NCBI GenBank assembly: GCA_023251135.1
Contig: JAHEZJ010000027.1
Location: 34,619-98,618, forward strand
Direction of reading: 5' to 3'
From: Flavobacterium sp.
GTDB taxonomy: Bacteria; Bacteroidota; Bacteroidia; Flavobacteriales; Flavobacteriaceae
DNA: 64,000 nucleotides
The position numbers were made by a program, and so were the translations under genes. Positions within the stretch are counted from its first letter, which is position 1. Each line of letters starts with the position of its first letter. The notes under the pieces were generated by a model that searched no databases, was not told the origin of the DNA, and worked only from the letters and a program-made list of their open reading frames with translations. Positions 1 through 64,000 of this stretch are shown here, piece after piece.

Positions 1-165
1 TTGCTGTTTTTTCGCAACGCATTTTGGACAAACTTTTCCAACCGGAATATCACCAAACAGATTGGTTTCCTGTTGCACTCCTTTACAAAAATGAGTTATC
101 GTGGTAAAGCCTGACGACAATACCAGATAAAAAACCGAAAGAAGTAGTATAAGTGCTTTTTTCAT
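1..165 (-). CDS. Small secreted cysteine-containing protein (HYC_CC_PP-like), 3' end cut by window edge
   Basis: The reading frame opens at ATG 165 on the minus strand and runs off the left edge after 55 codons. It begins with a signal-peptide-like stretch (MKKALILLLSVFYLVLSSG) and continues with an HFC motif and a CPKC motif. This matches the short Bacteroidota family called HYC_CC_PP, often found near TonB-dependent metal receptors; assignment to it is an inference from the signal peptide and cysteine spacing. A -7-like box (CACCTTTG, 175-182) lies only nine bases upstream of the ATG, so the leader would be very short. The C-terminus and the neighbour on that side are not visible. Confidence 0.55.
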   Translation of the reverse strand, partial: MKKALILLLSVFYLVLSSGFTTITHFCKGVQQETNLFGDIPVGKVCPKCVAKKQQ

Positions 166-285
166 AATCAGTTGCAAAGGTGGCGCGATTATGTTACAAA
201 ACTGTTGTAAAATTTTGGCTGATTTTTGCAAAATTTATAAATCTTTCGGTCGTTGATTAGCAGCGTTCAGAGTTATAATTGTTTC

Positions 286-489
286 CTAATTTCTGTACTC
301 CAAAATATCCCCCGGTTGACATTCTAATACTTTGCAAATGGCCTCCAGCGTACTGAATCTTATTGCCTTTGCTTTTCCGGTTTTTAATATGGAAAGATTC
401 GATAAAGTTAAATCTACTTTTTCGGAAAGTTCATTTAATGACATTTTTCGTTTTGCCATCATCACATCCAGGTTTATGATAATTGCCAT
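286..489 (-). CDS. Cro/C1-type HTH transcriptional regulator (YozG-like)
   Basis: A 67-residue protein that is essentially one helix-turn-helix domain: MSLNELSEKVDLTLSNLS forms the DNA-contacting helices and the tail IRFSTLEAICKVLECQPGD is the typical end of the YozG-like HTH subfamily. Small regulators of this type are commonly paired with DUF2975 membrane proteins, and here the start codon follows the stop of the upstream DUF2975 gene by only three bases, so the two are probably co-transcribed. It likely controls its own operon in response to the membrane partner; that role is inferred from the pairing. No effector domain is present. Confidence 0.85.
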   Translation of the reverse strand: MAIIINLDVMMAKRKMSLNELSEKVDLTLSNLSILKTGKAKAIRFSTLEAICKVLECQPGDILEYRN

Positions 490-492
490 AGC

Positions 493-1047
493 TTATATTG
501 TTAATTCGTTTTCTTCTTGTAATTCGATTCCTTTTTTGAAGATATAAGTTACAACAAGCAATATGACACCCATAAATAACCAAACATCTGCACCGGCAAT
601 TTGTAATTGCTGAATGTCTTGTAGTTTAAGACCGCTATTGGACAAATTGTTTACGAGTTCTATTCCCCATGAAGAAAATAAACCAATGCCAAAGGATAGA
701 TAAGTCAGGGTCAGTATGAAATCCTTGAATAGGCTGCTGAATGGTGCTGCAATATTCAGTTTTTTGTTCAGGAAAACTTTTATAATACAATAAAACAATA
801 TTGCTTTTAACGTTGCTACAATAATGATAACACTGCTAAGTGTGATGTACTGACTCTGATTAAAGCGGTACAGTTCCGTTAAATCAACTGATTTCCAGAA
901 TTTAGCGGCATCGTCAGGATTCAGGGTTAGCGTTGCGATTGTTTTTGTCAGTATTCCAACTGCTTCGATACATAATCCAACAAAAATAATCCATGAAAGC
1001 ACGTGTAATACTTTAAGGATGGTTTGGGTACTAATTTTAATTTCCAT
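493..1047 (-). CDS. DUF2975 family membrane protein
   Basis: A 184-residue integral membrane protein with four predicted hydrophobic segments (about residues 12-35, 65-90, 110-135 and 150-172), a central charged loop and a basic C-terminal tail. Composition and layout fit DUF2975, a family of unknown function nearly always encoded next to a small YozG-like HTH regulator, as here. The start at 1047 (MEIKISTQ) is chosen because an alternative 18 codons upstream adds a polar, non-conserved N-terminus. The pair may act as a membrane-linked sensor and regulator module; this is inferred from gene order only. Confidence 0.8.
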   Translation of the reverse strand: MEIKISTQTILKVLHVLSWIIFVGLCIEAVGILTKTIATLTLNPDDAAKFWKSVDLTELYRFNQSQYITLSSVIIIVATLKAILFYCIIKVFLNKKLNIAAPFSSLFKDFILTLTYLSFGIGLFSSWGIELVNNLSNSGLKLQDIQQLQIAGADVWLFMGVILLVVTYIFKKGIELQEENELTI

Positions 1048-1181
1048 GGTATTTGGTTTAAAAATTCTGTGTGAAAATATTAAATATTTATTGATAAACA
1101 ATAAATTTATACTGAAAAATAATCAATTTAAAGAGAAATATTTCTAAAGTCCAGTAAAATCAAAGCTTCAGAAATAAAAAA

Positions 1182-1208
1182 ATCCCCAACTATTTTACAG
1201 TTGAGGAT
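1182..1208 (-). terminator. Rho-independent terminator of the DUF4386 gene
   Basis: Arms ATCCCCAACT (1182-1191) and AGTTGAGGAT (1199-1208) pair over ten bases with one G-U pair. On the minus strand the hairpin is followed by a run of seven T. It sits about 45 bases after the stop of the leftward gene at 1253-1942. Confidence 0.75.
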
Positions 1209-1252
1209 GTAGTATGTATAAAAGGCTTCTTCTTAATAATGTTTCCTATATT

Positions 1253-1942
1253 TCATCGATCAGATTGTTTCTCTTTTACACCAAAAGCCAATAACCACAA
1301 ACAAATTCCAATTTCTCCAATTGTGGCCGGCATGCTGATGTATTTTGAAATTCCGAGGCTTGAATAATCTGAAACCAAAGTATTGCCTAAAAAGTTGATC
1401 AGATATCCAAAACATCCCATCATCAATAAAACTCCGAAAAATTTAGGCAAAAAGCCAGATTTGTAGACCAAATAACCAAAAGGAAATAGCCAAAGTCCTG
1501 AGAAGATGTGTACCATTCGCATACCGTTATCGTATTGGTTAAGATACAGCATAACTTGCGATTTGGTTTGTTCTAATGATAAACCAAGATTAGTATCTGT
1601 TATGAGAGAAAGTACATTAAATTGATTCTGAGCATTCAAAAAGTAAACAGGTACACTTAAAATGGCTAAGATCGCCATTGTTTTAGCATTGCCTTTATCG
1701 ACCGGTTCGAACAGTTTGTACAGTCGCAGCACTAAGAAAAAGAAGAAGAGATAACAGGATAATCCGGCTACAATTCCAAATCTAAAAAGCGATTCAGCTG
1801 CTTTGATATTGTTGTAAGTTGCGGTTAAATTATCCCATACAATAAGTTTGGAAGGGACATAAGCCAAACTGAAGATTCCTGTCAGGACTACTGCTAAGTA
1901 GAGTAGGCCTGCAATTCGGGCTGTTTTTTTTGGTGTCGTCAT
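1253..1942 (-). CDS. DUF4386 domain-containing membrane protein
   Basis: A 229-residue polytopic membrane protein. It opens with MTTPKKTARIAGLLYLAVVL, the family-typical start in which a short basic cytoplasmic tail is followed by the ARIAGLLYL motif. About six hydrophobic segments follow (near residues 10-30, 55-75, 88-105, 140-160, 165-190 and 200-222). DUF4386 has no established function. The gene appears monocistronic: a terminator lies at 1182-1208 and the divergent methyltransferase starts 145 bases away on the other side. The family call rests on the N-terminal motif and topology. Confidence 0.8.
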   Translation of the reverse strand: MTTPKKTARIAGLLYLAVVLTGIFSLAYVPSKLIVWDNLTATYNNIKAAESLFRFGIVAGLSCYLFFFFLVLRLYKLFEPVDKGNAKTMAILAILSVPVYFLNAQNQFNVLSLITDTNLGLSLEQTKSQVMLYLNQYDNGMRMVHIFSGLWLFPFGYLVYKSGFLPKFFGVLLMMGCFGYLINFLGNTLVSDYSSLGISKYISMPATIGEIGICLWLLAFGVKEKQSDR

Positions 1943-2050
1943 TTTGTTTTGGGTTTAAAATAAGACGCCAATAAATTGATTCTGTTACACTTTCTGACTT
2001 TGTACGATCAAATAACTGATATAAAGTCTTCGTTTCCTCTCAATAAAATA

Positions 2051-2081
2051 TTGATTTATGTGGGTACAGTTTGTATTTTTG
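2051..2081 (+). promoter_or_regulatory. Bacteroidota-type promoter of the TrmH gene
   Basis: TTG at 2051-2053 (-33 element), a 20-base spacer and TATTTTTG at 2074-2081 (-7 element, consensus TAnnTTTG). The start codon at 2087 lies only five bases beyond the box, so transcription should begin at or within a few bases of the ATG. Confidence 0.65.
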
Positions 2082-2086
2082 CCCTT

Positions 2087-2545
2087 ATGAATGATAATTT
2101 TACAAATGAATATTTTGGGATAGGGATCCAAAATGGTAAAACGCCTGAGAATTTGGGTGTTTTGTGGCGATCCGCTCAAAATTTGGGTGCTACTTTTATA
2201 TTTACTATCGGAAATCGATATGCCAAACAAGCCTGCGATACACATGATGCGGTTAAAGCAATTCCTTATTTCCATTACGATACCTTTGAAGCTTTTCTCG
2301 AAAACTTACCAAAAGGAGCACGATTGGTTGGTGTTGAACTAAACGAAAATGCTTCTGATCTGGAAACCTACGAACATCCAAGACGCTGTGTCTATTTATT
2401 GGGAGCAGAAGATCATGGTCTGTCTAAAAAAGTAATGGAGAAGTGCCACCATTTAGTAAAGTTTAAATCGGTAAAGAGTTTGAATGTGGCTGTCGCCGGA
2501 ACTATTATTATGTACGACAGAAACTTACCGAAACCACGCTCTTAA
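2087..2545 (+). CDS. TrmH/SpoU-family RNA 2'-O-methyltransferase
   Basis: A 152-residue SPOUT-class methyltransferase that would transfer a methyl group from S-adenosylmethionine to a ribose 2'-OH in tRNA or rRNA. The three SpoU motifs are visible: NPEN-like GKTPENLGVLWRSAQNLGA near residues 16-34, the glycine-rich YLLGAEDHGL near residues 103-112, and SLNVAVAGTIIMY near residues 132-144, which together form the knotted SAM site. The length is that of a bare catalytic domain without a substrate-binding extension. The frame is open for 37 codons further upstream, but the promoter ends just before ATG 2087, so that start is chosen. The exact RNA target cannot be told from sequence. Confidence 0.85.
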   Translation: MNDNFTNEYFGIGIQNGKTPENLGVLWRSAQNLGATFIFTIGNRYAKQACDTHDAVKAIPYFHYDTFEAFLENLPKGARLVGVELNENASDLETYEHPRRCVYLLGAEDHGLSKKVMEKCHHLVKFKSVKSLNVAVAGTIIMYDRNLPKPRS

Positions 2546-2655
2546 CACAATTAGAAGTAGTCTGCTGCCTATAGCGGTTTTATTAAGGGGCTTTGCTAAG
2601 AGCCAAAAGTGATCAGTATCAGTTTAAAATTTTACCCTCTTTAAAATAATAAAGT

Positions 2656-4650
2656 ATGAGAATACTAAAACCAATCTTTGTTGTACTTCTTCTGACGGTT
2701 TTAAGCAAGGCTTACAGCCAAAAGGCAGCTGTAGAAAAAGACATTCAAATTATTCCGAAACCAAAGCAATTGGTTCTTAAACAAGGAAGTTTTCAGTTTT
2801 CTGCCACGACTAAATTTGTGGTAAGCGGCGACACTCAAAAAGAAATCGCTACGGTTTTAATAAACAAATTTCAAACGGCAGCCGGATTTCGTCCTGAAAT
2901 TTCAAGTACCCTTCCAAAAAGAAATTATGTTCAGTTTAAAGTCGATCCCACTTTAAAGAACGAAGCCTATGTATTAGAGGTAAATAAAGAAAACGTTACC
3001 ATTACGGCAAAAGGAAATGCAGGTTTTATTTACGGCTTAGAAAGCATTCGACAATTACTCCCTGAAGGTATTGAAAGTAAAAGTATGGTAGCAGCTGCAA
3101 AATGGGAGATCCCGAATCTTACTATTACAGATGAACCCCGTTTTCAATGGAGAGGATTGATGTTGGATTTGTCACGTCATTTTTTTGATAAAAACTACAT
3201 CATTGAGACTATCGATCGATTGGCAATGCTTAAAATGAATGTTTTGCATTTGCATTTGGTTGACGATCAGGGTTGGAGAATTGAAATAAAAAAATATCCA
3301 AAACTTACCGAAGTTGGAGCCTGGAGAGTCGATCAGGAAAATGCAGCCTGGAATGCAAGATTGCTTACCAATCCGGATGAAAAAGGAACATATGGTGGCT
3401 TTCTGACTCAGGAAGAATTAAAAGAAATTGTAAAATATGCAGCTGCAAAAAATATAGAAATCATTCCCGAAATCGAAATGCCGGCGCATGTGAGTTCGGC
3501 TATTGCGGCTTATCCTGAACTGGCTTGTTTTAATCAGAGAATTGGAGTTCCGTCAGGTGGATTATGGCCTATTACGGATATTTATTGTGCCGGAAAAGAA
3601 ACTACTTTCGAATTTTTGCAGGATGTAATAGATGAAGTCATTGCCATTTTTCCTTCGAAATACATTCATATTGGGGGCGACGAAGCAACCAAAACCAATT
3701 GGGACAAATGTCCGAATTGTCAAAAAAGAATGGCAGATAACGGATTGAAAGACGCCCATGAACTGCAAAGCTATTTTGTGAAAAGAATAGAGAAATACAT
3801 CAATTCTAAAGGCAAAAAATTAATCGGCTGGGACGAAATACTGGAAGGCGGTTTGGCTCCCGAAGCTACTGTAATGAGCTGGAGAGGTACAAAAGGAGGG
3901 ACCGAGGCAGCAAGGCAGGGGCATGACGTAATCATGTCGCCGGAATCTCCTTGTTATTTTAATTTTTATCAGGGACCTCAAAACGTAGAGCCATTGGCTT
4001 TTGATGCCTATAATCCATTGAATAAGGTTTATGAATTTGATCCTGTTGTGGCTACCATGACCCCACAGGAAGCCGGTCATGTACTAGGTGGACAGGCAAA
4101 TTTATGGGCCGAATTTATTACAAATCCAAAAGCTTCGGAGTATATGATTTTTCCGAGACTGGCTGCTTTGTCTGAGGTTTTGTGGAGTTCAAAAGAAAAT
4201 CGCAATTGGAATAATTTTACCACCCGATTGCCTTCTTTATTGAAACGATACGATTATTTAGGGATCAATTATGCCAAAAGCGCTTATTTAGTTACGGCTT
4301 CGGCTGTGGCTGATTTGCGTCAAAAAGCGATTCAGGTTACCTTTAAAAATGAATTTCCAAATTCGGACATTCGTTACGTTCTGGGAGATAAAAACATAGA
4401 ACATCAGGCCATACAATATACAAATCCGATTTCGTTTAATCAAACAACAGTGTTAAAAGCGGCTTTGTTTCAGGACAATAAACCGGTTGGAAGAATATTT
4501 ACAGATACGATCGTATTTCACAAGGGGTTTGGTCATAAGGTGAGCTATTTAACGCCTTATAGCGAAAGTTATAAAGGAGATGGTCCTTTTGGAATGGTAA
4601 ATTCTATCAGAGGATCTAAAAATTTCCATGATGGTCAATGGCAGGCATGA
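2656..4650 (+). CDS. GH20 beta-N-acetylhexosaminidase, truncated by a premature TGA
   Basis: Encodes an exported family-20 glycoside hydrolase that releases terminal GlcNAc/GalNAc, for example from chitin oligomers or glycans. In order: signal peptide (residues 1-21, ending KAYSQ), GH20 N-terminal domain (about 30-160), and the catalytic barrel (about 165-510) with HLHLVDDQGWRIEIKKYP, HIGGDEATKTNW (catalytic Asp342-Glu343) and WDEILEGGL. The frame stops at TGA 4648-4650 and continues in the same frame for another 109 codons that belong to the same protein. Changing the TGA to TGG would restore Trp. The barrel itself is intact, so the 664-residue product could still be active, but it lacks its C-terminal beta-sandwich domain. 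Confidence 0.85.
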   Translation: MRILKPIFVVLLLTVLSKAYSQKAAVEKDIQIIPKPKQLVLKQGSFQFSATTKFVVSGDTQKEIATVLINKFQTAAGFRPEISSTLPKRNYVQFKVDPTLKNEAYVLEVNKENVTITAKGNAGFIYGLESIRQLLPEGIESKSMVAAAKWEIPNLTITDEPRFQWRGLMLDLSRHFFDKNYIIETIDRLAMLKMNVLHLHLVDDQGWRIEIKKYPKLTEVGAWRVDQENAAWNARLLTNPDEKGTYGGFLTQEELKEIVKYAAAKNIEIIPEIEMPAHVSSAIAAYPELACFNQRIGVPSGGLWPITDIYCAGKETTFEFLQDVIDEVIAIFPSKYIHIGGDEATKTNWDKCPNCQKRMADNGLKDAHELQSYFVKRIEKYINSKGKKLIGWDEILEGGLAPEATVMSWRGTKGGTEAARQGHDVIMSPESPCYFNFYQGPQNVEPLAFDAYNPLNKVYEFDPVVATMTPQEAGHVLGGQANLWAEFITNPKASEYMIFPRLAALSEVLWSSKENRNWNNFTTRLPSLLKRYDYLGINYAKSAYLVTASAVADLRQKAIQVTFKNEFPNSDIRYVLGDKNIEHQAIQYTNPISFNQTTVLKAALFQDNKPVGRIFTDTIVFHKGFGHKVSYLTPYSESYKGDGPFGMVNSIRGSKNFHDGQWQA

Positions 4651-4977
4651 CTGGTTAATGATATGGAAATTGTAATCGATCTTGAAAAAGTACAAAGTAT
4701 CGAAAAGGTAGCAATTGGAACTTTAGAAAGCCAGGGTGCCGGGATTTATTTTCCAACACAATTAAAAGTTTTAGTATCAAAGGACAGCATTAACTATAAA
4801 GAAGTTGGGAAAATCAAACGTCCCTTTGCGGTGAATGTCAATTCGGAGCTGAAAGATTTTAAAATCAATTTTGTAAAGCAAGAGGTCCGATTTGTAAAAG
4901 TAATTGCAACCAACTTAAAAAAGGCTCCAACAGGAGGAAGTTCGTGGTTGTTTGTAGATGAGATTTTAGTGGATTAA
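4651..4977 (+). pseudogene. Orphaned C-terminal F5/8 type C-like domain of the GH20 hexosaminidase
   Basis: This is the in-frame continuation of the hexosaminidase after the TGA at 4648-4650. It reads LVNDMEIVIDLEKVQSI and ends NLKKAPTGGSSWLFVDEILV, the layout of a discoidin/F5/8 type C carbohydrate-binding domain as found at the end of Bacteroidota chitobiases. An ATG at 4663 could reopen translation, but the product would have no signal peptide and lack the first strand, so it is unlikely to serve alone. No frameshift is present; a single base change explains the break. Confidence 0.8.
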
Positions 4978-5202
4978 ACTGCTTTTTTTGAATTACAGAA
5001 AAATGATTGCTGATTTTTGATTAGCGATTTTTGATTTAAGATACTTTACAAAATTGAAAGAAATTAACTACATTTGTGTTAGTCAGTAAAAGATTGAAAT
5101 TTTAAACCAACTATATTTCAGAAAAACACGTAAAACTACCTGTAAAACTTTGGTTTTATTCATTTTAATTTACTGTTATCTAGTGTGATAAAACAGTTTT
5201 GT

Positions 5203-6750
5203 ATGGAAAATGAAAAGCAATTTAACGGTCTGGATACTTTTGACCATATCGTAGTACTAATGCTCGAAAATCGTTCTTTCGACAATTTATTAGGCTATCT
5301 CTATGAGTCGAATGAAGTGCCGGATGGCAAATCTTTTGAAGGGCTTTATAATCCTGAGGTTGACTATGCGAATCCTATTCCCGGCAGGGCTACAAGTCCG
5401 CCAGGTGAAACGAGTATTTCTCCTTCACGTGCAGCCGATTATTGGACACCTTATCCGGATCCGGGTGAAGAATATCCCCATGTTAATACACAACTTTTTG
5501 ATACCATTAATCCTGATTGCAATGTAGGTGTGCTTGATCATGATATGATAAAACCATACAACCTGCCTAATTCTGCACAGGAACCCACCATGAATGGCTT
5601 TGTTAACGATTATGAAAGTAATCTGATGTCGACCTATGGTATTGCAAAGCCCTCGTTCGACGATTATAAGGTAATTATGGAGTGCTTTCAGCCGGATCAG
5701 ATTCCTGCGATGGCTACTTTGGCAAAACAATTTGCAGTTTTTGATCATTGGTATTGTTCCGTGCCGAGTCAAACTTATTGTAATCGGGCGTTCTGGCATG
5801 CCGCCAGTTCGGGAGGTAAAGTGATTAATCCGATTGGAGAGGATGGGAGCGGTTTTCCGGGACTTGATGGTGATCTTAAAGGAATGGATTCATGGGTCGA
5901 AGAAGTATGGTCGTTGCCTACTATTTTTGACCGCATGTATGATAAGGATGTTTCCTGGAAAATCTATTCGCCTATAGCACCTTTGAGCCTGACCTATGTT
6001 GTCAACGGGCATGAGAAAGGGCTGGACCATACACATAGATATGATGATTTTCTTGATGATCTCAGAAAGGGTGATTTACCACAATATTCCTTTGTAGAAC
6101 CTCAATTTCTTCATAAGCACAATGATCAGCATCCGTCGGCAGTAAAACACAATTTAGGAACCGGAACAGTAAAATTAGGAGATGAACTGATCCGCGAAGT
6201 ATATAATGCTATCAAAGAGAGTCCGCTAAGAGACCAAATACTTTTTATCATTACTCATGATGAACATGGCGGTTGTTTTGATCATGTGGTCCCGCCTGCT
6301 ACAGTACCGCCTGTTGCCGATATGATAGGGGAGTGCGATTTTACTTTTGACCGTTTGGGTGTTCGTGTTCCGATGATAATGGTATCGTCTTATATTCAGC
6401 CGAATACCATAATCAACGGGCAGTTTGAACATACTTCATTTATCAAAACGGCCTGTCAGAAATGGGACCTGGATGCGTTGACCGAAAGGGATAGCGATCC
6501 TGAAGTTTTACCGTTTACAGAAGTCTTTTCCGATCAGAAAAGAACGGATTGGCCTGATATTCCTTTCCATATCGATTTAAAAGAGCTGTTTCCTGAGCCT
6601 GACACCAGCAAGGATCCGTTAAACGGCTTACAAAAGACCATGTTGACCAGTTTGCTGCATATTGAAAAGATGAAAGGTCTTGGTAATACTCAAAGAGAAG
6701 ACATACAAACCATAGGTGATATGATGGAGTTTATTAAAAGATTTCAGTGA
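5203..6750 (+). CDS. Phosphoesterase family protein (phospholipase C / acid phosphatase type)
   Basis: A 515-residue member of the family that includes bacterial non-specific phospholipase C and AcpA acid phosphatases, which hydrolyse phosphate esters at a metal-loaded active site. Seen motifs: FDHIVVLMLENRSFDNLLGY near the N-terminus (metal-binding Glu-Asn), the central DHWYCSVPSQTYCNRAFWHA block, and ITHDEHGGCFDHV near residue 355, which carries the second metal set. No signal peptide is visible, unusual for an enzyme acting on external substrates. A GTG at 5185 would add six residues; ATG 5203 is preferred but not proven. An exact TAnnTTTG box (5069-5076) lies upstream. A terminator follows at 6854-6894. 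Confidence 0.85.
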   Translation: MENEKQFNGLDTFDHIVVLMLENRSFDNLLGYLYESNEVPDGKSFEGLYNPEVDYANPIPGRATSPPGETSISPSRAADYWTPYPDPGEEYPHVNTQLFDTINPDCNVGVLDHDMIKPYNLPNSAQEPTMNGFVNDYESNLMSTYGIAKPSFDDYKVIMECFQPDQIPAMATLAKQFAVFDHWYCSVPSQTYCNRAFWHAASSGGKVINPIGEDGSGFPGLDGDLKGMDSWVEEVWSLPTIFDRMYDKDVSWKIYSPIAPLSLTYVVNGHEKGLDHTHRYDDFLDDLRKGDLPQYSFVEPQFLHKHNDQHPSAVKHNLGTGTVKLGDELIREVYNAIKESPLRDQILFIITHDEHGGCFDHVVPPATVPPVADMIGECDFTFDRLGVRVPMIMVSSYIQPNTIINGQFEHTSFIKTACQKWDLDALTERDSDPEVLPFTEVFSDQKRTDWPDIPFHIDLKELFPEPDTSKDPLNGLQKTMLTSLLHIEKMKGLGNTQREDIQTIGDMMEFIKRFQ

Positions 6751-6853
6751 TATTAGCTGGAAAAAGGAGTAATTACATTAAGCAGAGTTAGCATTGAAAG
6801 GGGAGCGTCTCTGACTTCGTGTTTATTGTTTAATTAGAAAGATATAATTAAAT

Positions 6854-6894
6854 ATCCCGTTTAAAGTGTTATTGGATAATATTTTAAACGGGAT
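6854..6894 (+). terminator. Strong hairpin terminator after the phosphoesterase gene
   Basis: Perfect 12-bp arms ATCCCGTTTAAA (6854-6865) and TTTAAACGGGAT (6883-6894), then TCTTTTGTTT. It stands between convergent genes and could stop transcription from both sides. Confidence 0.8.
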
Positions 6895-6921
6895 TCTTTT
6901 GTTTACGATCTTTTGTGAAAG

Positions 6922-7977
6922 TTACTTCTGCTTATTAATGTCGTTGTACAATTTATCTACTACTTTTTCCAAAATTTCTCCGGTTTCATTAAAACTGGTA
7001 TTGGTCAATATAGATATCCCTATATTTTGTTTAGGATAAATCACAAACCAATTCTGCATTCCGTAGATACCTCCGTGATGTCTGTAAATTAATTCATTGC
7101 CATTTTCTAATATGTACCAATGATAGCCTTCCCAAAAATCAGAACCTTCTTTGTATAATTTTTTATGAGATTCATTTACAATAAGATTTGACTCGTCAAG
7201 TTGCAATTTCATGTATTTTACTAAATCTGTAGTAGTAGAATGCAATCCTGAAATTCCTCCCCATAAAGTTCTGTTGAAGTTTGGCATTAACTCGTTTTTA
7301 TCGTTGTACCCTTTTACCAATCTTAGTTTTTCATTATCATTTAGTGTAAATTTGGTTTGGTTCATTTTATTTGGTTTCAAAACAAATTCATTTACCAATT
7401 CCTCATAAGGCTTTTGATACACTTTTTCAAGTATATAGGCAGTTAACTCTGGAGCCGTGTTGGAATAAGAGTATGTTTCTCCGGGTATCGTTTCAATTTT
7501 GATTAATTTCAATCCTTCCAAAAAAGCCGTTTTATTTTCACTTTTTGGGGGAAAATTTGGAAACCCGCTTGTATGCGTGAGCAAATGTTTAATTCTTATA
7601 GGTTCACCTTTAAACTCTAAATTGAGATAAGGTTCGTTAAGATAGATTCTGACATCATCATCTAAATTTATTTTTTTATCAAGTACGGCTTTTGCGGCTA
7701 CATAACCTGTAAAAGTTTTAGTTACAGAAGCTATTTCATAAAGTGTAGAATCGTTTGGTTTGTTCCCTTTTCCAATAGATAATTCTCCAAAATATTTTAT
7801 GGTCGATTCCCCATCCTTAAGCACTGCTACTGAAACAGAATGAAATCTTTTGTCCTCTAATAACTGATTGACATTTTTTGTAATCGCATTTTCAATATTT
7901 TGTTTATCGCTTTGCTGTCTACTTTTGCAGCCAATTAAGGCAAAAATGAAGAAGGGCATTAAATGTTTTAGGGTCAT
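6922..7977 (-). CDS. Serine hydrolase lipoprotein, class C beta-lactamase fold
   Basis: A 351-residue penicillin-binding-protein-like serine hydrolase. The N-terminus is a lipoprotein signal (FALIGC, Cys17 as lipidation site), so it should be anchored in the envelope. The nucleophile motif SxxK is SVTK at residues 84-87, followed by the YSN motif at 171-173 and an HHGG motif near residue 303 in place of KTG. These are the marks of the beta-lactamase/D-peptidase clan found in many esterases and peptidases, so drug resistance should not be assumed. Substrate is unknown. It is a single gene, convergent with the phosphoesterase gene. Confidence 0.85.
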   Translation of the reverse strand: MTLKHLMPFFIFALIGCKSRQQSDKQNIENAITKNVNQLLEDKRFHSVSVAVLKDGESTIKYFGELSIGKGNKPNDSTLYEIASVTKTFTGYVAAKAVLDKKINLDDDVRIYLNEPYLNLEFKGEPIRIKHLLTHTSGFPNFPPKSENKTAFLEGLKLIKIETIPGETYSYSNTAPELTAYILEKVYQKPYEELVNEFVLKPNKMNQTKFTLNDNEKLRLVKGYNDKNELMPNFNRTLWGGISGLHSTTTDLVKYMKLQLDESNLIVNESHKKLYKEGSDFWEGYHWYILENGNELIYRHHGGIYGMQNWFVIYPKQNIGISILTNTSFNETGEILEKVVDKLYNDINKQK

Positions 7978-8020
7978 AATTTTTAGTTTAATCGCTGGAA
8001 ACTTACCTTATGTCAGCTAT

Positions 8021-8062
8021 AAAAAAAGGTTAAATAAAATGCTGTTTTATTTAACCTTTTTT
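8021..8062 (-). terminator. Long A/T-flanked hairpin, possibly the former mnmE terminator
   Basis: Arms AAAAAAGGTTAAATAAAA and TTTTATTTAACCTTTTTT enclose a four- to five-base loop, with T runs on both strands. It lies between the displaced mnmE tail and the serine hydrolase start. On the minus strand it would terminate transcripts arriving from the islet. Before the islet arrived it would have been about 180 bases behind mnmE (inference). Confidence 0.6.
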
Positions 8063-8243
8063 AACTCATTAAGTTTTCTCGAGAGTAATAATTTTTGCTA
8101 AGATATTGAAAAAACGATTTTTAACATTACGGGAAAGCGTAAATGGCAAAGAAATATTTCAGCTGTGGTTTTTTTAATGCAAAAGTTTAAATACGATTGC
8201 TTCCGAAAAGGGAATAATTACCAGTTGAATCTTGTGCAGTCAT

Positions 8244-8281
8244 TTATTTGCCTATACAGAAATTAGCAAAATATTCCCCAG
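8244..8281 (-). repeat. Displaced second copy of the mnmE 3' end (attachment-site-like)
   Basis: These 38 bases match the last 39 bases of mnmE (10921-10959) at 35 positions, with three substitutions and one missing base. On the minus strand it reads TTTGCTAATTTCTGTAT and ends AAATAA, the code for FANFCIGK-stop. All three substitutions are synonymous third-base changes (GGA/GGG, ATT/ATA, GGG/GGC). The single-base gap breaks the frame only at the upstream end. No similarity extends further on either side. The 3' end of mnmE (trmE/thdF) is the known integration site of SGI1-type genomic islands, so this copy looks like the far junction of an inserted element. Confidence 0.75.
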
Positions 8282-8447
8282 CTGGTTCGGGTAGTTCCAA
8301 TAGAAAGCAAAAACAAAAGCCATGTGACTTTGCACAGCTGGAGTGTTTGTGTAGGAGACTCATGGTTTTATCTAAAAAAAAAGATATTTCTGTTGGTTAG
8401 CATATTAAAAACAATACTACGCTTTAACAGTTTTGGAATAGAATCAA

Positions 8448-9125
8448 TTAGTTACTTTCGTTGGCAATTACTTTATTTGCGACAGAATTGCTCGGCGAAT
8501 AATTAAATTTTACAATGTTATATTCATAGTTAAATTTGTCTAATTCACCACACTCACAGTCTATTTCTTCAAATTGATCTTTAGTCGTTGTGGTGGCGGT
8601 AACATAAGTAAAGGTGGTCACGGTTGTTCCTGTTATTTCAACGTAGCCTACAACGCAAGTTAAAAGGCCAATAGTTTTAGCTGTTGTGACTTTTGCATCT
8701 GCTTGTACAATTTTCATATATCGTAATAGATTGGATTCCAGGTATTTTAGTTTGTCATTTGAAATCCCTAGTACATCTTCAAAGAATTGTAAATTCACGG
8801 CAGAGGGTGTACCACAATACAATTTTGTGTTGGAGTATGCTGATGTTTCTCCCATTCCATTTATAGTGTTCATAGCGCGTTGCATTTCGGGGCCGTCTAC
8901 CAGATACAATCCTCCAACAAAAGGTGTCGTATTGTAGGTCTTTTTTAGGGCGACTCTTATATCAACGAATAATGCAAGCGCATTTTTAAAAGCTTCCAAA
9001 AGGGCTGTTTCTACTTTGTTATCTGCATCCTTTGGTAGTAATGCCAGTAGTAAATTTTCATTACAGGTGTGCAGCCACGCCTGATCCAGAGCAGGCGTAA
9101 TGCAATATGGTATAGATTTGTTCAT
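8448..9125 (-). CDS. Protein of unknown family, distant paralogue of its upstream neighbour
   Basis: A 225-residue protein with no recognised domain and no signal peptide. Features seen: a helical N-terminal half, the block GGLYLVDGPEMQRAMNTING near residues 72-91, a hydrophobic, threonine-rich stretch (about 150-180) that could be membrane-active or buried, a CEC motif near residue 190, and a tyrosine-rich end FNYEYNIVKFNYSP. The neighbour at 9335-10009 shows the same order of blocks (DGLYTLDQPAMVKALNSIRG, a hydrophobic stretch, KFSYNVDYTKVGYSY), so the two are ancient paralogues. Both point left inside the islet. Function unknown. Confidence 0.7.
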   Translation of the reverse strand: MNKSIPYCITPALDQAWLHTCNENLLLALLPKDADNKVETALLEAFKNALALFVDIRVALKKTYNTTPFVGGLYLVDGPEMQRAMNTINGMGETSAYSNTKLYCGTPSAVNLQFFEDVLGISNDKLKYLESNLLRYMKIVQADAKVTTAKTIGLLTCVVGYVEITGTTVTTFTYVTATTTTKDQFEEIDCECGELDKFNYEYNIVKFNYSPSNSVANKVIANESN

Positions 9126-9334
9126 GGGGTGTGTTTTTTTGTTGAGTATAAAATTGTAGTTTAAAAACGTGTTCGAAAACTGTTTTTTCTATTACGGATA
9201 AAACAAATTTGGTCATTTTATGCACTCTTTTTCATTGAATAGAGTAAGTATTCATTTCAAAGGAATGCATAAACTGACACAAATTAGTTACTTTTTACGA
9301 AATGCTTTATTTTCGTAAAAGTGTTGTTGTTGAA

Positions 9335-10009
9335 CTAAGATGGTTCTATGTAGGAATAACCAACTTTTGTATAGTCTACATTATAAGAAAATTTAGTTGA
9401 ATCGCTAGAGCATTTATGCTTGATCAGTACAGCAGCAGAAGAAGCTTTTGAAACTGCATATACAACAGACGTTGTAGGTATGTTCAGACCAGGTACTAAA
9501 GACAGTAACGTAATAGTTGTACCAAGGTTTTGAGCTGTTGTGTTACCCGCAGCCGCAGCCTGAGTCGCCGCCATCGCTCTATTAAGATAGTCGCGCATTG
9601 GGTTTACTGAACCGCCCACACCTGATAGGATATCGTTAAACAACTGCTCATTTGCTTGCTGTATAGTACCATTACCAATTAATGTTCTTTGGACTACATT
9701 AGTTTGTGACATTCCTCTTATAGAATTCAAAGCTTTCACCATAGCAGGTTGATCTAGTGTATAAAGACCATCCACCACTTGTTGTCCTGAAGTTGCCAGT
9801 ACAGCATCTTTTATTTTGTTAGGAACTTGTAAGGCTCTTAAGAAGGCATTTCCCATTATTCGGTTTTGCTCCTCGGACCAGATGTCTAGTTTATAATAAA
9901 AGATGTAATCATTTCCTTCTGTATGTATCCATGTGCCATCATTAGTAACGCCACGTGTTTCAAGTATAACATAATCATGTTTCTCAAAATTGTCAATAAT
10001 AGTGCTCAT
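9335..10009 (-). CDS. Protein of unknown family, upstream member of the islet paralogue pair
   Basis: A 224-residue protein with no recognised domain and no signal peptide. An N-terminal segment of about 45 residues (aromatic-rich, TWIHTEGNDYIFYYKLD) differs from the neighbour. From about residue 55 onward the order of blocks matches it: helical region, DGLYTLDQPAMVKALNSIRG, an alanine-rich segment (about 145-158), a hydrophobic segment (about 165-195), one cysteine near residue 200 and a tyrosine-rich C-terminus. The 209-base gap to the next gene lacks an obvious TAnnTTTG box, so it may be read through. It could be an effector, structural or defence protein; nothing in the sequence decides this. 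Confidence 0.7.
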   Translation of the reverse strand: MSTIIDNFEKHDYVILETRGVTNDGTWIHTEGNDYIFYYKLDIWSEEQNRIMGNAFLRALQVPNKIKDAVLATSGQQVVDGLYTLDQPAMVKALNSIRGMSQTNVVQRTLIGNGTIQQANEQLFNDILSGVGGSVNPMRDYLNRAMAATQAAAAGNTTAQNLGTTITLLSLVPGLNIPTTSVVYAVSKASSAAVLIKHKCSSDSTKFSYNVDYTKVGYSYIEPS

Positions 10010-10647
10010 TGTTTATTTGTTTTTGGGGTTGTAATCATTGCTACAAGAATTTATAACTACCTGTAACAACTAACCTTAGACCACCAGACTTTCTGGCGCT
10101 TCTAAAGTATTTGTCTTACTCATGAGGCTTTTCAGTTTTCGCCCCTGTAATAAAAACCTCTACAGGAAGGTTTGTTTAAGTGTGTGCTGCAGCATTGTTT
10201 TTTTTCTACTAGTAAACGAATTAAGCAAGACCATAAATCCGTATTTTTTATGTTACTTTTTAGAATATCGTATTCTAAATTACGCTTGGTATTGTAAAAA
10301 TTAGCTTACTGATAGTTTTTTGTTTTGTAATATTACTCTTCAAAATTACTTTATTACAAAATTATGAGATAGCGTATAAATACTTGATTTTTAATAAATT
10401 AGTATTTTTTTTGTTTGTAGGGCTAACTAACAGTTTATAATGCACATATATTTAGTCAAAACAGTAATGTTTCATGTAATATTATGCTAAAGCTAAAGGT
10501 AAAAATGAATCATGCTACAACTCGGTTATAGCGTTATAGGATAGCTTGTAAATTCTGACAAAAGGGACTATCGTGTTGCGGTAGAAAAGATCAATTGATT
10601 CCGGTTTAAAGTGATAACCTCAAAAAATCGTGTTTATAAAGAAAAGC
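10010..10647. other. Non-coding stretch inside the islet
   Basis: A/T-rich DNA of about 640 bases. A 60-codon open frame at 10122-10304 (+) is cysteine- and phenylalanine-rich, unlike any family, and is not accepted as a gene. A short hairpin with arms CCTGTA and TACAGG is visible near 10145-10167. No promoter box, RNA gene or repeat was recognised. Confidence 0.4.
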
Positions 10648-10860
10648 TTATGATGGAATGGAGAAAAAGGTATCGAGATCACATCTTCGAAGAGCGATTA
10701 TGGTGGCGAACTTAGTAATATCAAATTCGCCACGCTCAATGAACCGGTATATTGTCCCTTTGCTTTGGTCAATTTTAGACCGTCTAGTCCTTAATTTATA
10801 GGCCCTGGAGCTACATTTAAGAGAGTAGTAAAGTGTTTTTGTTGTGCCGTAAACACACTT
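10648..10860 (-). pseudogene. Decayed HTH (XRE-like) fragment beside the mnmE junction
   Basis: Minus-strand frame ending at TAA 10648-10650. It reads IDQSKGTIYRFIERGEFDIT and continues KFATIIALRRCDLDTFF, which resembles the second half of a Cro/C1-type HTH domain (recognition helix, then the LDTFF-type end). The frame is open back to a stop just beyond 10860 but has no ATG, GTG or TTG start, so the 5' part has been lost or frame-shifted. Regulators of this kind are common in integrative elements. The family call is tentative because only about 45 residues are informative. Confidence 0.4.
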
Positions 10861-10920
10861 TTACAGAATTCGCAGATTCTGGTAATTTTAAACGCGTTTG
10901 TTTAGTGTTGTTTTGCGATG

Positions 10921-10959
10921 TTATTTCCCAATACAGAAATTAGCAAATATATTTCCCAG
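10921..10959 (-). repeat. mnmE 3'-end copy of the islet-flanking direct repeat
   Basis: Partner of 8244-8281. It covers the last 12 codons and stop of the intact mnmE gene, and 35 bases are identical between the copies. It would be the regenerated gene end at the proximal junction of the islet. Confidence 0.7.
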
Positions 10960-12321
10960 TAACTCATCGTTTGAAACCTGACCGGTGATAAGACCAAATT
11001 GGTATAAAGCCTCACGAATATCAAGTGCAATTAGGTCGCTGGAAAGATTAGTTTCCAAACCGAATTTTACTTTCTGAATTTCATCTAATGCTTTAAGTAA
11101 AGAATCGTAATGTCTTGTATTGGTTACTATCGTTTCATTGTTTCGGAGGGCTCCGGTATTGACAAAAGAAAGTAATTCATTTTTTAAATCATCAACACCA
11201 ATTTTCTCTTTAGCTGAAATCAATAATAATTTTGCATTTAAATTTTCAAGTTTATTGGTGATGTTTGCAACTTCATCAGCAGACAATATATCTTTTTTAT
11301 TGACAACAATTAACAGAGGTTTTAATGGGTATTTATTTTTGATTTGTTCAATTTCAGAAACAAACTCAGAGCTTGAAATCTGAAACTTGAAACCGTCGAA
11401 TAAATAAATCACAACCTGCGCCTGGTCGATTTTCTCAAATGTTTTTTTAATTCCGATGCTTTCTACAACGTCCTTGGTTTCACGAATTCCTGCTGTATCA
11501 ATAAACCTAAAGCCAATTCCGCCAATCACTAGTTCATCTTCGATCGTGTCGCGTGTTGTTCCGGCAATGTCAGATACAATGGCACGTTCTTCGTTTAACA
11601 AGGCATTCAGTAAAGTTGATTTCCCTACATTGGGTTCTCCCACAATAGCAACCGGAATACCGTTTTTAATTACATTTCCAACGGCAAACGAATCAATCAG
11701 ACGTTTTAAAACAAATTCAATTCGGTTTAATAACTCATGAAATTGGGTACGGTCGGCGAATTCTACGTCTTCTTCGGCGAAATCCAGTTCCAGTTCAATT
11801 AGAGAAGCAAAATTTAAAAGTTCTTCACGGAGTTTGGCAATCTCATTACTAAAACCACCGCGCATTTGCTGCATGGCGATTTGGTGAGAAGCTTCGTTAT
11901 CTGATGAAATCAAATCGGCAACAGCTTCTGCCTGCGACAAATCAAGTTTTCCGTTTAGAAAAGCTCTAAGCGTAAATTCTCCCGGATCGGCCATTCGGCA
12001 TCCTTTTCTTAACAGCAGCTGAATAATTTGCTGTTGGATGTAAGTAGAGCCGTGACACGAAATTTCAATCGTATTCTCACCTGTATAAGAGTTAGGACCT
12101 TTAAAAACAGAAATCAATACTTCATCCAGCGTTTTAGAACCATCTACAATATGCCCTAAATGTAAAGTATGTGTTTTTTGCGTGGTTAAATCCTTGTTTT
12201 TTATGGATTTAAAAACCGAATTTCCGATCGTTATAGCGTCAGAACCTGAAATACGTATGATAGCAATAGCTCCAGCCCCGGATGGGGTGGCCAATGCAAC
12301 TATAGAATCTTGATTTATCAT
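10921..12321 (-). CDS. mnmE: tRNA uridine-5-carboxymethylaminomethyl synthesis GTPase MnmE (TrmE)
   Basis: A 466-residue GTPase that works with MnmG to modify the wobble uridine (cmnm5U34) of certain tRNAs, using formyl-tetrahydrofolate. N-terminal tetrahydrofolate-binding domain (about 1-120, starting QDSIVALATPSGAGAIAI), helical domain, G domain (about 220-375) with Walker A GEPNVGKST, switch region AGTTRDT, DTAG and NKKD, and the C-terminal helical part ending with the conserved FCIGK whose cysteine is catalytic. Start 12321 gives the family-typical N-terminus and lies directly behind a TAnnTTTG box, so the mRNA is probably leaderless. Its last 39 bases recur at 8244-8281, marking an islet junction. 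Confidence 0.97.
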   Translation of the reverse strand: MINQDSIVALATPSGAGAIAIIRISGSDAITIGNSVFKSIKNKDLTTQKTHTLHLGHIVDGSKTLDEVLISVFKGPNSYTGENTIEISCHGSTYIQQQIIQLLLRKGCRMADPGEFTLRAFLNGKLDLSQAEAVADLISSDNEASHQIAMQQMRGGFSNEIAKLREELLNFASLIELELDFAEEDVEFADRTQFHELLNRIEFVLKRLIDSFAVGNVIKNGIPVAIVGEPNVGKSTLLNALLNEERAIVSDIAGTTRDTIEDELVIGGIGFRFIDTAGIRETKDVVESIGIKKTFEKIDQAQVVIYLFDGFKFQISSSEFVSEIEQIKNKYPLKPLLIVVNKKDILSADEVANITNKLENLNAKLLLISAKEKIGVDDLKNELLSFVNTGALRNNETIVTNTRHYDSLLKALDEIQKVKFGLETNLSSDLIALDIREALYQFGLITGQVSNDELLGNIFANFCIGK

Positions 12322-12325
12322 GTTG

Positions 12326-12333
12326 CAAAGGTA
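12326..12333 (-). promoter_or_regulatory. -7 box of mnmE
   Basis: TACCTTTG on the minus strand, ending four bases before the ATG at 12321. No clear TTG at the usual -33 distance (only TTC at a 21-base spacing). It implies a leaderless or nearly leaderless transcript. Confidence 0.55.
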
Positions 12334-12447
12334 TAAAAAAAGGCACAAAATTACGAACTCAAAGCTGACTTGAAAATGAGGTTTTAAGTTTATTAAAATG
12401 CCAATTTTAATAAATTGTCAAATGTTAAAATACTGATAATTATCAGT

Positions 12448-12476
12448 TTGTTTTGAGCCTAGAATGATTAAATTTG
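12448..12476 (+). promoter_or_regulatory. Promoter of the universal stress protein gene
   Basis: TTG at 12448-12450, an 18-base spacer and TAAATTTG at 12469-12476, a perfect TAnnTTTG. The predicted start is about 25 bases upstream of ATG 12504. Confidence 0.65.
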
Positions 12477-12503
12477 AGAAACAAACCTTTAATCTCAAAC
12501 AAA

Positions 12504-13337
12504 ATGAAAAAGATATTATTTCCAACAGATTTTTCTGAAGCGGCAACAAATGCTTTTGTTCACGCCTTGGAATTTGCTAAAATTGTAAATGCCGAGCTTG
12601 TTTTGTTGCATACTTTTGAGATTCCGGTTTACGACAGTCAATTTTTCCCCGAAAATTACGCTTCGATCTACAGTTCGATCGAATTGGCAAAATTTGAAAT
12701 GTTTAAAGACGAAATTCCAAAGCTCAGAGCCATTGCTGCCGAGCGAAAACTGGATTCAATTGTGATCAAACACCGTTTGATGGATGGAGATTTAATTTAC
12801 AACCTAAAAAATGCGGTAGAAGAGGACCATATCGATTTTGTAATCATGGGAACTTCAGGAGTTTCGGACTGGACGAAATTTTTTCTCGGATCGAACACCA
12901 GCTCTGTAATTTCAGAGGTTAAAGTTCCTGTTTTATGTGTTCCGGCAGATGCGAAATTTAAAAAAATAAAAACAATTGGTTTTACGACCCGTTACCGTGA
13001 AAAAGACAAAGCCGAGCTTCGTAAAGTTTTGGCAATTGCAAAGAAAACAAATGCGAAGGTAAAAAGTTTGTATGTCAGAGCGTCTAATACAGATGTTTCT
13101 GATGCCACAATTAAAGAGTGGGATAAAGAATTTGCGAATGAAAATGTAGAATTTTTGGTTCTGCCAAGTGACGAAGTAAAAGAAACCATTCTTGATTTCG
13201 TGCTTTACAAAGATCTGGATGTTTTAACGGTTATTACACACAAAAGATCTTTCTTCGAAAGCATTTTTGAATCGAGTTTCTCAAAAAAGATCACCAAAGA
13301 AGTTTCGATACCTGTTTTGGTCATGCATGAAACCTAA
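12504..13337 (+). CDS. Tandem universal stress protein
   Basis: A 277-residue protein made of two UspA-like domains. The first (about 1-145) starts MKKILFPTDFSEAATNAF, the classic beta-1 strand and Asp of the Usp fold, and contains IDFVIMGTSGVSDWTKFFLG followed by SNTSSVISEVKVPVLCVP, a GxSG-like nucleotide-binding pattern. The second domain (about 150-277) is more degenerate and ends KEVSIPVLVMHE. Such proteins bind ATP or small ligands and are induced in stress or slow growth; the exact role is unknown. The frame is open ten codons upstream, but ATG 12504 matches the family N-terminus and the promoter position. Confidence 0.9.
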   Translation: MKKILFPTDFSEAATNAFVHALEFAKIVNAELVLLHTFEIPVYDSQFFPENYASIYSSIELAKFEMFKDEIPKLRAIAAERKLDSIVIKHRLMDGDLIYNLKNAVEEDHIDFVIMGTSGVSDWTKFFLGSNTSSVISEVKVPVLCVPADAKFKKIKTIGFTTRYREKDKAELRKVLAIAKKTNAKVKSLYVRASNTDVSDATIKEWDKEFANENVEFLVLPSDEVKETILDFVLYKDLDVLTVITHKRSFFESIFESSFSKKITKEVSIPVLVMHET

Positions 13338-13378
13338 AATCTATTAGAGAATTACTACCGGAATGTAAGTGTAAAACC

Positions 13379-13386
13379 TATATTTG
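13379..13386 (+). promoter_or_regulatory. -7 box of the MutS-like gene
   Basis: TATATTTG, 20 bases before ATG 13407. No convincing TTG at -33. Confidence 0.5.
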
Positions 13387-13406
13387 TGTTTCATTAAATT
13401 AGAAGA

Positions 13407-15179
13407 ATGGAAGCATATCAGAATAAAGTTGAGCACTATACAGGACGTTTTAATAAAATCAACAAAAAATACAATAGCATTAGTATACTGCGTCTTTTAA
13501 GCGTATTTCTATGTTTGTTCTTATTGTTTTATTACATTAAAACCAACGAAATACTTTATGCAGCTTTTGCTTTTTTGTCTTTTGTTGGTTTTCTTTTTTT
13601 AATGCGAATTCACTCTGCTTTGTCTTTTCAGAGAGAGCTTACAAAGGCAATTTTGAAACTAAATCAAAATGAAATTGCGTATTTAAAAAGAGAAAAAATC
13701 CCTTTTGAGAATGGAGTAGAATTTAATGATTTTAGTCACCCTTATGCGTACGATCTGGATGTTTTTGGAGATCATTCTTTGTTTCAAAATTTAAACCGAA
13801 CGGCAACTTATATTGGGAAAAAGACATTGGCAAATCAATTATTGAAGCTGTCTTCGAATGAAACTATTCTTGAAAATCAGGAAGCGATCAATGAGTTAAA
13901 AACAAAAATCGATTGGCGTCAGGATTTCATGGCTTTGGCAATGATTAGTTATGACACAAAAGAATCTTATCAGTCTTTAGTTCATTGGAATTCATTTAAA
14001 AATAATATCTTACCTAAAGTTTTAATTGCAATCTCGGTTATTTTTCCAAGCTTGTTTTTAGGCTTTTTGGCAGCATATTTTATTACCTCAAAAACAATTT
14101 TATTATCCTATCTGAGCTACATTTTTATTGCCAATATGATTGTTTTGGGGAGTTCTTTTAAACGGATTCAGTCGGAGATTGCCAAAGCTGATAATGTAGA
14201 CAAAATTATCAAACAGTATAGTTTATTGGTTCAGAAAATTGAAACCGAATCTTTTCAGTCTAAAAGATTAATCGATTTGCAACAGCAGCTTATTTTTAAA
14301 AATGCGACTGCAAGCAAACACCTGAAAGATCTTTCGGAGTTGTTTTCGAGAATGGATACCATTAATAATTTTGTAACCGCTACTGTGTTTAATGGAATGT
14401 TTTTATTCAATCTGCACGTTTTGAAAGCACTTTTAAAATGGAAACAAAACTATTCGGCTGAACTTGAAAAATGGATTGCTATTATTGGTGAATTTGAAAC
14501 GTTGAATAGTTTGACAAATTTGGCTTACAACAATCCGGACTTTGTTTTTCCGGAGATCAACTCAGACTATAAAATTGGGTTTTCAAATCTGGGTCATCCT
14601 TTGCTAAATTCGGAAACCAGAGTAGGTAATGATACTCATTTTTACCCTGAATCTTTTATGATTCTCACAGGCTCTAACATGTCGGGAAAAAGTACTTTTT
14701 TGAGAAGTTTGGGAATCAATATGGTTTTAGGCGGAATAGGTTCAGTTGTTTGTGCTTCAAAAGCGGAGCTGCATCCACTTCCAGTATTAGTTTCAATGCG
14801 ATTGTCTGATTCATTAGCGGATAGTGAATCCTACTTTTTTGCCGAGATTAAACGTTTGAAACAAATTATGGATGCGCTGGAAGAACGCCCTGCTTTTGTT
14901 TTGCTGGATGAAATTTTAAGAGGAACAAACTCCGATGATAAACGAAACGGAACAATTGAAGTCGTTAAAAAAATAATTGCCAGGAAAGCAATTGGGGCCA
15001 TTGCGACACACGATATTGAGGTTTGTTTGACAACAAATGAATATCCTGATATTTTGACCAACCAGTGTTTTGAAGTGGAAATTAAAAATAACGATCTTCA
15101 TTTTGATTATAAACTTCGAAGTGGAATTTGTAAAAATAAGAGTGCCACTTTCCTGATGCAGAAAATGGGAGTTATTTAG
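13407..15179 (+). CDS. Membrane-associated MutS-family ATPase
   Basis: A 590-residue protein with the MutS domain V ATPase at its C-terminus but without the mismatch-recognition domain of true MutS. Two hydrophobic pairs are visible (about residues 28-68 and 205-250), so it is probably membrane-bound. The clamp-like helical part spans about 255-395. The ATPase has Walker A GSNMSGKST near residues 422-430, Walker B FVLLDEILRGTN near 495 and the AIATHDIE switch near 530. This architecture is widespread in Bacteroidota; a role in ordinary mismatch repair is doubtful. Transcription converges with the DsbA-like gene. Confidence 0.9.
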   Translation: MEAYQNKVEHYTGRFNKINKKYNSISILRLLSVFLCLFLLFYYIKTNEILYAAFAFLSFVGFLFLMRIHSALSFQRELTKAILKLNQNEIAYLKREKIPFENGVEFNDFSHPYAYDLDVFGDHSLFQNLNRTATYIGKKTLANQLLKLSSNETILENQEAINELKTKIDWRQDFMALAMISYDTKESYQSLVHWNSFKNNILPKVLIAISVIFPSLFLGFLAAYFITSKTILLSYLSYIFIANMIVLGSSFKRIQSEIAKADNVDKIIKQYSLLVQKIETESFQSKRLIDLQQQLIFKNATASKHLKDLSELFSRMDTINNFVTATVFNGMFLFNLHVLKALLKWKQNYSAELEKWIAIIGEFETLNSLTNLAYNNPDFVFPEINSDYKIGFSNLGHPLLNSETRVGNDTHFYPESFMILTGSNMSGKSTFLRSLGINMVLGGIGSVVCASKAELHPLPVLVSMRLSDSLADSESYFFAEIKRLKQIMDALEERPAFVLLDEILRGTNSDDKRNGTIEVVKKIIARKAIGAIATHDIEVCLTTNEYPDILTNQCFEVEIKNNDLHFDYKLRSGICKNKSATFLMQKMGVI

Positions 15180-15180
15180 A

Positions 15181-15311
15181 AGATTTTAGATTGTAGATTT
15201 TAGATTGTTGATATTTGTTTTTTACCAGTAAAATTGTTGATGCAATCAACAAATAATATATTTGCAAAGTAATCGCACAGAAAAATCTGCAATCTAAAAT
15301 CTAAAATCTAT
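15181..15311. repeat. Inverted pair of degenerate TAGATT-type repeats between convergent genes
   Basis: The left part (15181-15210) is built of AGATTTTAGATTG-like units. The right part (about 15288-15311) is their complement (CAATCTAAAATCTAAAATCT). The two could fold into one long stem in transcripts from either gene and may terminate both. Confidence 0.6.
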
Positions 15312-15937
15312 TTCTGCATTTCTTTAATGGTGTTCACAAAAGCTTCCACAGGCTGAGCTCCGGAAACGGCATATTTTCGATCAAAAACAAAAAACGGAAC
15401 TCCTTGTACTCCAATTTGATTGGCTTCATGTATGTCGGAATGAACGTCGTTTAAGTAAAGCTTTTCATCTTCTACGACTTCTTGTACCTCTTTTGCATCT
15501 AAACCTGCCTGAATGCCTAATTCTATAAGGGTTTGCGAATCGTTTAGATCTTTTCCTTCGGTAAAATATGCTCTGAAGAAAATTTCCTCCATTTGATCAC
15601 CAAGCCCTTTCGTTTTAGCCAAATGAATGATACGATGTGCTGTTAGTGAATTTGAAATGATCGCTTTATCAAAATGATAGTCCAAACCTACGCTTTTTGC
15701 GCGTTCTGTGACACCTTTGTGCATTTCGATGGATTGCTCAACAGAAAAACCTTTTCGTTCCGCCAGAAAAGTATAAACATCTTTACCAGATTGCGGCGTG
15801 ATGGTTGGGTCGAGCTGAAAGCTTTTCCATTCAATTTCAAATTCATCATTTGGAAATTCAGCTAAAGCTGTTTCCAGTTGTCTTTTTCCGATATAACAAA
15901 ACGGACACATGATGTCCGACCAAATTTCTATTTTCAT
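15308..15937 (-). CDS. DsbA-family oxidoreductase (FrnE-like)
   Basis: A 209-residue thioredoxin-fold protein with the active-site CxxC as CPFC at about residues 11-14 (SDIMCPFCYIGKRQLE). The inserted helical domain is typical of the FrnE branch, and a cis-proline loop GVQGVPFFVFD lies near residues 177-187. There is no signal peptide, so it should act in the cytoplasm, unlike periplasmic DsbA. FrnE-like proteins catalyse disulfide exchange or isomerisation and are linked to oxidative stress tolerance. A TAnnTTTG box ends four bases before the ATG, so the transcript is probably leaderless. Confidence 0.92.
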   Translation of the reverse strand: MKIEIWSDIMCPFCYIGKRQLETALAEFPNDEFEIEWKSFQLDPTITPQSGKDVYTFLAERKGFSVEQSIEMHKGVTERAKSVGLDYHFDKAIISNSLTAHRIIHLAKTKGLGDQMEEIFFRAYFTEGKDLNDSQTLIELGIQAGLDAKEVQEVVEDEKLYLNDVHSDIHEANQIGVQGVPFFVFDRKYAVSGAQPVEAFVNTIKEMQK

Positions 15938-15941
15938 ATTA

Positions 15942-15949
15942 CAAAGTTA
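15942..15949 (-). promoter_or_regulatory. -7 box of the DsbA-like gene
   Basis: TAACTTTG on the minus strand, four bases before ATG 15937. The -33 element is not evident. Confidence 0.5.
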
Positions 15950-15983
15950 AAGAAAAAAAGTTTCAGGTTTGACATAATCGATA

Positions 15984-16018
15984 TAGACCCGACAGGTTTT
16001 TAAAACCTGTCGGGTCTA
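15984..16018. repeat. Intergenic palindrome, family copy 1
   Basis: Perfect 17-bp arms TAGACCCGACAGGTTTT around one central T. First of seven related palindromes in the window (28841, 28967, 48769, 56014, 63311, 63662). It sits between dnaN and the DsbA-like gene, behind the dnaN terminator. Confidence 0.85.
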
Positions 16019-16024
16019 AATGTT

Positions 16025-16084
16025 CAATAAAATAAATCCCAAATTCCAATGATCAACAATTGGAATTTGGGATTTATTTTATTG
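16025..16084. repeat. Perfect 26-bp inverted repeat behind dnaN
   Basis: Arms 16025-16050 and 16059-16084 are exact reverse complements (core AAATCCCAAATTCCAAT) with an eight-base loop GATCAACA. It lies between the dnaN terminator and palindrome copy 1. Nothing coding overlaps it. Confidence 0.85.
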
Positions 16085-16163
16085 GAATTTGAAATTTTAT
16101 TCTTTTTAGAAAGAAACCCGCATTTCAACCTGAAACCTGAAACAAAAAATCACCAAAAATAAA

Positions 16164-16196
16164 AAACCGCAAATCTTAAAAAAAGAATTGCGGTTT
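16164..16196 (-). terminator. Rho-independent terminator of dnaN
   Basis: Arms AAACCGCAA (16164-16172) and TTGCGGTTT (16188-16196). On the minus strand the stem is followed by TTTTATTTTT. It lies about 110 bases after the dnaN stop. Confidence 0.75.
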
Positions 16197-16303
16197 CTAG
16201 GTATAAAAAATGGTTGGTTAATAGCGATGTTATTTTTTTTTACAATGATATGTCTTTAATTTCAAACTAAAAAAAATCTCTGTAACAAAATGAAGTTTTG
16301 ATG

Positions 16304-17422
16304 TTAACTATTTAACATTACAGGCATTACCAGCATTGTTACAGTTTCGCCTTCCTCTAAACCATCAACCGGCGTAAGGATTCCTGCTCTATTAGGCAAT
16401 GACATCTCCAGCATAATCATATCCGATTGCAGGTTCGTCAGCATTTCAGTTAAGAAACGAGAGTTGAAACCAATTTGAAGATCATCTCCTTGGTAATCAC
16501 AAGTTAATCTTTCTTCGGCTTTGTTGGAGTAATCGATATCTTCTGCAGAAACATTTAATTCAGCTCCGGCAATTTTTAAACGAATTTGGTGTGTAGTTTT
16601 GTTAGAGAAAATGGCCACACGCTTAACTGAACTTAAAAATAAAGAACGGTCAATCATTAATTTGTTTGGATTTTCTTTTGGAATTACCGCTTCATAGTTA
16701 GGGTATTTTCCATCGATCAAACGGCACGTTAAAATATAATTGTCAAATGAGAAAGTCGCATTTGAATCGTTGTATTCAATTTTTACTTCGGCATCAGAAG
16801 TTCCCAAAATACTTTTTAAAATATTCAAAGGTTTCTTTGGCATGATAAAATCAGCTACCTGAGACGCTTTTACGTCTGTACGGGCATATTTTACTAATTT
16901 GTGTGCATCTGTTGCTACAAAAGTTAATCCTTCAGGCGAGAATTGGAAGAAAACTCCGGACATTACCGGACGTAAATCGTCATTTCCGGCAGCAAAAATA
17001 GTTTTACTTACAGCAGTTGCTAAAACATCAGCAGGAACAAGTGTTACAGACGGTTCTTCAAGACTTACCGATTTTGGAAATTCTTCACCGGCTGCGTATG
17101 CTAAAGCATATTTTCCAGAGTTAGAACTAATTTCAACGGTATTGTTTTCTTCAACCGTAAAAGTTAGGGGTTGTTCCGGAAACGTTTTTAAAATTTCAAG
17201 CAAAAGTTTAGCTGGCACAGCAACACTTCCTTTGCTTGTAGAATCGATTGATAATGTAGCAGACATGGTAGTCTCAAGATCCGAAGCCGAAACTGTCAGC
17301 TCGCTGTTGTCTAGTTCAAATAAAAAGTTGTCTAAAATAGGCAACGTATTGTTGCTGTTAATTACACTACCTAAAACTTGTAATTGTTTTAATAAGTACG
17401 AACTCGATACTATAAATTTCAT
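16304..17422 (-). CDS. dnaN: DNA polymerase III sliding clamp (beta subunit)
   Basis: A 372-residue protein of normal beta-clamp length, three successive clamp domains of about 120 residues. Recognisable parts include MKFIVSSSYLLKQLQVLGSV at the start, the first-domain NNTLPILDNFLFEL, the middle-domain DLRPVMSGVFFQF and VATDAHKLVKY, and the terminal VDGLEEGETVTMLVMPVML that forms the peptide-binding groove. It tethers polymerase III and other enzymes to DNA as a dimeric ring. It is transcribed left, independently of gldG, from its own -7 box, and ends in a stack of three hairpin structures. Confidence 0.98.
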   Translation of the reverse strand: MKFIVSSSYLLKQLQVLGSVINSNNTLPILDNFLFELDNSELTVSASDLETTMSATLSIDSTSKGSVAVPAKLLLEILKTFPEQPLTFTVEENNTVEISSNSGKYALAYAAGEEFPKSVSLEEPSVTLVPADVLATAVSKTIFAAGNDDLRPVMSGVFFQFSPEGLTFVATDAHKLVKYARTDVKASQVADFIMPKKPLNILKSILGTSDAEVKIEYNDSNATFSFDNYILTCRLIDGKYPNYEAVIPKENPNKLMIDRSLFLSSVKRVAIFSNKTTHQIRLKIAGAELNVSAEDIDYSNKAEERLTCDYQGDDLQIGFNSRFLTEMLTNLQSDMIMLEMSLPNRAGILTPVDGLEEGETVTMLVMPVMLNS

Positions 17423-17482
17423 CTCTATTATTTTATTTTTTTGCTCTTTTCTTTAGTTTTTCTTCAACTAAGATAGGTTTTA

Positions 17483-17490
17483 CAAATATA
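17483..17490 (-). promoter_or_regulatory. -7 box of dnaN
   Basis: TATATTTG on the minus strand, 60 bases before ATG 17422. A TTG at 17513-17515 is at a 22-base spacing, slightly long. Confidence 0.5.
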
Positions 17491-17530
17491 TCGTAAACAA
17501 TCTTAATTTAAGCAATTTTTTTATTAACAT

Positions 17531-19216
17531 CTACTTGCTGTACTTTCTTCTTCGCATATAGGTAAATACCAATCCAAAAATCAACAAAATTAGAATTGGA
17601 AGTCCGATAGTTATGAACTGTGTGAGCGTATAATTTTCATAAACTTTCTCTTTGTCCAATAGGGGCAGGCTGACATCTTTACTTCTAATGTTAATAAGTC
17701 CGGTATCATCCAGCAAATAATTGATGCAATTCATCATGAAATCTTTGTTGTCGTACAGGTTTCCGGTACGCTGGTCATAGCCCAGTTCTACAGGCATCAT
17801 GTTTTTGTCCAACTGATTTCTGGCGAGATCACCATCGGCTATTACAATCATTTTGTTTGGTTTTCCCTTTGCCAAGAATGAATTTTCTTTGAAAGGTAAA
17901 ACACGATTTTCAAAAGCGGAATGGAAGGATCCTTCCAGTAAAACGGAAAGTGGGATATTGCCTTTGTTTGCATATTCCTGAGGAGATGCTTTTTCGGTTA
18001 CACTGTTTAGATTGATTGGTGCAGGAGTTCCAATTGTTTTTGAATAGGGAGAAGATTGCAGTAAAACTGTTTTTTTGATTCCGTTTTTTAAGGTATCAAT
18101 CGGACTTGCAAAATCAAATCGGATGCCGCCTAAATTTTTTACAATCGGGTGCTGGCTGGTTGGGTACACCTGCGGGGCATATTTCCAAATAAAGTCCTGA
18201 TATTGTGTGGCACTTCCTTGTTCGCCGGTAGCCAGTTTAATAGGACTTCCTTGCTCGTCTTTGATCAAATCCGGATTGATTCTGAAACCGTATTTAAAAA
18301 ACATATCGTTCAGATTCAGGTCTCTCGGATAGGCCAGAGTTGCTCCAGCCTGGTTGTAAAGACTGTCCATGTCGGCAGCTACCTGATCGATTAACCATAA
18401 GGTTTTACCTCCGTTCATGATAAACTGATCCAAAACCTGTTTTTCCTCGTCAGAGAAAGTTTCTGTTGGTTTTGAAATAATGGCTAAGTCGTATTTTTTA
18501 AGCGCGGCTAAAGTTTCAGTCGGGCTTTTGGCTACAGAGTCTAATGTGAACGGGCCGATATAATAACTTTCGCGAATTTGCTGCAGCATTTTGGCAATGT
18601 GAATCTCGTTCAACTCTCCATTTCCTTTTATAATGGCAACCTTCTTTTGTCTGTCTTTACTAATTTTATTGATCGCGTCTGCAATCGAATATTCTAAATG
18701 CTGAATCGATCCGATTACTTTTTGGGTAGTTGAAGCTCCCATGATGTTTTTCAACAGCGGAATATTAACTTCCTTATTGTTGTAAACCGCAACCGCCCAC
18801 GGAAAAACCATAGCCTGTGACTGTTTTCCTTTGTCGTCGACAGTAATGTTTATGGGTGTAAGGCCTTTTTGATAAAGCGATTTAATCACATCCATGCTCT
18901 CGTCTTCGTTTTCTAAAGGATTAACGAATTCAAAAACAATATTGTGATTATAGGCCTGAAATTCCTCCAACAGCTGACGTGTTTCCTGTTGGAGACGTCT
19001 AAAATCTGCCGGCAGTTCACCCTGCATATAAATCTTGATCGATAATGGATTTTTAACCTGTTTTACGATCTGTAAAGAGGTTTCGGATAAGGTGTATCGT
19101 TTGTCTTTGGTTAAATCGAATCGGTGGAAAAATAAACTTCCCAATACATTTAAAACGATTAAAACAAAAACAGTAATTCCTAATGTTTTAATATTTTGTT
19201 GAGTAGATGACTTCAT
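17531..19216 (-). CDS. gldG: Gliding motility-associated ABC transporter substrate-binding protein GldG
   Basis: A 561-residue protein with one N-terminal membrane anchor (about 12-31), a large periplasmic ABC-transporter auxiliary domain (about 35-470, including NPLENEDESMDVI and WLIDQVAADMDSLY) and a C-terminal transmembrane helix (about 530-553) followed by RRRKY. This is the architecture of GldG, which with GldF and the ATPase GldA forms an ABC-type complex needed for gliding in Flavobacterium johnsoniae. Its ATG overlaps the gldF stop by one base (TAATG), so the two are translationally coupled. gldA is not in this window. Confidence 0.93.
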   Translation of the reverse strand: MKSSTQQNIKTLGITVFVLIVLNVLGSLFFHRFDLTKDKRYTLSETSLQIVKQVKNPLSIKIYMQGELPADFRRLQQETRQLLEEFQAYNHNIVFEFVNPLENEDESMDVIKSLYQKGLTPINITVDDKGKQSQAMVFPWAVAVYNNKEVNIPLLKNIMGASTTQKVIGSIQHLEYSIADAINKISKDRQKKVAIIKGNGELNEIHIAKMLQQIRESYYIGPFTLDSVAKSPTETLAALKKYDLAIISKPTETFSDEEKQVLDQFIMNGGKTLWLIDQVAADMDSLYNQAGATLAYPRDLNLNDMFFKYGFRINPDLIKDEQGSPIKLATGEQGSATQYQDFIWKYAPQVYPTSQHPIVKNLGGIRFDFASPIDTLKNGIKKTVLLQSSPYSKTIGTPAPINLNSVTEKASPQEYANKGNIPLSVLLEGSFHSAFENRVLPFKENSFLAKGKPNKMIVIADGDLARNQLDKNMMPVELGYDQRTGNLYDNKDFMMNCINYLLDDTGLINIRSKDVSLPLLDKEKVYENYTLTQFITIGLPILILLIFGLVFTYMRRRKYSK

Positions 19217-19941
19217 TACGCTTTAAAAGATTTTAATTGATAAACAGTAAACGACAGAAACAATACAGTGATGCTTAAAAAATAAACCACATCACGGGTA
19301 TCGATTACGCCCCGACTCATACTTTTAAAATGATCCTGCATGCCAAGTGTCGAAACAATAGCAGAAGATCCCGGAATCAACGAAGCCAGGCCTTCAAAAC
19401 CAAAATAAAGAATAAAACATAGAAAAACTGAAATTATAAAAGCAACAATCTGATTCTCGGACAGGGTAGAGGTGAAGATTCCGATTGCAGAATAAGCAGC
19501 AATCAGAAACAATAATCCGAAGTAAGAGCCAATAGTGCTCCCCATATCGATATTTCCTTCAGGAGATCCTAAGTTTGAAATTACTTTTACGTAAATAAGC
19601 GTTGGAATAATGGCTAAAACAATTAACAGGAATGAGCCCAGAAATTTTCCATTTACGATTTCCCAAATCGATAAGGGTTTCGTCAATAACAGTTCAAGGG
19701 TTCCTTGTTTTTTTTCATCAGAAAAGCTTCTCATGGTAACCGCCGGAATCAGGAAAATTAAAATCCACGGAGCTAAGGTGAAAAACGGAGTTAAATCGGC
19801 ATAACCGGTGTTTAATATGTTGTAATCTCCTTCAAATACCCATAAGAATAATCCATTGCTGATTAAGAAAATGGCAATGACCAGATAGCCAATAGGAGAA
19901 CCAAAAAAGGATTTTATTTCTCTTAAAATGATTGATTTCAT
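19216..19941 (-). CDS. gldF: Gliding motility-associated ABC transporter permease GldF
   Basis: A 241-residue ABC-2 type permease with six hydrophobic segments (about 14-34, 50-72, 98-120, 132-155, 162-183 and 216-236) and the family motif EKKQGTLELLLTKPLS near residues 76-91. It starts MKSIILREIKSFFGSPIGYL, typical of GldF. It would form the membrane channel of the GldAFG transporter, whose cargo is unknown. First gene of the gldF-gldG pair; no clear TAnnTTTG box was found ahead of it. Confidence 0.93.
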   Translation of the reverse strand: MKSIILREIKSFFGSPIGYLVIAIFLISNGLFLWVFEGDYNILNTGYADLTPFFTLAPWILIFLIPAVTMRSFSDEKKQGTLELLLTKPLSIWEIVNGKFLGSFLLIVLAIIPTLIYVKVISNLGSPEGNIDMGSTIGSYFGLLFLIAAYSAIGIFTSTLSENQIVAFIISVFLCFILYFGFEGLASLIPGSSAIVSTLGMQDHFKSMSRGVIDTRDVVYFLSITVLFLSFTVYQLKSFKA

Positions 19942-19984
19942 GTATAAGGTTTATTCGTTTATTTGTTTAATCGTGTAATTGTTT

Positions 19985-20142
19985 TTTTTTGTTTCAGGTT
20001 TCAAGTTTCAGGTTGCTTTCCTTTGAGAACTTCGCGCTTTATCAAACCTTTTAAATATGATCTTTGCGTTCTTTGCGTTAAAGGATTCCAACTTTCAAAT
20101 CCAGCATATAACCTGAAACCTGAAACTTGAAACTTGAAACAA
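19985..20142. repeat. Inverted degenerate TTTCAGGTTTCAAG repeats
   Basis: The left part, near 19990-20017, contains GTTTCAGGTTTCAAGTTTCA. The right part, near 20109-20142, contains its complement (CCTGAAACCTGAAACTTGAA). The pair flanks a stretch with CTTTGCGTTCTTTGCGTT and lies between the gldF start and the end of the next leftward gene, where it may serve as a terminator. Confidence 0.6.
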
Positions 20143-20143
20143 A

Positions 20144-20440
20144 CTAATTTAAACTCACCAGCTTATCCACGCTCCATGCTTCGGGTTTGGCATTAAAAAG
20201 TTTTTTGGTAAAGTCCCAAACCGTATTAAAAAGTTCAGATTGTCTGTAATTTTCCAAATCCTCTTCGGTTTCCCAGTAACTATAGGTAAAAAAAATGCAT
20301 TTGTCATTTTTATCCTGATACAGCTCTAAGAACCGATTTCCATCTGCTTTTCGTATTTTGTCTTTTACACTTTCGAAATTCTCCAGAAAATCAGGAATTT
20401 TTTCTTCGTGAAAACTCATTTTTACTATTCGAACAAACAT
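20144..20440 (-). CDS. Antibiotic biosynthesis monooxygenase-type (ABM) dimeric alpha-beta barrel protein
   Basis: A 98-residue ferredoxin-like protein beginning MFVRIVKMSFHEEKIPDFLE, with the middle strand FLELYQDKNDKCIFFTYSYW and the helix DLENYRQSELF, which together are the layout of ABM/YgiN-type small enzymes or heme-binding proteins. The substrate is unknown; many members are quinol monooxygenases or stress proteins. The frame is open 36 codons upstream, but that part is low-complexity intergenic sequence, so ATG 20440 is chosen. A TATTTTTG box on the same strand lies 58 bases upstream. Confidence 0.8.
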   Translation of the reverse strand: MFVRIVKMSFHEEKIPDFLENFESVKDKIRKADGNRFLELYQDKNDKCIFFTYSYWETEEDLENYRQSELFNTVWDFTKKLFNAKPEAWSVDKLVSLN

Positions 20441-20498
20441 AGTTGTAATTTTTGATTGCTGTTTTTTGATTTTAGATTGAAAATCTGTTACAGGTGCG

Positions 20499-20506
20499 CA
20501 AAAATA
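20499..20506 (-). promoter_or_regulatory. -7 box of the ABM gene
   Basis: TATTTTTG on the minus strand, 58 bases before ATG 20440. The -33 element is unclear. Confidence 0.4.
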
Positions 20507-20610
20507 CCAAAATTGATTGTTCTTTTGATGAAAAAAAATAAATTCCAATAATGAAAATCCAAACTCCAGTTTTTCAGTGTTTTAAATCTAAAACAGAATA
20601 TCAAAAACGA

Positions 20611-21438
20611 TTACAAAAATTTAATCGTAATCACATCTCTGTAATTCAATCCTAACAAACTATTAGCGGAGCCCACCTTGGAAGGATTGCTTCTGAAAAT
20701 GGCAATTTCAAGAAAGCCGGCTTCGTTAAAAATCGCTAGCTTTTCGCCTTCATAGGTTTTTATTGGATATTTTTCCGAACTCGCAATTGCAGAATAATTG
20801 GGTAAAATAGTCTTGATACTTTTGGGCTTCATCACAATTTCATAGGATCGGCCTTTTGCAACTTCTGTAAATTGTCTTTTAGAAATATTGGTGACCACAT
20901 TTCCAAAATGATCGATATAGATTACATATCCCTTTATAGAGTTGTTGTCACTGGCTACGACAGGCTGTAGTTCTGTGATTTGCTTGATTTCTTTAATTTC
21001 TTTACCAATAACATTAAGTAAACCTCCTTTGGAAATGTGGCAGGCTACTTTTATGAAAATATCCAAATCACTAAATTCACTCGGGAATCGGTCGTGGATG
21101 TTGACGGCAACAATTTTTTGCGGAACAATCTTTTGCGTAAGCATGCTCAAAATACCGTTATCGGCACAAATAAAGTAGTGATCGTTCCATTGCATGGCAA
21201 TATGCTGATTCTCTTTATTTCGTTCGATATCCACTCCAATCAGGTGAACAGTTCCTTTGGGAAAGCTTAAATAGGCTGCGCCGATAACGTAACTTGCTTC
21301 GGCTGTGTTAAATGGGTCAATGTCATGCGAAATGTCAACAAGTGTAACCTCTGGATACTCAGATAGTATTTTACCCTTTAGCGAACCAACAAAGTGGTCC
21401 TTTAAGCCGTAATCGGTAGTGAGGGTAATTATTGACAT
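20611..21438 (-). CDS. SAM hydrolase / SAM-dependent halogenase-like protein (DUF62)
   Basis: A 275-residue protein of the fluorinase/chlorinase fold. The N-terminal domain starts MSIITLTTDYGLKDHFVGSL, where Asp and the DxF-type motif build the SAM site, and continues VDISHDIDPFNTAEASYVIG. The C-terminal barrel contains VIYIDHFGNVVTNI. True halogenases are rare; most bacterial members hydrolyse S-adenosylmethionine to adenosine and methionine with water activated by an Asp-Arg-His triad, so a SAM hydrolase is the likelier function. It is transcribed alone, leftward, divergent from phoH. Confidence 0.88.
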   Translation of the reverse strand: MSIITLTTDYGLKDHFVGSLKGKILSEYPEVTLVDISHDIDPFNTAEASYVIGAAYLSFPKGTVHLIGVDIERNKENQHIAMQWNDHYFICADNGILSMLTQKIVPQKIVAVNIHDRFPSEFSDLDIFIKVACHISKGGLLNVIGKEIKEIKQITELQPVVASDNNSIKGYVIYIDHFGNVVTNISKRQFTEVAKGRSYEIVMKPKSIKTILPNYSAIASSEKYPIKTYEGEKLAIFNEAGFLEIAIFRSNPSKVGSANSLLGLNYRDVITIKFL

Positions 21439-21497
21439 AATTTTGTTTATAACTATTGGTAGTATTTAAATCTAATTTTCATTAAATTTGAGAAATG

Positions 21498-21505
21498 CAA
21501 AGCTA
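21498..21505 (-). promoter_or_regulatory. -7 box of the SAM hydrolase gene
   Basis: TAGCTTTG on the minus strand, 60 bases before ATG 21438. No TTG at the expected distance. Confidence 0.4.
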
Positions 21506-21676
21506 GTAATAGTAATTGCAAAAACGAAAAAATGAAATGATAAATTGAAATTATTAGTCTGAGTTTTCAGTCTCAGTCACCTTAACTGAAAACTACTGCT
21601 AAAGCTGCGACTAAAAAAGACCCGACAACTACTGATTTATAAAAACTGATTTATTTTTAATTAAAAACTATCTCAT

Positions 21677-22627
21677 TTGAACGAAAGAATTATCGAGCTC
21701 ATAGACATCGCTCCAAAAGACTTTTGGGGCGCTCAAGACACTCATCTTGAAATCATTAAAAAGTATTACCCAAAGCTTAAAATAGTAGCGAGAGGTACCA
21801 CTTTGAAAGCGTTTGGCGAAAAAGAAGTTTTGGATGAATTCGAAAAAAGGTTTCAGAGGCTTATGCTTCATTTTACCCGATACAACAACATTGATGATAA
21901 TGTAATTGAACGAGTAATCATGAGTGATGGTCAGGATGAAAAAAAAGCATACGATCATGACAAAATACTAGTTCATGGTGTTGGCGGTAAAATTATTAAA
22001 GCCATGACGCCTAACCAGCAGTTACTGGTAGATACCATCAAAAAAAATGATATGGTATTTGCTGTAGGACCTGCCGGAACCGGAAAGACTTATACGGGTG
22101 TTGCAATGGCGGTAAAAGCACTTAAAGACAAAGAAGTAAAAAGGATCATATTGACCCGACCAGCGGTAGAAGCAGGAGAAAACCTGGGTTTTTTACCTGG
22201 CGATATGAAAGAAAAACTGGATCCTTATATGCAGCCTCTTTACGATGCTTTACGCGATATGCTGCCTAATGAAAAGCTCGAAGATTACATTTTAAAAGGA
22301 ATTATTCAGATTGCGCCTTTGGCTTTTATGCGCGGACGTACGCTTGATAATGCCTTTGTAATTCTGGATGAGGCACAAAACACCACGCATTCGCAAATGA
22401 AAATGTTTTTGACCCGTATGGGAAAAAACGCCAAATTTATGATAACAGGTGATCCCGGACAGGTCGATTTACCACGCAGGACCATTTCAGGTCTGAAAGA
22501 AGCTATTCTGGTTTTAAAAGACGTTGACGGAATTGGAATTATTTATCTCGACGATAAGGATATTGTACGTCACAGATTAGTCAAAAAGGTAATTGACGCT
22601 TACAAACAAATAGAAAATCACGATTAA
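21677..22627 (+). CDS. PhoH-family ATPase
   Basis: A 316-residue protein with an N-terminal RNA-binding-like region (about 1-105) and a PhoH P-loop ATPase domain (about 110-315). Walker A is GPAGTGKTYTG, the following block ILTRPAVEAGENLGFLPGD is family-specific, and Walker B is FVILDEAQN. PhoH proteins are often linked to RNA metabolism and sometimes paired with YbeY, which is absent here. The start codon is TTG at 21677 (MNERIIELIDIAP); no ATG exists upstream in frame, and the next Met lies inside the conserved region. A hairpin terminator follows. Confidence 0.93.
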   Translation: MNERIIELIDIAPKDFWGAQDTHLEIIKKYYPKLKIVARGTTLKAFGEKEVLDEFEKRFQRLMLHFTRYNNIDDNVIERVIMSDGQDEKKAYDHDKILVHGVGGKIIKAMTPNQQLLVDTIKKNDMVFAVGPAGTGKTYTGVAMAVKALKDKEVKRIILTRPAVEAGENLGFLPGDMKEKLDPYMQPLYDALRDMLPNEKLEDYILKGIIQIAPLAFMRGRTLDNAFVILDEAQNTTHSQMKMFLTRMGKNAKFMITGDPGQVDLPRRTISGLKEAILVLKDVDGIGIIYLDDKDIVRHRLVKKVIDAYKQIENHD

Positions 22628-22679
22628 TTTTTTTATAAAATGTCAAATGTAAATCGTGAAATGTGTTTTGACATTTATT

Positions 22680-22729
22680 AATATTCGTTTTATACCTATC
22701 TTTGAGTAGAGAGGCGTAAAACGAATATT
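22680..22729 (+). terminator. Hairpin terminator of the PhoH gene
   Basis: Perfect 13-bp arms AATATTCGTTTTA (22680-22692) and TAAAACGAATATT (22717-22729), followed by T residues. The 24-base loop contains TATCTTTG (22697-22704), an exact TAnnTTTG that could be the -7 box for the next gene. Confidence 0.7.
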
Positions 22730-22762
22730 TTTTTGTTAGAAGTTTAAAAAAAAGTATAATTA

Positions 22763-23248
22763 ATGAAATTTAGAATTATCCTTATTTTTGTTCTTGTTAG
22801 TTTGATTTCATGTAAAAAATCAGAAAGTTTGCCAAATAAATTTGTCGGGACCTGGTATGATACTGAATATATAATTCCGAACAAATCAATCTTGAAGATA
22901 AACAAAGACAGTACTTTTAAATATCAAAGTGCAGGTTGTGATTGGAGAGTAATTTCTAAAGGGAATTGGAAAATAGTTGGAGATTCGATAGAACTAAATA
23001 GTACAAGTAGTGATACTTGTTACAAGATGTTTCCATTTGTAGAATGCATTCCTTTTGGGAAATTTGATAGAAAAGACATTTTAACAATACCCAACTGTGA
23101 ACCTACGAATAATGCATCATTCGCAATTTTCGCCAAAGAAAAATTTTACATCAAAAATGATTCTTTAGTGTATAAGTTAAAGCCAAGTTCCAGTTGTCCG
23201 GATACTTTGAAAATTATTTTTGCAAAAACTGAAAAAATCAGAAGATGA
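22763..23248 (+). CDS. Small lipoprotein of unknown function
   Basis: A 161-residue protein with a lipoprotein signal peptide (lipobox LISC, Cys18). The mature part (FVGTWYDTEYIIPNKSILKI, then NWKIVGDSIELN) is beta-rich and resembles the lipocalin-like 'remaining polymer fraction' layout common in Flavobacterium lipoproteins, with five further cysteines. No specific family is recognised. Its stop codon overlaps the next start (ATGA, 23245-23248), so the two genes are translationally coupled even though one product is exported and the other cytoplasmic. Confidence 0.75.
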   Translation: MKFRIILIFVLVSLISCKKSESLPNKFVGTWYDTEYIIPNKSILKINKDSTFKYQSAGCDWRVISKGNWKIVGDSIELNSTSSDTCYKMFPFVECIPFGKFDRKDILTIPNCEPTNNASFAIFAKEKFYIKNDSLVYKLKPSSSCPDTLKIIFAKTEKIRR

Positions 23249-23607
23249 AACAACTCGATGATTTCTACTTAAAACAAGAAGAACCCATAAAAGGGATTTT
23301 TCTTGCTATAAAAGAAATTATTCTCAAACAAGACCCTGATATTACCAACGTTTTAAAATACGGTATGCCTTTTTTTTGTTACAAAGGAAAAATGTTTTGT
23401 TATTTATGGACGCACAAAAAATACAAACAGCCTTATATCGGAATTGTAGAAGGAAAACATTTTGAAGAACCGTTTTTGCTTCAGGAAGCCCGATCCAGAA
23501 TGAAAATTATGCTGCTCGATGCTGAGGAAGATTTGCCAATAGAAAAGATTGAAAAGATTCTGCAACAAGCTTTAAATTTATATAAAAACGGAATTGTTAA
23601 AGTTTAA
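23245..23607 (+). CDS. DUF1801 domain-containing protein
   Basis: A 120-residue cytoplasmic protein of the YdhG/DUF1801 type: helical start MKQLDDFYLKQEEPIKGIFL, then LKYGMPFFCYKGKMFCYLW and YIGIVEGKHFEEPFL, the typical hydrophobic sheet that binds metal or small ligands in some relatives (frataxin-like fold). Function is unknown. It is translated from the ATGA overlap with the upstream lipoprotein gene. Confidence 0.85.
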   Translation: MKQLDDFYLKQEEPIKGIFLAIKEIILKQDPDITNVLKYGMPFFCYKGKMFCYLWTHKKYKQPYIGIVEGKHFEEPFLLQEARSRMKIMLLDAEEDLPIEKIEKILQQALNLYKNGIVKV

Positions 23608-23688
23608 ATGTTTAAAATGCAGTATTTAACGAAATAGTTAAATATATAATAAACTTGTCGTATTTGGCGCTTTCAGAGCCCGAAATCT

Positions 23689-23719
23689 TTGCTCTTGTGC
23701 ATACAAAGCAGTATTTTTG
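23689..23719 (+). promoter_or_regulatory. Promoter of the HAD hydrolase gene
   Basis: TTG at 23689-23691, a 20-base spacer and TATTTTTG at 23712-23719. An ATG (23722) lies only two bases after the box; a second in-frame ATG (23746) would leave a leader of about 23 bases. Confidence 0.6.
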
Positions 23720-23745
23720 CAATGGATAAATACCTGAATTTTAAT

Positions 23746-24576
23746 ATGACAAAGCTTAAAAATATAAAAGTTGTAGTAAGTGACTTAGACGGAACTTTAC
23801 TCAACCCTCAACACCGAATATCAGATTATACCAAATCAATTTTTCAGGAACTGCACAATCAAAATTATCTTATCGTAGTAGCTACAGGTCGTCATCATCT
23901 TGATGCGATGGCTATTGTTGCAACGCTTGAAGTTCCGGTTTATCTTGTAAGTTCAAATGGAGCAAGGATTCATTCCCCTGAAAAAGAAGAGCTTTTTGCG
24001 TTCGATTTAAAAAGCGACGTGGTAAAAGCAGCTTTAAATGTGGATATTGACCCGGAAATCACAGTAGTTTTGTTCAAAGAAGATGTTTGGCAAACGAATA
24101 GGATAAATGAAAGACTAAACGCTTTTCAAGCCGAATTAAAATACCGTCCGGAATTAGTGGATTATAAGACGCTGGAAGATTTCGGAGCTATTAAAATATT
24201 CTTTTCTCATGAGAATCACGAAAAATTAGTAGCCTTAAAAGATGCCATTTTAGCCAATTCATCCAGTGATTTGCACCATGCCTTTAGTTTACCAACTTGT
24301 TTGGAATTTATGGATAAATCAGTTGATAAAGCGGTTGCAATTCAGCGTGTTTTAGAAAAAGAAGGATTTTCTCTGGAAGAAGCAGTTTCCTTTGGTGATG
24401 GCTTTAATGATGTACAAATGTTAGCGTCAACCGGAAAAGGTTTAATCATGGGAAATGCGCCGGCTTTGTTAAAAGAAACGTTACCGGAACTGGAAGTAAT
24501 TAAAACTAATGCCGAAGATGGAGTTGCCAGCTATATCGCTTCGAAGATTCTGAATAAAGAATTGGCTGTTAATTAA
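23746..24576 (+). CDS. Cof-type HAD-IIB phosphatase
   Basis: A 276-residue haloacid dehalogenase hydrolase acting on small phosphorylated metabolites. Motif I is VVSDLDGTLLNP with nucleophile Asp near residue 11, motif II is VATGRHH near 47, the type IIB cap spans about 85-190, and motif IV is SFGDGFNDVQML with the metal-binding Asp pair. Substrate is unknown. The start at 23746 gives the family-typical N-terminus; ATG 23722, eight codons upstream, is also possible and would make the message leaderless. A terminator lies at 24687-24713. Confidence 0.88.
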   Translation: MTKLKNIKVVVSDLDGTLLNPQHRISDYTKSIFQELHNQNYLIVVATGRHHLDAMAIVATLEVPVYLVSSNGARIHSPEKEELFAFDLKSDVVKAALNVDIDPEITVVLFKEDVWQTNRINERLNAFQAELKYRPELVDYKTLEDFGAIKIFFSHENHEKLVALKDAILANSSSDLHHAFSLPTCLEFMDKSVDKAVAIQRVLEKEGFSLEEAVSFGDGFNDVQMLASTGKGLIMGNAPALLKETLPELEVIKTNAEDGVASYIASKILNKELAVN

Positions 24577-24686
24577 TTTTTTTAGTCCTTAATTTTAAAC
24601 ATTTTTACGACTTAGCAATTCATTAAAACAGATAGCGTACAGACGGTTTACGTCTTATAGGCCGTTAGAGTATCATAAATTTTACG

Positions 24687-24713
24687 AATCCCCGAAGATC
24701 ACTTTGGGGATTT
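24687..24713 (+). terminator. Rho-independent terminator of the HAD gene
   Basis: AATCCCCGAAG, loop ATCA, then CTTTGGGGATT, an 11-bp stem with one G-U pair, followed by seven more T. It lies about 110 bases behind the stop codon and ahead of the S9 peptidase promoter. Confidence 0.8.
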
Positions 24714-24781
24714 TTTTTGTTAATGATAAGTGATTGAGCGTGTGAAGTTGTAAAAACATTTTTTTAATAATTTTCAAAGTG

Positions 24782-24789
24782 TATTTTTG
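24782..24789 (+). promoter_or_regulatory. -7 box of the S9 peptidase gene
   Basis: TATTTTTG, 20 bases before ATG 24810. The -33 element is not evident. Confidence 0.45.
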
Positions 24790-24809
24790 TTTGATCAAAA
24801 AACTATACC

Positions 24810-27158
24810 ATGACAAAAAACATTTTTATGCTTGCCTTTTTTACGCTTGCGATTTCGGGCAATAGCCAAACGCTGAAATTGGAAGAAATAATGAAAGGCG
24901 AATCTTTTATCGGAAATCAACCCACTTACGGACGCTGGTCTTTAGATGGGAAAAAAGTATATTTTGAATGGAATCCAACCAGTGATTTGGGTGCAAATAC
25001 GTATTCCTGGCAAAAAGGAGCAGTAAAGCCTGTTTTGGTGGAACCCAAAGAAGCTGCTTTTTCAAAGTTAGATTTTAAAAGAAAACCAACTTCAGATGTA
25101 GTGTATTACAGCGATAAAGGAGGTTTGTATTCGTATTCAATCAGTACCAAAACAGTTAAAAAAATTATTCAGCAAAGTACTCCAATCTCAAATGTAGAAC
25201 TTGGTGCGGCAGCAGAAACGGTATTTTTCGAGCAGAACGATAATATTTTTAAGTACAATGCAAAAGAAGGGACTGTTTTACAAATAACGAACTTTACTAA
25301 AGGAACAAAAAAAGAAAAAGCTCCTGATAAAGATTCTTTTTTAAAGACCCAACAAAAAGAGCTTTTTCAGTTTATCAGAGATGCAGCGGCTAAGAAACAA
25401 TGGAATCTTGCGAAAAGCAAAGCTGTTAAATCTGATTTTGCAAAAGAATATTTTTATGGAAAAGATAACTTTTACAATTTAAAAGCCAATCCAAACGGAA
25501 ATTTTGCCACTTTTAGTTTAGCTGAAGAGGCAGACACTAAAAAAGAAAAAATGGAAGTTTTTATAACAGATGACGGTTATAATCAAACTCCGAATACAAA
25601 GGACAAGGTTTCGACGGCAAATTTGGTAAAAACGAAATTCGGAATTTACTCTGTTGCAAAAGACAGTGTTTACTTTGTTAATTTCTCGACTTTGAGCCAT
25701 ATTCAGGATAATCCGAAGTACTATGAAGCTTACGACAATTTAAAAAATAAAGCTAAGGAAGACCGTTTAATTACAGCACAGGCTCCAGTGTATAATGAAA
25801 ATGGCTCTTTGGCAATTGTGGAACTTAGAAGTCAGGATAACAAAGACAGATGGCTGGTAAGTTTGAATCCGGAGAACGGATCTTTTAAAGAAATTGAGCA
25901 TCAGCATGACGATGCCTGGATTGCCGGTCCCGGAATTCCTTCTTATTCATTCGACTCAGGAGTTCTTGGCTTTTTAGCAGATAATGAAACCATTTATTTC
26001 CAGTCAGAGGCTACAGGTTATTCACATTTGTATACGTACAACCTAAAAACGGGAAAGAAGACACAATTAACCAGTGGAAATTGGGAAGTTCGTGATGTGA
26101 CTCTGTCCAATGATAAAAAGACATTTTATGTAACGACCAACACTACACATCCGGGGAACAGAAATTTTTATAAATTGCCTGCTGCTGGTGGTACTTTGGA
26201 ACCTATTTTAACCAAAGATGGTGCACATGAAGTAGTAGTTTCTCCTGATGAAAAATCACTTTTAGTGCGTTACTCGTATAAAAATATCCCTTGGGATTTT
26301 TATATCGCCGACAATAAAAAGAATACTAGTTTACAACAAATTTCATCTTCTGTTTCTGAAAGTTTCAAAGAATACAAATGGAGAGAACCGGAGGTAATTA
26401 CTTTCAAAGGACAGGACGGGACTCCTGTAAATGCCAGATTGTATACACCAAAAACAGAAAATGCCAATAAAGCGGCCATCATTTTTGTTCACGGTGCGGG
26501 TTACCTGCAAAATGCACACAATTATTGGAGCAACTATTACAGAGAGTATATGTTTCATAATTTACTAACTGATTTAGGTTACACGGTTCTGGATATTGAT
26601 TACAGAGGAAGTGATGGTTACGGACGCGATTTCAGAACCGGAATTTACCGTTTTATGGGAGGAAAAGATCTGTCAGATCATCTTGATGGTAAAAAATACT
26701 TAGTTGAAAAATACGGAATCGACGCCAACAGAGTCGGGATTTATGGTGGATCGTACGGTGGTTTTATTACTTTAATGGGAATGTTAACCACTCCTGGTGA
26801 ATTTGCTTCTGGTGCAGCCTTACGTTCTGTTACGGATTGGGCGCATTACAATCACGGATATACCGGAAACATTCTGAACTTCCCTGAAACTGATCCGGAA
26901 GCCTACAAAAAAAGTTCTCCAATTTATTTTGCTGATAATTTAAAAGGAAATCTGGTAATGTTACACGGAATGGTAGACGATAATGTAGAATATAAAGATA
27001 TCGTTCGTTTGTCACAGCGTTTTATCGAACTTCAAAAGAAGAACTGGAGCCTGGCTTCATTTCCTGTTGAAGCACACGGATTTAAAGAAACCTATTCGTG
27101 GATTGACGAATACAGCAGAATCCTGAATTTGTTTAATTCGACATTATTGAAAAAGTAG
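24810..27158 (+). CDS. Exported S9 family peptidase (dipeptidyl peptidase IV-like)
   Basis: A 782-residue prolyl-oligopeptidase-clan serine peptidase. Signal peptide at residues 1-19 (ISGNSQ), then a beta-propeller (about 30-520) with DPP-IV-type blades such as GNWEVRDVTLSNDKKTFYVT, and a C-terminal alpha/beta-hydrolase domain (about 535-782). The catalytic serine is Ser648 in GIYGGSYGGF, the acid Asp723 or Asp724 in HGMVDDNV, and the base His756 in VEAHGFK. It probably releases N-terminal dipeptides from peptides in the periplasm, supporting growth on protein. The gene has its own promoter and no evident operon partner. Confidence 0.93.
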   Translation: MTKNIFMLAFFTLAISGNSQTLKLEEIMKGESFIGNQPTYGRWSLDGKKVYFEWNPTSDLGANTYSWQKGAVKPVLVEPKEAAFSKLDFKRKPTSDVVYYSDKGGLYSYSISTKTVKKIIQQSTPISNVELGAAAETVFFEQNDNIFKYNAKEGTVLQITNFTKGTKKEKAPDKDSFLKTQQKELFQFIRDAAAKKQWNLAKSKAVKSDFAKEYFYGKDNFYNLKANPNGNFATFSLAEEADTKKEKMEVFITDDGYNQTPNTKDKVSTANLVKTKFGIYSVAKDSVYFVNFSTLSHIQDNPKYYEAYDNLKNKAKEDRLITAQAPVYNENGSLAIVELRSQDNKDRWLVSLNPENGSFKEIEHQHDDAWIAGPGIPSYSFDSGVLGFLADNETIYFQSEATGYSHLYTYNLKTGKKTQLTSGNWEVRDVTLSNDKKTFYVTTNTTHPGNRNFYKLPAAGGTLEPILTKDGAHEVVVSPDEKSLLVRYSYKNIPWDFYIADNKKNTSLQQISSSVSESFKEYKWREPEVITFKGQDGTPVNARLYTPKTENANKAAIIFVHGAGYLQNAHNYWSNYYREYMFHNLLTDLGYTVLDIDYRGSDGYGRDFRTGIYRFMGGKDLSDHLDGKKYLVEKYGIDANRVGIYGGSYGGFITLMGMLTTPGEFASGAALRSVTDWAHYNHGYTGNILNFPETDPEAYKKSSPIYFADNLKGNLVMLHGMVDDNVEYKDIVRLSQRFIELQKKNWSLASFPVEAHGFKETYSWIDEYSRILNLFNSTLLKK

Positions 27159-27161
27159 TGT

Positions 27162-27234
27162 TCAGTTTTCAGTCACAGTCTCAGTCGCAGTTTGAAAACT
27201 GTAAACTGAGACCGAGACTGCGACTATCCTTAGA
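27162..27234. repeat. Self-complementary degenerate CAGTCTCAGTCGCAGT repeat
   Basis: The left half reads CAGTTTTCAGTCACAGTCTC and onward; the right half complements it (AAACTGAGACCGAGACTGCG). Similar sequence returns at 27722-27774 and at about 21554-21612. It lies between the S9 peptidase stop and the acetyltransferase start and may terminate the former. Confidence 0.6.
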
Positions 27235-27267
27235 AAAACGAACAATTAGAAATAGACATTTAAAGTT

Positions 27268-27711
27268 TTGGATAAACTAATTTACAAAATAGAGAATAGC
27301 GACTATACCGCATTAATGCGTGTTTGGGAATCTTCGGTGAAAGCTACACATGATTTTTTAACGAACGAAGATTTTGAATTTTATAAAAAGTTGATTCCGG
27401 GTTTCTTTGAGCACGTAACATTGCATGGCGTAAAAAATGAGGTAGGGGAGATTATTGCTTTTATGGGAACAAATAACGAAAATCTGGAAATGTTATTTGT
27501 TTCGGCAAGCGAGATTGGAAAAGGTATTGGAAAAGAACTTTTGCTGCATGCCATTCAAAATTTAAACGTCACAAAAGTTGATGTTAATAAAGACAATATA
27601 CAAGCTTTGGAATTCTATCAGCATTTTGGTTTCGAAGTAAAATCTGTTTCTGATGTAGACGGTTGCGGAAAACCATATCCGATTTTACATATGGAATTAA
27701 CAAATGCCTAA
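27268..27711 (+). CDS. GNAT family N-acetyltransferase
   Basis: A 147-residue acetyl-CoA-dependent acetyltransferase. Recognisable parts are the N-terminal DYTALMRVWESSVKATHDFL helix pair, the acetyl-CoA loop FVSASEIGKGIGKELLLHAI (R/QxxGxG/A-like), and the C-terminal VNKDNIQALEFYQHFGFEV strand-helix with the conserved Asn and Tyr. This matches the YjaB-like branch, but the substrate is unknown. The start is TTG 27268; no ATG is available ahead of the conserved region. Flanked on both sides by degenerate repeats. Confidence 0.88.
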   Translation: MDKLIYKIENSDYTALMRVWESSVKATHDFLTNEDFEFYKKLIPGFFEHVTLHGVKNEVGEIIAFMGTNNENLEMLFVSASEIGKGIGKELLLHAIQNLNVTKVDVNKDNIQALEFYQHFGFEVKSVSDVDGCGKPYPILHMELTNA

Positions 27712-27721
27712 GGTAATTACA

Positions 27722-27805
27722 ATCGCAATTTACAAACTGGTAACTGCGACTGAGACTGCGACTAACAATGTGACTAAAAAAAAGAATCTGAATAGGTTCT
27801 TTTTT
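27722..27805 (+). terminator. Degenerate repeat followed by a terminator hairpin
   Basis: 27722-27774 holds CTGCGACTGAGACTGCGACT-type units. 27776-27805 is an AAAAAAGAATC/GGTTCTTTTTT hairpin with a T run. It ends the acetyltransferase transcript just before the purC promoter. Confidence 0.6.
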
Positions 27806-27830
27806 TCTTTTAATTAGTTTTAAATTTGCA

Positions 27831-27838
27831 TTCATAAA
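27831..27838 (+). promoter_or_regulatory. -7 box of purC
   Basis: TAAATTTG, 21 bases before ATG 27860. The sequence around -33 is only T-rich. Confidence 0.5.
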
Positions 27839-27859
27839 AAACAACACAACACTAGAATA

Positions 27860-28813
27860 ATGAGTAATACAATCACAACTACAAACTTCAGTTTCCCAAA
27901 TCAGAAATCGGTTTACCGTGGAAAAGTAAGAGAGGTTTACAATATCAATGACGATCTTTTAGTAATGGTAGCAACCGACAGACTTTCGGCTTTTGATGTG
28001 GTTTTGCCAAAGGGAATTCCGTACAAAGGACAAATTCTGAATCAGATTGCAACAAAATTTATGGAGTTAACACAGGATATTGTACCAAACTGGTTGATCG
28101 CAACTCCAGATCCTAATGTAGCTGTGGGACATTTATGTGAGCCTTTTAAAGTAGAAATGGTGATTCGTGGATATGTTTCAGGACATGCTGCCCGTGAATA
28201 TGCTGCCGGAAAAAGACAAATCTGTGGTGTTACAATGGCAGAAGGTTTAAAGGAGAACGATAAATTTCCGGAACCTATTATTACACCAACTACAAAAGCA
28301 GATAATGGCTCTCACGACGAAGATATTTCGCGTGAAGATATTTTATCAAAAGGAATTGTTTCTGAAGAAGATTACCTTGTTTTAGAAAAATACACCCGTG
28401 CTTTGTTTCAAAGAGGAACTGAAATAGCAGCAAGCCGTGGCTTAATTTTGGTTGATACTAAATATGAGTTTGGAAAAACAAAAGAAGGAGTTATTGTTTT
28501 AATTGATGAAATTCACACACCTGATTCTTCGCGTTATTTCTATGCTGACGGATATCAGGAAAGACAGGAAAAAGGAGAGGAGCAAAAACAATTGTCAAAA
28601 GAGTTTGTGCGTCGCTGGTTGATCGAAAATGGATTCCAAGGTCAGGAAGGACAACAAATTCCGGATATGACAGACGAATATATCCAATCCGTTTCGGAGC
28701 GATACATCGAATTGTACGAAAATATTTTAGGAGAAAAGTTTGTAAAAGCTGATATCGATAATATTGACCAACGTATCGATAAAAATGTATTAGAATATCT
28801 TTCAGGAAAATAA
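27860..28813 (+). CDS. purC: Phosphoribosylaminoimidazole-succinocarboxamide synthase (SAICAR synthetase)
   Basis: A 317-residue enzyme that joins aspartate to CAIR in purine synthesis, using ATP. Visible motifs: [20 protein letters not shown] (nucleotide-binding loop), [30 protein letters not shown] and [20 protein letters not shown] with [10 protein letters not shown]. The length fits the single-domain long form common in Bacteroidota. No other pur genes are nearby. Its last codons (LSGK) are the start of a 130-base tandem duplication that extends into the intergenic region. Confidence 0.97.
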
Positions 28814-28840
28814 TAATTTTTATACCTACCTTATATTACT

Positions 28841-28873
28841 AAACCCGACAGGTTTTAAAAACCTGTCGGGTTT
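28841..28873. terminator. Palindrome family copy 2, bidirectional terminator
   Basis: Perfect 16-bp arms AAACCCGACAGGTTTT around a central A, 28 bases behind the purC stop, between convergent genes. Confidence 0.8.
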
Positions 28874-28966
28874 GTCATATAAAAGGGATTCGATAAATTT
28901 TACTTTTAGGTTAATCAATTTTCTAAACCTTTCAGGAAGATAATAATTTTAAACCTACCTTATACT

Positions 28967-28999
28967 AAACCCGACAGTTTTTTAAAACCTGTCGGGTTT
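28967..28999. terminator. Palindrome family copy 3 (slightly decayed)
   Basis: Duplicate of copy 2. The left arm has T in place of the second G of CAGG, so the stem is imperfect. 27 bases from the stop of the convergent gene. Confidence 0.75.
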
Positions 29000-29025
29000 G
29001 TTATATAAAAAGGGCTCGATAAATT

Positions 29026-29565
29026 TTATTCTTCCATTTTGGTTTTTAAATTTTCAAGACCTTTTTGTAGGTCGTTGCCAATCATTTGGTCCATTTTCAT
29101 CATAGGCAGCATAATATTCATTGGGTAAGGAATAACACCACTGATGCCCCATTTTACTTTGGTTTGATTTCCCGGTGCGGTTTCTGTCGACATAAAACCT
29201 ATCGCAGTATCATCCATTGGTTTTTTGAAACGCAGCGCAAAGTCAATGCGTTTGCCTTCTGTAATTTTAGTAATTTCCTGTTCACCCTCACCAACTTCTT
29301 TTACCTGGCTTTCCCAGGCCGATATTGAACCAACACTACCATCAGTTCCTTTATAAGTCGATTTCATTTTGGGATCAAGGTTAGCCCAAACGCTAAATTC
29401 ATTTTGATTCTTAAGAGATCTCACATATTTAAAAACACTTTCAACAGGTTTGTTGATGGTAATCTCTCTTTCTATAGCATAATCTTTAGGCATAAAATAA
29501 GCTGCAATCAAAACGACAGCAACAATAAGAATTAAAAGGATCAGAATTTTTTTTAGGATTTTCAT
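29026..29565 (-). CDS. SRPBCC family membrane-anchored protein
   Basis: A 179-residue protein with one N-terminal transmembrane helix (about 4-26) and a START/Bet v1-type ligand-binding domain (about 30-175). The start of the domain, YAIEREITINKPVESVFKYV, is typical of polyketide-cyclase-like SRPBCC proteins that Flavobacterium carries in several copies. WANLDPKMKSTYKGTDGSVG and TKVKWGISGVIPYPMNIMLP follow the same family. The hydrophobic cavity ligand is unknown. Transcribed left, convergent with purC. Confidence 0.88.
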   Translation of the reverse strand: MKILKKILILLILIVAVVLIAAYFMPKDYAIEREITINKPVESVFKYVRSLKNQNEFSVWANLDPKMKSTYKGTDGSVGSISAWESQVKEVGEGEQEITKITEGKRIDFALRFKKPMDDTAIGFMSTETAPGNQTKVKWGISGVIPYPMNIMLPMMKMDQMIGNDLQKGLENLKTKMEE

Positions 29566-29919
29566 AGTTCTTGGTTTTAGGTTGTTATTTTTTTTTTCTC
29601 ACCTGGTTAAAGTGTAACTCCTTTACTGATAACGTTTTTTGTTACGTAAAGTTATTAAAGTTACGCCTCGTTTTTGTCACGACGAAAAAAAATAATAAGA
29701 TTTTATACATTTTTTTATTGTAAAGTGTAACATATCGACTTTTCAAGCGTCTATTAAGAAAGCCAACAATTAACATTCAAATTACTTTAAAAGGCTTTTA
29801 TTAATTGAATGTTAAGAATTAGTTAAAACATGGTACTTTGTTATACATAATACAGAAAATAGAATTACATTTACATAGAATTTAAAAATCATCAATCAAT
29901 CAGTTAACAATCAATCATT
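29566..29919. other. 354-base divergent intergenic region
   Basis: A/T-rich region between divergent genes. A near-repeat GTTACGTAAAGTTATTAAAG lies at about 29640-29660. TACATTTA (29866-29873), one mismatch from TAnnTTTG, is a weak candidate -7 box for the ankyrin gene. No RNA gene or open frame recognised. Confidence 0.4.
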
Positions 29920-30300
29920 ATGAAAAATTCAATCATTTATTTAGGAGTTGCTTTAGTAGCATTTGCAAATGTCTCAATGGCATCAAATCAAACATCAGTT
30001 GTGAAACCACAATTGGAAATTGTAAATAGTTTTTCAACACCGCTAAATGTCGCAGTTAGTAAAGGAGATTTAGATTTCGTTAAAAAATTATTAGAATATG
30101 GAGCTGACGTAAACGAGATGTCAGAAGGTTTATCACCTTTAATGATCGCCGCACGTTATAACAAAGTGGATATTTTGAAAGTGTTATTAGCAAAAGGAGC
30201 TGATGCTTCTGCTAGAAATGAAAAAGGTTTTACCGCTTTGAAATATGCACAATTATCAAACGCTGCAGAAGCTATAGCCATTTTAAAAGATTTAAAATAA
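29920..30300 (+). CDS. Exported ankyrin repeat protein
   Basis: A 126-residue protein with a signal peptide (cleavage near residue 21, SMA) and three ankyrin units: TPLNVAVSKGDLDFVKKLLE (about 40-66), SPLMIAARYNKVDILKVLLA (about 74-100) and a shorter third, TALKYAQLSNAAEAIAIL (about 107-126). Ankyrin stacks bind other proteins; a single small periplasmic or surface protein like this could be an inhibitor or a scaffold, but no partner is encoded nearby. Followed by its own terminator. Confidence 0.88.
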   Translation: MKNSIIYLGVALVAFANVSMASNQTSVVKPQLEIVNSFSTPLNVAVSKGDLDFVKKLLEYGADVNEMSEGLSPLMIAARYNKVDILKVLLAKGADASARNEKGFTALKYAQLSNAAEAIAILKDLK

Positions 30301-30332
30301 AAGTTTAAATCGAGTTTTTGAGTTAGTATATG

Positions 30333-30362
30333 AAACGACCTTCCTTGAGCAGAAGGTCGTTT
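30333..30362 (+). terminator. Terminator of the ankyrin gene
   Basis: Perfect 11-bp arms AAACGACCTTC and GAAGGTCGTTT around CTTGAGCA, then TTT. Confidence 0.85.
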
Positions 30363-30493
30363 TTCATTTTATATAGCGCTGTCTTTTTTGGATTATTATT
30401 TCACAAAGCCGCACAATACACATACAGAGAATCATAAAGATTTAAAATGATCCTAAAGAAAGCAGGAGCGTTTCTTTTTCTGAAGCGATATAA

Positions 30494-30525
30494 AAAAAGC
30501 ACCATTATTTTTAATGGTGCTTTTT
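30494..30525 (-). terminator. Terminator of the metal-efflux operon
   Basis: Arms AAAAAGCACCATTA and TAATGGTGCTTTTT with a four-base loop; T-rich on both strands. 50 bases behind the pump gene stop. Confidence 0.8.
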
Positions 30526-30574
30526 CGTTAAAACGGAATCAAATTAATTTAACCAATTAATATCTTAAAACTCT

Positions 30575-33500
30575 TTATTCAATTGGAACGTGTTTTTTGC
30601 GGTTGAATACCCAGAAGATGATTGGGAAAACCAAAAGTGTCAGAATCGTTGCCGTAATTAAACCTCCAATGATAACAATGGCTAATGGTTTTTGTGATTC
30701 AGAACCAATTCCTGTAGAAATAGCAGCCGGCATTAAACCTATCGAAGCCATCAGGGCAGTCATAACCACAGCTCTTGTTCGGGCTTTTACTCCCATAAAA
30801 ATGGATTCTTCGAGTGAGAACTTTGCCTTTAGATTGTGATGGAACTCGGAGATCAAAATCACCCCGTTTTGAATACATATTCCAAGTAAGGCAATGAAAC
30901 CAACACCTGCTGAGATTCCAAAATTCATTCGGGTAAGATGCAGCGCAATAATTCCACCAATAATGGCAAAAGGAACATTGGCTAAAACCAGTAGTGAATC
31001 TTTAATATTTCCGAACAGTATAAATAACAGTACAAAAATTCCAATCAAACTAATCGGTACAACCTGAGCCAATCGGGCACTCGCACGAACCTGGTTTTCA
31101 AATTCACCGGTCCAGCCAACGGTATAACCTGTTGGAAGTTTCATTTTGGCTACTTTTGCCTGTGCTTCTGCAATGGTACTTCCTAAATCACGATCACGAA
31201 CAGAGAATTTGACTCCAATAAAACGTTTGGTATTGTCTCTGTAGATAAAAGCGGGACCCGTTATGGTTTTTAAATCGGATATCTCCTTTAATGGAATTTT
31301 AATTCCGCTAATAGTTGGAACTTTAAGTTCGGCAATATCATTTTCATCTTTACGATATTCTTTTGAAAAACGGACTCTCACATCAAATTTTTTGTCATCT
31401 TCATATTTTTGAGTAGCTGTTTTTCCTCCAAAAGCCAATTCTAAAACAGCTTGTGCATCACTTAAGGTTACACCGTAAGCAGCCATTTTATCTCTGTCGA
31501 GGACAACACTTATCTCAGGCTGCCCAACATTTCGGAGTATTCCGGCATCTTTTATACCCGGGATGTTTTTTATTTGAGCCAAAACTTCATTGGAAAGTTC
31601 GTCCAGTTTATCGAGATCATCTCCGTAGATTTTTACGGCGTTTGAGGCTTTAAAACCGGCAACAGATTCGGCTACGTTATCAATTACAGGCTGCGAATAA
31701 TTATAGGTAATTCCCTGATGAACTCTCAATTTTTCGTCCATTTCGTTAATTAATTCATCCATTGTAATTTTTCGCTTCCATTCCGATTTTGGTTTCAAAT
31801 CTACCTGAAGCTGTATAAAACCAAAACCATTGGGATCTGTTCCGTCGTTACTTCTTCCGGTTTGCGATAAAACATTTTTAACTTCCGGAAAGCTTTCTAA
31901 ATCTTTTCGGATGATAGCGGCTGTTTTAACACTTTCAGGTAAGGAAGTACTCATTGGTAATTCGGCCGTTACCCATAAAGCGCCTTCATTTAACTGTGGT
32001 AAAAATTCGGTTCCTAAAAATGTAGCCGAGAAGAAAACGGTTACTAAAAGGGCTATAGAACCAACAAGTGCTTTTACTTTATGTTTAAAAGTCCAGGCAA
32101 AACTTTTACCTACAATTCGATCCCAGAAATTGACAAAGGGGTTGTTTTTTTCTTTTACATTTTTGTTTAATAAAATATGGGATAAAACCGGTACCAGAGT
32201 CAACGTAAAAAGTAAAGCTCCCATTAAAGCAAAACCAAGGGTGTAGGCCAGAGGTGAGAACATTTTTCCTTCTACTTTCTGAAAAGAGAATATCGGCAGT
32301 AAGGCTGTAATGATAATTAACTTAGAAAAGAATATGGCTTTACCCATTTCTGCTCCCGTTTTTTTAATCAGACTTCCTTTTGCAATTTTATTATAAGCCG
32401 TCATTCCTAATTGATGGGCCCGGTGATCTAACACCACAAATAATCCTTCGACCATTACAACTGCACCGTCAATGATAATCCCAAAATCGACCGCACCTAA
32501 ACTCAGCAGGTTGGCACTCATTCCCATCATTTTAAGGCATAGGAAGGCGAATAATAAGGATAACGGAATCACAATCGAAACCGTAAAAGTAGTCCTCCAG
32601 TCGGCCATGAAAAGAAATACCACACAGGTAACCAGTATAATTCCTTCAAATAAATTATGCATAACCGTTTCGGTCGTGAAATTCATTAAATTGTCACGAT
32701 CGTAAAAGGTTACCAGTTTGATGTCTTTTGGAAGAACATTATCGTTCAGATCTTGTATTTTGGCTTTGATTAAGGCTAGTGTTTCCTGTGGATTCTCGCC
32801 TTTTCGCATTACAATAATACCTTCTACAACGTCATCATTTTTTGCCAGACCGGTTTGCCCGACTCTAGGCATCGCGCTTTCGTAAACCGTTGCTAAATTT
32901 TTGACCAGGATTGGATTTCCGTTGGCATCGTCTACAATAATATTTTCGATATCCTGAATCGATTTTAGAAGTCCAACTCCACGAACAACAAAGGCCTGAC
33001 CATTTTTTTCAATGATATCTCCACCAACATTCAGATTTCCTCCGTTTACAGCATTGTAAACCTGAAGTGGTGTAATGTTGTATTTGGCTAGCTTTATAGG
33101 ATCAACCCCAACTTCATAAGTTTTAGTTTGTCCACCAAAAACATTCAGGTCGGCAACACCGGGAACAGAGCGCAATTGTTTGTCAATCACCCAGTTTTGA
33201 TAGGTTAATAATTCCCTGCTGTCTCTGCTGTCACTTTTTACAATATATCTGAAAATTTCACCCGTTGGCCCATAAGGAGGCTGAACATCCGGTTCTACAT
33301 CATCTGGTAGCGAAACATTTTTCAATAGGTTATTGACCTGAAGACGCGCAAAAGTATCATCGACACCATCGTCAAAGATAATTTTGATGACCGACAGACC
33401 AAACATGGTGATACTGCGAACACTGGTTTTCTTTTGTACCGAGTTCATGGAGATCTCGATAGGCGAGGTGACAAAACGTTCTACTTCTTCAGCGCTTTTT

Positions 33501-33673
33501 CCATTCCACTGCGTAATGATAATAATTTGAGTATTGGTTACATCCGGAAAAGCATCGATGGGCATGTTCTTGAAAGAAATGAATCCTGCAACGGCCAATA
33601 TTCCCACCCAGAAAAAGGTAAATGCCTTGTTTTTCAGGGAAAAAGCTATAATGTTTCTTATGAATTTGTTCAT
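30575..33673 (-). CDS. Heavy-metal efflux RND pump, CzcA type
   Basis: A 1032-residue inner-membrane RND transporter, full length for the heavy-metal efflux (HME) branch, exporting cations with proton antiport. Twelve membrane helices with two large periplasmic loops (about 40-335 and 560-865). The TM4 motif DFGIIIDGAVVMVEG (Asp396, Asp402, Glu409) matches the DFGxxxDGAxxxVE signature of the CzcA branch (zinc, cobalt, cadmium; in the Cupriavidus protein Asp402, Asp408 and Glu415) rather than the CusA branch for copper and silver. The usual VEN is VEG here. Last gene of a six-gene leftward operon with its adaptor and outer-membrane factor. Exact metal needs testing. Confidence 0.92.
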   Translation of the reverse strand: MNKFIRNIIAFSLKNKAFTFFWVGILAVAGFISFKNMPIDAFPDVTNTQIIIITQWNGKSAEEVERFVTSPIEISMNSVQKKTSVRSITMFGLSVIKIIFDDGVDDTFARLQVNNLLKNVSLPDDVEPDVQPPYGPTGEIFRYIVKSDSRDSRELLTYQNWVIDKQLRSVPGVADLNVFGGQTKTYEVGVDPIKLAKYNITPLQVYNAVNGGNLNVGGDIIEKNGQAFVVRGVGLLKSIQDIENIIVDDANGNPILVKNLATVYESAMPRVGQTGLAKNDDVVEGIIVMRKGENPQETLALIKAKIQDLNDNVLPKDIKLVTFYDRDNLMNFTTETVMHNLFEGIILVTCVVFLFMADWRTTFTVSIVIPLSLLFAFLCLKMMGMSANLLSLGAVDFGIIIDGAVVMVEGLFVVLDHRAHQLGMTAYNKIAKGSLIKKTGAEMGKAIFFSKLIIITALLPIFSFQKVEGKMFSPLAYTLGFALMGALLFTLTLVPVLSHILLNKNVKEKNNPFVNFWDRIVGKSFAWTFKHKVKALVGSIALLVTVFFSATFLGTEFLPQLNEGALWVTAELPMSTSLPESVKTAAIIRKDLESFPEVKNVLSQTGRSNDGTDPNGFGFIQLQVDLKPKSEWKRKITMDELINEMDEKLRVHQGITYNYSQPVIDNVAESVAGFKASNAVKIYGDDLDKLDELSNEVLAQIKNIPGIKDAGILRNVGQPEISVVLDRDKMAAYGVTLSDAQAVLELAFGGKTATQKYEDDKKFDVRVRFSKEYRKDENDIAELKVPTISGIKIPLKEISDLKTITGPAFIYRDNTKRFIGVKFSVRDRDLGSTIAEAQAKVAKMKLPTGYTVGWTGEFENQVRASARLAQVVPISLIGIFVLLFILFGNIKDSLLVLANVPFAIIGGIIALHLTRMNFGISAGVGFIALLGICIQNGVILISEFHHNLKAKFSLEESIFMGVKARTRAVVMTALMASIGLMPAAISTGIGSESQKPLAIVIIGGLITATILTLLVFPIIFWVFNRKKHVPIE

Positions 33674-33752
33674 TTTAAAAAGTATTTTTAATGATGAATT
33701 TTTGTTTTTGATGCTGCTGTGCGGAGCATTTTTTATAATCTGTATTTCTTAA

Positions 33753-35018
33753 TTAGAATTCGGTATGAAAACGCAATGCAAAAAACTGAACCGGGCCTCT
33801 GTCTTTATTATAGGCAGGATTCATGGCAAACTGGTAATCCGGCGAAAGTGTAATATGAGTATTAGGAACTAAAAATGAATAGTACAGCTCTACAATTTGC
33901 TCGACACCATAATTCAGCGTACCGTCACCAATCATAAAACCATTTCCCCCGAGCTTTTGATATTGTTTGTGTGGATTCGATAATCCGTTGGCTACTATGG
34001 CAATACCGGCAAAATCATTGGTTCGGTTCCACATTTTTCCGTTCAGGTTCATTCCCAACTGTGCCGATCGGTCAATCTCTGTAAAAGCCCAGGTTTCATT
34101 TTTACCGTCGTTATAACTCATTCGGGCAAACAGTCCCCAACTATCTCCGTGTGTATAATCCATATTTAAACCAATGCCGTACTTGGTACGTCCATTTTGT
34201 CTGGTACTTTTTATATCCGGAATTGTGGTGAAGTTTGAATTGGCTTCGTTGTAATTTCCCATCCCGGCTGTATTTCGAAAACCTAACAATTTAATGGTTC
34301 CTGTATCTTTATTTTGAAAGGTCAGCTGCTTCTCAATCTCTACGTTTATGGCGTTAGAATTTTTAAAACGAAACTCAACATTTGGACCGTTAGCATTGGT
34401 AGGCAAAGCCGACCATGAAGCTCTTAGCTGCCAGGAGTCCAATTGATAATTCACATATAAACCATCTGTATATCCCCGGGTGTTTGCAGCATAATCCCAC
34501 GCTCCGTGTGTCATTAGAGCCCAATTTAAAAACTGTGTTCTGGGATCGTGCGAATAGCGATTGGTATCAAAATAGTCGGATAGTCCAAATTTTCCAAAAA
34601 CCAACTGTAAGGATTGGTTGTTTTTAAATTGAAACTTTTGTTCCAAAAGCATTCTGGCCACATAAACGACTGGTTTGGTATCTCCAATTCTAAAAGTTTC
34701 GCCGTTAGGAAAACCGCCCAATCCTCTGGCCTGAGACAAACCTTCGCCTCCTGACATTTCAGGATTAAAAGTTAGGGTAGCGCCTTTCCAAAGCGGAACA
34801 TCAAGATATAAAGTTGATGTTAAGGATAGAGCGCCTTCGGCTTCGGGTGACATACTGTTGGTTCCGGAATAATTAGCATGAAAAGCCGGATGGTATTGAT
34901 AGATAGACGTCATTTGAAATCCCAGACTATATTTTCGTATCGAATCAGTTTCTTGCGAAAAGGACAGCGTGGTAATAAATAACGTGGCAAAACTCAATAT
35001 TTTTACAGACTTTTCCAT
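33753..35018 (-). CDS. Outer-membrane porin, OprB/carbohydrate-porin type
   Basis: A 421-residue beta-barrel protein with a signal peptide (residues 1-21, LSFSQ). The sequence alternates hydrophobic strands ending in aromatic residues (GLFARMSYNDGKNETWAFTE, ITLSPDYQFAMNPAYNK) and ends VQFFALRFHTEF, with the C-terminal Phe typical of outer-membrane barrels. GAWDYAANTRGYTDGLYVNY and GIAIVANGLSNPHKQYQKLG are OprB-like. Its place between pump and adaptor genes, four bases from the latter, suggests it takes part in metal passage, though OprB relatives are usually linked to sugars. Confidence 0.82.
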   Translation of the reverse strand: MEKSVKILSFATLFITTLSFSQETDSIRKYSLGFQMTSIYQYHPAFHANYSGTNSMSPEAEGALSLTSTLYLDVPLWKGATLTFNPEMSGGEGLSQARGLGGFPNGETFRIGDTKPVVYVARMLLEQKFQFKNNQSLQLVFGKFGLSDYFDTNRYSHDPRTQFLNWALMTHGAWDYAANTRGYTDGLYVNYQLDSWQLRASWSALPTNANGPNVEFRFKNSNAINVEIEKQLTFQNKDTGTIKLLGFRNTAGMGNYNEANSNFTTIPDIKSTRQNGRTKYGIGLNMDYTHGDSWGLFARMSYNDGKNETWAFTEIDRSAQLGMNLNGKMWNRTNDFAGIAIVANGLSNPHKQYQKLGGNGFMIGDGTLNYGVEQIVELYYSFLVPNTHITLSPDYQFAMNPAYNKDRGPVQFFALRFHTEF

Positions 35019-35022
35019 CTCA

Positions 35023-36108
35023 TTATTCGTTTAAGGCACGATAGATAAATAACTGATTGTTGGTAATTACTTTTTCATTCTCTTTCAGGCCTTTCGAAAT
35101 ATAGGTTACATCGCCTACGACTCTGTAGATGTCTACTTGTCGGGTCTCAATGTTATGACGATCTTTAAAAATCATGACAAAGTTTTTACTTTTATCAAAA
35201 ACAATCGCTTTACTGGGTACGGCTATCATAGATTGAGCTTCGCTATACGATAACTTAATATTCGCATTCATATCAGGTTTCAGCATATAACCGGGATTTT
35301 CCAATTTTATACGCGCCTGCATGGCTTTGGTCTCAGGGTCAATCACATTGAAGATTTTATCTACTTTTCCTTTAAAAACTTTATCAGGATAACTTAGTGT
35401 AGTAACATCGGCATCAATACCCAGTTTTACTTTGTTGATGTCAATTTCATTGATATTCGCCAATGCCCAAACTTCGCTGATCTCGGCAATGTCAAAGATG
35501 TTCTCAGAGCGGTCATTTCGCAAAAGCATATCCTGATTGATGCTTTTCTGAATGATGAAACCGCTAATTGGCGCAGTAACTTCATAAATAGATCCTGCTT
35601 TTATATTGTAAATTTTATAGGTTTCCTGAACTTTACTCAATTGCGATTGCGCTTTATTTACCTCCGATTTTGCCTGAAGTACATCGCTTTCAGAATTTAA
35701 TTTTCCGTCAAATAATTCCTGTGCTACTTTTAAATGATTTTTAGCCACCAGTAAATCATTCTTGGCATCGATAGATTGCTTTTCAAAATCGGCAATATCG
35801 GTACTTTTTATAGTAGCCAAAACTTGTCCTTTGCGTACATAATCTCCAAGTTCGACATTTACTTTAATGACATTTCCACCTACAAGAGGGTAAACATCAA
35901 TCATTTTGTTATTATCGGCGGTAATTTTTCCGTAAAAACTCAATACATTTTTTACAGGTTGTGTTACTGCCTCTGCTGTTGTAGTGGTTTTCAGCATCGA
36001 TTCGCTTAAAGCAAAAGAGGTATTTGTTTCCGGATTTTCAACTTCTTTTTTGCAGCTTGCGAGGGATAAACTCACGAGAGCAATTCCTATTAGTAGTTTA
36101 TATTTCAT
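35023..36108 (-). CDS. RND efflux periplasmic adaptor (membrane-fusion) lipoprotein
   Basis: A 361-residue adaptor joining pump and outer-membrane channel. Lipoprotein signal with lipobox LASC (Cys19), so it is anchored to the inner membrane from the periplasmic side. The biotinyl-lipoyl half motifs are VYPLVGGNVIKVNVELGDYV and AGSIYEVTAPISGFIIQKSI, separated by a coiled-coil hairpin (about 108-160, DLLVAKNHLKVAQELFDGKL). A beta-barrel domain follows (about 210-290, VTTLSYPDKVFKGKVDKIF). Layout matches CzcB/CusB-like proteins, without a metal-binding Cys/His-rich tail. Same operon as the pump. Confidence 0.92.
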   Translation of the reverse strand: MKYKLLIGIALVSLSLASCKKEVENPETNTSFALSESMLKTTTTAEAVTQPVKNVLSFYGKITADNNKMIDVYPLVGGNVIKVNVELGDYVRKGQVLATIKSTDIADFEKQSIDAKNDLLVAKNHLKVAQELFDGKLNSESDVLQAKSEVNKAQSQLSKVQETYKIYNIKAGSIYEVTAPISGFIIQKSINQDMLLRNDRSENIFDIAEISEVWALANINEIDINKVKLGIDADVTTLSYPDKVFKGKVDKIFNVIDPETKAMQARIKLENPGYMLKPDMNANIKLSYSEAQSMIAVPSKAIVFDKSKNFVMIFKDRHNIETRQVDIYRVVGDVTYISKGLKENEKVITNNQLFIYRALNE

Positions 36109-36119
36109 TTTATTTAGTT

Positions 36120-37364
36120 TTAGAATAAGTCTTTGTTGATGGTACTGTTTAATTCCTCGCCTGAAAGAATTACTTTTTTCTTTAGTTCGTTTACCTGAAT
36201 AGCGGCCTGATTGTAACTTTCCATAAAATCGGTAAATTCTAATAAACTGATATTTCTTTTCTGAAAGTTGGTCAGGATTCCGTTGTAAACCGCTTCAAAG
36301 TCTGAATTTACAGTTGGTTTGATGACCACATAGTTTTTACGGGATTCTTCCCATTTGTTCCATGCCGATGTAATTTCGGTTTGCAGTTGCAGGTCAAAAT
36401 TTTGCTTTTCAACTTTTGATTGCTCTAAAATTGTTTTCGCATATTTAATATTCCCTTTGTTTTTGTTCCAAAGAGGCAGTGGAATTCCAAGTGTCAGATT
36501 GGCTTCTCTATTAAAAGCTCCGCTGCGCTGGTCGTAAGTGGCGCCCACTGTAATATCAGGGACAGCAAGTGCTTTTTGCCATTTTACATTTATTTCATTG
36601 GCTTCAATATCCTTTTGTTTGGCTAAATAATCCGGACGATTCGCAATGGCTTCATCCTGAAAGGTTTTAAGATCAAAAGGAACGGTTTTCAGGTATTTAT
36701 TAAACTCTTCTTTAGAGACTTCCGGAATTACGTTTTCGGCTGAATTTAAAAGCAATTTTAAGTTGGCCTGTTCTTCAATGTTCTCATTGACCACTTCCAT
36801 ACGCTCATTTTTGAAATTCAAATACAGCGATTGCAAACGCACAAGGTCTCGTAAAGGAAGATTGCCTTTTTGTACCTGCACCGTATAAGAACTGATCAAA
36901 TCTTCGATATGAGCAAGCTGATTGTCGGTAGTTTCAAGGCTTTTTTTGTTGTAATACACCGTGTAGAAACTCTTTCTTAATTGCAATTTTAAAGTTCTTA
37001 GCAAATCATTAAACTGTAATTCGGCCAATTGTTCATTGGTTTGTGCTAGCTTAACTTCATTGCGTTTTTTTCCGCCTAAGTAAATTAACTGCTCTATACC
37101 AAATGCTTTTTGCCCTTGCTTTCCGATATCAAAATATTGATTTCTTTCGGGGTTGTAGGCATTAAGTTCTGCCGTTACTGAGGGATTATCCCAAATTCGG
37201 GCCTGAATGGTTAGTGCTTTAGAAGCATCGATATTGTATTGTGATGCCAACAAAAAGAGGTTGTTTTTAAGAAATTGGCTTTCACAGTCCTGAAGGGTGA
37301 CTGTCTTTTGAGCCAAAACTACCGGACCGAAAAGTACAAGTAGGAATGCACAGAGTTTTCTCAT
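36120..37364 (-). CDS. TolC-family outer-membrane efflux protein (CzcC-like)
   Basis: A 414-residue protein with a signal peptide (residues 1-18, VVLAQ) and two outer-membrane-efflux repeats rich in long helices (for example IDASKALTIQARIWDNPSVT and QTEITSAWNKWEESRKNYVV). A strand-like segment NPSVTAELNAYNP fits the CzcC branch. It forms the trimeric duct through which the RND pump exports metals. It follows the sensor kinase gene by 84 bases and precedes the adaptor by 11, so all belong to one operon. Confidence 0.92.
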   Translation of the reverse strand: MRKLCAFLLVLFGPVVLAQKTVTLQDCESQFLKNNLFLLASQYNIDASKALTIQARIWDNPSVTAELNAYNPERNQYFDIGKQGQKAFGIEQLIYLGGKKRNEVKLAQTNEQLAELQFNDLLRTLKLQLRKSFYTVYYNKKSLETTDNQLAHIEDLISSYTVQVQKGNLPLRDLVRLQSLYLNFKNERMEVVNENIEEQANLKLLLNSAENVIPEVSKEEFNKYLKTVPFDLKTFQDEAIANRPDYLAKQKDIEANEINVKWQKALAVPDITVGATYDQRSGAFNREANLTLGIPLPLWNKNKGNIKYAKTILEQSKVEKQNFDLQLQTEITSAWNKWEESRKNYVVIKPTVNSDFEAVYNGILTNFQKRNISLLEFTDFMESYNQAAIQVNELKKKVILSGEELNSTINKDLF

Positions 37365-37448
37365 TGTATCATTTTTAATTTATACAAATATGCTATCACC
37401 GGACTTTAAGACACCTTAAAATCTACCTTAAAAATAACTTAAAATAAA

Positions 37449-38810
37449 TTAGGAATGAAAAAATAACTGAAATAAATTCGTGTTAATATCTGGAACACTG
37501 TAGGTTATAGATGCGTTATGAAGGGTTAGAATACGTTGAACAATACGTAATCCAAGACCAAAACCCGTAGTCCCTTTCGAATTTTTGCCGCGCATAAAAG
37601 GTTGAAAAAGATTTTTTTGTTCTTCCTCATTTAAAGTTTCTCCCGTGTTAGAAATGGAGAGCACTAATTGATCGTCCTGAGTACTGATGATCACTTTTGC
37701 CTGTTTATTATCGGAGTAAACGCAGGCATTTTTCAGGATATTGGTCAGGGCAATTTCCAGTAAATTTTTATTTCCATTTACCTCTAAAGCCATATCCAGA
37801 TTGTTGTTTTCTTCTATTTCAAATAAAATTAAAAATTCAGGATAGCTCTTATTCAGATTTTCTATGGCCGAAAACAAAATTTCATCCATACGATGCATTT
37901 CTGTGCTTTCGTTTTTCTTGTTGTCAATTTTTGAAAGAATCAACAGCGAGTTAATTAATTCAGTCAATTGATTGATATCCAGTAAAATGGTTTTTAAAAA
38001 GCTTTTTCCTTTATCTGATGTTGCGGGATCGGCAATAGTGTTCTCAATTTGTGAAATAATTCTCGATAGGGGAGTTCTTAGTTCATGAGAGGCATTAGCC
38101 GTAAATTCTTTTTGTTTTTGGTACGAAACTTCAATCCGGTCCATCATGAAATTAAACTCATTGGCAATCAGATCAATTTCATTTTTATTGTTTTTGGAAG
38201 CAACGCGGGTATCGAGATTGTTCTCGTTTATATTTTTTATTTTTTGATGAAAAATGCCTAGCGGACTCATGGCTTTTTTGACCATAAAAGAGGTTAAAAC
38301 CCAGCAAATACAGGTAAAAAAGATATAAGAAATGACTAAGGTATAGCGGAGGAAAAGTAATTTTCGCTTGCCATAATCGTCGGTGGCCGATATTAAAGCA
38401 TAAAAATCCCTGTCTTTCGTATCATAAAAAACACCATAAACTTCGTAATCGCCCTGCTGCTTAAAAAAAGTTTTATGCTTTTTGAGGTATTTTAAATCGT
38501 CAACCGACCAGTTAATTTTTGCATCGTCAATACTGCTGTAGATGAGTTTAAAATTAGAGTCAAAGACGAGTGTTTTTTCATCATACAATCGGTTGATCGA
38601 ATTTTGGTCGATCATTTTTAAAAGCTGATCGTCGACTTCTTTAACGTTGACTAAAAGCTTAATGTTTGAAAGCGCCTTAATTTCCAGTCTATCGCGAAAT
38701 TCTTCTTTCCTAAAATTAGAATACAAAACAAATATCAATGTAGAAGCCAATCCAAAAAGGATTGTAAATAATAAACTTACTAAAAGTGATATCCGGTTTT
38801 TTAAAGTCAT
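37449..38810 (-). CDS. Sensor histidine kinase of the metal-efflux operon
   Basis: A 453-residue two-component sensor. TM1 at about 8-30, a periplasmic sensor domain of about 120 residues (31-153), TM2 at about 155-178, HAMP linker (179-232), dimerisation domain with the phospho-accepting His242 in ANASHELRTPLSRI, and a HATPase domain (about 330-453) with the N box ALTNILKNACVY and the G box TGFGLGLRIVQRIL. The periplasmic part carries no obvious Cys/His metal site. Its start overlaps the response regulator stop by four bases (ATGA). By position it probably detects periplasmic metal and activates the efflux genes. Confidence 0.92.
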   Translation of the reverse strand: MTLKNRISLLVSLLFTILFGLASTLIFVLYSNFRKEEFRDRLEIKALSNIKLLVNVKEVDDQLLKMIDQNSINRLYDEKTLVFDSNFKLIYSSIDDAKINWSVDDLKYLKKHKTFFKQQGDYEVYGVFYDTKDRDFYALISATDDYGKRKLLFLRYTLVISYIFFTCICWVLTSFMVKKAMSPLGIFHQKIKNINENNLDTRVASKNNKNEIDLIANEFNFMMDRIEVSYQKQKEFTANASHELRTPLSRIISQIENTIADPATSDKGKSFLKTILLDINQLTELINSLLILSKIDNKKNESTEMHRMDEILFSAIENLNKSYPEFLILFEIEENNNLDMALEVNGNKNLLEIALTNILKNACVYSDNKQAKVIISTQDDQLVLSISNTGETLNEEEQKNLFQPFMRGKNSKGTTGFGLGLRIVQRILTLHNASITYSVPDINTNLFQLFFHS

Positions 38811-39487
38811 TCCTGATCGCTTAGATAATATCCGTAGCCAACTTTGGTTCGAATCAGTTTAATAACATGATCCTTGTCGATTTTTTTTCTTAAAAAATTA
38901 ATGTAAACTTCAATCGTATTCTGATTGGTTTCGATGTGATAATCCCAGAGTTTCTCTGCAATGAATTGTTTCGATAATACTTTACCTTTTGCATGAGCGA
39001 GAATCAGAATCAGTTTAAATTCTTTAGGAGTCAGTTTGATTTCTTCACCGGAACGAAATACTCTCATATCGCTTTCGAGAATCTCCAAATCGGCAATAAC
39101 TATTTTTGTTTCTGTCTGTTGTGGAATTTCTTTTCGACGTAAAAGGGAGGAGCTTCGGGCATAGAGTTCCTCAAAATGAAAGGGTTTAACCAGATAATCA
39201 TCGGCACCGCTATCAAAAGAGGCCAGCTTGTCCTCGATTTCGCTAAAAGCAGTAAGCATGATAATTGGCGTTTTTTTATCGACTTCGCGAATGCCTTTGC
39301 AAACTTCAATGCCATTACTGCCGGGAACATTAATATCCAGAATGATTAAATCATATTCGTAAGGAAAATATTTTTTCAGCAATAACGAGCCATCATAATA
39401 GGGAAAACACTCAAACTCTTTTGAAGTAAAGAATGCAGAGATTTCTTTAGATAAGGTAAAATCGTCTTCGAGTAGCAGTATTTTCAT
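38807..39487 (-). CDS. OmpR/PhoB-family response regulator of the metal-efflux operon
   Basis: A 226-residue regulator: receiver domain (about 1-118) with acidic pocket Glu7-Asp8-Asp9, phospho-acceptor Asp51 in LIILDINVPGSNG, Thr79 region and Lys101 in YLVKPF; then a winged-helix DNA-binding domain (about 128-224) with IKLTPKEFKLILILA and NTIEVYINFLRKKID. First gene of the leftward operon, so it probably regulates itself as well as the pump genes. No clear TAnnTTTG box was found upstream; that region is filled by degenerate repeats. Confidence 0.93.
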   Translation of the reverse strand: MKILLLEDDFTLSKEISAFFTSKEFECFPYYDGSLLLKKYFPYEYDLIILDINVPGSNGIEVCKGIREVDKKTPIIMLTAFSEIEDKLASFDSGADDYLVKPFHFEELYARSSSLLRRKEIPQQTETKIVIADLEILESDMRVFRSGEEIKLTPKEFKLILILAHAKGKVLSKQFIAEKLWDYHIETNQNTIEVYINFLRKKIDKDHVIKLIRTKVGYGYYLSDQE

Positions 39488-39506
39488 AGTATTCTGGTTG
39501 GGTTTT

Positions 39507-39666
39507 TTAGTCCTTAGTTCCTAGTCCTTAGTGGTTAGTTCCTAGTTCCTAGTTCTTAGCTCTTAGCTTAGATTTCGTGAACATAAGTTATAATTTTGAA
39601 GTAATTAGTCCCGAGCTACTAATCGTAATAACAAATCACCAGTAACTAGGGACTAGGCACTAAGCA
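39507..39666. repeat. Inverted degenerate CTTAGTTCCTAGT repeats
   Basis: The left part, about 39507-39567, is made of TCCTTAGTTCCTAGT-like units. The right part, about 39603-39670, holds the complement (AGTAACTAGGGACTAGGCAC) and runs into the stop codon of the M42 gene. It lies between the end of the M42 gene and the start of the regulator gene, both leftward. Confidence 0.6.
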
Positions 39667-40755
39667 CTAATTAAAATAAGAAAAAGTTTCGTTGTTTTCA
39701 ATTTTAAGTAGTGATTCGTAAATCAATTGAATTACATTTTCAACATCTTCTCTCTGAACCATTTCTACAGTAGTGTGCATATAACGCAAAGGCAGAGAAA
39801 TCAATGCCGAAGCCACACCGCCATTACTGTAAGCAAAAGCATCGGTATCGGTTCCTGTAGCACGTGAAGTTGCATGACGCTGAAACGGGATTTTCTTTTC
39901 TTCTGCAGTATCAACGATCAGATCACGTAATTTATTTTGTACGGCTGGTGCATAGGCAATAACCGGTCCTTTACCCATTTTTAAATCCCCTTCTACCTTT
40001 TTGTCGATCATTGGAGTAGTGGTATCGTGGCAAACATCGGTTACAATAGCAACATTTGGTTTAATCGTTTGAGCGATCATTTCGGCTCCGCGAAGTCCAA
40101 TTTCTTCCTGAACAGAGTTTACGATATACAAACCAAAAGGAAGTGTTTTTTTATTCTCTTTTAGCAAACGCGCTACTTCGGCAATCATAAAACCACCCAT
40201 TCGGTTATCGATAGCACGACATACAAATTTATTTTCGTTCAAAATCATAAATTCGTCCGGATAAGTAATCACACAGCCTACATGTACGCCCATTGCTTCA
40301 ACCTCTTCTTTGGTTTCACAGCCTAAGTCAATAAAAATATTACTAATTTTTGGTGTTTCTTCTTTATCGCGCAAACGGGTATGAATAGCCGGCCATCCGA
40401 AAACACCCTTTACAATTCCCTTTTTCGTATGAATGTGTACTCTTTTGGAAGGTGCAATCTGATGATCGGAACCACCATTTCGGATTACATACAGCAAACC
40501 ATCATCTGTAATGTAGTTTACATACCATGAAATTTCATCGGCATGCCCTTCAATAACTACTTTAAACGGTGCATCAGGATTTATAACTCCTACAGCCGTT
40601 CCGTAAGTATCCGTAATAAAAGTATCGACATAAGGTTTCAAATAATTCATCCAAAGTTTTTGCCCTTCGCTTTCGTAGCCTGTAGGGGAGGCGTTATTGA
40701 GATAGCTTTCCAGGAAAGCAATTGAGGTATCTTTTAAGATCGATTCTGTGCTCAT
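39667..40755 (-). CDS. M42 family metallo-aminopeptidase
   Basis: A 362-residue cytoplasmic enzyme of the tetrahedral aminopeptidase family (glutamyl aminopeptidase/FrvX-like), which trims N-terminal residues from peptides and usually assembles into dodecamers. The two-metal site is visible: His in EGHADEISW, Asp in CRAIDNRMGGF, the Glu pair in VNSVQEEIGLRGA, Asp in IVTDVCHDTTTP and the final His in RYMHTTVEMV. A PDZ-like insertion lies at about 80-170. Such proteins were earlier mis-called endoglucanases. Its partner divergent gene starts 81 bases away. Confidence 0.93.
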   Translation of the reverse strand: MSTESILKDTSIAFLESYLNNASPTGYESEGQKLWMNYLKPYVDTFITDTYGTAVGVINPDAPFKVVIEGHADEISWYVNYITDDGLLYVIRNGGSDHQIAPSKRVHIHTKKGIVKGVFGWPAIHTRLRDKEETPKISNIFIDLGCETKEEVEAMGVHVGCVITYPDEFMILNENKFVCRAIDNRMGGFMIAEVARLLKENKKTLPFGLYIVNSVQEEIGLRGAEMIAQTIKPNVAIVTDVCHDTTTPMIDKKVEGDLKMGKGPVIAYAPAVQNKLRDLIVDTAEEKKIPFQRHATSRATGTDTDAFAYSNGGVASALISLPLRYMHTTVEMVQREDVENVIQLIYESLLKIENNETFSYFN

Positions 40756-40836
40756 AAAAATATTTTTTTGCTAATTTATAAATTTGGTATCAGAGTTGTA
40801 TATAAATATATAATTTTACATTTAAATTATGACTCG

Positions 40837-41520
40837 ATGAGATTTACTGCCCCTATTTTATTTTTTATATTGATTTCGTTAACTAGTCAGGCTCAGGTTA
40901 AACCCAAAGAGAATGAGCAAATGGGCTACATTTTAACCGAGCAGGATTCGATTTTGAATGATACTATCGAATTGCCTGAAATTATCATTTCTAAAGAAAA
41001 ACTGGATCCCGAAGCGCAAAAGCAATTCACGATTCTGCAAAACCGTGTGTACAAAGTATATCCGTATGCAAGGCTTGCCGCAGATCGATTGACAGCATTG
41101 AATAACGGAATGGCACGTTTGAAAACCAACCGTGAAAAGAAAAAGTATTTTAAGATTGTGGAAGACTATCTTAATAACGAATTTGAAGCGAGACTTAAAA
41201 AACTGTCTCGTAAACAAGGTCAGATTCTGGTCAAGCTCATTCACAGGCAAACCGGAATAACCACTTACGAGTTAATCCGAACTTTAAAAAGTGGCTTTAA
41301 AGCTTTTGTATCCAATACCACAGCCAATTTATTTGACATTAGTTTAAAAACCGAATACAAGCCCTTTGAATCTAATGAGGATTATTTAATTGAAACGATT
41401 TTGGTGCGGGCATTTGATTCCGGAAAACTCGTCAATCAAAAAGCAGCAAATCCTGTAAATTATGATGATTTAATGAGTCAGTGGGAGGCGAAAGCAAAAG
41501 AGATAAAAGCAGAAAAATAA
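40837..41520 (+). CDS. DUF4294 domain-containing exported protein
   Basis: A 227-residue protein with a signal peptide (residues 1-19, LTSQAQ) and a DUF4294 core (about 45-215) rich in basic residues: FTILQNRVYKVYPYARLAAD, KKYFKIVEDYLNNEFEARLK, LVKLIHRQTGITTYELIRTL. The family is found only in Bacteroidota and its function is unknown. The frame is open 23 codons upstream, but ATG 40837 places the signal peptide at the N-terminus. Followed by a strong terminator. Confidence 0.87.
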   Translation: MRFTAPILFFILISLTSQAQVKPKENEQMGYILTEQDSILNDTIELPEIIISKEKLDPEAQKQFTILQNRVYKVYPYARLAADRLTALNNGMARLKTNREKKKYFKIVEDYLNNEFEARLKKLSRKQGQILVKLIHRQTGITTYELIRTLKSGFKAFVSNTTANLFDISLKTEYKPFESNEDYLIETILVRAFDSGKLVNQKAANPVNYDDLMSQWEAKAKEIKAEK

Positions 41521-41544
41521 CCGCATTTTATTTAAAATATTTCA

Positions 41545-41578
41545 AAAAAGACTTACAATTGATTTTGTAAGTCTTTTT
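41545..41578 (+). terminator. Terminator of the DUF4294 gene
   Basis: Perfect arms AAAAAGACTTACAA (41545-41558) and TTGTAAGTCTTTTT (41565-41578), six-base loop, then more T. Confidence 0.85.
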
Positions 41579-41765
41579 TTATGGTTTTTGGTTTCGGATT
41601 ACAAAGTAAGTTCTAATCAAAAGAATTTACTTACTTAAATTACGATTTTTTGATTTTTCGCTGAAGCCCCGTAAAATAAGCGTTTTTGTTATAATTTTTG
41701 TAGTTAAAAGAGTTTTTGCTTTGTTTTTTAACAAATTAATTACAAATATAATTTGTCAATTATAG

Positions 41766-41784
41766 TTTAATTTGTAGGTTTACT
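41766..41784 (+). promoter_or_regulatory. Conserved leader/promoter block of S8 copy 1
   Basis: TTTAATTTGTAGGTTTACT, repeated at 49037-49054 and 56279-56296 (last TTTACT shared). It contains TTAATTTG, one mismatch from TAnnTTTG. Conservation in all three units suggests it is the promoter, although no TTG lies at the usual distance. Confidence 0.45.
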
Positions 41785-41823
41785 GATTAACAACCACTAT
41801 GTTAACCAAAACCAATTTAATCT

Positions 41824-44800
41824 ATGAGAATAAAACTACTTACACTATTTGTGTTATTAGTGACTATGTCCTTATGGTCACAAAAGACATCTGACAGTGA
41901 TTTTGCCATTTCCGTCAACGGAAATAAAATCACGACCACTTCCAATTTTAAACAGCAGTTTAAAGACAAAAAAAGTACCAGTAAACAAAACCTTAAAACT
42001 GAGTACACACTGTTGCAGTTTACAAAAATCCCTTCTGTAGAAGAGCAACAAAAGTTAAAATCGCAAGGGATAACATTACTTAGTTATTTATCAAACAACG
42101 CTTATTATGCGGAAATTGCTCCTGAATTTTATAACAAGAGCAGTGTTTCCGACAATATAAGAGCTGTGATTGCCGTAGATCCAAAATTCAAACTGGATCA
42201 GATGATTGTAGACAATGCAATTCCGGATTACGCTTTAGAAGGTAATAGCGGAATTAAAGTAGTCATCAGTTATTTTAAAGGGGTTGATAACAAACGTATC
42301 CAACAGGACTTGGCAGGTTTGTTTTTGAAGAACAGCAAAAATGACACGACCTTTAATGAAATCTATGTTCAGGCTTCAAAAGAGAAACTGGAAGAATTAG
42401 CAAAGTTCAATTGGGTACAAAATATCGAATTGGCTGCTCCGCCGGTAGAAAGCGACAACAAGCCAGGTGTAACTTCGCACAAAGCAAATGTTTTGGGATC
42501 TACAATTCCGGGCTTTGGTTACGGATTAACCGGTAAAGGAGTAAAAGTGGGTGTTTGGGATGGTAACCTGGAACCACATAAAGACCACACTGGAAGAGTA
42601 ATTAACAGAGAGTACGAATCAAATTCGTCGCATGGTGATCACGTTTCCGGAACTATTGGTGGTGCTGGTTTATTAGATCCAAAAGCGAGAGGAATGGCTC
42701 CGGAAGTACAAATGTACGGATGGAACTTTAATACGCAGTCTAATGGTCTGACTGTTCAGGCAGAAAGAGCTATTGCTGCTACTCAGGACGGTATTGAGAT
42801 AACATCAAACTCGTACGGAGTAAATTTAGCTTCAGGTTATAATACTGGAAGATACAATAGCGGTGATCGTGGAGACGACAACGTTACGGTGACATTCCCT
42901 TATTTATTAAACATTTATTCAAACGGAAATGCACAAACCGCATATCCGGGTGGATTTAATACTTCAACTAAAAATTCAAAAAATGCACTGCATGTGGCTG
43001 CTAATAATCCGGATGATTTAATTAGTAGTTATAGTAGTTTCGGACCAACGATCGACGGTCGTTTGGTGCCTCAGATTGCCGCTGTAGGAACTAATGTGTA
43101 TTCATTAGACTACAGTAACTCGTATCAAATCATGAGTGGTACTTCTATGGCGACACCTGGAACTACAGGTACAGTAGCTTTGCTTTATGAAAGATACAAG
43201 AACATTTACGGTACAAAACCATTAGCTTCTTTGATGAAAGCATTGGTAACAGGTACTTCTAAAGATGCAGGGAATCCTGGACCGGATTATAAATATGGTT
43301 TTGGAAATTTAAATGGTCTTAGAGCGATTAGAGCTTTAGACAACAAAATGTTTTATTCTGAGAGCGTATCCAACGGACAGAGTAATGAAAAGGAAATTGT
43401 TGTACCGGCCGGTTTAGTGACTTTAAAAGTGATGCTTGCTTATACTGATTTGCAAGGAACACCGGGAGCATCTTCTATTTTGGTTAACGATTTAGATGTT
43501 AAAATTGTAAAGGACGGTGTAACAACTTTACCATGGATATTAAATCCGACAACACCAAATGTGAATGCAGTTCGTGGAGTTGATAATATGAACAACATCG
43601 AACAAATCACTTTAGACAATCCTGCACCGGGAACGTATAAAATTATTGTTAGTGGTACAAGAGTGCCTATTGGTACACAGGAATTCTCAGTAGTATACGA
43701 TTATGTAGCTCCGGAATTAACTTTGACTTATCCGATAGGAGGAGAAAAAATCAATACCGATACTACAGAATATATTCGTTGGGATTATGAAGGAGAACCC
43801 AAAACTTTTACTCTTGAATATTCTGTTGATGGAGGAATTAACTATCAGGTAATCGCCAAAGATATTCCATCAGCTGCTAGAAATTTTGCCTGGAAAGTTC
43901 CTGCGGGAATTGTGGCTAATGCAAAAGTAAGAGTGATTGCTGGTAGTAAAGTGGATACCTCAAGAGAAGTATTTACAATTATTACCGAACCTAAAAACTT
44001 AGTGATAGCACCTTCAGCATGTGGGACTTCTTCTTATAAAATGGATTGGGATCCTATCGTAGGAGCAAAATACGAAGTTTTAAAAATGAACGGTTATAAG
44101 TTTGACGTTGTAGCAACAGTTACCGATCCTACTTATACTTTCGTAGTTGCACCTGGAAACGATAACTGGTTTTCAGTAAGAAGCATTGATATTGCAACAG
44201 GACTAGTTTCTGAGCGAGTAAGAGCGGTAAATGTAGAACCTGTTTCCGGAGCTGTTGTTAGCGCGGTAACACTTCCTTTTACTGAAAATTTTAACTCCAG
44301 AAAAGCATCAAATTATGTATTTTCTAAAGGTACAACCGGTACTGTGAAATACGAATACGTTAATGCAAGTTTTGTAGACGGAGCAAAAATGGCCGGATCT
44401 GGAGATGTATCTGCTTCACCGTGGGTAGCTAGTACAACAGCAAATGCTTTCGCAAATAATCCAAACTTTGTTAAGAAAGTATCTTTTTGTGATATTGATG
44501 CCTCAAGTTTGGCTGGAAAAGCACTTCGTTTAAAATTCAATTTAATTTGGAATAGTGTTGGAACAACAAACAAAAACTTTTTCAGACTGGTTGTAAATGG
44601 TACACCGGTTAATAGTTCTGAAAATGTTGGTGTTTATGGAGGAACTGTCTTAAGCGGAAGTACTGAATTAATTTACGACTTATCAGCTTATGCCGGGACT
44701 ACCTTTAGTATCGCTTTCGAATCTGTTATAGATAACGATGTAATTGTAGTAGCTAACGATAACGTATACAGTCATGTGTTTATTGATAACGTGTCTATTT

Positions 44801-47800
44801 TTGAAGCGACTACAACCGATTTAAAATTAACTTCTTTGGTTACCAATACAGGGCTTACAGCTACTGAAACGGTAAAAATAAAAGTATTGAACAATTCTCC
44901 TGTTGCAGTAAGTAATGTTCCGGTATCGTATCAAATCGACGGAGGAGCAGAAGTAATTGAAACTATCGCAGGACCTATCAATCCTTTAAGCGAGGTATCT
45001 TACGACTTTGTGCAAAAAGCAGATTTTTCAACTCCTAAACTTTATACAGTAGTTGGAAAAGTAAATTATACAGGTGATGTAGTTGCAGACAACAACTCCA
45101 TTCAAAAAAGTGTAAGTAATATTGGAACTGATATCTTGATGGGTTCTGCCGCTCCGGCACCTACCTGTGCAGCAACATTTACAGATAGTGGTACACGTTT
45201 TGCTAATTATGGTGATAATCTTTCACAAACGATAACTTTCAAACCTAATGTAGTAGGAAACAGTGTAAAAGTGACTTTTTCTGCTTTTAATGTAGAGCAG
45301 GATTTTGATTATCTGTATGTTTATAATGGTACAAGTGCATCAGCGCCTTTATTAGGAACCTTTACAGGGAATACTTTACCTCCTTCTTTAACATCAACAG
45401 CTGCTGGAGGAGAGTTAACTTTTAGATTCACTTCAGATAGTAATACTAATGAATTAGGATGGATTGCTGATATTAGCTGTGTTGTAAAACCTATTGTAAA
45501 TGACGTGTCAGTAGTTTCGATTACAACACCTGAGGTTTTAGGAAAAAAGAGCAGTACACATGATATAACTATTAGAGTAACTAATTTAGGACCAAATGTT
45601 CTGACGAACCATCCTGTATTTTATCAGGTAAATGGTGCAGCCAAAGTAACAGACGTTGTTCCTACAATAGCTGCTTATGGTACTGCAACTTTTACTTTTG
45701 CTACAAAAGCCAATTTATCAGTTGTGGATGCTACTTATACCATCAAAGCCGGGACTGATTTAGCGGATGATAATCCTGCTAACGATTCCTTTGAAAAAGT
45801 GGTATACAATAAAAATGAATTACCGGTTCATACCAACACAAATGGGTATGCAATTTCGAAATTAAAATGGAATGATGTGGTAAACAATTCAGGAACTACA
45901 GCCTATTCAGATTTTAAAAACATAAAAATTCCGGTTTATGCTGGTTTTACCTATCAGCCGGAAGCGACAATCACTAAACCTGAGACACCAATCACAAGAG
46001 ACTTGTCAGCGAGTGCAACAGGGGTATTTACCATGATTGTTATCGATTTAAATGGTGATGGAAATTTAACAGATGAATTTTATGCGGGAACTTTCTGGGT
46101 AAATACTACACCAACTTCTGCGGCACCTGCTATTCCATCTACAACAAGCACTCATTATTTCAGACACAATTTTACTCTGGTAGGAGGTTTAACTATTCCA
46201 GCGGGTACAACAGCTGGCGAAAAATTAATGCGTGTCGTTCACATGTTCCGTTCGCCATCAGAGTATTACAATGTTAATTTGGGACCAACTTTTGATGGAT
46301 TAACAAGTTCAAGAGGTGATTTTGAAGTAGAAGAATACACCATTAATGTATTGCCATTTACAGCTGCTGATGCAAGTGTAGAAAGAATTGCAGCGCCTAT
46401 CAAACCAGGTAATGCACCAGTGGCGGTTACAGCTGTAATTCGTAACTATTCAACAGTAGCAATTTCGAACTTCCCTGTAGCTTATAAAGTTAATGGAATG
46501 ACAGAAGTAGTTGAGACTCATGTGCCTTCAATTGCTGCAGGGGCAACAGCTACTTTTACATTTGCTGCAAAAGCTAATTTAGGAGCTCCTGGCGATTATA
46601 CTATTGACGTATATACTAAACTGCCTGCAGATACAGATCCAACAAATGATGGGAAGTCAGTAACACTTTCACATGCTGCAAATTATGCGACTAACGTTAC
46701 AGGGACTTTTGATGGTGTAAACGATTTTATTAAAACTGATGTTTCGCCAATTTCACCAGCGCTGAATCTTACGAATAATTATACGTATGAGCTTTGGGTG
46801 AATCAAAAGCAGCCTTCTATTTTTGGTAGACTTTTAGATAAAGGTACAGCATTGATGTTTATACATAACAACAATAGCTTGTCACTTTATAAAGAGAATA
46901 GTTTAGTAATCTCGATTACAACAGCCGCAGGTTCGTATGTAATTAATACAGGTGTAAATACGATTAAACAAAATACATGGCACCATATTGCGTATTCTGT
47001 AAGTGCTGCCAATGTGTACACAGTTTATATTGACGGAGTTTCAGTTCCATATACTAGTACAGGTACTGCAGGAGCATCAACTACAAATTCTACTTCAGCG
47101 GCTTATATAGGTAATAATGCAGGATTGGCTCGTGGTTTAATTGGTAATATCGATGAAGTTCGTATTTGGGCAGGAGTTCGCAATCAGGCAACAATTGCAG
47201 CAAATTCAACCACTAAATATATTGGAAACGAACCTGGATTATTAGCATATTACAGCTTCTCAGAAGGAGATAAACCGTTTGTGTTTGATAGTACAATAAG
47301 CGATAATACAGCCGTTGTAACCAATGCCGATACCAATGGTGTAGGAGAGGGGAAATTCTGGAATGTGCCAGTTCTATTGCAAAAAATCGAGTTTGCTAAC
47401 CAACTGTCATCGAGTTATGATGCAGCAACCAAAACGTTCTCTATATTATTAAGCAATGGATCAGATTTAACAACTGCAATTGCTAATTATACCTTAGGAA
47501 TGAAGAGTATTGCAAAAATTGGTGGAGTTACACAGGTTAACGGAGTAACGCCAAACGATTTTAGCAATCCGGTTACTTTAACAGTTGAAGGTGTTGGTTT
47601 TAATACCGGAATTACTGAAACCTATACTATTAAACTTGTAACAGGTTTAAGCGACCAAAGTAAATTGCTTTCTTATGACTTTAAAACGGTTTCAAACCCT
47701 GGTTTACCACAAGAAATCAATACTGATATTGCAGGAAACAATGTAACTAAAACGGTACCGTTTGGTTATAATGTAACCAATTTAGTAGCAGACTTTACTA

Positions 47801-48723
47801 TTTCTGCGGGAGCTGAGCTTTTTGTAGACGGAGTAAAACAATTGAACTCAAAAGTAGTTGCTTCAGATTACAGCAATAGCTTCCTGGTAACGGTAGTTTC
47901 AGAGAACAAACTTGCTCAAACGAACTATACGATAGATATTAATGCGAAAAATTCTCAGGCTGGTATTCTTAGCTATTCTGTAGCCAATCAAATTGGAACA
48001 AGTATCATTGATCCGGTTTTGAAAACCGTTAAGGTTGTAGTGAATAATAATGCTAATTTGAGTGCCTTGGTACCTGTTGTTCAGGTGTCGGATTTCGCCA
48101 CATTGCGTATTGGAACTTATATTCAAACTAGCGGGGTAACTACCCTGAATTATACCGGACCAGTAGTGTATAATGTGACTGCGCAAAACAGATCTATTGA
48201 AAACTGGACTGTAACGATTGAGGTGGCCAAACCTACAATTACATTGTTAGGTGATGCTGTAGTATCCATAGACAAAGGATGTGTATTTACAGATGCAGGT
48301 TATACGGCTAAAGACAACCTTAATACAGATATAACTGCGTCAGTAGTAGTATCGGGTACTGTCGACGTAAACACTCCGGGTCAGTATGTAATTACCTATA
48401 CCGTTAAAGACGCTTTGCAAAATCAATCAACAGTAACACGTACGGTAAACGTATCGTCTACTACCTGTACTTTAGGATTACCTGTTAATAAGATTGAAGG
48501 TTTTGTATTGTATCCAAATCCGGTTACCGAAGGAAAAGTGCATATAGAATCGGCATCAGCTAGCGCTAAAAACATTTTGATCTCTGATATGTCTGGTAAA
48601 AAAGTACATACTGTTAAAACAGAGAAAACAGAAATCAATGTTTCAGGTTTACCAAGTGGTGTATACATCATTAAAGTAGAGCAGGACGGAAACACCGCCG
48701 TGCAAAAACTGATTGTTAAATAA
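41824..48723 (+). CDS. Giant T9SS-secreted S8 subtilisin-like protein, copy 1
   Basis: A 2299-residue exported protease. Signal peptide (1-19), propeptide (about 20-225), S8 catalytic domain (about 230-510) with triad Asp246 (GVWDGN), His270 (SSHGDHVSGT) and Ser441 (SGTSMATP), then a P-domain-like sandwich (about 515-640), Ig/FnIII-like modules (640-820), a jelly-roll-like region (about 840-990), CARDB repeats (about 998-1100, 1225-1325, 1510-1615), a CUB domain (1115-1219), a GEVED-like domain (about 1335-1505) with a calcium-loop motif DLNGDGNLTDE at 1408, a LamG domain (about 1625-1825), three related sandwich repeats (1850-2135), DUF5011 (2140-2215) and a type A sorting domain (2228-2299, start FVLYPNPVTEGKVHI). 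It should be exported by T9SS and attached to the surface or released. Substrate unknown. Confidence 0.92.
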   Translation: MRIKLLTLFVLLVTMSLWSQKTSDSDFAISVNGNKITTTSNFKQQFKDKKSTSKQNLKTEYTLLQFTKIPSVEEQQKLKSQGITLLSYLSNNAYYAEIAPEFYNKSSVSDNIRAVIAVDPKFKLDQMIVDNAIPDYALEGNSGIKVVISYFKGVDNKRIQQDLAGLFLKNSKNDTTFNEIYVQASKEKLEELAKFNWVQNIELAAPPVESDNKPGVTSHKANVLGSTIPGFGYGLTGKGVKVGVWDGNLEPHKDHTGRVINREYESNSSHGDHVSGTIGGAGLLDPKARGMAPEVQMYGWNFNTQSNGLTVQAERAIAATQDGIEITSNSYGVNLASGYNTGRYNSGDRGDDNVTVTFPYLLNIYSNGNAQTAYPGGFNTSTKNSKNALHVAANNPDDLISSYSSFGPTIDGRLVPQIAAVGTNVYSLDYSNSYQIMSGTSMATPGTTGTVALLYERYKNIYGTKPLASLMKALVTGTSKDAGNPGPDYKYGFGNLNGLRAIRALDNKMFYSESVSNGQSNEKEIVVPAGLVTLKVMLAYTDLQGTPGASSILVNDLDVKIVKDGVTTLPWILNPTTPNVNAVRGVDNMNNIEQITLDNPAPGTYKIIVSGTRVPIGTQEFSVVYDYVAPELTLTYPIGGEKINTDTTEYIRWDYEGEPKTFTLEYSVDGGINYQVIAKDIPSAARNFAWKVPAGIVANAKVRVIAGSKVDTSREVFTIITEPKNLVIAPSACGTSSYKMDWDPIVGAKYEVLKMNGYKFDVVATVTDPTYTFVVAPGNDNWFSVRSIDIATGLVSERVRAVNVEPVSGAVVSAVTLPFTENFNSRKASNYVFSKGTTGTVKYEYVNASFVDGAKMAGSGDVSASPWVASTTANAFANNPNFVKKVSFCDIDASSLAGKALRLKFNLIWNSVGTTNKNFFRLVVNGTPVNSSENVGVYGGTVLSGSTELIYDLSAYAGTTFSIAFESVIDNDVIVVANDNVYSHVFIDNVSIFEATTTDLKLTSLVTNTGLTATETVKIKVLNNSPVAVSNVPVSYQIDGGAEVIETIAGPINPLSEVSYDFVQKADFSTPKLYTVVGKVNYTGDVVADNNSIQKSVSNIGTDILMGSAAPAPTCAATFTDSGTRFANYGDNLSQTITFKPNVVGNSVKVTFSAFNVEQDFDYLYVYNGTSASAPLLGTFTGNTLPPSLTSTAAGGELTFRFTSDSNTNELGWIADISCVVKPIVNDVSVVSITTPEVLGKKSSTHDITIRVTNLGPNVLTNHPVFYQVNGAAKVTDVVPTIAAYGTATFTFATKANLSVVDATYTIKAGTDLADDNPANDSFEKVVYNKNELPVHTNTNGYAISKLKWNDVVNNSGTTAYSDFKNIKIPVYAGFTYQPEATITKPETPITRDLSASATGVFTMIVIDLNGDGNLTDEFYAGTFWVNTTPTSAAPAIPSTTSTHYFRHNFTLVGGLTIPAGTTAGEKLMRVVHMFRSPSEYYNVNLGPTFDGLTSSRGDFEVEEYTINVLPFTAADASVERIAAPIKPGNAPVAVTAVIRNYSTVAISNFPVAYKVNGMTEVVETHVPSIAAGATATFTFAAKANLGAPGDYTIDVYTKLPADTDPTNDGKSVTLSHAANYATNVTGTFDGVNDFIKTDVSPISPALNLTNNYTYELWVNQKQPSIFGRLLDKGTALMFIHNNNSLSLYKENSLVISITTAAGSYVINTGVNTIKQNTWHHIAYSVSAANVYTVYIDGVSVPYTSTGTAGASTTNSTSAAYIGNNAGLARGLIGNIDEVRIWAGVRNQATIAANSTTKYIGNEPGLLAYYSFSEGDKPFVFDSTISDNTAVVTNADTNGVGEGKFWNVPVLLQKIEFANQLSSSYDAATKTFSILLSNGSDLTTAIANYTLGMKSIAKIGGVTQVNGVTPNDFSNPVTLTVEGVGFNTGITETYTIKLVTGLSDQSKLLSYDFKTVSNPGLPQEINTDIAGNNVTKTVPFGYNVTNLVADFTISAGAELFVDGVKQLNSKVVASDYSNSFLVTVVSENKLAQTNYTIDINAKNSQAGILSYSVANQIGTSIIDPVLKTVKVVVNNNANLSALVPVVQVSDFATLRIGTYIQTSGVTTLNYTGPVVYNVTAQNRSIENWTVTIEVAKPTITLLGDAVVSIDKGCVFTDAGYTAKDNLNTDITASVVVSGTVDVNTPGQYVITYTVKDALQNQSTVTRTVNVSSTTCTLGLPVNKIEGFVLYPNPVTEGKVHIESASASAKNILISDMSGKKVHTVKTEKTEINVSGLPSGVYIIKVEQDGNTAVQKLIVK

Positions 48724-48768
48724 ACATCTATTTGGTTATGGAAGTAGTCTTCCATAAATTATAATAAC

Positions 48769-48799
48769 AACCCGACAGGTTTTCAAAACCTGTCGGGTT
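48769..48799 (+). terminator. Palindrome family copy 4, terminator of S8 copy 1
   Basis: Perfect 15-bp arms AACCCGACAGGTTTT around C, followed by TTTTTT, 46 bases behind the stop. Confidence 0.85.
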
Positions 48800-48814
48800 T
48801 TTTTATAAAACAAC

Positions 48815-48854
48815 AAAAAGAGGAAATCTCATAACAGTGAGACTTCCTCTTTTT
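48815..48854 (+). terminator. Second hairpin behind S8 copy 1
   Basis: AAAAAGAGGAAATCTCA pairs with TGAGACTTCCTCTTTTT with one mismatch, and a T run follows. The rest of the 369-base gap up to 49092 holds only the leader of copy 2. Confidence 0.75.
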
Positions 48855-49036
48855 TTGTCTTCAAATTTTAGATTGCGGAGCAAATCGGAATTAAAAGAAG
48901 TTGTTTAAAGTGTAAATTTTAATTTTTAAAGTAAAGTTCGTAAAATAATAGTGGTTGTATTGCGTTTTTTTCGGTCAAAAAGTCCTTGTTTTAAGTTTTA
49001 GTGAAATTATTGTAAATAAAATTTGTAAGTTTTTGC

Positions 49037-49054
49037 TTAATTTGTAGGTTTACT
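49037..49054 (+). promoter_or_regulatory. Conserved leader/promoter block of S8 copy 2
   Basis: CTTAATTTGTAGGTTTACT-type block, 39 bases ahead of ATG 49093, equal to the block in copies 1 and 3. It indicates that copy 2 is transcribed from its own promoter. Confidence 0.45.
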
Positions 49055-49092
49055 CTGTAATAATTAATTTATTAACCAAAACCAATGAAGCG

Positions 49093-52000
49093 ATGAGACT
49101 AAAATTACTTACACTATTGATGCTAGTAGTGGCTCTGCCATTATGGTCACAAAAGGCAGCTGACGATGATTTCACCATTTCTGTAAACGGAAATAAAATC
49201 ATGAATACCTCCAATTTTAAACAGCAGTTTAAAAATAAAAGGAGTACAGCCAAACAAAATCCTGAAACAGAGTACAGGTTAGTGCAGTTTACCAAAATTC
49301 CCTCTGTGGAGGAGCAGGAAAAGTTAAAATCGAATGGAATAACCTTATTGAGTTATTTATCCAACAACGCTTATTATGCGGAAATTGCTCCTGAATTTTA
49401 TAACAAGAGTAATGTTCCTGACAATATAAGGGCTATGATTGCCGTAGATCCAAAATACAAACTGGATCAAAGGATTGCAAACAATGCAATTCCGGATTAC
49501 GCTTTAGAAGGTAATAATGGAATTAAAGTGGTCATCAGTTATTTTAAAGGGGTAGATGACAAACTTATCGAACAGGATCTGGCAGGTTTGTTTTTAAAAG
49601 ATAGTAAAAATGACACGACCTTTAATGAAATCTATGCTCAGGCTTCTAAAGAGAAACTCGAAGAAATAGCAAAATTCAATTGGGTACAAAATATTGAATT
49701 GGTCTCTCCGCCGGTAGAAAGTAACAATAAACCGGGTTTAACTTCGCATAAGGCAAATGTTTTGGGTTCTACTATCCCGGGCTTGGGTTACGGACTAACG
49801 GGTAAGGGCGTAAAAGTAGGTATTTGGGATGGTAACCTCGAACCACATAAAGACCACACCGGAAGAGTGATTAACAGAGAGTACGAATCAAATTCGTCGC
49901 ATGGAGCTCACGTTTGCGGAACTATTGGTGGTGCCGGTTTATTAGATCCAAAGGCGAGAGGAATGGCTCCTGAAGTACAAATGTACGGTTGGAACTTTGG
50001 TAGGCAGTCTAATGGTTTGAGTGTTCAACAGGAACGAGTGAAAGCCGCGAATGAGGATGGTATTGAGATCACATCAAACTCGTTCGGTGAAAAATTAGAT
50101 TCAGGTTACAGTACAGAGAGATACGATAGTAAAGATCGTGGAGACGACAACGTTACGGTAATATACCCTTATCTTTTGAATATTTATTCGAACGGAAATG
50201 CACAAAATTCAAACGAAGGAGGATTTAATACATCAACCAAAAATTCAAAAAATGCATTGCATGTAGCAAATGTTAAGGGAAATGGTTTGATTAGTGGTAC
50301 GAGTAGTTTCGGACCAACTATAGACGGTCGCCTGGTACCTCAAATTGCTGCTGTAGGAAGTAATGTTTATTCACTGGACTATGGTAATTCCTACTATACT
50401 ACGAGTGGTACTTCTATGGCTACTCCGGGTGTTACTGGTACAGTGGCTTTACTTTATGAAAGATACAAGAACATTTACAGTACAAAACCACTGGCTTCTT
50501 TAATGAAAGCATTAGTAACCAATACCGCCAATGATGCCGGTAATCCCGGACCGGATTACAAATACGGTTTTGGCAATTTAAATGGTCTTAGAGCGGTTAG
50601 AGTTTTAGACAATAAAATGTTTTATACGGAGAGTGTATCCAACGGACAACATTATGAGAAAGAAATAATAGTACCAGCTGGTTTAGTAAGCTTAAAAGTA
50701 ATGCTTGCCTATACCGATTTGCCGGGAACACCGGGAGCGTCTTCTATTTTGGTCAACGATTTGGATGTAAAAATGGTAAAGGATGGTGTAACCACTTTAC
50801 CATGGCTATTAATCCCATTAACACCAAATTTGAATGCCGTTCGCGGAATTGACAACCTGAACAATATTGAACAAATTACTTTAGATCATCCTGCAGCGGG
50901 AACTTATAAAATTATCGTTAGCGGTACCAGAGTGCCTATGGGGACACAGGAATTCTCAGTAGCATACGATTATGTAGCTCCGGACTTAACATTGACGTAT
51001 CCAATAGGAGGAGAAAAAATCAATACCGATACTACAGAATACATTCGTTGGGAGTATGAAGGAGAGCCCAAAACATTTACGCTTGAATATTCTGTTGATG
51101 GAGGAATGAACTATCAGCTCATCGCCAAAGACATTCCATCAGCTGCCAGAAATTTTGAATGGAAAGTTCCAGCTGGAATTGTAGCCAGTGCAAAAGTAAG
51201 AGTGATTGCCGGCAGTAAAGTAGCTACATCAACAGAGGTATTTACGATTATGACCGAGCCTAAAAGCCTGGTGATCGCCCCTTCAGCCTGTGGCGTTTCG
51301 TCTTATAAAATGGATTGGGATCCGATTGCGGGAGCAAAATACGAAGTTTTAAAAATGAACGGTTATAAGTTTGAGGTTGTAGCAACAGTAACCAGTCCGA
51401 CTTATACTTTTACACTTTCCGCCGGAGATGATAACTGGTTTTCAGTAAGAAGCATCGATATTGCAACAGGACTAGTTTCTGAGCGGGTAAGAGCAGTAAA
51501 TGCAGAACCTGTTTCCGGAGCTGTTATTAGCGCGGCAAACCTTCCTTTTGAGGAAAATTTTAATTCACGAAAAGCATCGAATTATGTATTTTTTAAAGGG
51601 ACAACTGGTACTGTAAATTACGAATATATTGATGCAGCTTTTTTATTTGGAGTAAAAATGGGTGGATCCAGAGACGCATCTGCTTCACCTTGGGTAGCCA
51701 GTACATCGGCAGATGCTTTCGCTAATAATACAAACTTTATTAAGAAAGTATCTTTCTGCGATATGGATACCTCAAGTTTGGCTGGAAAAGCACTTCGTTT
51801 GAAATTTAATTTAATTTGGAATAGTGTGGGACCAATAAACAAAAACTTTTTCAGACTGCTTGTAAATGGTACACCCGTTAAGAGTGTTGAAAACATTGAG
51901 GTTTATGGGGGGACAGTCTTAAGTGGAAATACCGAATTGATCTACGACTTATCGGCATATGCCGGGACTATCTTTAGCATCGCTTTTGAATCGGTTATCG

Positions 52001-55000
52001 ATAACGATGTAGATAAGAAAGTATACAGTCATGTTTTTATTGATAATGTGTTTATTTTTGAAGCAACGGCGACCGATTTAAAATTGACTTCATTGGTTCC
52101 CAATACAGGACTTACAGCTACTGAAACGGTAAAAATAAAAGTATTGAACAATTCATCTGTAGCGGTCAGTAATGTTCCGGTATCGTATCAAATAGACGCA
52201 GGAGCAGAGGTAGTTGAAACTATCGCCGGACCTATTAATCCTTTAAGCGAGGTATCGTATGACTTTGTGCAAAAAGCTGATTTTTCAACCCCTAAATTGT
52301 ATACTGTGGTTGGAAAAGTAAATTATACAGGGGATGCACTTACAGCCAATAATTCCATTCAGAAAAATGTAAGTAATATCGGATCTGATATCTTGATGGG
52401 TGCTGTTGCTTCGGTAACTACCTGCGCGGCAACATTTACAGATGGCGGTACACGTTATGGAAATTATGGAGATAAACTTTCACAAACTATAACTTTTAAA
52501 CCTGATGGAGCAGGAAAAAGTTTAAAAGTGACTTTTTCTGCTTTTAATTTAGAGCGAGACTATGATTATCTGTACGTTTATGATGGGGCAGATGCATTAA
52601 CTCCTTTATTAGGTGTCTTTACAGGGAATACCTTACCACCATCTTTAACATCTACAGCTATCGGTGGAGAGTTAACTTTTAAATTTACTTCAGATCGTCG
52701 TACAAACGAATTGGGATGGATTGCGGATATTAGCTGTGTGGTAAAATCTATGGTAAATGACGCAGCAGTAACTTCGATTACAACTCCTGAAGCTTTAGGG
52801 AAAAAGACCAGTACAAACGATATAACGATTAGAGTGAGTAATTTAGGGCCAAATGTTCTGACGAATCATCCTGTATTTTATCAGGTCAATGGCGGACCAA
52901 AAGTAACAGATGTTGTCCCTACGATAGCTGCATATGAAACAGTAAGTTTTACTTTTGCTACAAAAGCCGATTTATCTACTGTAGGGGCTACTTATACCAT
53001 TAAAGCCGGCGTCGATGTACCGGATGATAATGTCGCTAATAATACCTTTGAAAAAGTGGTATACCATAAAAACGAATTGCCAGTTCATGCCAATACCAAT
53101 GGATATGCAATTTCTCGCCTGAAATGGAATGCTGTGGTCAATACTTCCGGAATTACTGCCTATACTGATTTTAAAAATATAAAAATACCGGTTTATGCAG
53201 GCACTACGTATCAGCCTGAAGTATCCATTACAAAAACTGAAATGCCTATCGATAAAGATAAATTATCAGATACAGGAGTATTTACCATGATTGTGATCGA
53301 TTTAAATGGTGATGGAAATTTAACAGATGAATTTTATGCAGGAACTTTTTGGATAAATACTACTCAAGATTATGCACCACCTGCTATTTTATCTACCACA
53401 AGCACCCATTATTTCAGACACAATACTACCCTGGCAGGTGGTATAACGATTCCGGTGGGTACAACTCCCGGCGAAAAACTAATGCGTGTGCTGCACATGT
53501 TTCATACGGCATCAGAGTTGTATAACGTTAATTTGGGACCGACGATTGATGGTCTGACAAGTTCACGAGACGATTTTGAAGTAGAAGAGTATACCATTAA
53601 TGTATTGCCATCTACAGCTGTTAATGCAAGTGTAGAAAGAATTTGGTCACCTTTTAAACCGGGTAATGCACCAGTGGTTGTTGAAGCTTCAATTCGCAAT
53701 TATTCCGCTACAGCAATTTCGAATTTACCGGTGGCTTATAAAGTTAATGGAGGTACAGAGGCAGTAGAGAATTTTGCAGTATCAATTGCTGCAGGTGAGA
53801 CGGCTGATATTATCTTTACAACAAAGGCTAATTTAGGAGTTCCCGGCGATTATACCATTGAAGTCTACACCAAGCTGCCTGGAGATGTAGATCCAACAAA
53901 TGATGGGAAGTCGGTAACATTTTCGCATGCGGCAAATTATGCGACTAACGTTGTAGGAACCTTTGATGGTGTAGATGATTTTATTGAAATAAACAGTACA
54001 CCAGCGTTGAATCTTGCGAATAATTATACCTGTGAGCTTTGGGTCAATCAAAAGCAACCTTCTATTTATAACAGGCTTTTAGATATTAGTATGATATTGG
54101 TATCCATACATAATAACAGCGATTTGTCACTTTATAAAGAGAATAGTTTGGTTATTTCGATAACAACAGTCACAGGTCCGTATGTAATTAATACAGGTTT
54201 GAATTCGATCAAACCAAATACCTGGCACCATATTGCGTATAGCGTAAGTGATACTAATCAATACAAGGTTTATATTGACGGAGTTTCAGTTCCTTTTACC
54301 AGTACAGGTATTGCAGGAGCAACAGATTTTAACTCTAATTATATAGCTTACATTGGTAGTGGCGGAGGATTAGATACTGGTTTAAATGGCAGTATTGATG
54401 AAGTTCGTATTTGGTCGGGAGTTCGCGATCAGCCCACAATTGCAGCCAATACAACCACTAAATATGTTGGAAATGAACCCGGATTATTGGCGTATTACAG
54501 CTTCTCAGAAGGCGACAAGCCGTTTGTTTTTGATAGTTCACCAAGTGATAACACGGCTGTTGTAACCAATGCCGATACCAATGGCATGGGTGAGGGGAAA
54601 TTCTGGAATGTACCGGCGCTATTGCAAAAAGTAGAGTTTGCCAATCAACTATCATCGAACTATGATGCGGCAACCAAAACGTTTTCGGTATTGATAAAAG
54701 ATGGAGCGGATGTAACAACTGCTATCGCCAATTATACATTAGGAATGAATAGTATTGCAAAAATAGGAGGTGTTACACAAGTGAACGGAGTAACGCCAAA
54801 CGATTTTAGTAATCCGGTTACTTTAACAGTTGAAGGTGTTGGTTTTAATACCGGAATTACTCAAACCTATACGGTGAAATTAATTAGAAGTTTAGGTAAC
54901 GAAAGTAAATTGCTTTTGTATGACTTTAAAATGGTTTCAAACCCTGGTTTGGCAAAAGAAATCAATACCGATATTGCAGGAAATAATGTAACTAAAACGG

Positions 55001-55968
55001 TACCGTTTGGTTATAATGTAACCAATTTAGTAGCAGATTTTACGGTTTCTTCGGGAGCCGAGCTTTTCGTAGACGGAGTAAAACAATTGAATTCAAAAGT
55101 AGTTGCTTCAGATTACAGCAATAGCTTCCTGGTAACGGTAGTTTCAGAGAACAAACTTGCTCAAACGAACTATATGATAGATATTAATGCGAAAAATGCT
55201 CAGGCCAATATCATTAGCTATTCCGTAGCCAATCAGATTGGAACAAGTATCATTGATCCGGTTTTGAAAACCGTTAAGGTGGTGGTGAATAATAATGCCA
55301 ATTTAAGCGCTTTGGTGCCTGTTGTTCAGGTATCAGATTTCGCAACATTGCGCATTGGAACCTATATTCAAAATAGCGGGGCCACTCCCCTGAATTATAC
55401 CAAACCGGTAGTGTATAACGTGTTAGCGCAAAACAGAACTATTGAAAACTGGACTGTGACTTTAGAGATGGCCAAACCTGTAATTACACTTTCAGGTGAG
55501 GCTGCAGTTTCAATAGACAAAGGATGTGTATACAAAGATGCGGGTTATATGGCCAAAGACAACTTAAATACAGATATAACTGCGTCAGTAGTAGTATCGG
55601 GTAGTGTTGATGTAAATACTCCGGGGCAGTATGTAATTACCTATACGGTTAAAGATGCTTTACAAAATGAATCCAAAGTCACACGTACTGTAACGGTATC
55701 GTCCACCGCCTGTACGTTAGGAGTACCGGTTAATAAGATTGAAGGTTTTGTACTGTATCCAAATCCGGTTACCGAAGGAAAAGTGCACATAGAATCGGCA
55801 TCTGCCAGCGTTAAGAACATTTTGATCTCTGATATGTCCGGTAAAAAAGTATATTCCGTTACAACAGAAAAAACAGAAATCAATGTTTCAGGTTTATCAA
55901 GTGGTGTATACATCATTAAAGTAGAGCAAGACGGAAACACCGCTGTGCAAAAGCTGATTGTTAAATAA
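49093..55968 (+). CDS. Giant T9SS-secreted S8 subtilisin-like protein, copy 2
   Basis: A 2291-residue paralogue with the same domain order as copy 1: signal peptide, propeptide, S8 domain, P-domain-like sandwich, CARDB/CUB/GEVED/LamG modules, DUF5011 and T9SS type A sorting domain. The triad is intact: Asp246, His270 (SSHGAHVCGT, with a Cys where copies 1 and 3 have Ser or Ala) and Ser441. Copy-specific segments are the protease loop around GRQSNGLSVQQERVKAANED, the stretch HVANVKGNGLISGTSSFGPT where copies 1 and 3 agree with each other, a shortened loop ESVIDNDVDKKVYSH, and the LamG loop LLDISMILVSIHNNSDLS. Its C-terminal end is nearly the same as in copy 3. Confidence 0.92.
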   Translation: MRLKLLTLLMLVVALPLWSQKAADDDFTISVNGNKIMNTSNFKQQFKNKRSTAKQNPETEYRLVQFTKIPSVEEQEKLKSNGITLLSYLSNNAYYAEIAPEFYNKSNVPDNIRAMIAVDPKYKLDQRIANNAIPDYALEGNNGIKVVISYFKGVDDKLIEQDLAGLFLKDSKNDTTFNEIYAQASKEKLEEIAKFNWVQNIELVSPPVESNNKPGLTSHKANVLGSTIPGLGYGLTGKGVKVGIWDGNLEPHKDHTGRVINREYESNSSHGAHVCGTIGGAGLLDPKARGMAPEVQMYGWNFGRQSNGLSVQQERVKAANEDGIEITSNSFGEKLDSGYSTERYDSKDRGDDNVTVIYPYLLNIYSNGNAQNSNEGGFNTSTKNSKNALHVANVKGNGLISGTSSFGPTIDGRLVPQIAAVGSNVYSLDYGNSYYTTSGTSMATPGVTGTVALLYERYKNIYSTKPLASLMKALVTNTANDAGNPGPDYKYGFGNLNGLRAVRVLDNKMFYTESVSNGQHYEKEIIVPAGLVSLKVMLAYTDLPGTPGASSILVNDLDVKMVKDGVTTLPWLLIPLTPNLNAVRGIDNLNNIEQITLDHPAAGTYKIIVSGTRVPMGTQEFSVAYDYVAPDLTLTYPIGGEKINTDTTEYIRWEYEGEPKTFTLEYSVDGGMNYQLIAKDIPSAARNFEWKVPAGIVASAKVRVIAGSKVATSTEVFTIMTEPKSLVIAPSACGVSSYKMDWDPIAGAKYEVLKMNGYKFEVVATVTSPTYTFTLSAGDDNWFSVRSIDIATGLVSERVRAVNAEPVSGAVISAANLPFEENFNSRKASNYVFFKGTTGTVNYEYIDAAFLFGVKMGGSRDASASPWVASTSADAFANNTNFIKKVSFCDMDTSSLAGKALRLKFNLIWNSVGPINKNFFRLLVNGTPVKSVENIEVYGGTVLSGNTELIYDLSAYAGTIFSIAFESVIDNDVDKKVYSHVFIDNVFIFEATATDLKLTSLVPNTGLTATETVKIKVLNNSSVAVSNVPVSYQIDAGAEVVETIAGPINPLSEVSYDFVQKADFSTPKLYTVVGKVNYTGDALTANNSIQKNVSNIGSDILMGAVASVTTCAATFTDGGTRYGNYGDKLSQTITFKPDGAGKSLKVTFSAFNLERDYDYLYVYDGADALTPLLGVFTGNTLPPSLTSTAIGGELTFKFTSDRRTNELGWIADISCVVKSMVNDAAVTSITTPEALGKKTSTNDITIRVSNLGPNVLTNHPVFYQVNGGPKVTDVVPTIAAYETVSFTFATKADLSTVGATYTIKAGVDVPDDNVANNTFEKVVYHKNELPVHANTNGYAISRLKWNAVVNTSGITAYTDFKNIKIPVYAGTTYQPEVSITKTEMPIDKDKLSDTGVFTMIVIDLNGDGNLTDEFYAGTFWINTTQDYAPPAILSTTSTHYFRHNTTLAGGITIPVGTTPGEKLMRVLHMFHTASELYNVNLGPTIDGLTSSRDDFEVEEYTINVLPSTAVNASVERIWSPFKPGNAPVVVEASIRNYSATAISNLPVAYKVNGGTEAVENFAVSIAAGETADIIFTTKANLGVPGDYTIEVYTKLPGDVDPTNDGKSVTFSHAANYATNVVGTFDGVDDFIEINSTPALNLANNYTCELWVNQKQPSIYNRLLDISMILVSIHNNSDLSLYKENSLVISITTVTGPYVINTGLNSIKPNTWHHIAYSVSDTNQYKVYIDGVSVPFTSTGIAGATDFNSNYIAYIGSGGGLDTGLNGSIDEVRIWSGVRDQPTIAANTTTKYVGNEPGLLAYYSFSEGDKPFVFDSSPSDNTAVVTNADTNGMGEGKFWNVPALLQKVEFANQLSSNYDAATKTFSVLIKDGADVTTAIANYTLGMNSIAKIGGVTQVNGVTPNDFSNPVTLTVEGVGFNTGITQTYTVKLIRSLGNESKLLLYDFKMVSNPGLAKEINTDIAGNNVTKTVPFGYNVTNLVADFTVSSGAELFVDGVKQLNSKVVASDYSNSFLVTVVSENKLAQTNYMIDINAKNAQANIISYSVANQIGTSIIDPVLKTVKVVVNNNANLSALVPVVQVSDFATLRIGTYIQNSGATPLNYTKPVVYNVLAQNRTIENWTVTLEMAKPVITLSGEAAVSIDKGCVYKDAGYMAKDNLNTDITASVVVSGSVDVNTPGQYVITYTVKDALQNESKVTRTVTVSSTACTLGVPVNKIEGFVLYPNPVTEGKVHIESASASVKNILISDMSGKKVYSVTTEKTEINVSGLSSGVYIIKVEQDGNTAVQKLIVK

Positions 55969-56013
55969 ACATCCATTTTGTTATGGAAGTAGTCTTTCAT
56001 AAATTATAATAAC

Positions 56014-56044
56014 AACCCGACAGGTTTTCAAAATCTGTCGGGTT
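56014..56044 (+). terminator. Palindrome family copy 5, terminator of S8 copy 2
   Basis: Arms AACCCGACAGGTTTT and AAAATCTGTCGGGTT (one mismatch in the stem), then TTTT, 46 bases behind the stop. Confidence 0.8.
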
Positions 56045-56058
56045 TTTTATAGAAAAAC

Positions 56059-56098
56059 AAAAAGAGGAAATCTCATAACACGAAGACTTCCTCTTTTT
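56059..56098 (+). terminator. Second hairpin behind S8 copy 2
   Basis: AAAAAGAGGAA pairs with TTCCTCTTTTT; same position as 48815-48854, with a less perfect inner stem. The remaining gap to 56335 is the leader of copy 3. Confidence 0.7.
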
Positions 56099-56278
56099 TT
56101 GTTTTCAACTTTTAGATTGCGTAGCAAATCGCAAGTAAAAAAAAAGTTTAAAGCGAAATTTTAATTTTTCTGGTAGAGTTCGTAAAATAAAATCGGTTAG
56201 GTTGCATATTTTTTGGTTGAAACGCTATTGTGTTGCGTTTTTGGTAAAATTAATGTAAATAAAATTTGTATATTTTTA

Positions 56279-56296
56279 TTTAATTTGTAGGTTTAC
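56279..56296 (+). promoter_or_regulatory. Conserved leader/promoter block of S8 copy 3
   Basis: TTTAATTTGTAGGTTTACT-type block 40 bases ahead of ATG 56336, equal to copies 1 and 2. Confidence 0.45.
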
Positions 56297-56335
56297 TCTG
56301 TAAAAACTAATTTATTAACCAAAATCAATTAAGCG

Positions 56336-59300
56336 ATGAGATTAAAATTACTTGCACTATTGGTCTTATTAGTGGCGCTGCCATTATGGTCACAAAAGAC
56401 GACTGACAATGATTTTGCCATTTCCTTAAATGGAAATAAAATCACGACCACTTCCGATTTTAAACAGCAGTTTAAAAATAAAAAGAGTACAGCCAAACAA
56501 AATCCTGAAACAGAGTACAGCTTATTACAGTTTACCAAAATTCCCTCTTTAGAAGAGCAGGAAAAGTTAAAATCGAAAGGAATAACCTTATTGAGTTATT
56601 TATCCAACAATGCTTATTATGTCGAAATTGCTCCGGAATTTTATAATAAGAACAATGTTTCAGACAATATAAGAGCTGTGGTTGCCGTAGATCCAAAATA
56701 CAAACTGGATCAAAGGATTGCAAACAATGCGATCCCGGATTATGCTTTAATAGCGAATAACGGAATTAAAGCTGTCATCAGTTATTTTAAAGGGGTTGAT
56801 GACAAACGTATTGAGCGGGATCTGGCAGGCTTGTTTTTAAAAAACACCAAAAACAAGGCCTTCTTTAATGAAATCTATGTTCAGACTTCTAAAGAGAAAC
56901 TCGAACAAATAGCAAAATTCAATTGGGTACAAAATATCGAATTGGCCGCGCCTCCGGTAGAAAGTAACAATAAGCTGGGAGTAACTTCGCATAAGGCAAA
57001 TGTTTTGGGATCTACAATTCCGGGCTTGGGTTACGGACTAACGGGTAAAGGCGTAAAAGTAGGTATTTGGGATGGTAACCTCGAACCACATAAAGACCAC
57101 ACTGGAAGAGTGATTAACAGAGAGTATGAATCAAATTCGTCTCATGGAGCTCACGTTGCGGGAACCATTGGTGGTGCCGGTTTATTAGATCCTAAGGCGA
57201 GAGGAATGGCTCCTGAAGTACAAATGTACGGTTGGAATTTTAATCTGGGGTCTAATGGTTTGAGTGTGCCGGAGGAACGAGTGAAAGCTGCAAATGAGGA
57301 TGGTATTGAGATAACCTCAAACTCGTTCGGACCAGGTTTATTGAAAGGTTATAATACATTCAGATACAATAGTGACGATCGTGGAGAAGATTATGTTACG
57401 GTAAAATTTCCTCATTTATTGTCCATTTATGCAAACGGAAATTCTCAAGAGGCATACCCGGAGGGTGGGGGATTTACTACAGGAACTAATAATCCAAAAA
57501 ACGCATTGCTTGTGGCGGCTAATAATCCGGATGATTTAATTAGTAGTTATAGTAGTTTCGGACCAACGATTGACGGTCGTCTGATACCTCAGATTGCTGC
57601 TGTAGGAACGGATGTTTATTCATTGGACTATAATAATTCGTATCAAACCTTGAGCGGTACTTCTATGGCTACTCCGGGAACTACAGGTACAGTAGCTTTA
57701 CTTTATGAAAGATATAAGAACATTTATGATACAAAACCACTGGCTTCTTTAATGAAAGCTTTGGTAACTGGTACAGCCAATGATGCCGGTAATCCCGGAC
57801 CGGATTATAAGTATGGTTTTGGTAATTTAAATGGTCTTAGAGCGGTTAGAGTTTTAGACAATAAAATGTTTTATACGGAGAGCGTATCCAACGGACAAAG
57901 CTATGAGAAAGAAATAGTGGTACCGGCTGGATTAGTAAGCTTAAAAGTGATGCTTGCTTATACCGATGTACAAGGAACACCGGGATCACCTTCTATTTTA
58001 ATAAACGATTTAGATGTAAAAATGGTAAAGGATGGTGTAACCACTTTACCATGGGTATTAAACCCATTAACACCAAATGTGAATGCCGTTCGGGGAGTTG
58101 ACAACCTGAACAACATCGAACAAATTACTTTAGACCATCCTGCAGCGGGAACATACAAAATTATCGTTAGCGGTACCAGGGTGCCTATCGGTACGCAGGA
58201 ATTCTCAGTAGTATACGATTATGTAGCTCCCGACTTAGCTTTGACGTATCCGATAGGAGGAGAAAAAATAAATACCGATACCACAGAATACATTCGTTGG
58301 GAGTATGAAGGAGAACCCAAAACGTTTACACTTGAATACTCTGTTGATGGGGGGATTAACTATAAGGTAATCGCCAAAGATATTCCGTCGGCGGCGAGAA
58401 ATTTTGAGTGGAAAGTTCCTGCCGGAATTGTAGCCAGTGCAAAAGTAAGAGTAATTGCCGGCAGTAAAGTAGCTACATCAACAGAGGTATTTACGATTAT
58501 GACCGAGCCTAAAAACTTAGTGATAGCACCTTCAGCCTGTGGGGTTTCGTCTTATAAAATGGATTGGGATCCTATCGTAGGAGCAAAATATGAAGTTTTA
58601 AAAATGAACGGTTATAAGTTTGATGTTGTAGCAACAGTAACCAGTCCGACTTATACTTTTACACTTTCCGCCGGAGATGATAACTGGTTTTCAGTAAGAA
58701 GCATCGATATTGCAACAGGGCTTGTTTCTGAGCGGGTAAGAGCGGTAAACGCAGGACCTGTTTCCGAAGCTGTTGTTAGCGCAGTGACGCTTCCTTTTGA
58801 AGAAAATTTTAATTCCAAAAAAGCAAATAATTATGTGTTTTCTAAAGGCACAGCCGGTACTATAAATTACGAGTATATTAATACTCGTTTTGTATACGGA
58901 GTACAAATGGCCGGATCCGAAGATGTACCTGCTTCACCATGGGTAGCCAGTACATCGGCAGATGCTTTTACCAATAATCCGGATTTTATTAAAAAAGTGT
59001 CTTTCTGTGATGTAAACGCCTCAAGTATGGCTGGAAAAACGCTTGGTTTGAAATTTAATTTAATTTGGAATAGTACGGGACCAGAAAACAAAAATTTTTT
59101 CAGACTGCTTGTAAATGGTATACCCGTTAAGAGTGCTGAAGATGTTGGTGTTTATGGAGGAACTGTCTTAAGAGGAAATACCGAATTGACCTACGACTTA
59201 TCGGCATATGCCGGGACTACCTTTAGTATCGCTTTTGAATCGGTTATTGACAATGATGTAATAGTAAGTGAAAGTCAAGGTCCACTATACAGTAATGTTT

Positions 59301-62300
59301 TTATTGATAACGTTTCCATTTTTGAAGCGACGGCAACCGATTTGAAATTGACTTCATTGGTTCCCAATACAGGACTTACAGCCGCTGAAACGGTAAAAAT
59401 AAAAGTATTCAACAATTCTCCTGTAGCGATTAGTAATGTTCCGGTATCGTATCAAATTGACGCAGGAGCAGAAGTAGTTGAAACTATCGCAGGACCTATC
59501 AATCCTTTAAGCGAGGTAGCTTACGACTTTGTGCAAAAAGCAGATTTTTCAACCCCTAAATTGTATACCGTGGTTGGAAAAGTAAATTATACAGGGGATG
59601 CGGTTACAGCCAACAATTCCATTCAGAAAAGGGTAAGCAATATCGGATCTGATATCTTGATGGGCTCCGTTGAATCAGTAACTACTTGTGCAGCAACATT
59701 TACAGATGGCGGTACACGTTATGAAAATTATGAAGAGAGAATTGTGATACAACTTATAACTTTTAAACCTGCAATAGCTGGAAACATTTTAAAAGTGACT
59801 TTTTCTGCTTTTAATTTAGATCAGGCTTCTGCTTCTCTGATTATTTATAATGGGGATGATACTTCAGTTTTATTAGGTTCCTTTACAGGGAATACCCTAC
59901 CACCATCCTTAATTTCAACAGCCGAAGGAGGAGAATTGACTTTTGCTTTCCTTTCAACTGGCGAAGGTGCAACCGAATTGGGATGGATTGCGGATATTAG
60001 CTGTGTTGCAAAATCTATGGTAAATGATGCAGCGGTAACTTCTATTAAAACACCTGAAGTTTTAGGAAAAAAGACCAGTACAAACGATATAACCATCAGA
60101 GTAAAGAATTTCGGATCAACCGATGTGACGAATCTTCCTGTATTTTATCAGGTAAATGGCGGACCAAAAGTAACAGATGTAGTTCCTGTGATAGAAGCTA
60201 ATGGAAAACTATATTTCACTTTTGCTACAAAAGCTGATTTATCAACTGTAGGAGCTACTTACACCATTAAAGTCGGGATTGATTTAGCGGATGATAACCC
60301 TGCTAATAATACCTTTGAAAAAGTGGTATACCATAAAAATGAATTACCGGTTCACACCAATACAGATGGGTATGCAATTTCTCGCCTGAAATGGGATGCT
60401 GTGGTCAATACTTCCGGAATTACGGCCTATTCTGATTTTAAAAATATAAAAATACCGGTTTATGCGGGTACTACTTATCAGCCTGAAGTATCAATTACGA
60501 GATTGGGAGCTCCTATTCCGAACAAAAGATACTCATCGGGTGATGACGAAGGAGTGTTTACTATGATTGTCATCGATTTAAATGGTAATGGAAATTTAAC
60601 AGATGAATTTTATGCAGGTACTTTTTGGGTAAATACTACGTTAACTTCTCCAGCACCTGCCATTCAATCTACAACAAGTACCCATTATTTCGAACAGAAT
60701 TCTTCCACTCGTGAAAAAGGTTTAACGATTCCTGTTAATACAACCTCAGGCGAAAAATTAATGCGTGTCATTCACATGTTTCGTTCACCTTCTGAAGGTT
60801 ATCATGTTAATCTTGGACCAACTACTGACGGATTAACAAGTTCACGAGACGATTTTGAAGTAGAAGAGTATACTATTAATGTATTGCCATTTTCAGCTGC
60901 TGATGCAAGTGTGGAAAGTATTTTGACACCTGTTAAACCAGGTAATGCACCAGTGGAAGTTACTGCTTTAATTCGTAATTATTCCGCTTCAGCCATTTCT
61001 AATTTCCCGGTGGCTTATAGAGTTAATGGAGGTAAAGAGGTAGTGGAGAATGTTGCGCTATCAATTAAAAAAGGGGAAAATGCTGATTTTACCTTCACAA
61101 CAAAGGCTGATTTAGGAGCTCCCGGCGATTATACTATTGAAGTTTACACCAAGCTGCCTGCAGATGTAGATTCAGCAAATGATTCTAAGTCAGTAACACT
61201 TTCGCATGCTTCGAATTCGACTAATGTTACAGGGACTTTTGATGGCGTAGACGACTTTATTAAAATAAATAGTACACCAGCGTTGAATCTTACGAACAAT
61301 TATACCTATGAGCTTTGGGTTAATCAAAAGAAGCCTTCTATTTTTGGTAGACTTTTAGATAAGGGAAAAGTAATTGTATTTGTACATAATAATAATGAGT
61401 TGTCAGCTTATAAGGAAAATAGTTTGGTCATTTTTATTAAAACAGCTAAAGACTCTTATGTAATTAATACTGGTTTAAATTCGATCAAACAAAATACTTG
61501 GCATCATATTGCGTATACGGTAAGTGATACTAATGAATACAAAGTTTATATTGACGGAGTTTCAGTTCCTTTTACGACTAAAGGTATTGCCGAGGCAGCA
61601 GATTCAAATTCTGATGCGGTTGCTTATATAGGTAATAACTGGGCATTGGCTCGTGGTTTAAATGGTAGTATTGATGAAGTTCGTATTTGGTCGGGAGTTC
61701 GCGATCAGGCAACAATTGCAGCCAATACAACCACTAAATATGTTGGAAACGAGGTTGGATTATTGGCGTATTACAGCCTCTCAGAAGGCGACAAGCCGTT
61801 TGTCTTTGATAGTTCACCAAGTGATAACACGGCTGTTGTAACCAATGCCGATACCAATGGCATGGGCGAGGAGAAATTCTGGAATGTACCGGTGCTATTG
61901 CAAAAAGTAGAGTTTGTGAACCAACAGGCATCGAGTTACGATGCAGCGACCAAAACGTTTTCGGTATATCTAAACAACGGAGTAGATCTAACAACTGCTA
62001 TAGCCAATTATACCTTGGGAATGAATAGTATTGTAAAAATAGGCGGTGTTACACAAGTAAATGGAGTAACGCCAAACGATTTTAGTAATCCGGTTACTTT
62101 AACTGTTGAAGGTGTTGGTTTTAATACCGGAATTACTCAAACCTATACGGTGAAAGTAAGTAGAAGTTTAGGTAATGAAAGTAAATTGCTTTCTTATGAT
62201 TTTAAAACCGCTTCAAATCCTGGTTTGACAAAAGAAATCAATACTGATATTGCGGGGAACAATGTAACCAAAACAGTACCGTTTGGTTATAATGTAACCA

Positions 62301-63241
62301 ATTTAGTAGCAGACTTTACGGTATCTCCGGGAGCCGAACTTTTCGTAGACGGAGTAAAACAAATGAATTCAAAAGTAACAGCTTCAGATTACAGCAATAG
62401 CTTCGTGGTAACGGTAGTTGGAGAGAACAAACTTCAAACGAACTATACAGTAGATATAAATGCGAAAAATTCTCAGGCCAGTATTCTTAGTTATTCCGTA
62501 GCCAATCAAATTGGGAAAAGTACGATTGATCCGGTTTTGAAAACCGTTAAGGTTGTAGTGAATAATAATGCCAATTTAAGCGCCCTGGTACCTGTTGTCC
62601 AGGTGTCGGATTTCGCCACATTGCGTATCGGAACCTATATTCAGAATAGTGGAGTAACTCCCCTGAATTATACCAAACCGGTTGTGTATAACGTCTTAGC
62701 GCAAAACAGAGCTATTGAAAACTGGACTGTCACTATAGAAGCGGCCAAACCAGTAATTACACTTTCGGGTGAGGCTGCAGTATCCATAGACAAAGGATGT
62801 GTATACAAAGATGCCGGTTATACGGCCAAAGACAACTTAAATACAGATATAACGACATCGGTAGTAGTATCAGGTACTGTTGATGTAAACAGTCCGGGGC
62901 AGTATGTAATTACCTATACGGTTAAAGATGCTGCTCAAAATGAATCCAAAATAACGCGTACTGTAACGGTATCGTCCACCGCCTGTACGTTAGGAGTACC
63001 GGTTAATGTGATAGAAGGTTTTGTAATGTATCCAAATCCGGTTACCGAAGGAAAATTGCATATAGAATCGGCATCTGCTAGCGTTAAGAACATTTTGATC
63101 TCTGATATGTCCGGTAAAAAAGTATATTCCGTTAAAACAGAGAAAACAGAAATCAATGTTTCAGGTTTACCAAGTGGTGTATACATCATTAAAGTAGAGC
63201 AGGACGGAAACACCACTGTGCAAAAACTGATAATTAAATAA
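56336..63241 (+). CDS. Giant T9SS-secreted S8 subtilisin-like protein, copy 3
   Basis: A 2301-residue paralogue with the same domain order. The triad is intact: Asp246, His270 (SSHGAHVAGT) and Ser443 (SGTSMATP), shifted by a two-residue insertion in the loop YPEGGGFTTGTNNPKN. It is the most divergent copy in the protease loop NLGSNGLSVPEERVK, in the CUB domain (YENYEERIVIQLITF and LDQASASLIIYNGDD replace the usual acidic YDYLYVY-type core), and in the GEVED domain, which has extra residues and DLNGNGNLTDE where copies 1 and 2 have DLNGDGNLTDE. The last 70 residues form a type A sorting domain as in the others. Confidence 0.92.
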   Translation: MRLKLLALLVLLVALPLWSQKTTDNDFAISLNGNKITTTSDFKQQFKNKKSTAKQNPETEYSLLQFTKIPSLEEQEKLKSKGITLLSYLSNNAYYVEIAPEFYNKNNVSDNIRAVVAVDPKYKLDQRIANNAIPDYALIANNGIKAVISYFKGVDDKRIERDLAGLFLKNTKNKAFFNEIYVQTSKEKLEQIAKFNWVQNIELAAPPVESNNKLGVTSHKANVLGSTIPGLGYGLTGKGVKVGIWDGNLEPHKDHTGRVINREYESNSSHGAHVAGTIGGAGLLDPKARGMAPEVQMYGWNFNLGSNGLSVPEERVKAANEDGIEITSNSFGPGLLKGYNTFRYNSDDRGEDYVTVKFPHLLSIYANGNSQEAYPEGGGFTTGTNNPKNALLVAANNPDDLISSYSSFGPTIDGRLIPQIAAVGTDVYSLDYNNSYQTLSGTSMATPGTTGTVALLYERYKNIYDTKPLASLMKALVTGTANDAGNPGPDYKYGFGNLNGLRAVRVLDNKMFYTESVSNGQSYEKEIVVPAGLVSLKVMLAYTDVQGTPGSPSILINDLDVKMVKDGVTTLPWVLNPLTPNVNAVRGVDNLNNIEQITLDHPAAGTYKIIVSGTRVPIGTQEFSVVYDYVAPDLALTYPIGGEKINTDTTEYIRWEYEGEPKTFTLEYSVDGGINYKVIAKDIPSAARNFEWKVPAGIVASAKVRVIAGSKVATSTEVFTIMTEPKNLVIAPSACGVSSYKMDWDPIVGAKYEVLKMNGYKFDVVATVTSPTYTFTLSAGDDNWFSVRSIDIATGLVSERVRAVNAGPVSEAVVSAVTLPFEENFNSKKANNYVFSKGTAGTINYEYINTRFVYGVQMAGSEDVPASPWVASTSADAFTNNPDFIKKVSFCDVNASSMAGKTLGLKFNLIWNSTGPENKNFFRLLVNGIPVKSAEDVGVYGGTVLRGNTELTYDLSAYAGTTFSIAFESVIDNDVIVSESQGPLYSNVFIDNVSIFEATATDLKLTSLVPNTGLTAAETVKIKVFNNSPVAISNVPVSYQIDAGAEVVETIAGPINPLSEVAYDFVQKADFSTPKLYTVVGKVNYTGDAVTANNSIQKRVSNIGSDILMGSVESVTTCAATFTDGGTRYENYEERIVIQLITFKPAIAGNILKVTFSAFNLDQASASLIIYNGDDTSVLLGSFTGNTLPPSLISTAEGGELTFAFLSTGEGATELGWIADISCVAKSMVNDAAVTSIKTPEVLGKKTSTNDITIRVKNFGSTDVTNLPVFYQVNGGPKVTDVVPVIEANGKLYFTFATKADLSTVGATYTIKVGIDLADDNPANNTFEKVVYHKNELPVHTNTDGYAISRLKWDAVVNTSGITAYSDFKNIKIPVYAGTTYQPEVSITRLGAPIPNKRYSSGDDEGVFTMIVIDLNGNGNLTDEFYAGTFWVNTTLTSPAPAIQSTTSTHYFEQNSSTREKGLTIPVNTTSGEKLMRVIHMFRSPSEGYHVNLGPTTDGLTSSRDDFEVEEYTINVLPFSAADASVESILTPVKPGNAPVEVTALIRNYSASAISNFPVAYRVNGGKEVVENVALSIKKGENADFTFTTKADLGAPGDYTIEVYTKLPADVDSANDSKSVTLSHASNSTNVTGTFDGVDDFIKINSTPALNLTNNYTYELWVNQKKPSIFGRLLDKGKVIVFVHNNNELSAYKENSLVIFIKTAKDSYVINTGLNSIKQNTWHHIAYTVSDTNEYKVYIDGVSVPFTTKGIAEAADSNSDAVAYIGNNWALARGLNGSIDEVRIWSGVRDQATIAANTTTKYVGNEVGLLAYYSLSEGDKPFVFDSSPSDNTAVVTNADTNGMGEEKFWNVPVLLQKVEFVNQQASSYDAATKTFSVYLNNGVDLTTAIANYTLGMNSIVKIGGVTQVNGVTPNDFSNPVTLTVEGVGFNTGITQTYTVKVSRSLGNESKLLSYDFKTASNPGLTKEINTDIAGNNVTKTVPFGYNVTNLVADFTVSPGAELFVDGVKQMNSKVTASDYSNSFVVTVVGENKLQTNYTVDINAKNSQASILSYSVANQIGKSTIDPVLKTVKVVVNNNANLSALVPVVQVSDFATLRIGTYIQNSGVTPLNYTKPVVYNVLAQNRAIENWTVTIEAAKPVITLSGEAAVSIDKGCVYKDAGYTAKDNLNTDITTSVVVSGTVDVNSPGQYVITYTVKDAAQNESKITRTVTVSSTACTLGVPVNVIEGFVMYPNPVTEGKLHIESASASVKNILISDMSGKKVYSVKTEKTEINVSGLPSGVYIIKVEQDGNTTVQKLIIK

Positions 63242-63310
63242 GCATTAATCAATAGATAACGGTTGCAGAGCCGTTTCGACAGGAAGTTATTCTTCCATAA
63301 TGACAACAAC

Positions 63311-63341
63311 AACCCGACAGGTTTCCAAAACCTGTCGGGTT
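63311..63341 (+). terminator. Palindrome family copy 6, terminator of S8 copy 3
   Basis: AACCCGACAGGTTT, then CC, then AAAACCTGTCGGGTT, followed by TATTTTT, 70 bases behind the stop. Confidence 0.8.
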
Positions 63342-63661
63342 TATTTTTGCTTACCTATATATAAGAGTAGTTTTTGCCCAGCTGAGCGAAAATATAATAA
63401 GAGCGGCCTTTGTCTGGCTGAGCGAAGTCGAAGCCATCAAGTTTAGAATTTGGAGTTTAGAATTTGGAGTTTGGAATTTGGATTTTGGGATTTAGAATTT
63501 GAAGTTTGGAATTTGAATTTTTTAGAAGCCCTCTCCCGCTATTCGCTACAATCTTTTGCTTTTTAAAGGAAAAAGCAAAAGGATTTCCACTTCTATCGGG
63601 GCTAGGGTGGAGGTTTTCAAAAGAAAATAAGGTAAAAAACAAAAACGCAGCGTCCTTTTAG

Positions 63662-63690
63662 ACCCGACAGGTTTTTGAAACCTGTCGGGT
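63662..63690. repeat. Palindrome family copy 7
   Basis: ACCCGACAGGTTT, TTG, AAACCTGTCGGGT. It stands between the repeat-rich region and the tandem promoters and would insulate them. Confidence 0.8.
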
Positions 63691-63798
63691 TTATTGTTTA
63701 TACTACTTAAAACTTCAACAGAACCAAAAAACTTTCTACTGTAAAAGCACTTATATCAGCAACTTGAAAAAAACATCAAAAATAGTTCTCTAAAAAGC

Positions 63799-63828
63799 TT
63801 GTAAAAGCGAATAAAGTGACTACTTTTG
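63799..63828 (+). promoter_or_regulatory. Upstream tandem promoter, probably rRNA operon P1
   Basis: TTG at 63799-63801, a 19-base spacer and TACTTTTG at 63821-63828, followed by CACCCGCAAC. It shares AAAAAGCTTG and TTTGCACCC with the second promoter 120 bases downstream. Confidence 0.7.
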
Positions 63829-63918
63829 CACCCGCAACAGCGACAGACGTTCACCGAAATACTGGCAAGAAAAGGAATTAAAACGAAAAGAAATTTTCAA
63901 ATAAAAATTCAAAAAAGC

Positions 63919-63949
63919 TTGCGAGAATGGAAAACGGATATTACATTTG
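63919..63949 (+). promoter_or_regulatory. Downstream tandem promoter, probably rRNA operon P2, with leader
   Basis: TTG at 63919-63921, a 20-base spacer and TACATTTG at 63942-63949, then CACCCCGCAA. The following sequence GCTCATTGAAAGATTGGAAG resembles the antitermination leader that precedes 16S rRNA in Bacteroidota. The rRNA itself would start outside the window, so the assignment is an inference. Confidence 0.65.
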
Positions 63950-64000
63950 CACCCCGCAAAACACGGGAAGCTCATTGAAAGATTGGAAGGAGAAAGAAGA

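What the first reader, a model, noticed from the sequence alone, without database searches (positions are those of the whole stretch)
8244..10959. Islet inserted at the 3' end of mnmE, with a displaced mnmE tail at the far end
The last 39 bases of mnmE recur 2.7 kb downstream, at 8244-8281, with 35 identical bases. All three substitutions are synonymous third-codon changes, so the displaced copy was once a real gene end. The 3' end of mnmE/trmE is the attachment site of SGI1-type islands in Proteobacteria, through the same FCIGK-stop codons. A similar site in a flavobacterium would mean a separate or very old lineage of elements aimed at this gene. The cargo is two unknown genes and no integrase.
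Basis: partly seen in the sequence, partly recalled or inferred. Interest (0 to 1): 0.8.

Follow-up and report, generated by a model that had tools for sequence, protein, structure and literature searches.

The report
Scar of an mnmE-targeting mobile island
Next to the tRNA-modification gene mnmE, this Flavobacterium carries the worn remains of a mobile DNA island that once inserted at the very end of that gene, and related integrases use the same landing site in many other Bacteroidota.

Summary
Confirmed and extended. Directly after mnmE lies a deleted remnant of an excisionase-like HTH gene; intact homologues sit there with a tyrosine recombinase in other Flavobacterium. In a sample of 131 genus genomes, 39 have this integrase just 3' of mnmE. 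In four genomes the mnmE stop abuts, or overlaps by one base, a 118-aa gene: the empty site. In F. tructae and the window that gene (truncated in the window) abuts the displaced tail instead. Across 11 genera of Flavobacteriaceae, integrases 91-99% identical share the mnmE ending GGGAAGTAA while the bases before it differ by host, placing the crossover inside the last 18 bp. Relatives include an ICE, mobilisable elements and a defence island, reaching Bacteroides. The window copy has no integrase: a CIME-like scar holding a 2.2-kb cassette of two paralogous genes whose models resemble Cyt cytolysins. Site use mirrors SGI1; kinship with the SGI1 integrase was not tested. Eight paper searches listed no such element in Bacteroidota.

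The parts
10921..12348 (-). mnmE (ORF as listed from a TTG; an in-frame ATG lies at 12321)
10921..10938 (-). attL-like core: last 18 bp of the working mnmE
   Evidence: crossover within these 18 bp inferred from 11 relatives
10655..10886 (-). remnant of the HTH (excisionase-like) gene, with deletions
   Evidence: blastn to G374: 88% over 131 and 82% over 110 columns; tblastn E 1e-13; alignment
8291..10475 (-). 2.2-kb cassette, 88-89% identical to a block found at another locus in F. tructae and Flavobacterium sp. UGB4466
9335..10009 (-). cargo gene 1, 224 aa, Cyt-like predicted fold
8448..9125 (-). cargo gene 2, 225 aa, paralogue of gene 1, Cyt-like predicted fold
8244..8281 (-). attR-like displaced mnmE tail
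8187..8243 (-). truncated start of the 118-aa gene that directly follows mnmE at empty sites
6922..7977 (-). serine hydrolase gene of the right flank, shared with F. tructae
   Evidence: PF00144; 92% DNA identity to G159

Best explanation
The islet is the decayed remains of an integrative element that entered at the 3' end of mnmE through a tyrosine recombinase of a lineage that uses this site in Bacteroidota. Recombination between the element's own copy of the mnmE end and the chromosomal one left a working mnmE that ends in element-borne bases and pushed the old end to the far side, where it still touches the first codons of the 118-aa gene that once followed mnmE. The integrase and most of the HTH gene were later deleted, and a 2.2-kb cassette with two Cyt-like genes fills the space. 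Shown: the repeat, the HTH remnant, empty and filled sites, integrases beside mnmE in many genomes, and element boundaries inside the mnmE tail in relatives. Inferred: that an integrase of this lineage did the insertion here, the crossover in this strain, and the order of loss and gain. The islet resembles a CIME and is probably immobile by itself, since the genome holds no close integrase.
For: HTH remnant in the right place. HTH plus integrase directly behind mnmE in 19 of 46 regions read, chosen mainly as near relatives, and integrase within 4.5 kb 3' of mnmE in 39 of 131 sampled genus genomes. Empty sites in 4 genomes. F. tructae shares the right junction: tail, intact 118-aa gene, serine hydrolase. 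Tail-like 27-mers (20 or more of 27) at the 118-aa start in 12 of 37 filled loci, about 0.07 expected. In 11 genera the last nine bases of mnmE are GGGAAGTAA in 11 of 11 while the 39 bases before are all different. G480 and G470 share element ends that stop at the displaced tail. The Bacteroides element occurs both at mnmE and in a plasmid, with identity starting in the last nine bases of mnmE.
Against: No integrase or transfer gene is left in the islet. No strain of the same species with and without the islet was compared. Likeness of the displaced tail reaches 39 bp, further than in F. tructae (about 23 bp), and includes a 1-nt gap. The cassette is not flanked by tails at its other locus, so it need not have come with the element. 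25 of 37 filled loci show no tail at the 118-aa gene, 6 of 33 same-contig pairs lie on opposite strands, and gaps of hundreds of kb may reflect rearrangement. mnmE-adjacency is not one clade in the tree: 7 changes.
Confidence: 0.9

Rival explanations
1. Plain duplication: a short stretch with the 3' end of mnmE was copied 2.7 kb away by illegitimate or homologous recombination, with no site-specific recombinase.
For: The likeness extends to 39 bp, beyond an 18-bp core, and no integrase is present.
Against: HTH remnant of an integrase module beside mnmE; same right junction in F. tructae with different contents; empty sites; many integrase-bearing islands at this place.
Confidence: 0.05
2. The HTH-integrase pair is a stable, vertically inherited chromosomal neighbour of mnmE with a household role, and the islet is its local decay; nothing was inserted.
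For: The pair keeps a fixed distance from mnmE, in classes near 150, 593 and 790-1003 bp.
Against: Integrases 91-99% identical in 11 genera, with host-specific mnmE bases on one side and constant element bases on the other; shared ends with different cargo in G480 and G470; the Bacteroides element at mnmE and in plasmid pBUN2; TraG, J, K, M and N in G079.
Confidence: 0.03
3. The islet is a still mobile cassette, moved in trans by integrases of incoming relatives, as a working CIME, rather than a dead scar.
For: Both tails are well kept, 25 of 27 bases alike; G355 has small cargo units between successive tails and G030 a tandem array.
Against: No integrase of this family at E<=1e-60 in the genome; the left arm behind mnmE is heavily deleted against G374; the 118-aa gene at the far end is truncated; the cassette's other home has no tails.
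Confidence: 0.15

Closest known systems
SGI1 and SGI1-related elements (Gammaproteobacteria)
   Same: Integration at the 3' end of trmE/mnmE with an 18-bp core (passages of PMC6531882). The last 9 bp of attL come from the element and read GGGAAGTAA in the SGI1 cluster (PMC9035990 section 17), the same nine bases as in the 11 Flavobacteriaceae loci.
   Different: Other phylum; integrase kinship not tested; no SGI1 backbone gene was sought; the window copy has no integrase.
CIMEs (cis-mobilisable elements)
   Same: attL-like and attR-like sites kept, integration and transfer genes lost, at a site used by integrase-bearing relatives (definition from passages of PMC5704250).
   Different: Mobilisation untested; no helper integrase in this genome.
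Bacteroidota conjugative transposons and mobilisable elements (CTnDOT/NBU type, names recalled)
   Same: Arm-DNA-bind_5, SAM-like and Phage_integrase domains; TraG, J, K, M, N in G079; relaxase genes in pBUN2.
   Different: The target is the mnmE end; the papers whose passages I saw on Riemerella islands name a tRNA target.
Cyt cytolysins, volvatoxin A2 and Evf (cargo fold)
   Different: 7-12% identity in the VIA alignments, TM-scores 0.27-0.50, models of pLDDT 72-73 from 5 sequences, no confident family match; no function shown.

Membership tests
CIME | flanked by attL-like and attR-like repeats | tested here: met
   35 of 38 bases; 2 mismatches in 27
CIME | derives from an element whose integration and transfer genes were lost | tested here: met
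   HTH remnant present, integrase absent
CIME | can be mobilised in cis or trans by a related element | not testable with these tools
   needs an excision assay; no helper integrase in this genome
SGI1-type element | inserted at the 3' end of mnmE/trmE | tested here: met
SGI1-type element | integrase homologous to IntSGI1 | not tested
   no integrase in the islet; no IntSGI1 sequence obtained
SGI1-type element | SGI1 backbone genes and mobilisation by IncA/C plasmids | not tested
   features known from passages of PMC9035990; the islet holds two cargo ORFs only
Bacteroidota mnmE-integrase element (as described here) | HTH gene directly 3' of mnmE | tested here: met
   as a deleted remnant
Bacteroidota mnmE-integrase element (as described here) | tyrosine recombinase of profile A1 behind the HTH gene | tested here: not met
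   absent in the window; so the islet is a remnant, not an intact member
Bacteroidota mnmE-integrase element (as described here) | displaced mnmE tail at the far end, next to the old neighbour gene | tested here: met
   8244-8281 abutting the truncated 118-aa gene
Cyt cytolysin (cargo) | Cyt fold | tested here: inconclusive
   both models hit only this group well, but confidence is middling
Cyt cytolysin (cargo) | membrane damage | not testable with these tools
   needs an assay

The most novel reading that the evidence does not exclude
The codons of the MnmE C-terminal FCIGK motif are a landing pad used, with the crossover inside the same 18 bp and even the same element-borne ending GGGAAGTAA, by integrases of two phyla: SGI1-type in Gammaproteobacteria and an undescribed, widespread lineage in Bacteroidota that builds ICEs, mobilisable elements, defence islands, biosynthetic islands and integrase-less islets there. 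Because the motif is held by protein-level constraint, an element that brings these codons itself can enter many hosts without harming the gene.
Probability: 0.7. Interest if true: 0.7.

Novelty: new variant of a known kind. Interest (0 to 1): 0.62.

Why it matters
mnmE, known as the SGI1 site in Gammaproteobacteria, turns out to be a frequent island site in Bacteroidota as well: integrases 91-99% identical sit at it in 11 genera of Flavobacteriaceae, and island contents include conjugation, restriction, toxin-antitoxin and NRPS genes. The 118-aa neighbour gives a simple way to find empty sites and measure islands in Flavobacterium. It makes a comparison of integrases from two phyla on one conserved codon block directly testable, and it explains an islet that has no integrase of its own.

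Tried and rejected
Weak matches of the cargo protein near mnmE in G385 and G130 lie on the 5' side of mnmE in a longer, different protein: dropped. Tail-like 18-mers in G075 and G054: the one in G054 lies inside the 118-aa gene, not at an att site; the one in G075 was not followed. Around the cassette in F. tructae and UGB4466 the best tail scores are 18-21 of 27, as in shuffled sequence (19-22), so the cassette is not tail-flanked there. The tree does not make mnmE-adjacency one clade: 7 changes, 5 forced by well-supported branches, against a shuffled mean of 20.7; near-copies and long branches are present. In the phylum sample 20 of 178 genomes have a match and 5 of the 21 fetched loci adjoin mnmE, two of them in Flavobacteriaceae. 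In the family sample 41 of 199 genomes match; 30 loci were fetched, 26 adjoin mnmE, and 23 of those 26 show the HTH gene; the remaining matches were not looked at. In 7 of 29 genomes a second tail with at most one mismatch lies 3' of mnmE on the same strand within about 200 kb; of 59 matches 30 were not the mnmE end itself, against 9 for the reversed control pattern, so single one-mismatch hits can be chance. A Parabacteroides plasmid and two phage-collection records with related integrases showed no good mnmE tail in the stretches fetched. Blastn and the script failed for lack of a file and gave nothing. Papers seen: passages of PMC5704250, PMC6531882, PMC9035990, PMC6764341, PMC6907783 and PMC9745183, section 17 of PMC9035990, listings only for the rest. 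The searches covered open-licence PMC papers; two listings were capped at 12 of 26 and 12 of 28.

Full report
Observation. mnmE is on the minus strand and ends at 10921. Its last 39 bases recur at 8244-8281 with 35 identical bases, three silent substitutions and one missing base. The last 27 bases match 8244-8270 with two mismatches; the next best place in the window has six. In the genome (79 contigs) the mnmE query has two matches, the gene and this tail. The repeat is real and not one of many copies.

What lies between. After mnmE, 10886-10655 is a remnant of an HTH gene, 88% and 82% identical in two blocks to the gene in the same place in G374, with deletions. G374 is taken to be Flavobacterium sp. 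UGB4466, and G159 F. tructae CCUG 60100, because their contigs have the same lengths as the named records. An intact homologue (G024) matches HTH_17 and a phage excisionase family. Next comes a 2.2-kb block, 8291-10475, with two paralogous genes. The block is 88-89% identical in F. tructae and UGB4466, but in F. tructae it lies between an NRPS gene and an S41-type peptidase gene (named by eye), and at neither place is it flanked by mnmE tails. In the window's genome the proteins are found only here, although the peptidase-side region exists on another contig (70% identity). At the far end the displaced tail's stop codon directly abuts the ATG of a truncated gene; its intact form has 118 codons.

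The site in relatives. Of 398 genus genomes, 331 match the degenerate tail pattern and six have it twice, the window's among them. I read 46 regions 3' of mnmE, chosen mainly as near relatives: 19 have a full-length HTH and integrase pair directly behind mnmE, one a broken integrase, five including the window only HTH pieces, and 21 neither. In a sample of 131 genus genomes, 48 hold an integrase of this profile at E<=1e-60, and in 39 it lies 149-4443 bp 3' of mnmE on the same strand. The window's genome has none. In the family sample 41 of 199 genomes match, and 26 of the 30 loci fetched adjoin mnmE.

Empty and filled sites. The 118-aa gene is found in 90 of 396 genus genomes. For 33 of them the listings let me place it and mnmE on one contig: in 27 it is 3' of mnmE on the same strand, in 6 on the other strand. 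Three have gap 0, one overlaps by a base, one has 66 bases, and 22 range from 1.1 to 389 kb; the largest may reflect rearrangement. I examined 41 starts of this gene: four are the empty sites, and 12 of the other 37 have a tail-like 27-mer scoring 20 or more of 27 at the junction, with about 0.07 expected from shuffled sequence (12 includes related pairs; 25 of 37 show none). F. tructae has the window's right junction, with tail, intact 118-aa gene and serine hydrolase, while inside it lie biosynthetic genes on the ends of two contigs.

Boundaries. Eleven integrases, 91-99% identical, sit at mnmE in eleven genera of Flavobacteriaceae. The 39 bases before the last nine of mnmE differ in all eleven, yet the last nine are GGGAAGTAA in 11 of 11, followed by a conserved arm. 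So the crossover lies within the last 18 bases and the element brings the end. In G480 and G470, of two genera, the element's right end is 97.6% identical over 1234 bp and the match stops at the displaced tail, with different flanks beyond and different cargo inside. In Bacteroides, an element at mnmE of B. finegoldii (in a record labelled a plasmid) is 97%, 91% and 85% identical in three blocks to one in plasmid pBUN2 of B. uniformis, where the 17 kb fetched hold no mnmE; identity begins in the last nine bases of mnmE.

Kinds and cargo. G079 carries TraG, J, K, M and N of the Bacteroidota conjugative transposon families, so by content it is an ICE; G374 and G004 share its gene clusters. B. 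finegoldii and pBUN2 have mobilisation genes behind the integrase. G480 carries a restriction-type methylase, an SNF2/PLD helicase and an AbiEii protein. G355 has two further tails behind mnmE, with 2 and 5 mismatches in 27, enclosing a ParE-like protein just under the Pfam cut-off and a protein with a Fic-like motif by eye. G030 has three further tails on the strand of mnmE and three integrases, one 794 bp behind a displaced tail.

Mechanism. The best reading is site-specific insertion at the mnmE end by an integrase of this lineage, decay of the integration module, and presence or arrival of the cassette. Shown are the repeat, the remnant, the empty and filled sites, and the boundaries in relatives. 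Inferred are the crossover in this strain and the order of events. Whether the islet can still move with help is open.

Comparison. Site, 18-bp core and element-borne last nine bases are as in SGI1 (passages of PMC6531882; section 17 of PMC9035990). Whether the integrases are kin was not tested. By anatomy the islet fits the CIME definition in PMC5704250 (passages), mobilisation untested. Eight paper searches listed no report of such elements in Bacteroidota.

Noticed in passing
window ~5000-5042: A stretch of about 40 bases matches many places in relatives at about 83-95% identity (rows with query 3259-3301 or near); a short dispersed repeat of unknown role.
   Followed up: no
G030:C56 (L199, L200): Tandem array at one site: mnmE tail plus three further tails on the same strand and three integrases over about 200 kb.
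   Followed up: partly
G352:C5 and G352:C8 (L049, L050): Two loci each encode an mnmE C-terminal part, so two mnmE genes or a mixed assembly.
   Followed up: no
G355:C159 (L046): Two small units, one ParE-like and one Fic-like, lie between successive mnmE-tail copies, like a small cassette array.
   Followed up: partly
E. coli mnmE-tnaC interval: 777 of 5374 E. coli genomes with a match lack a place covering 80% of the mnmE-tnaC query; in several listed rows the match ends at or within two bases of the mnmE stop codon.
   Followed up: no
L171, L174 and similar places: A second conserved integrase family of about 420 aa, matching profile positions 57-380, lies away from mnmE in many Flavobacterium genomes; its target was not sought.
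   Followed up: no
G024:C4 (L047, about 5020-5046): A full mnmE-tail copy with an element-like arm but no mnmE in the 15 kb fetched: perhaps an insertion at a secondary site.
   Followed up: no
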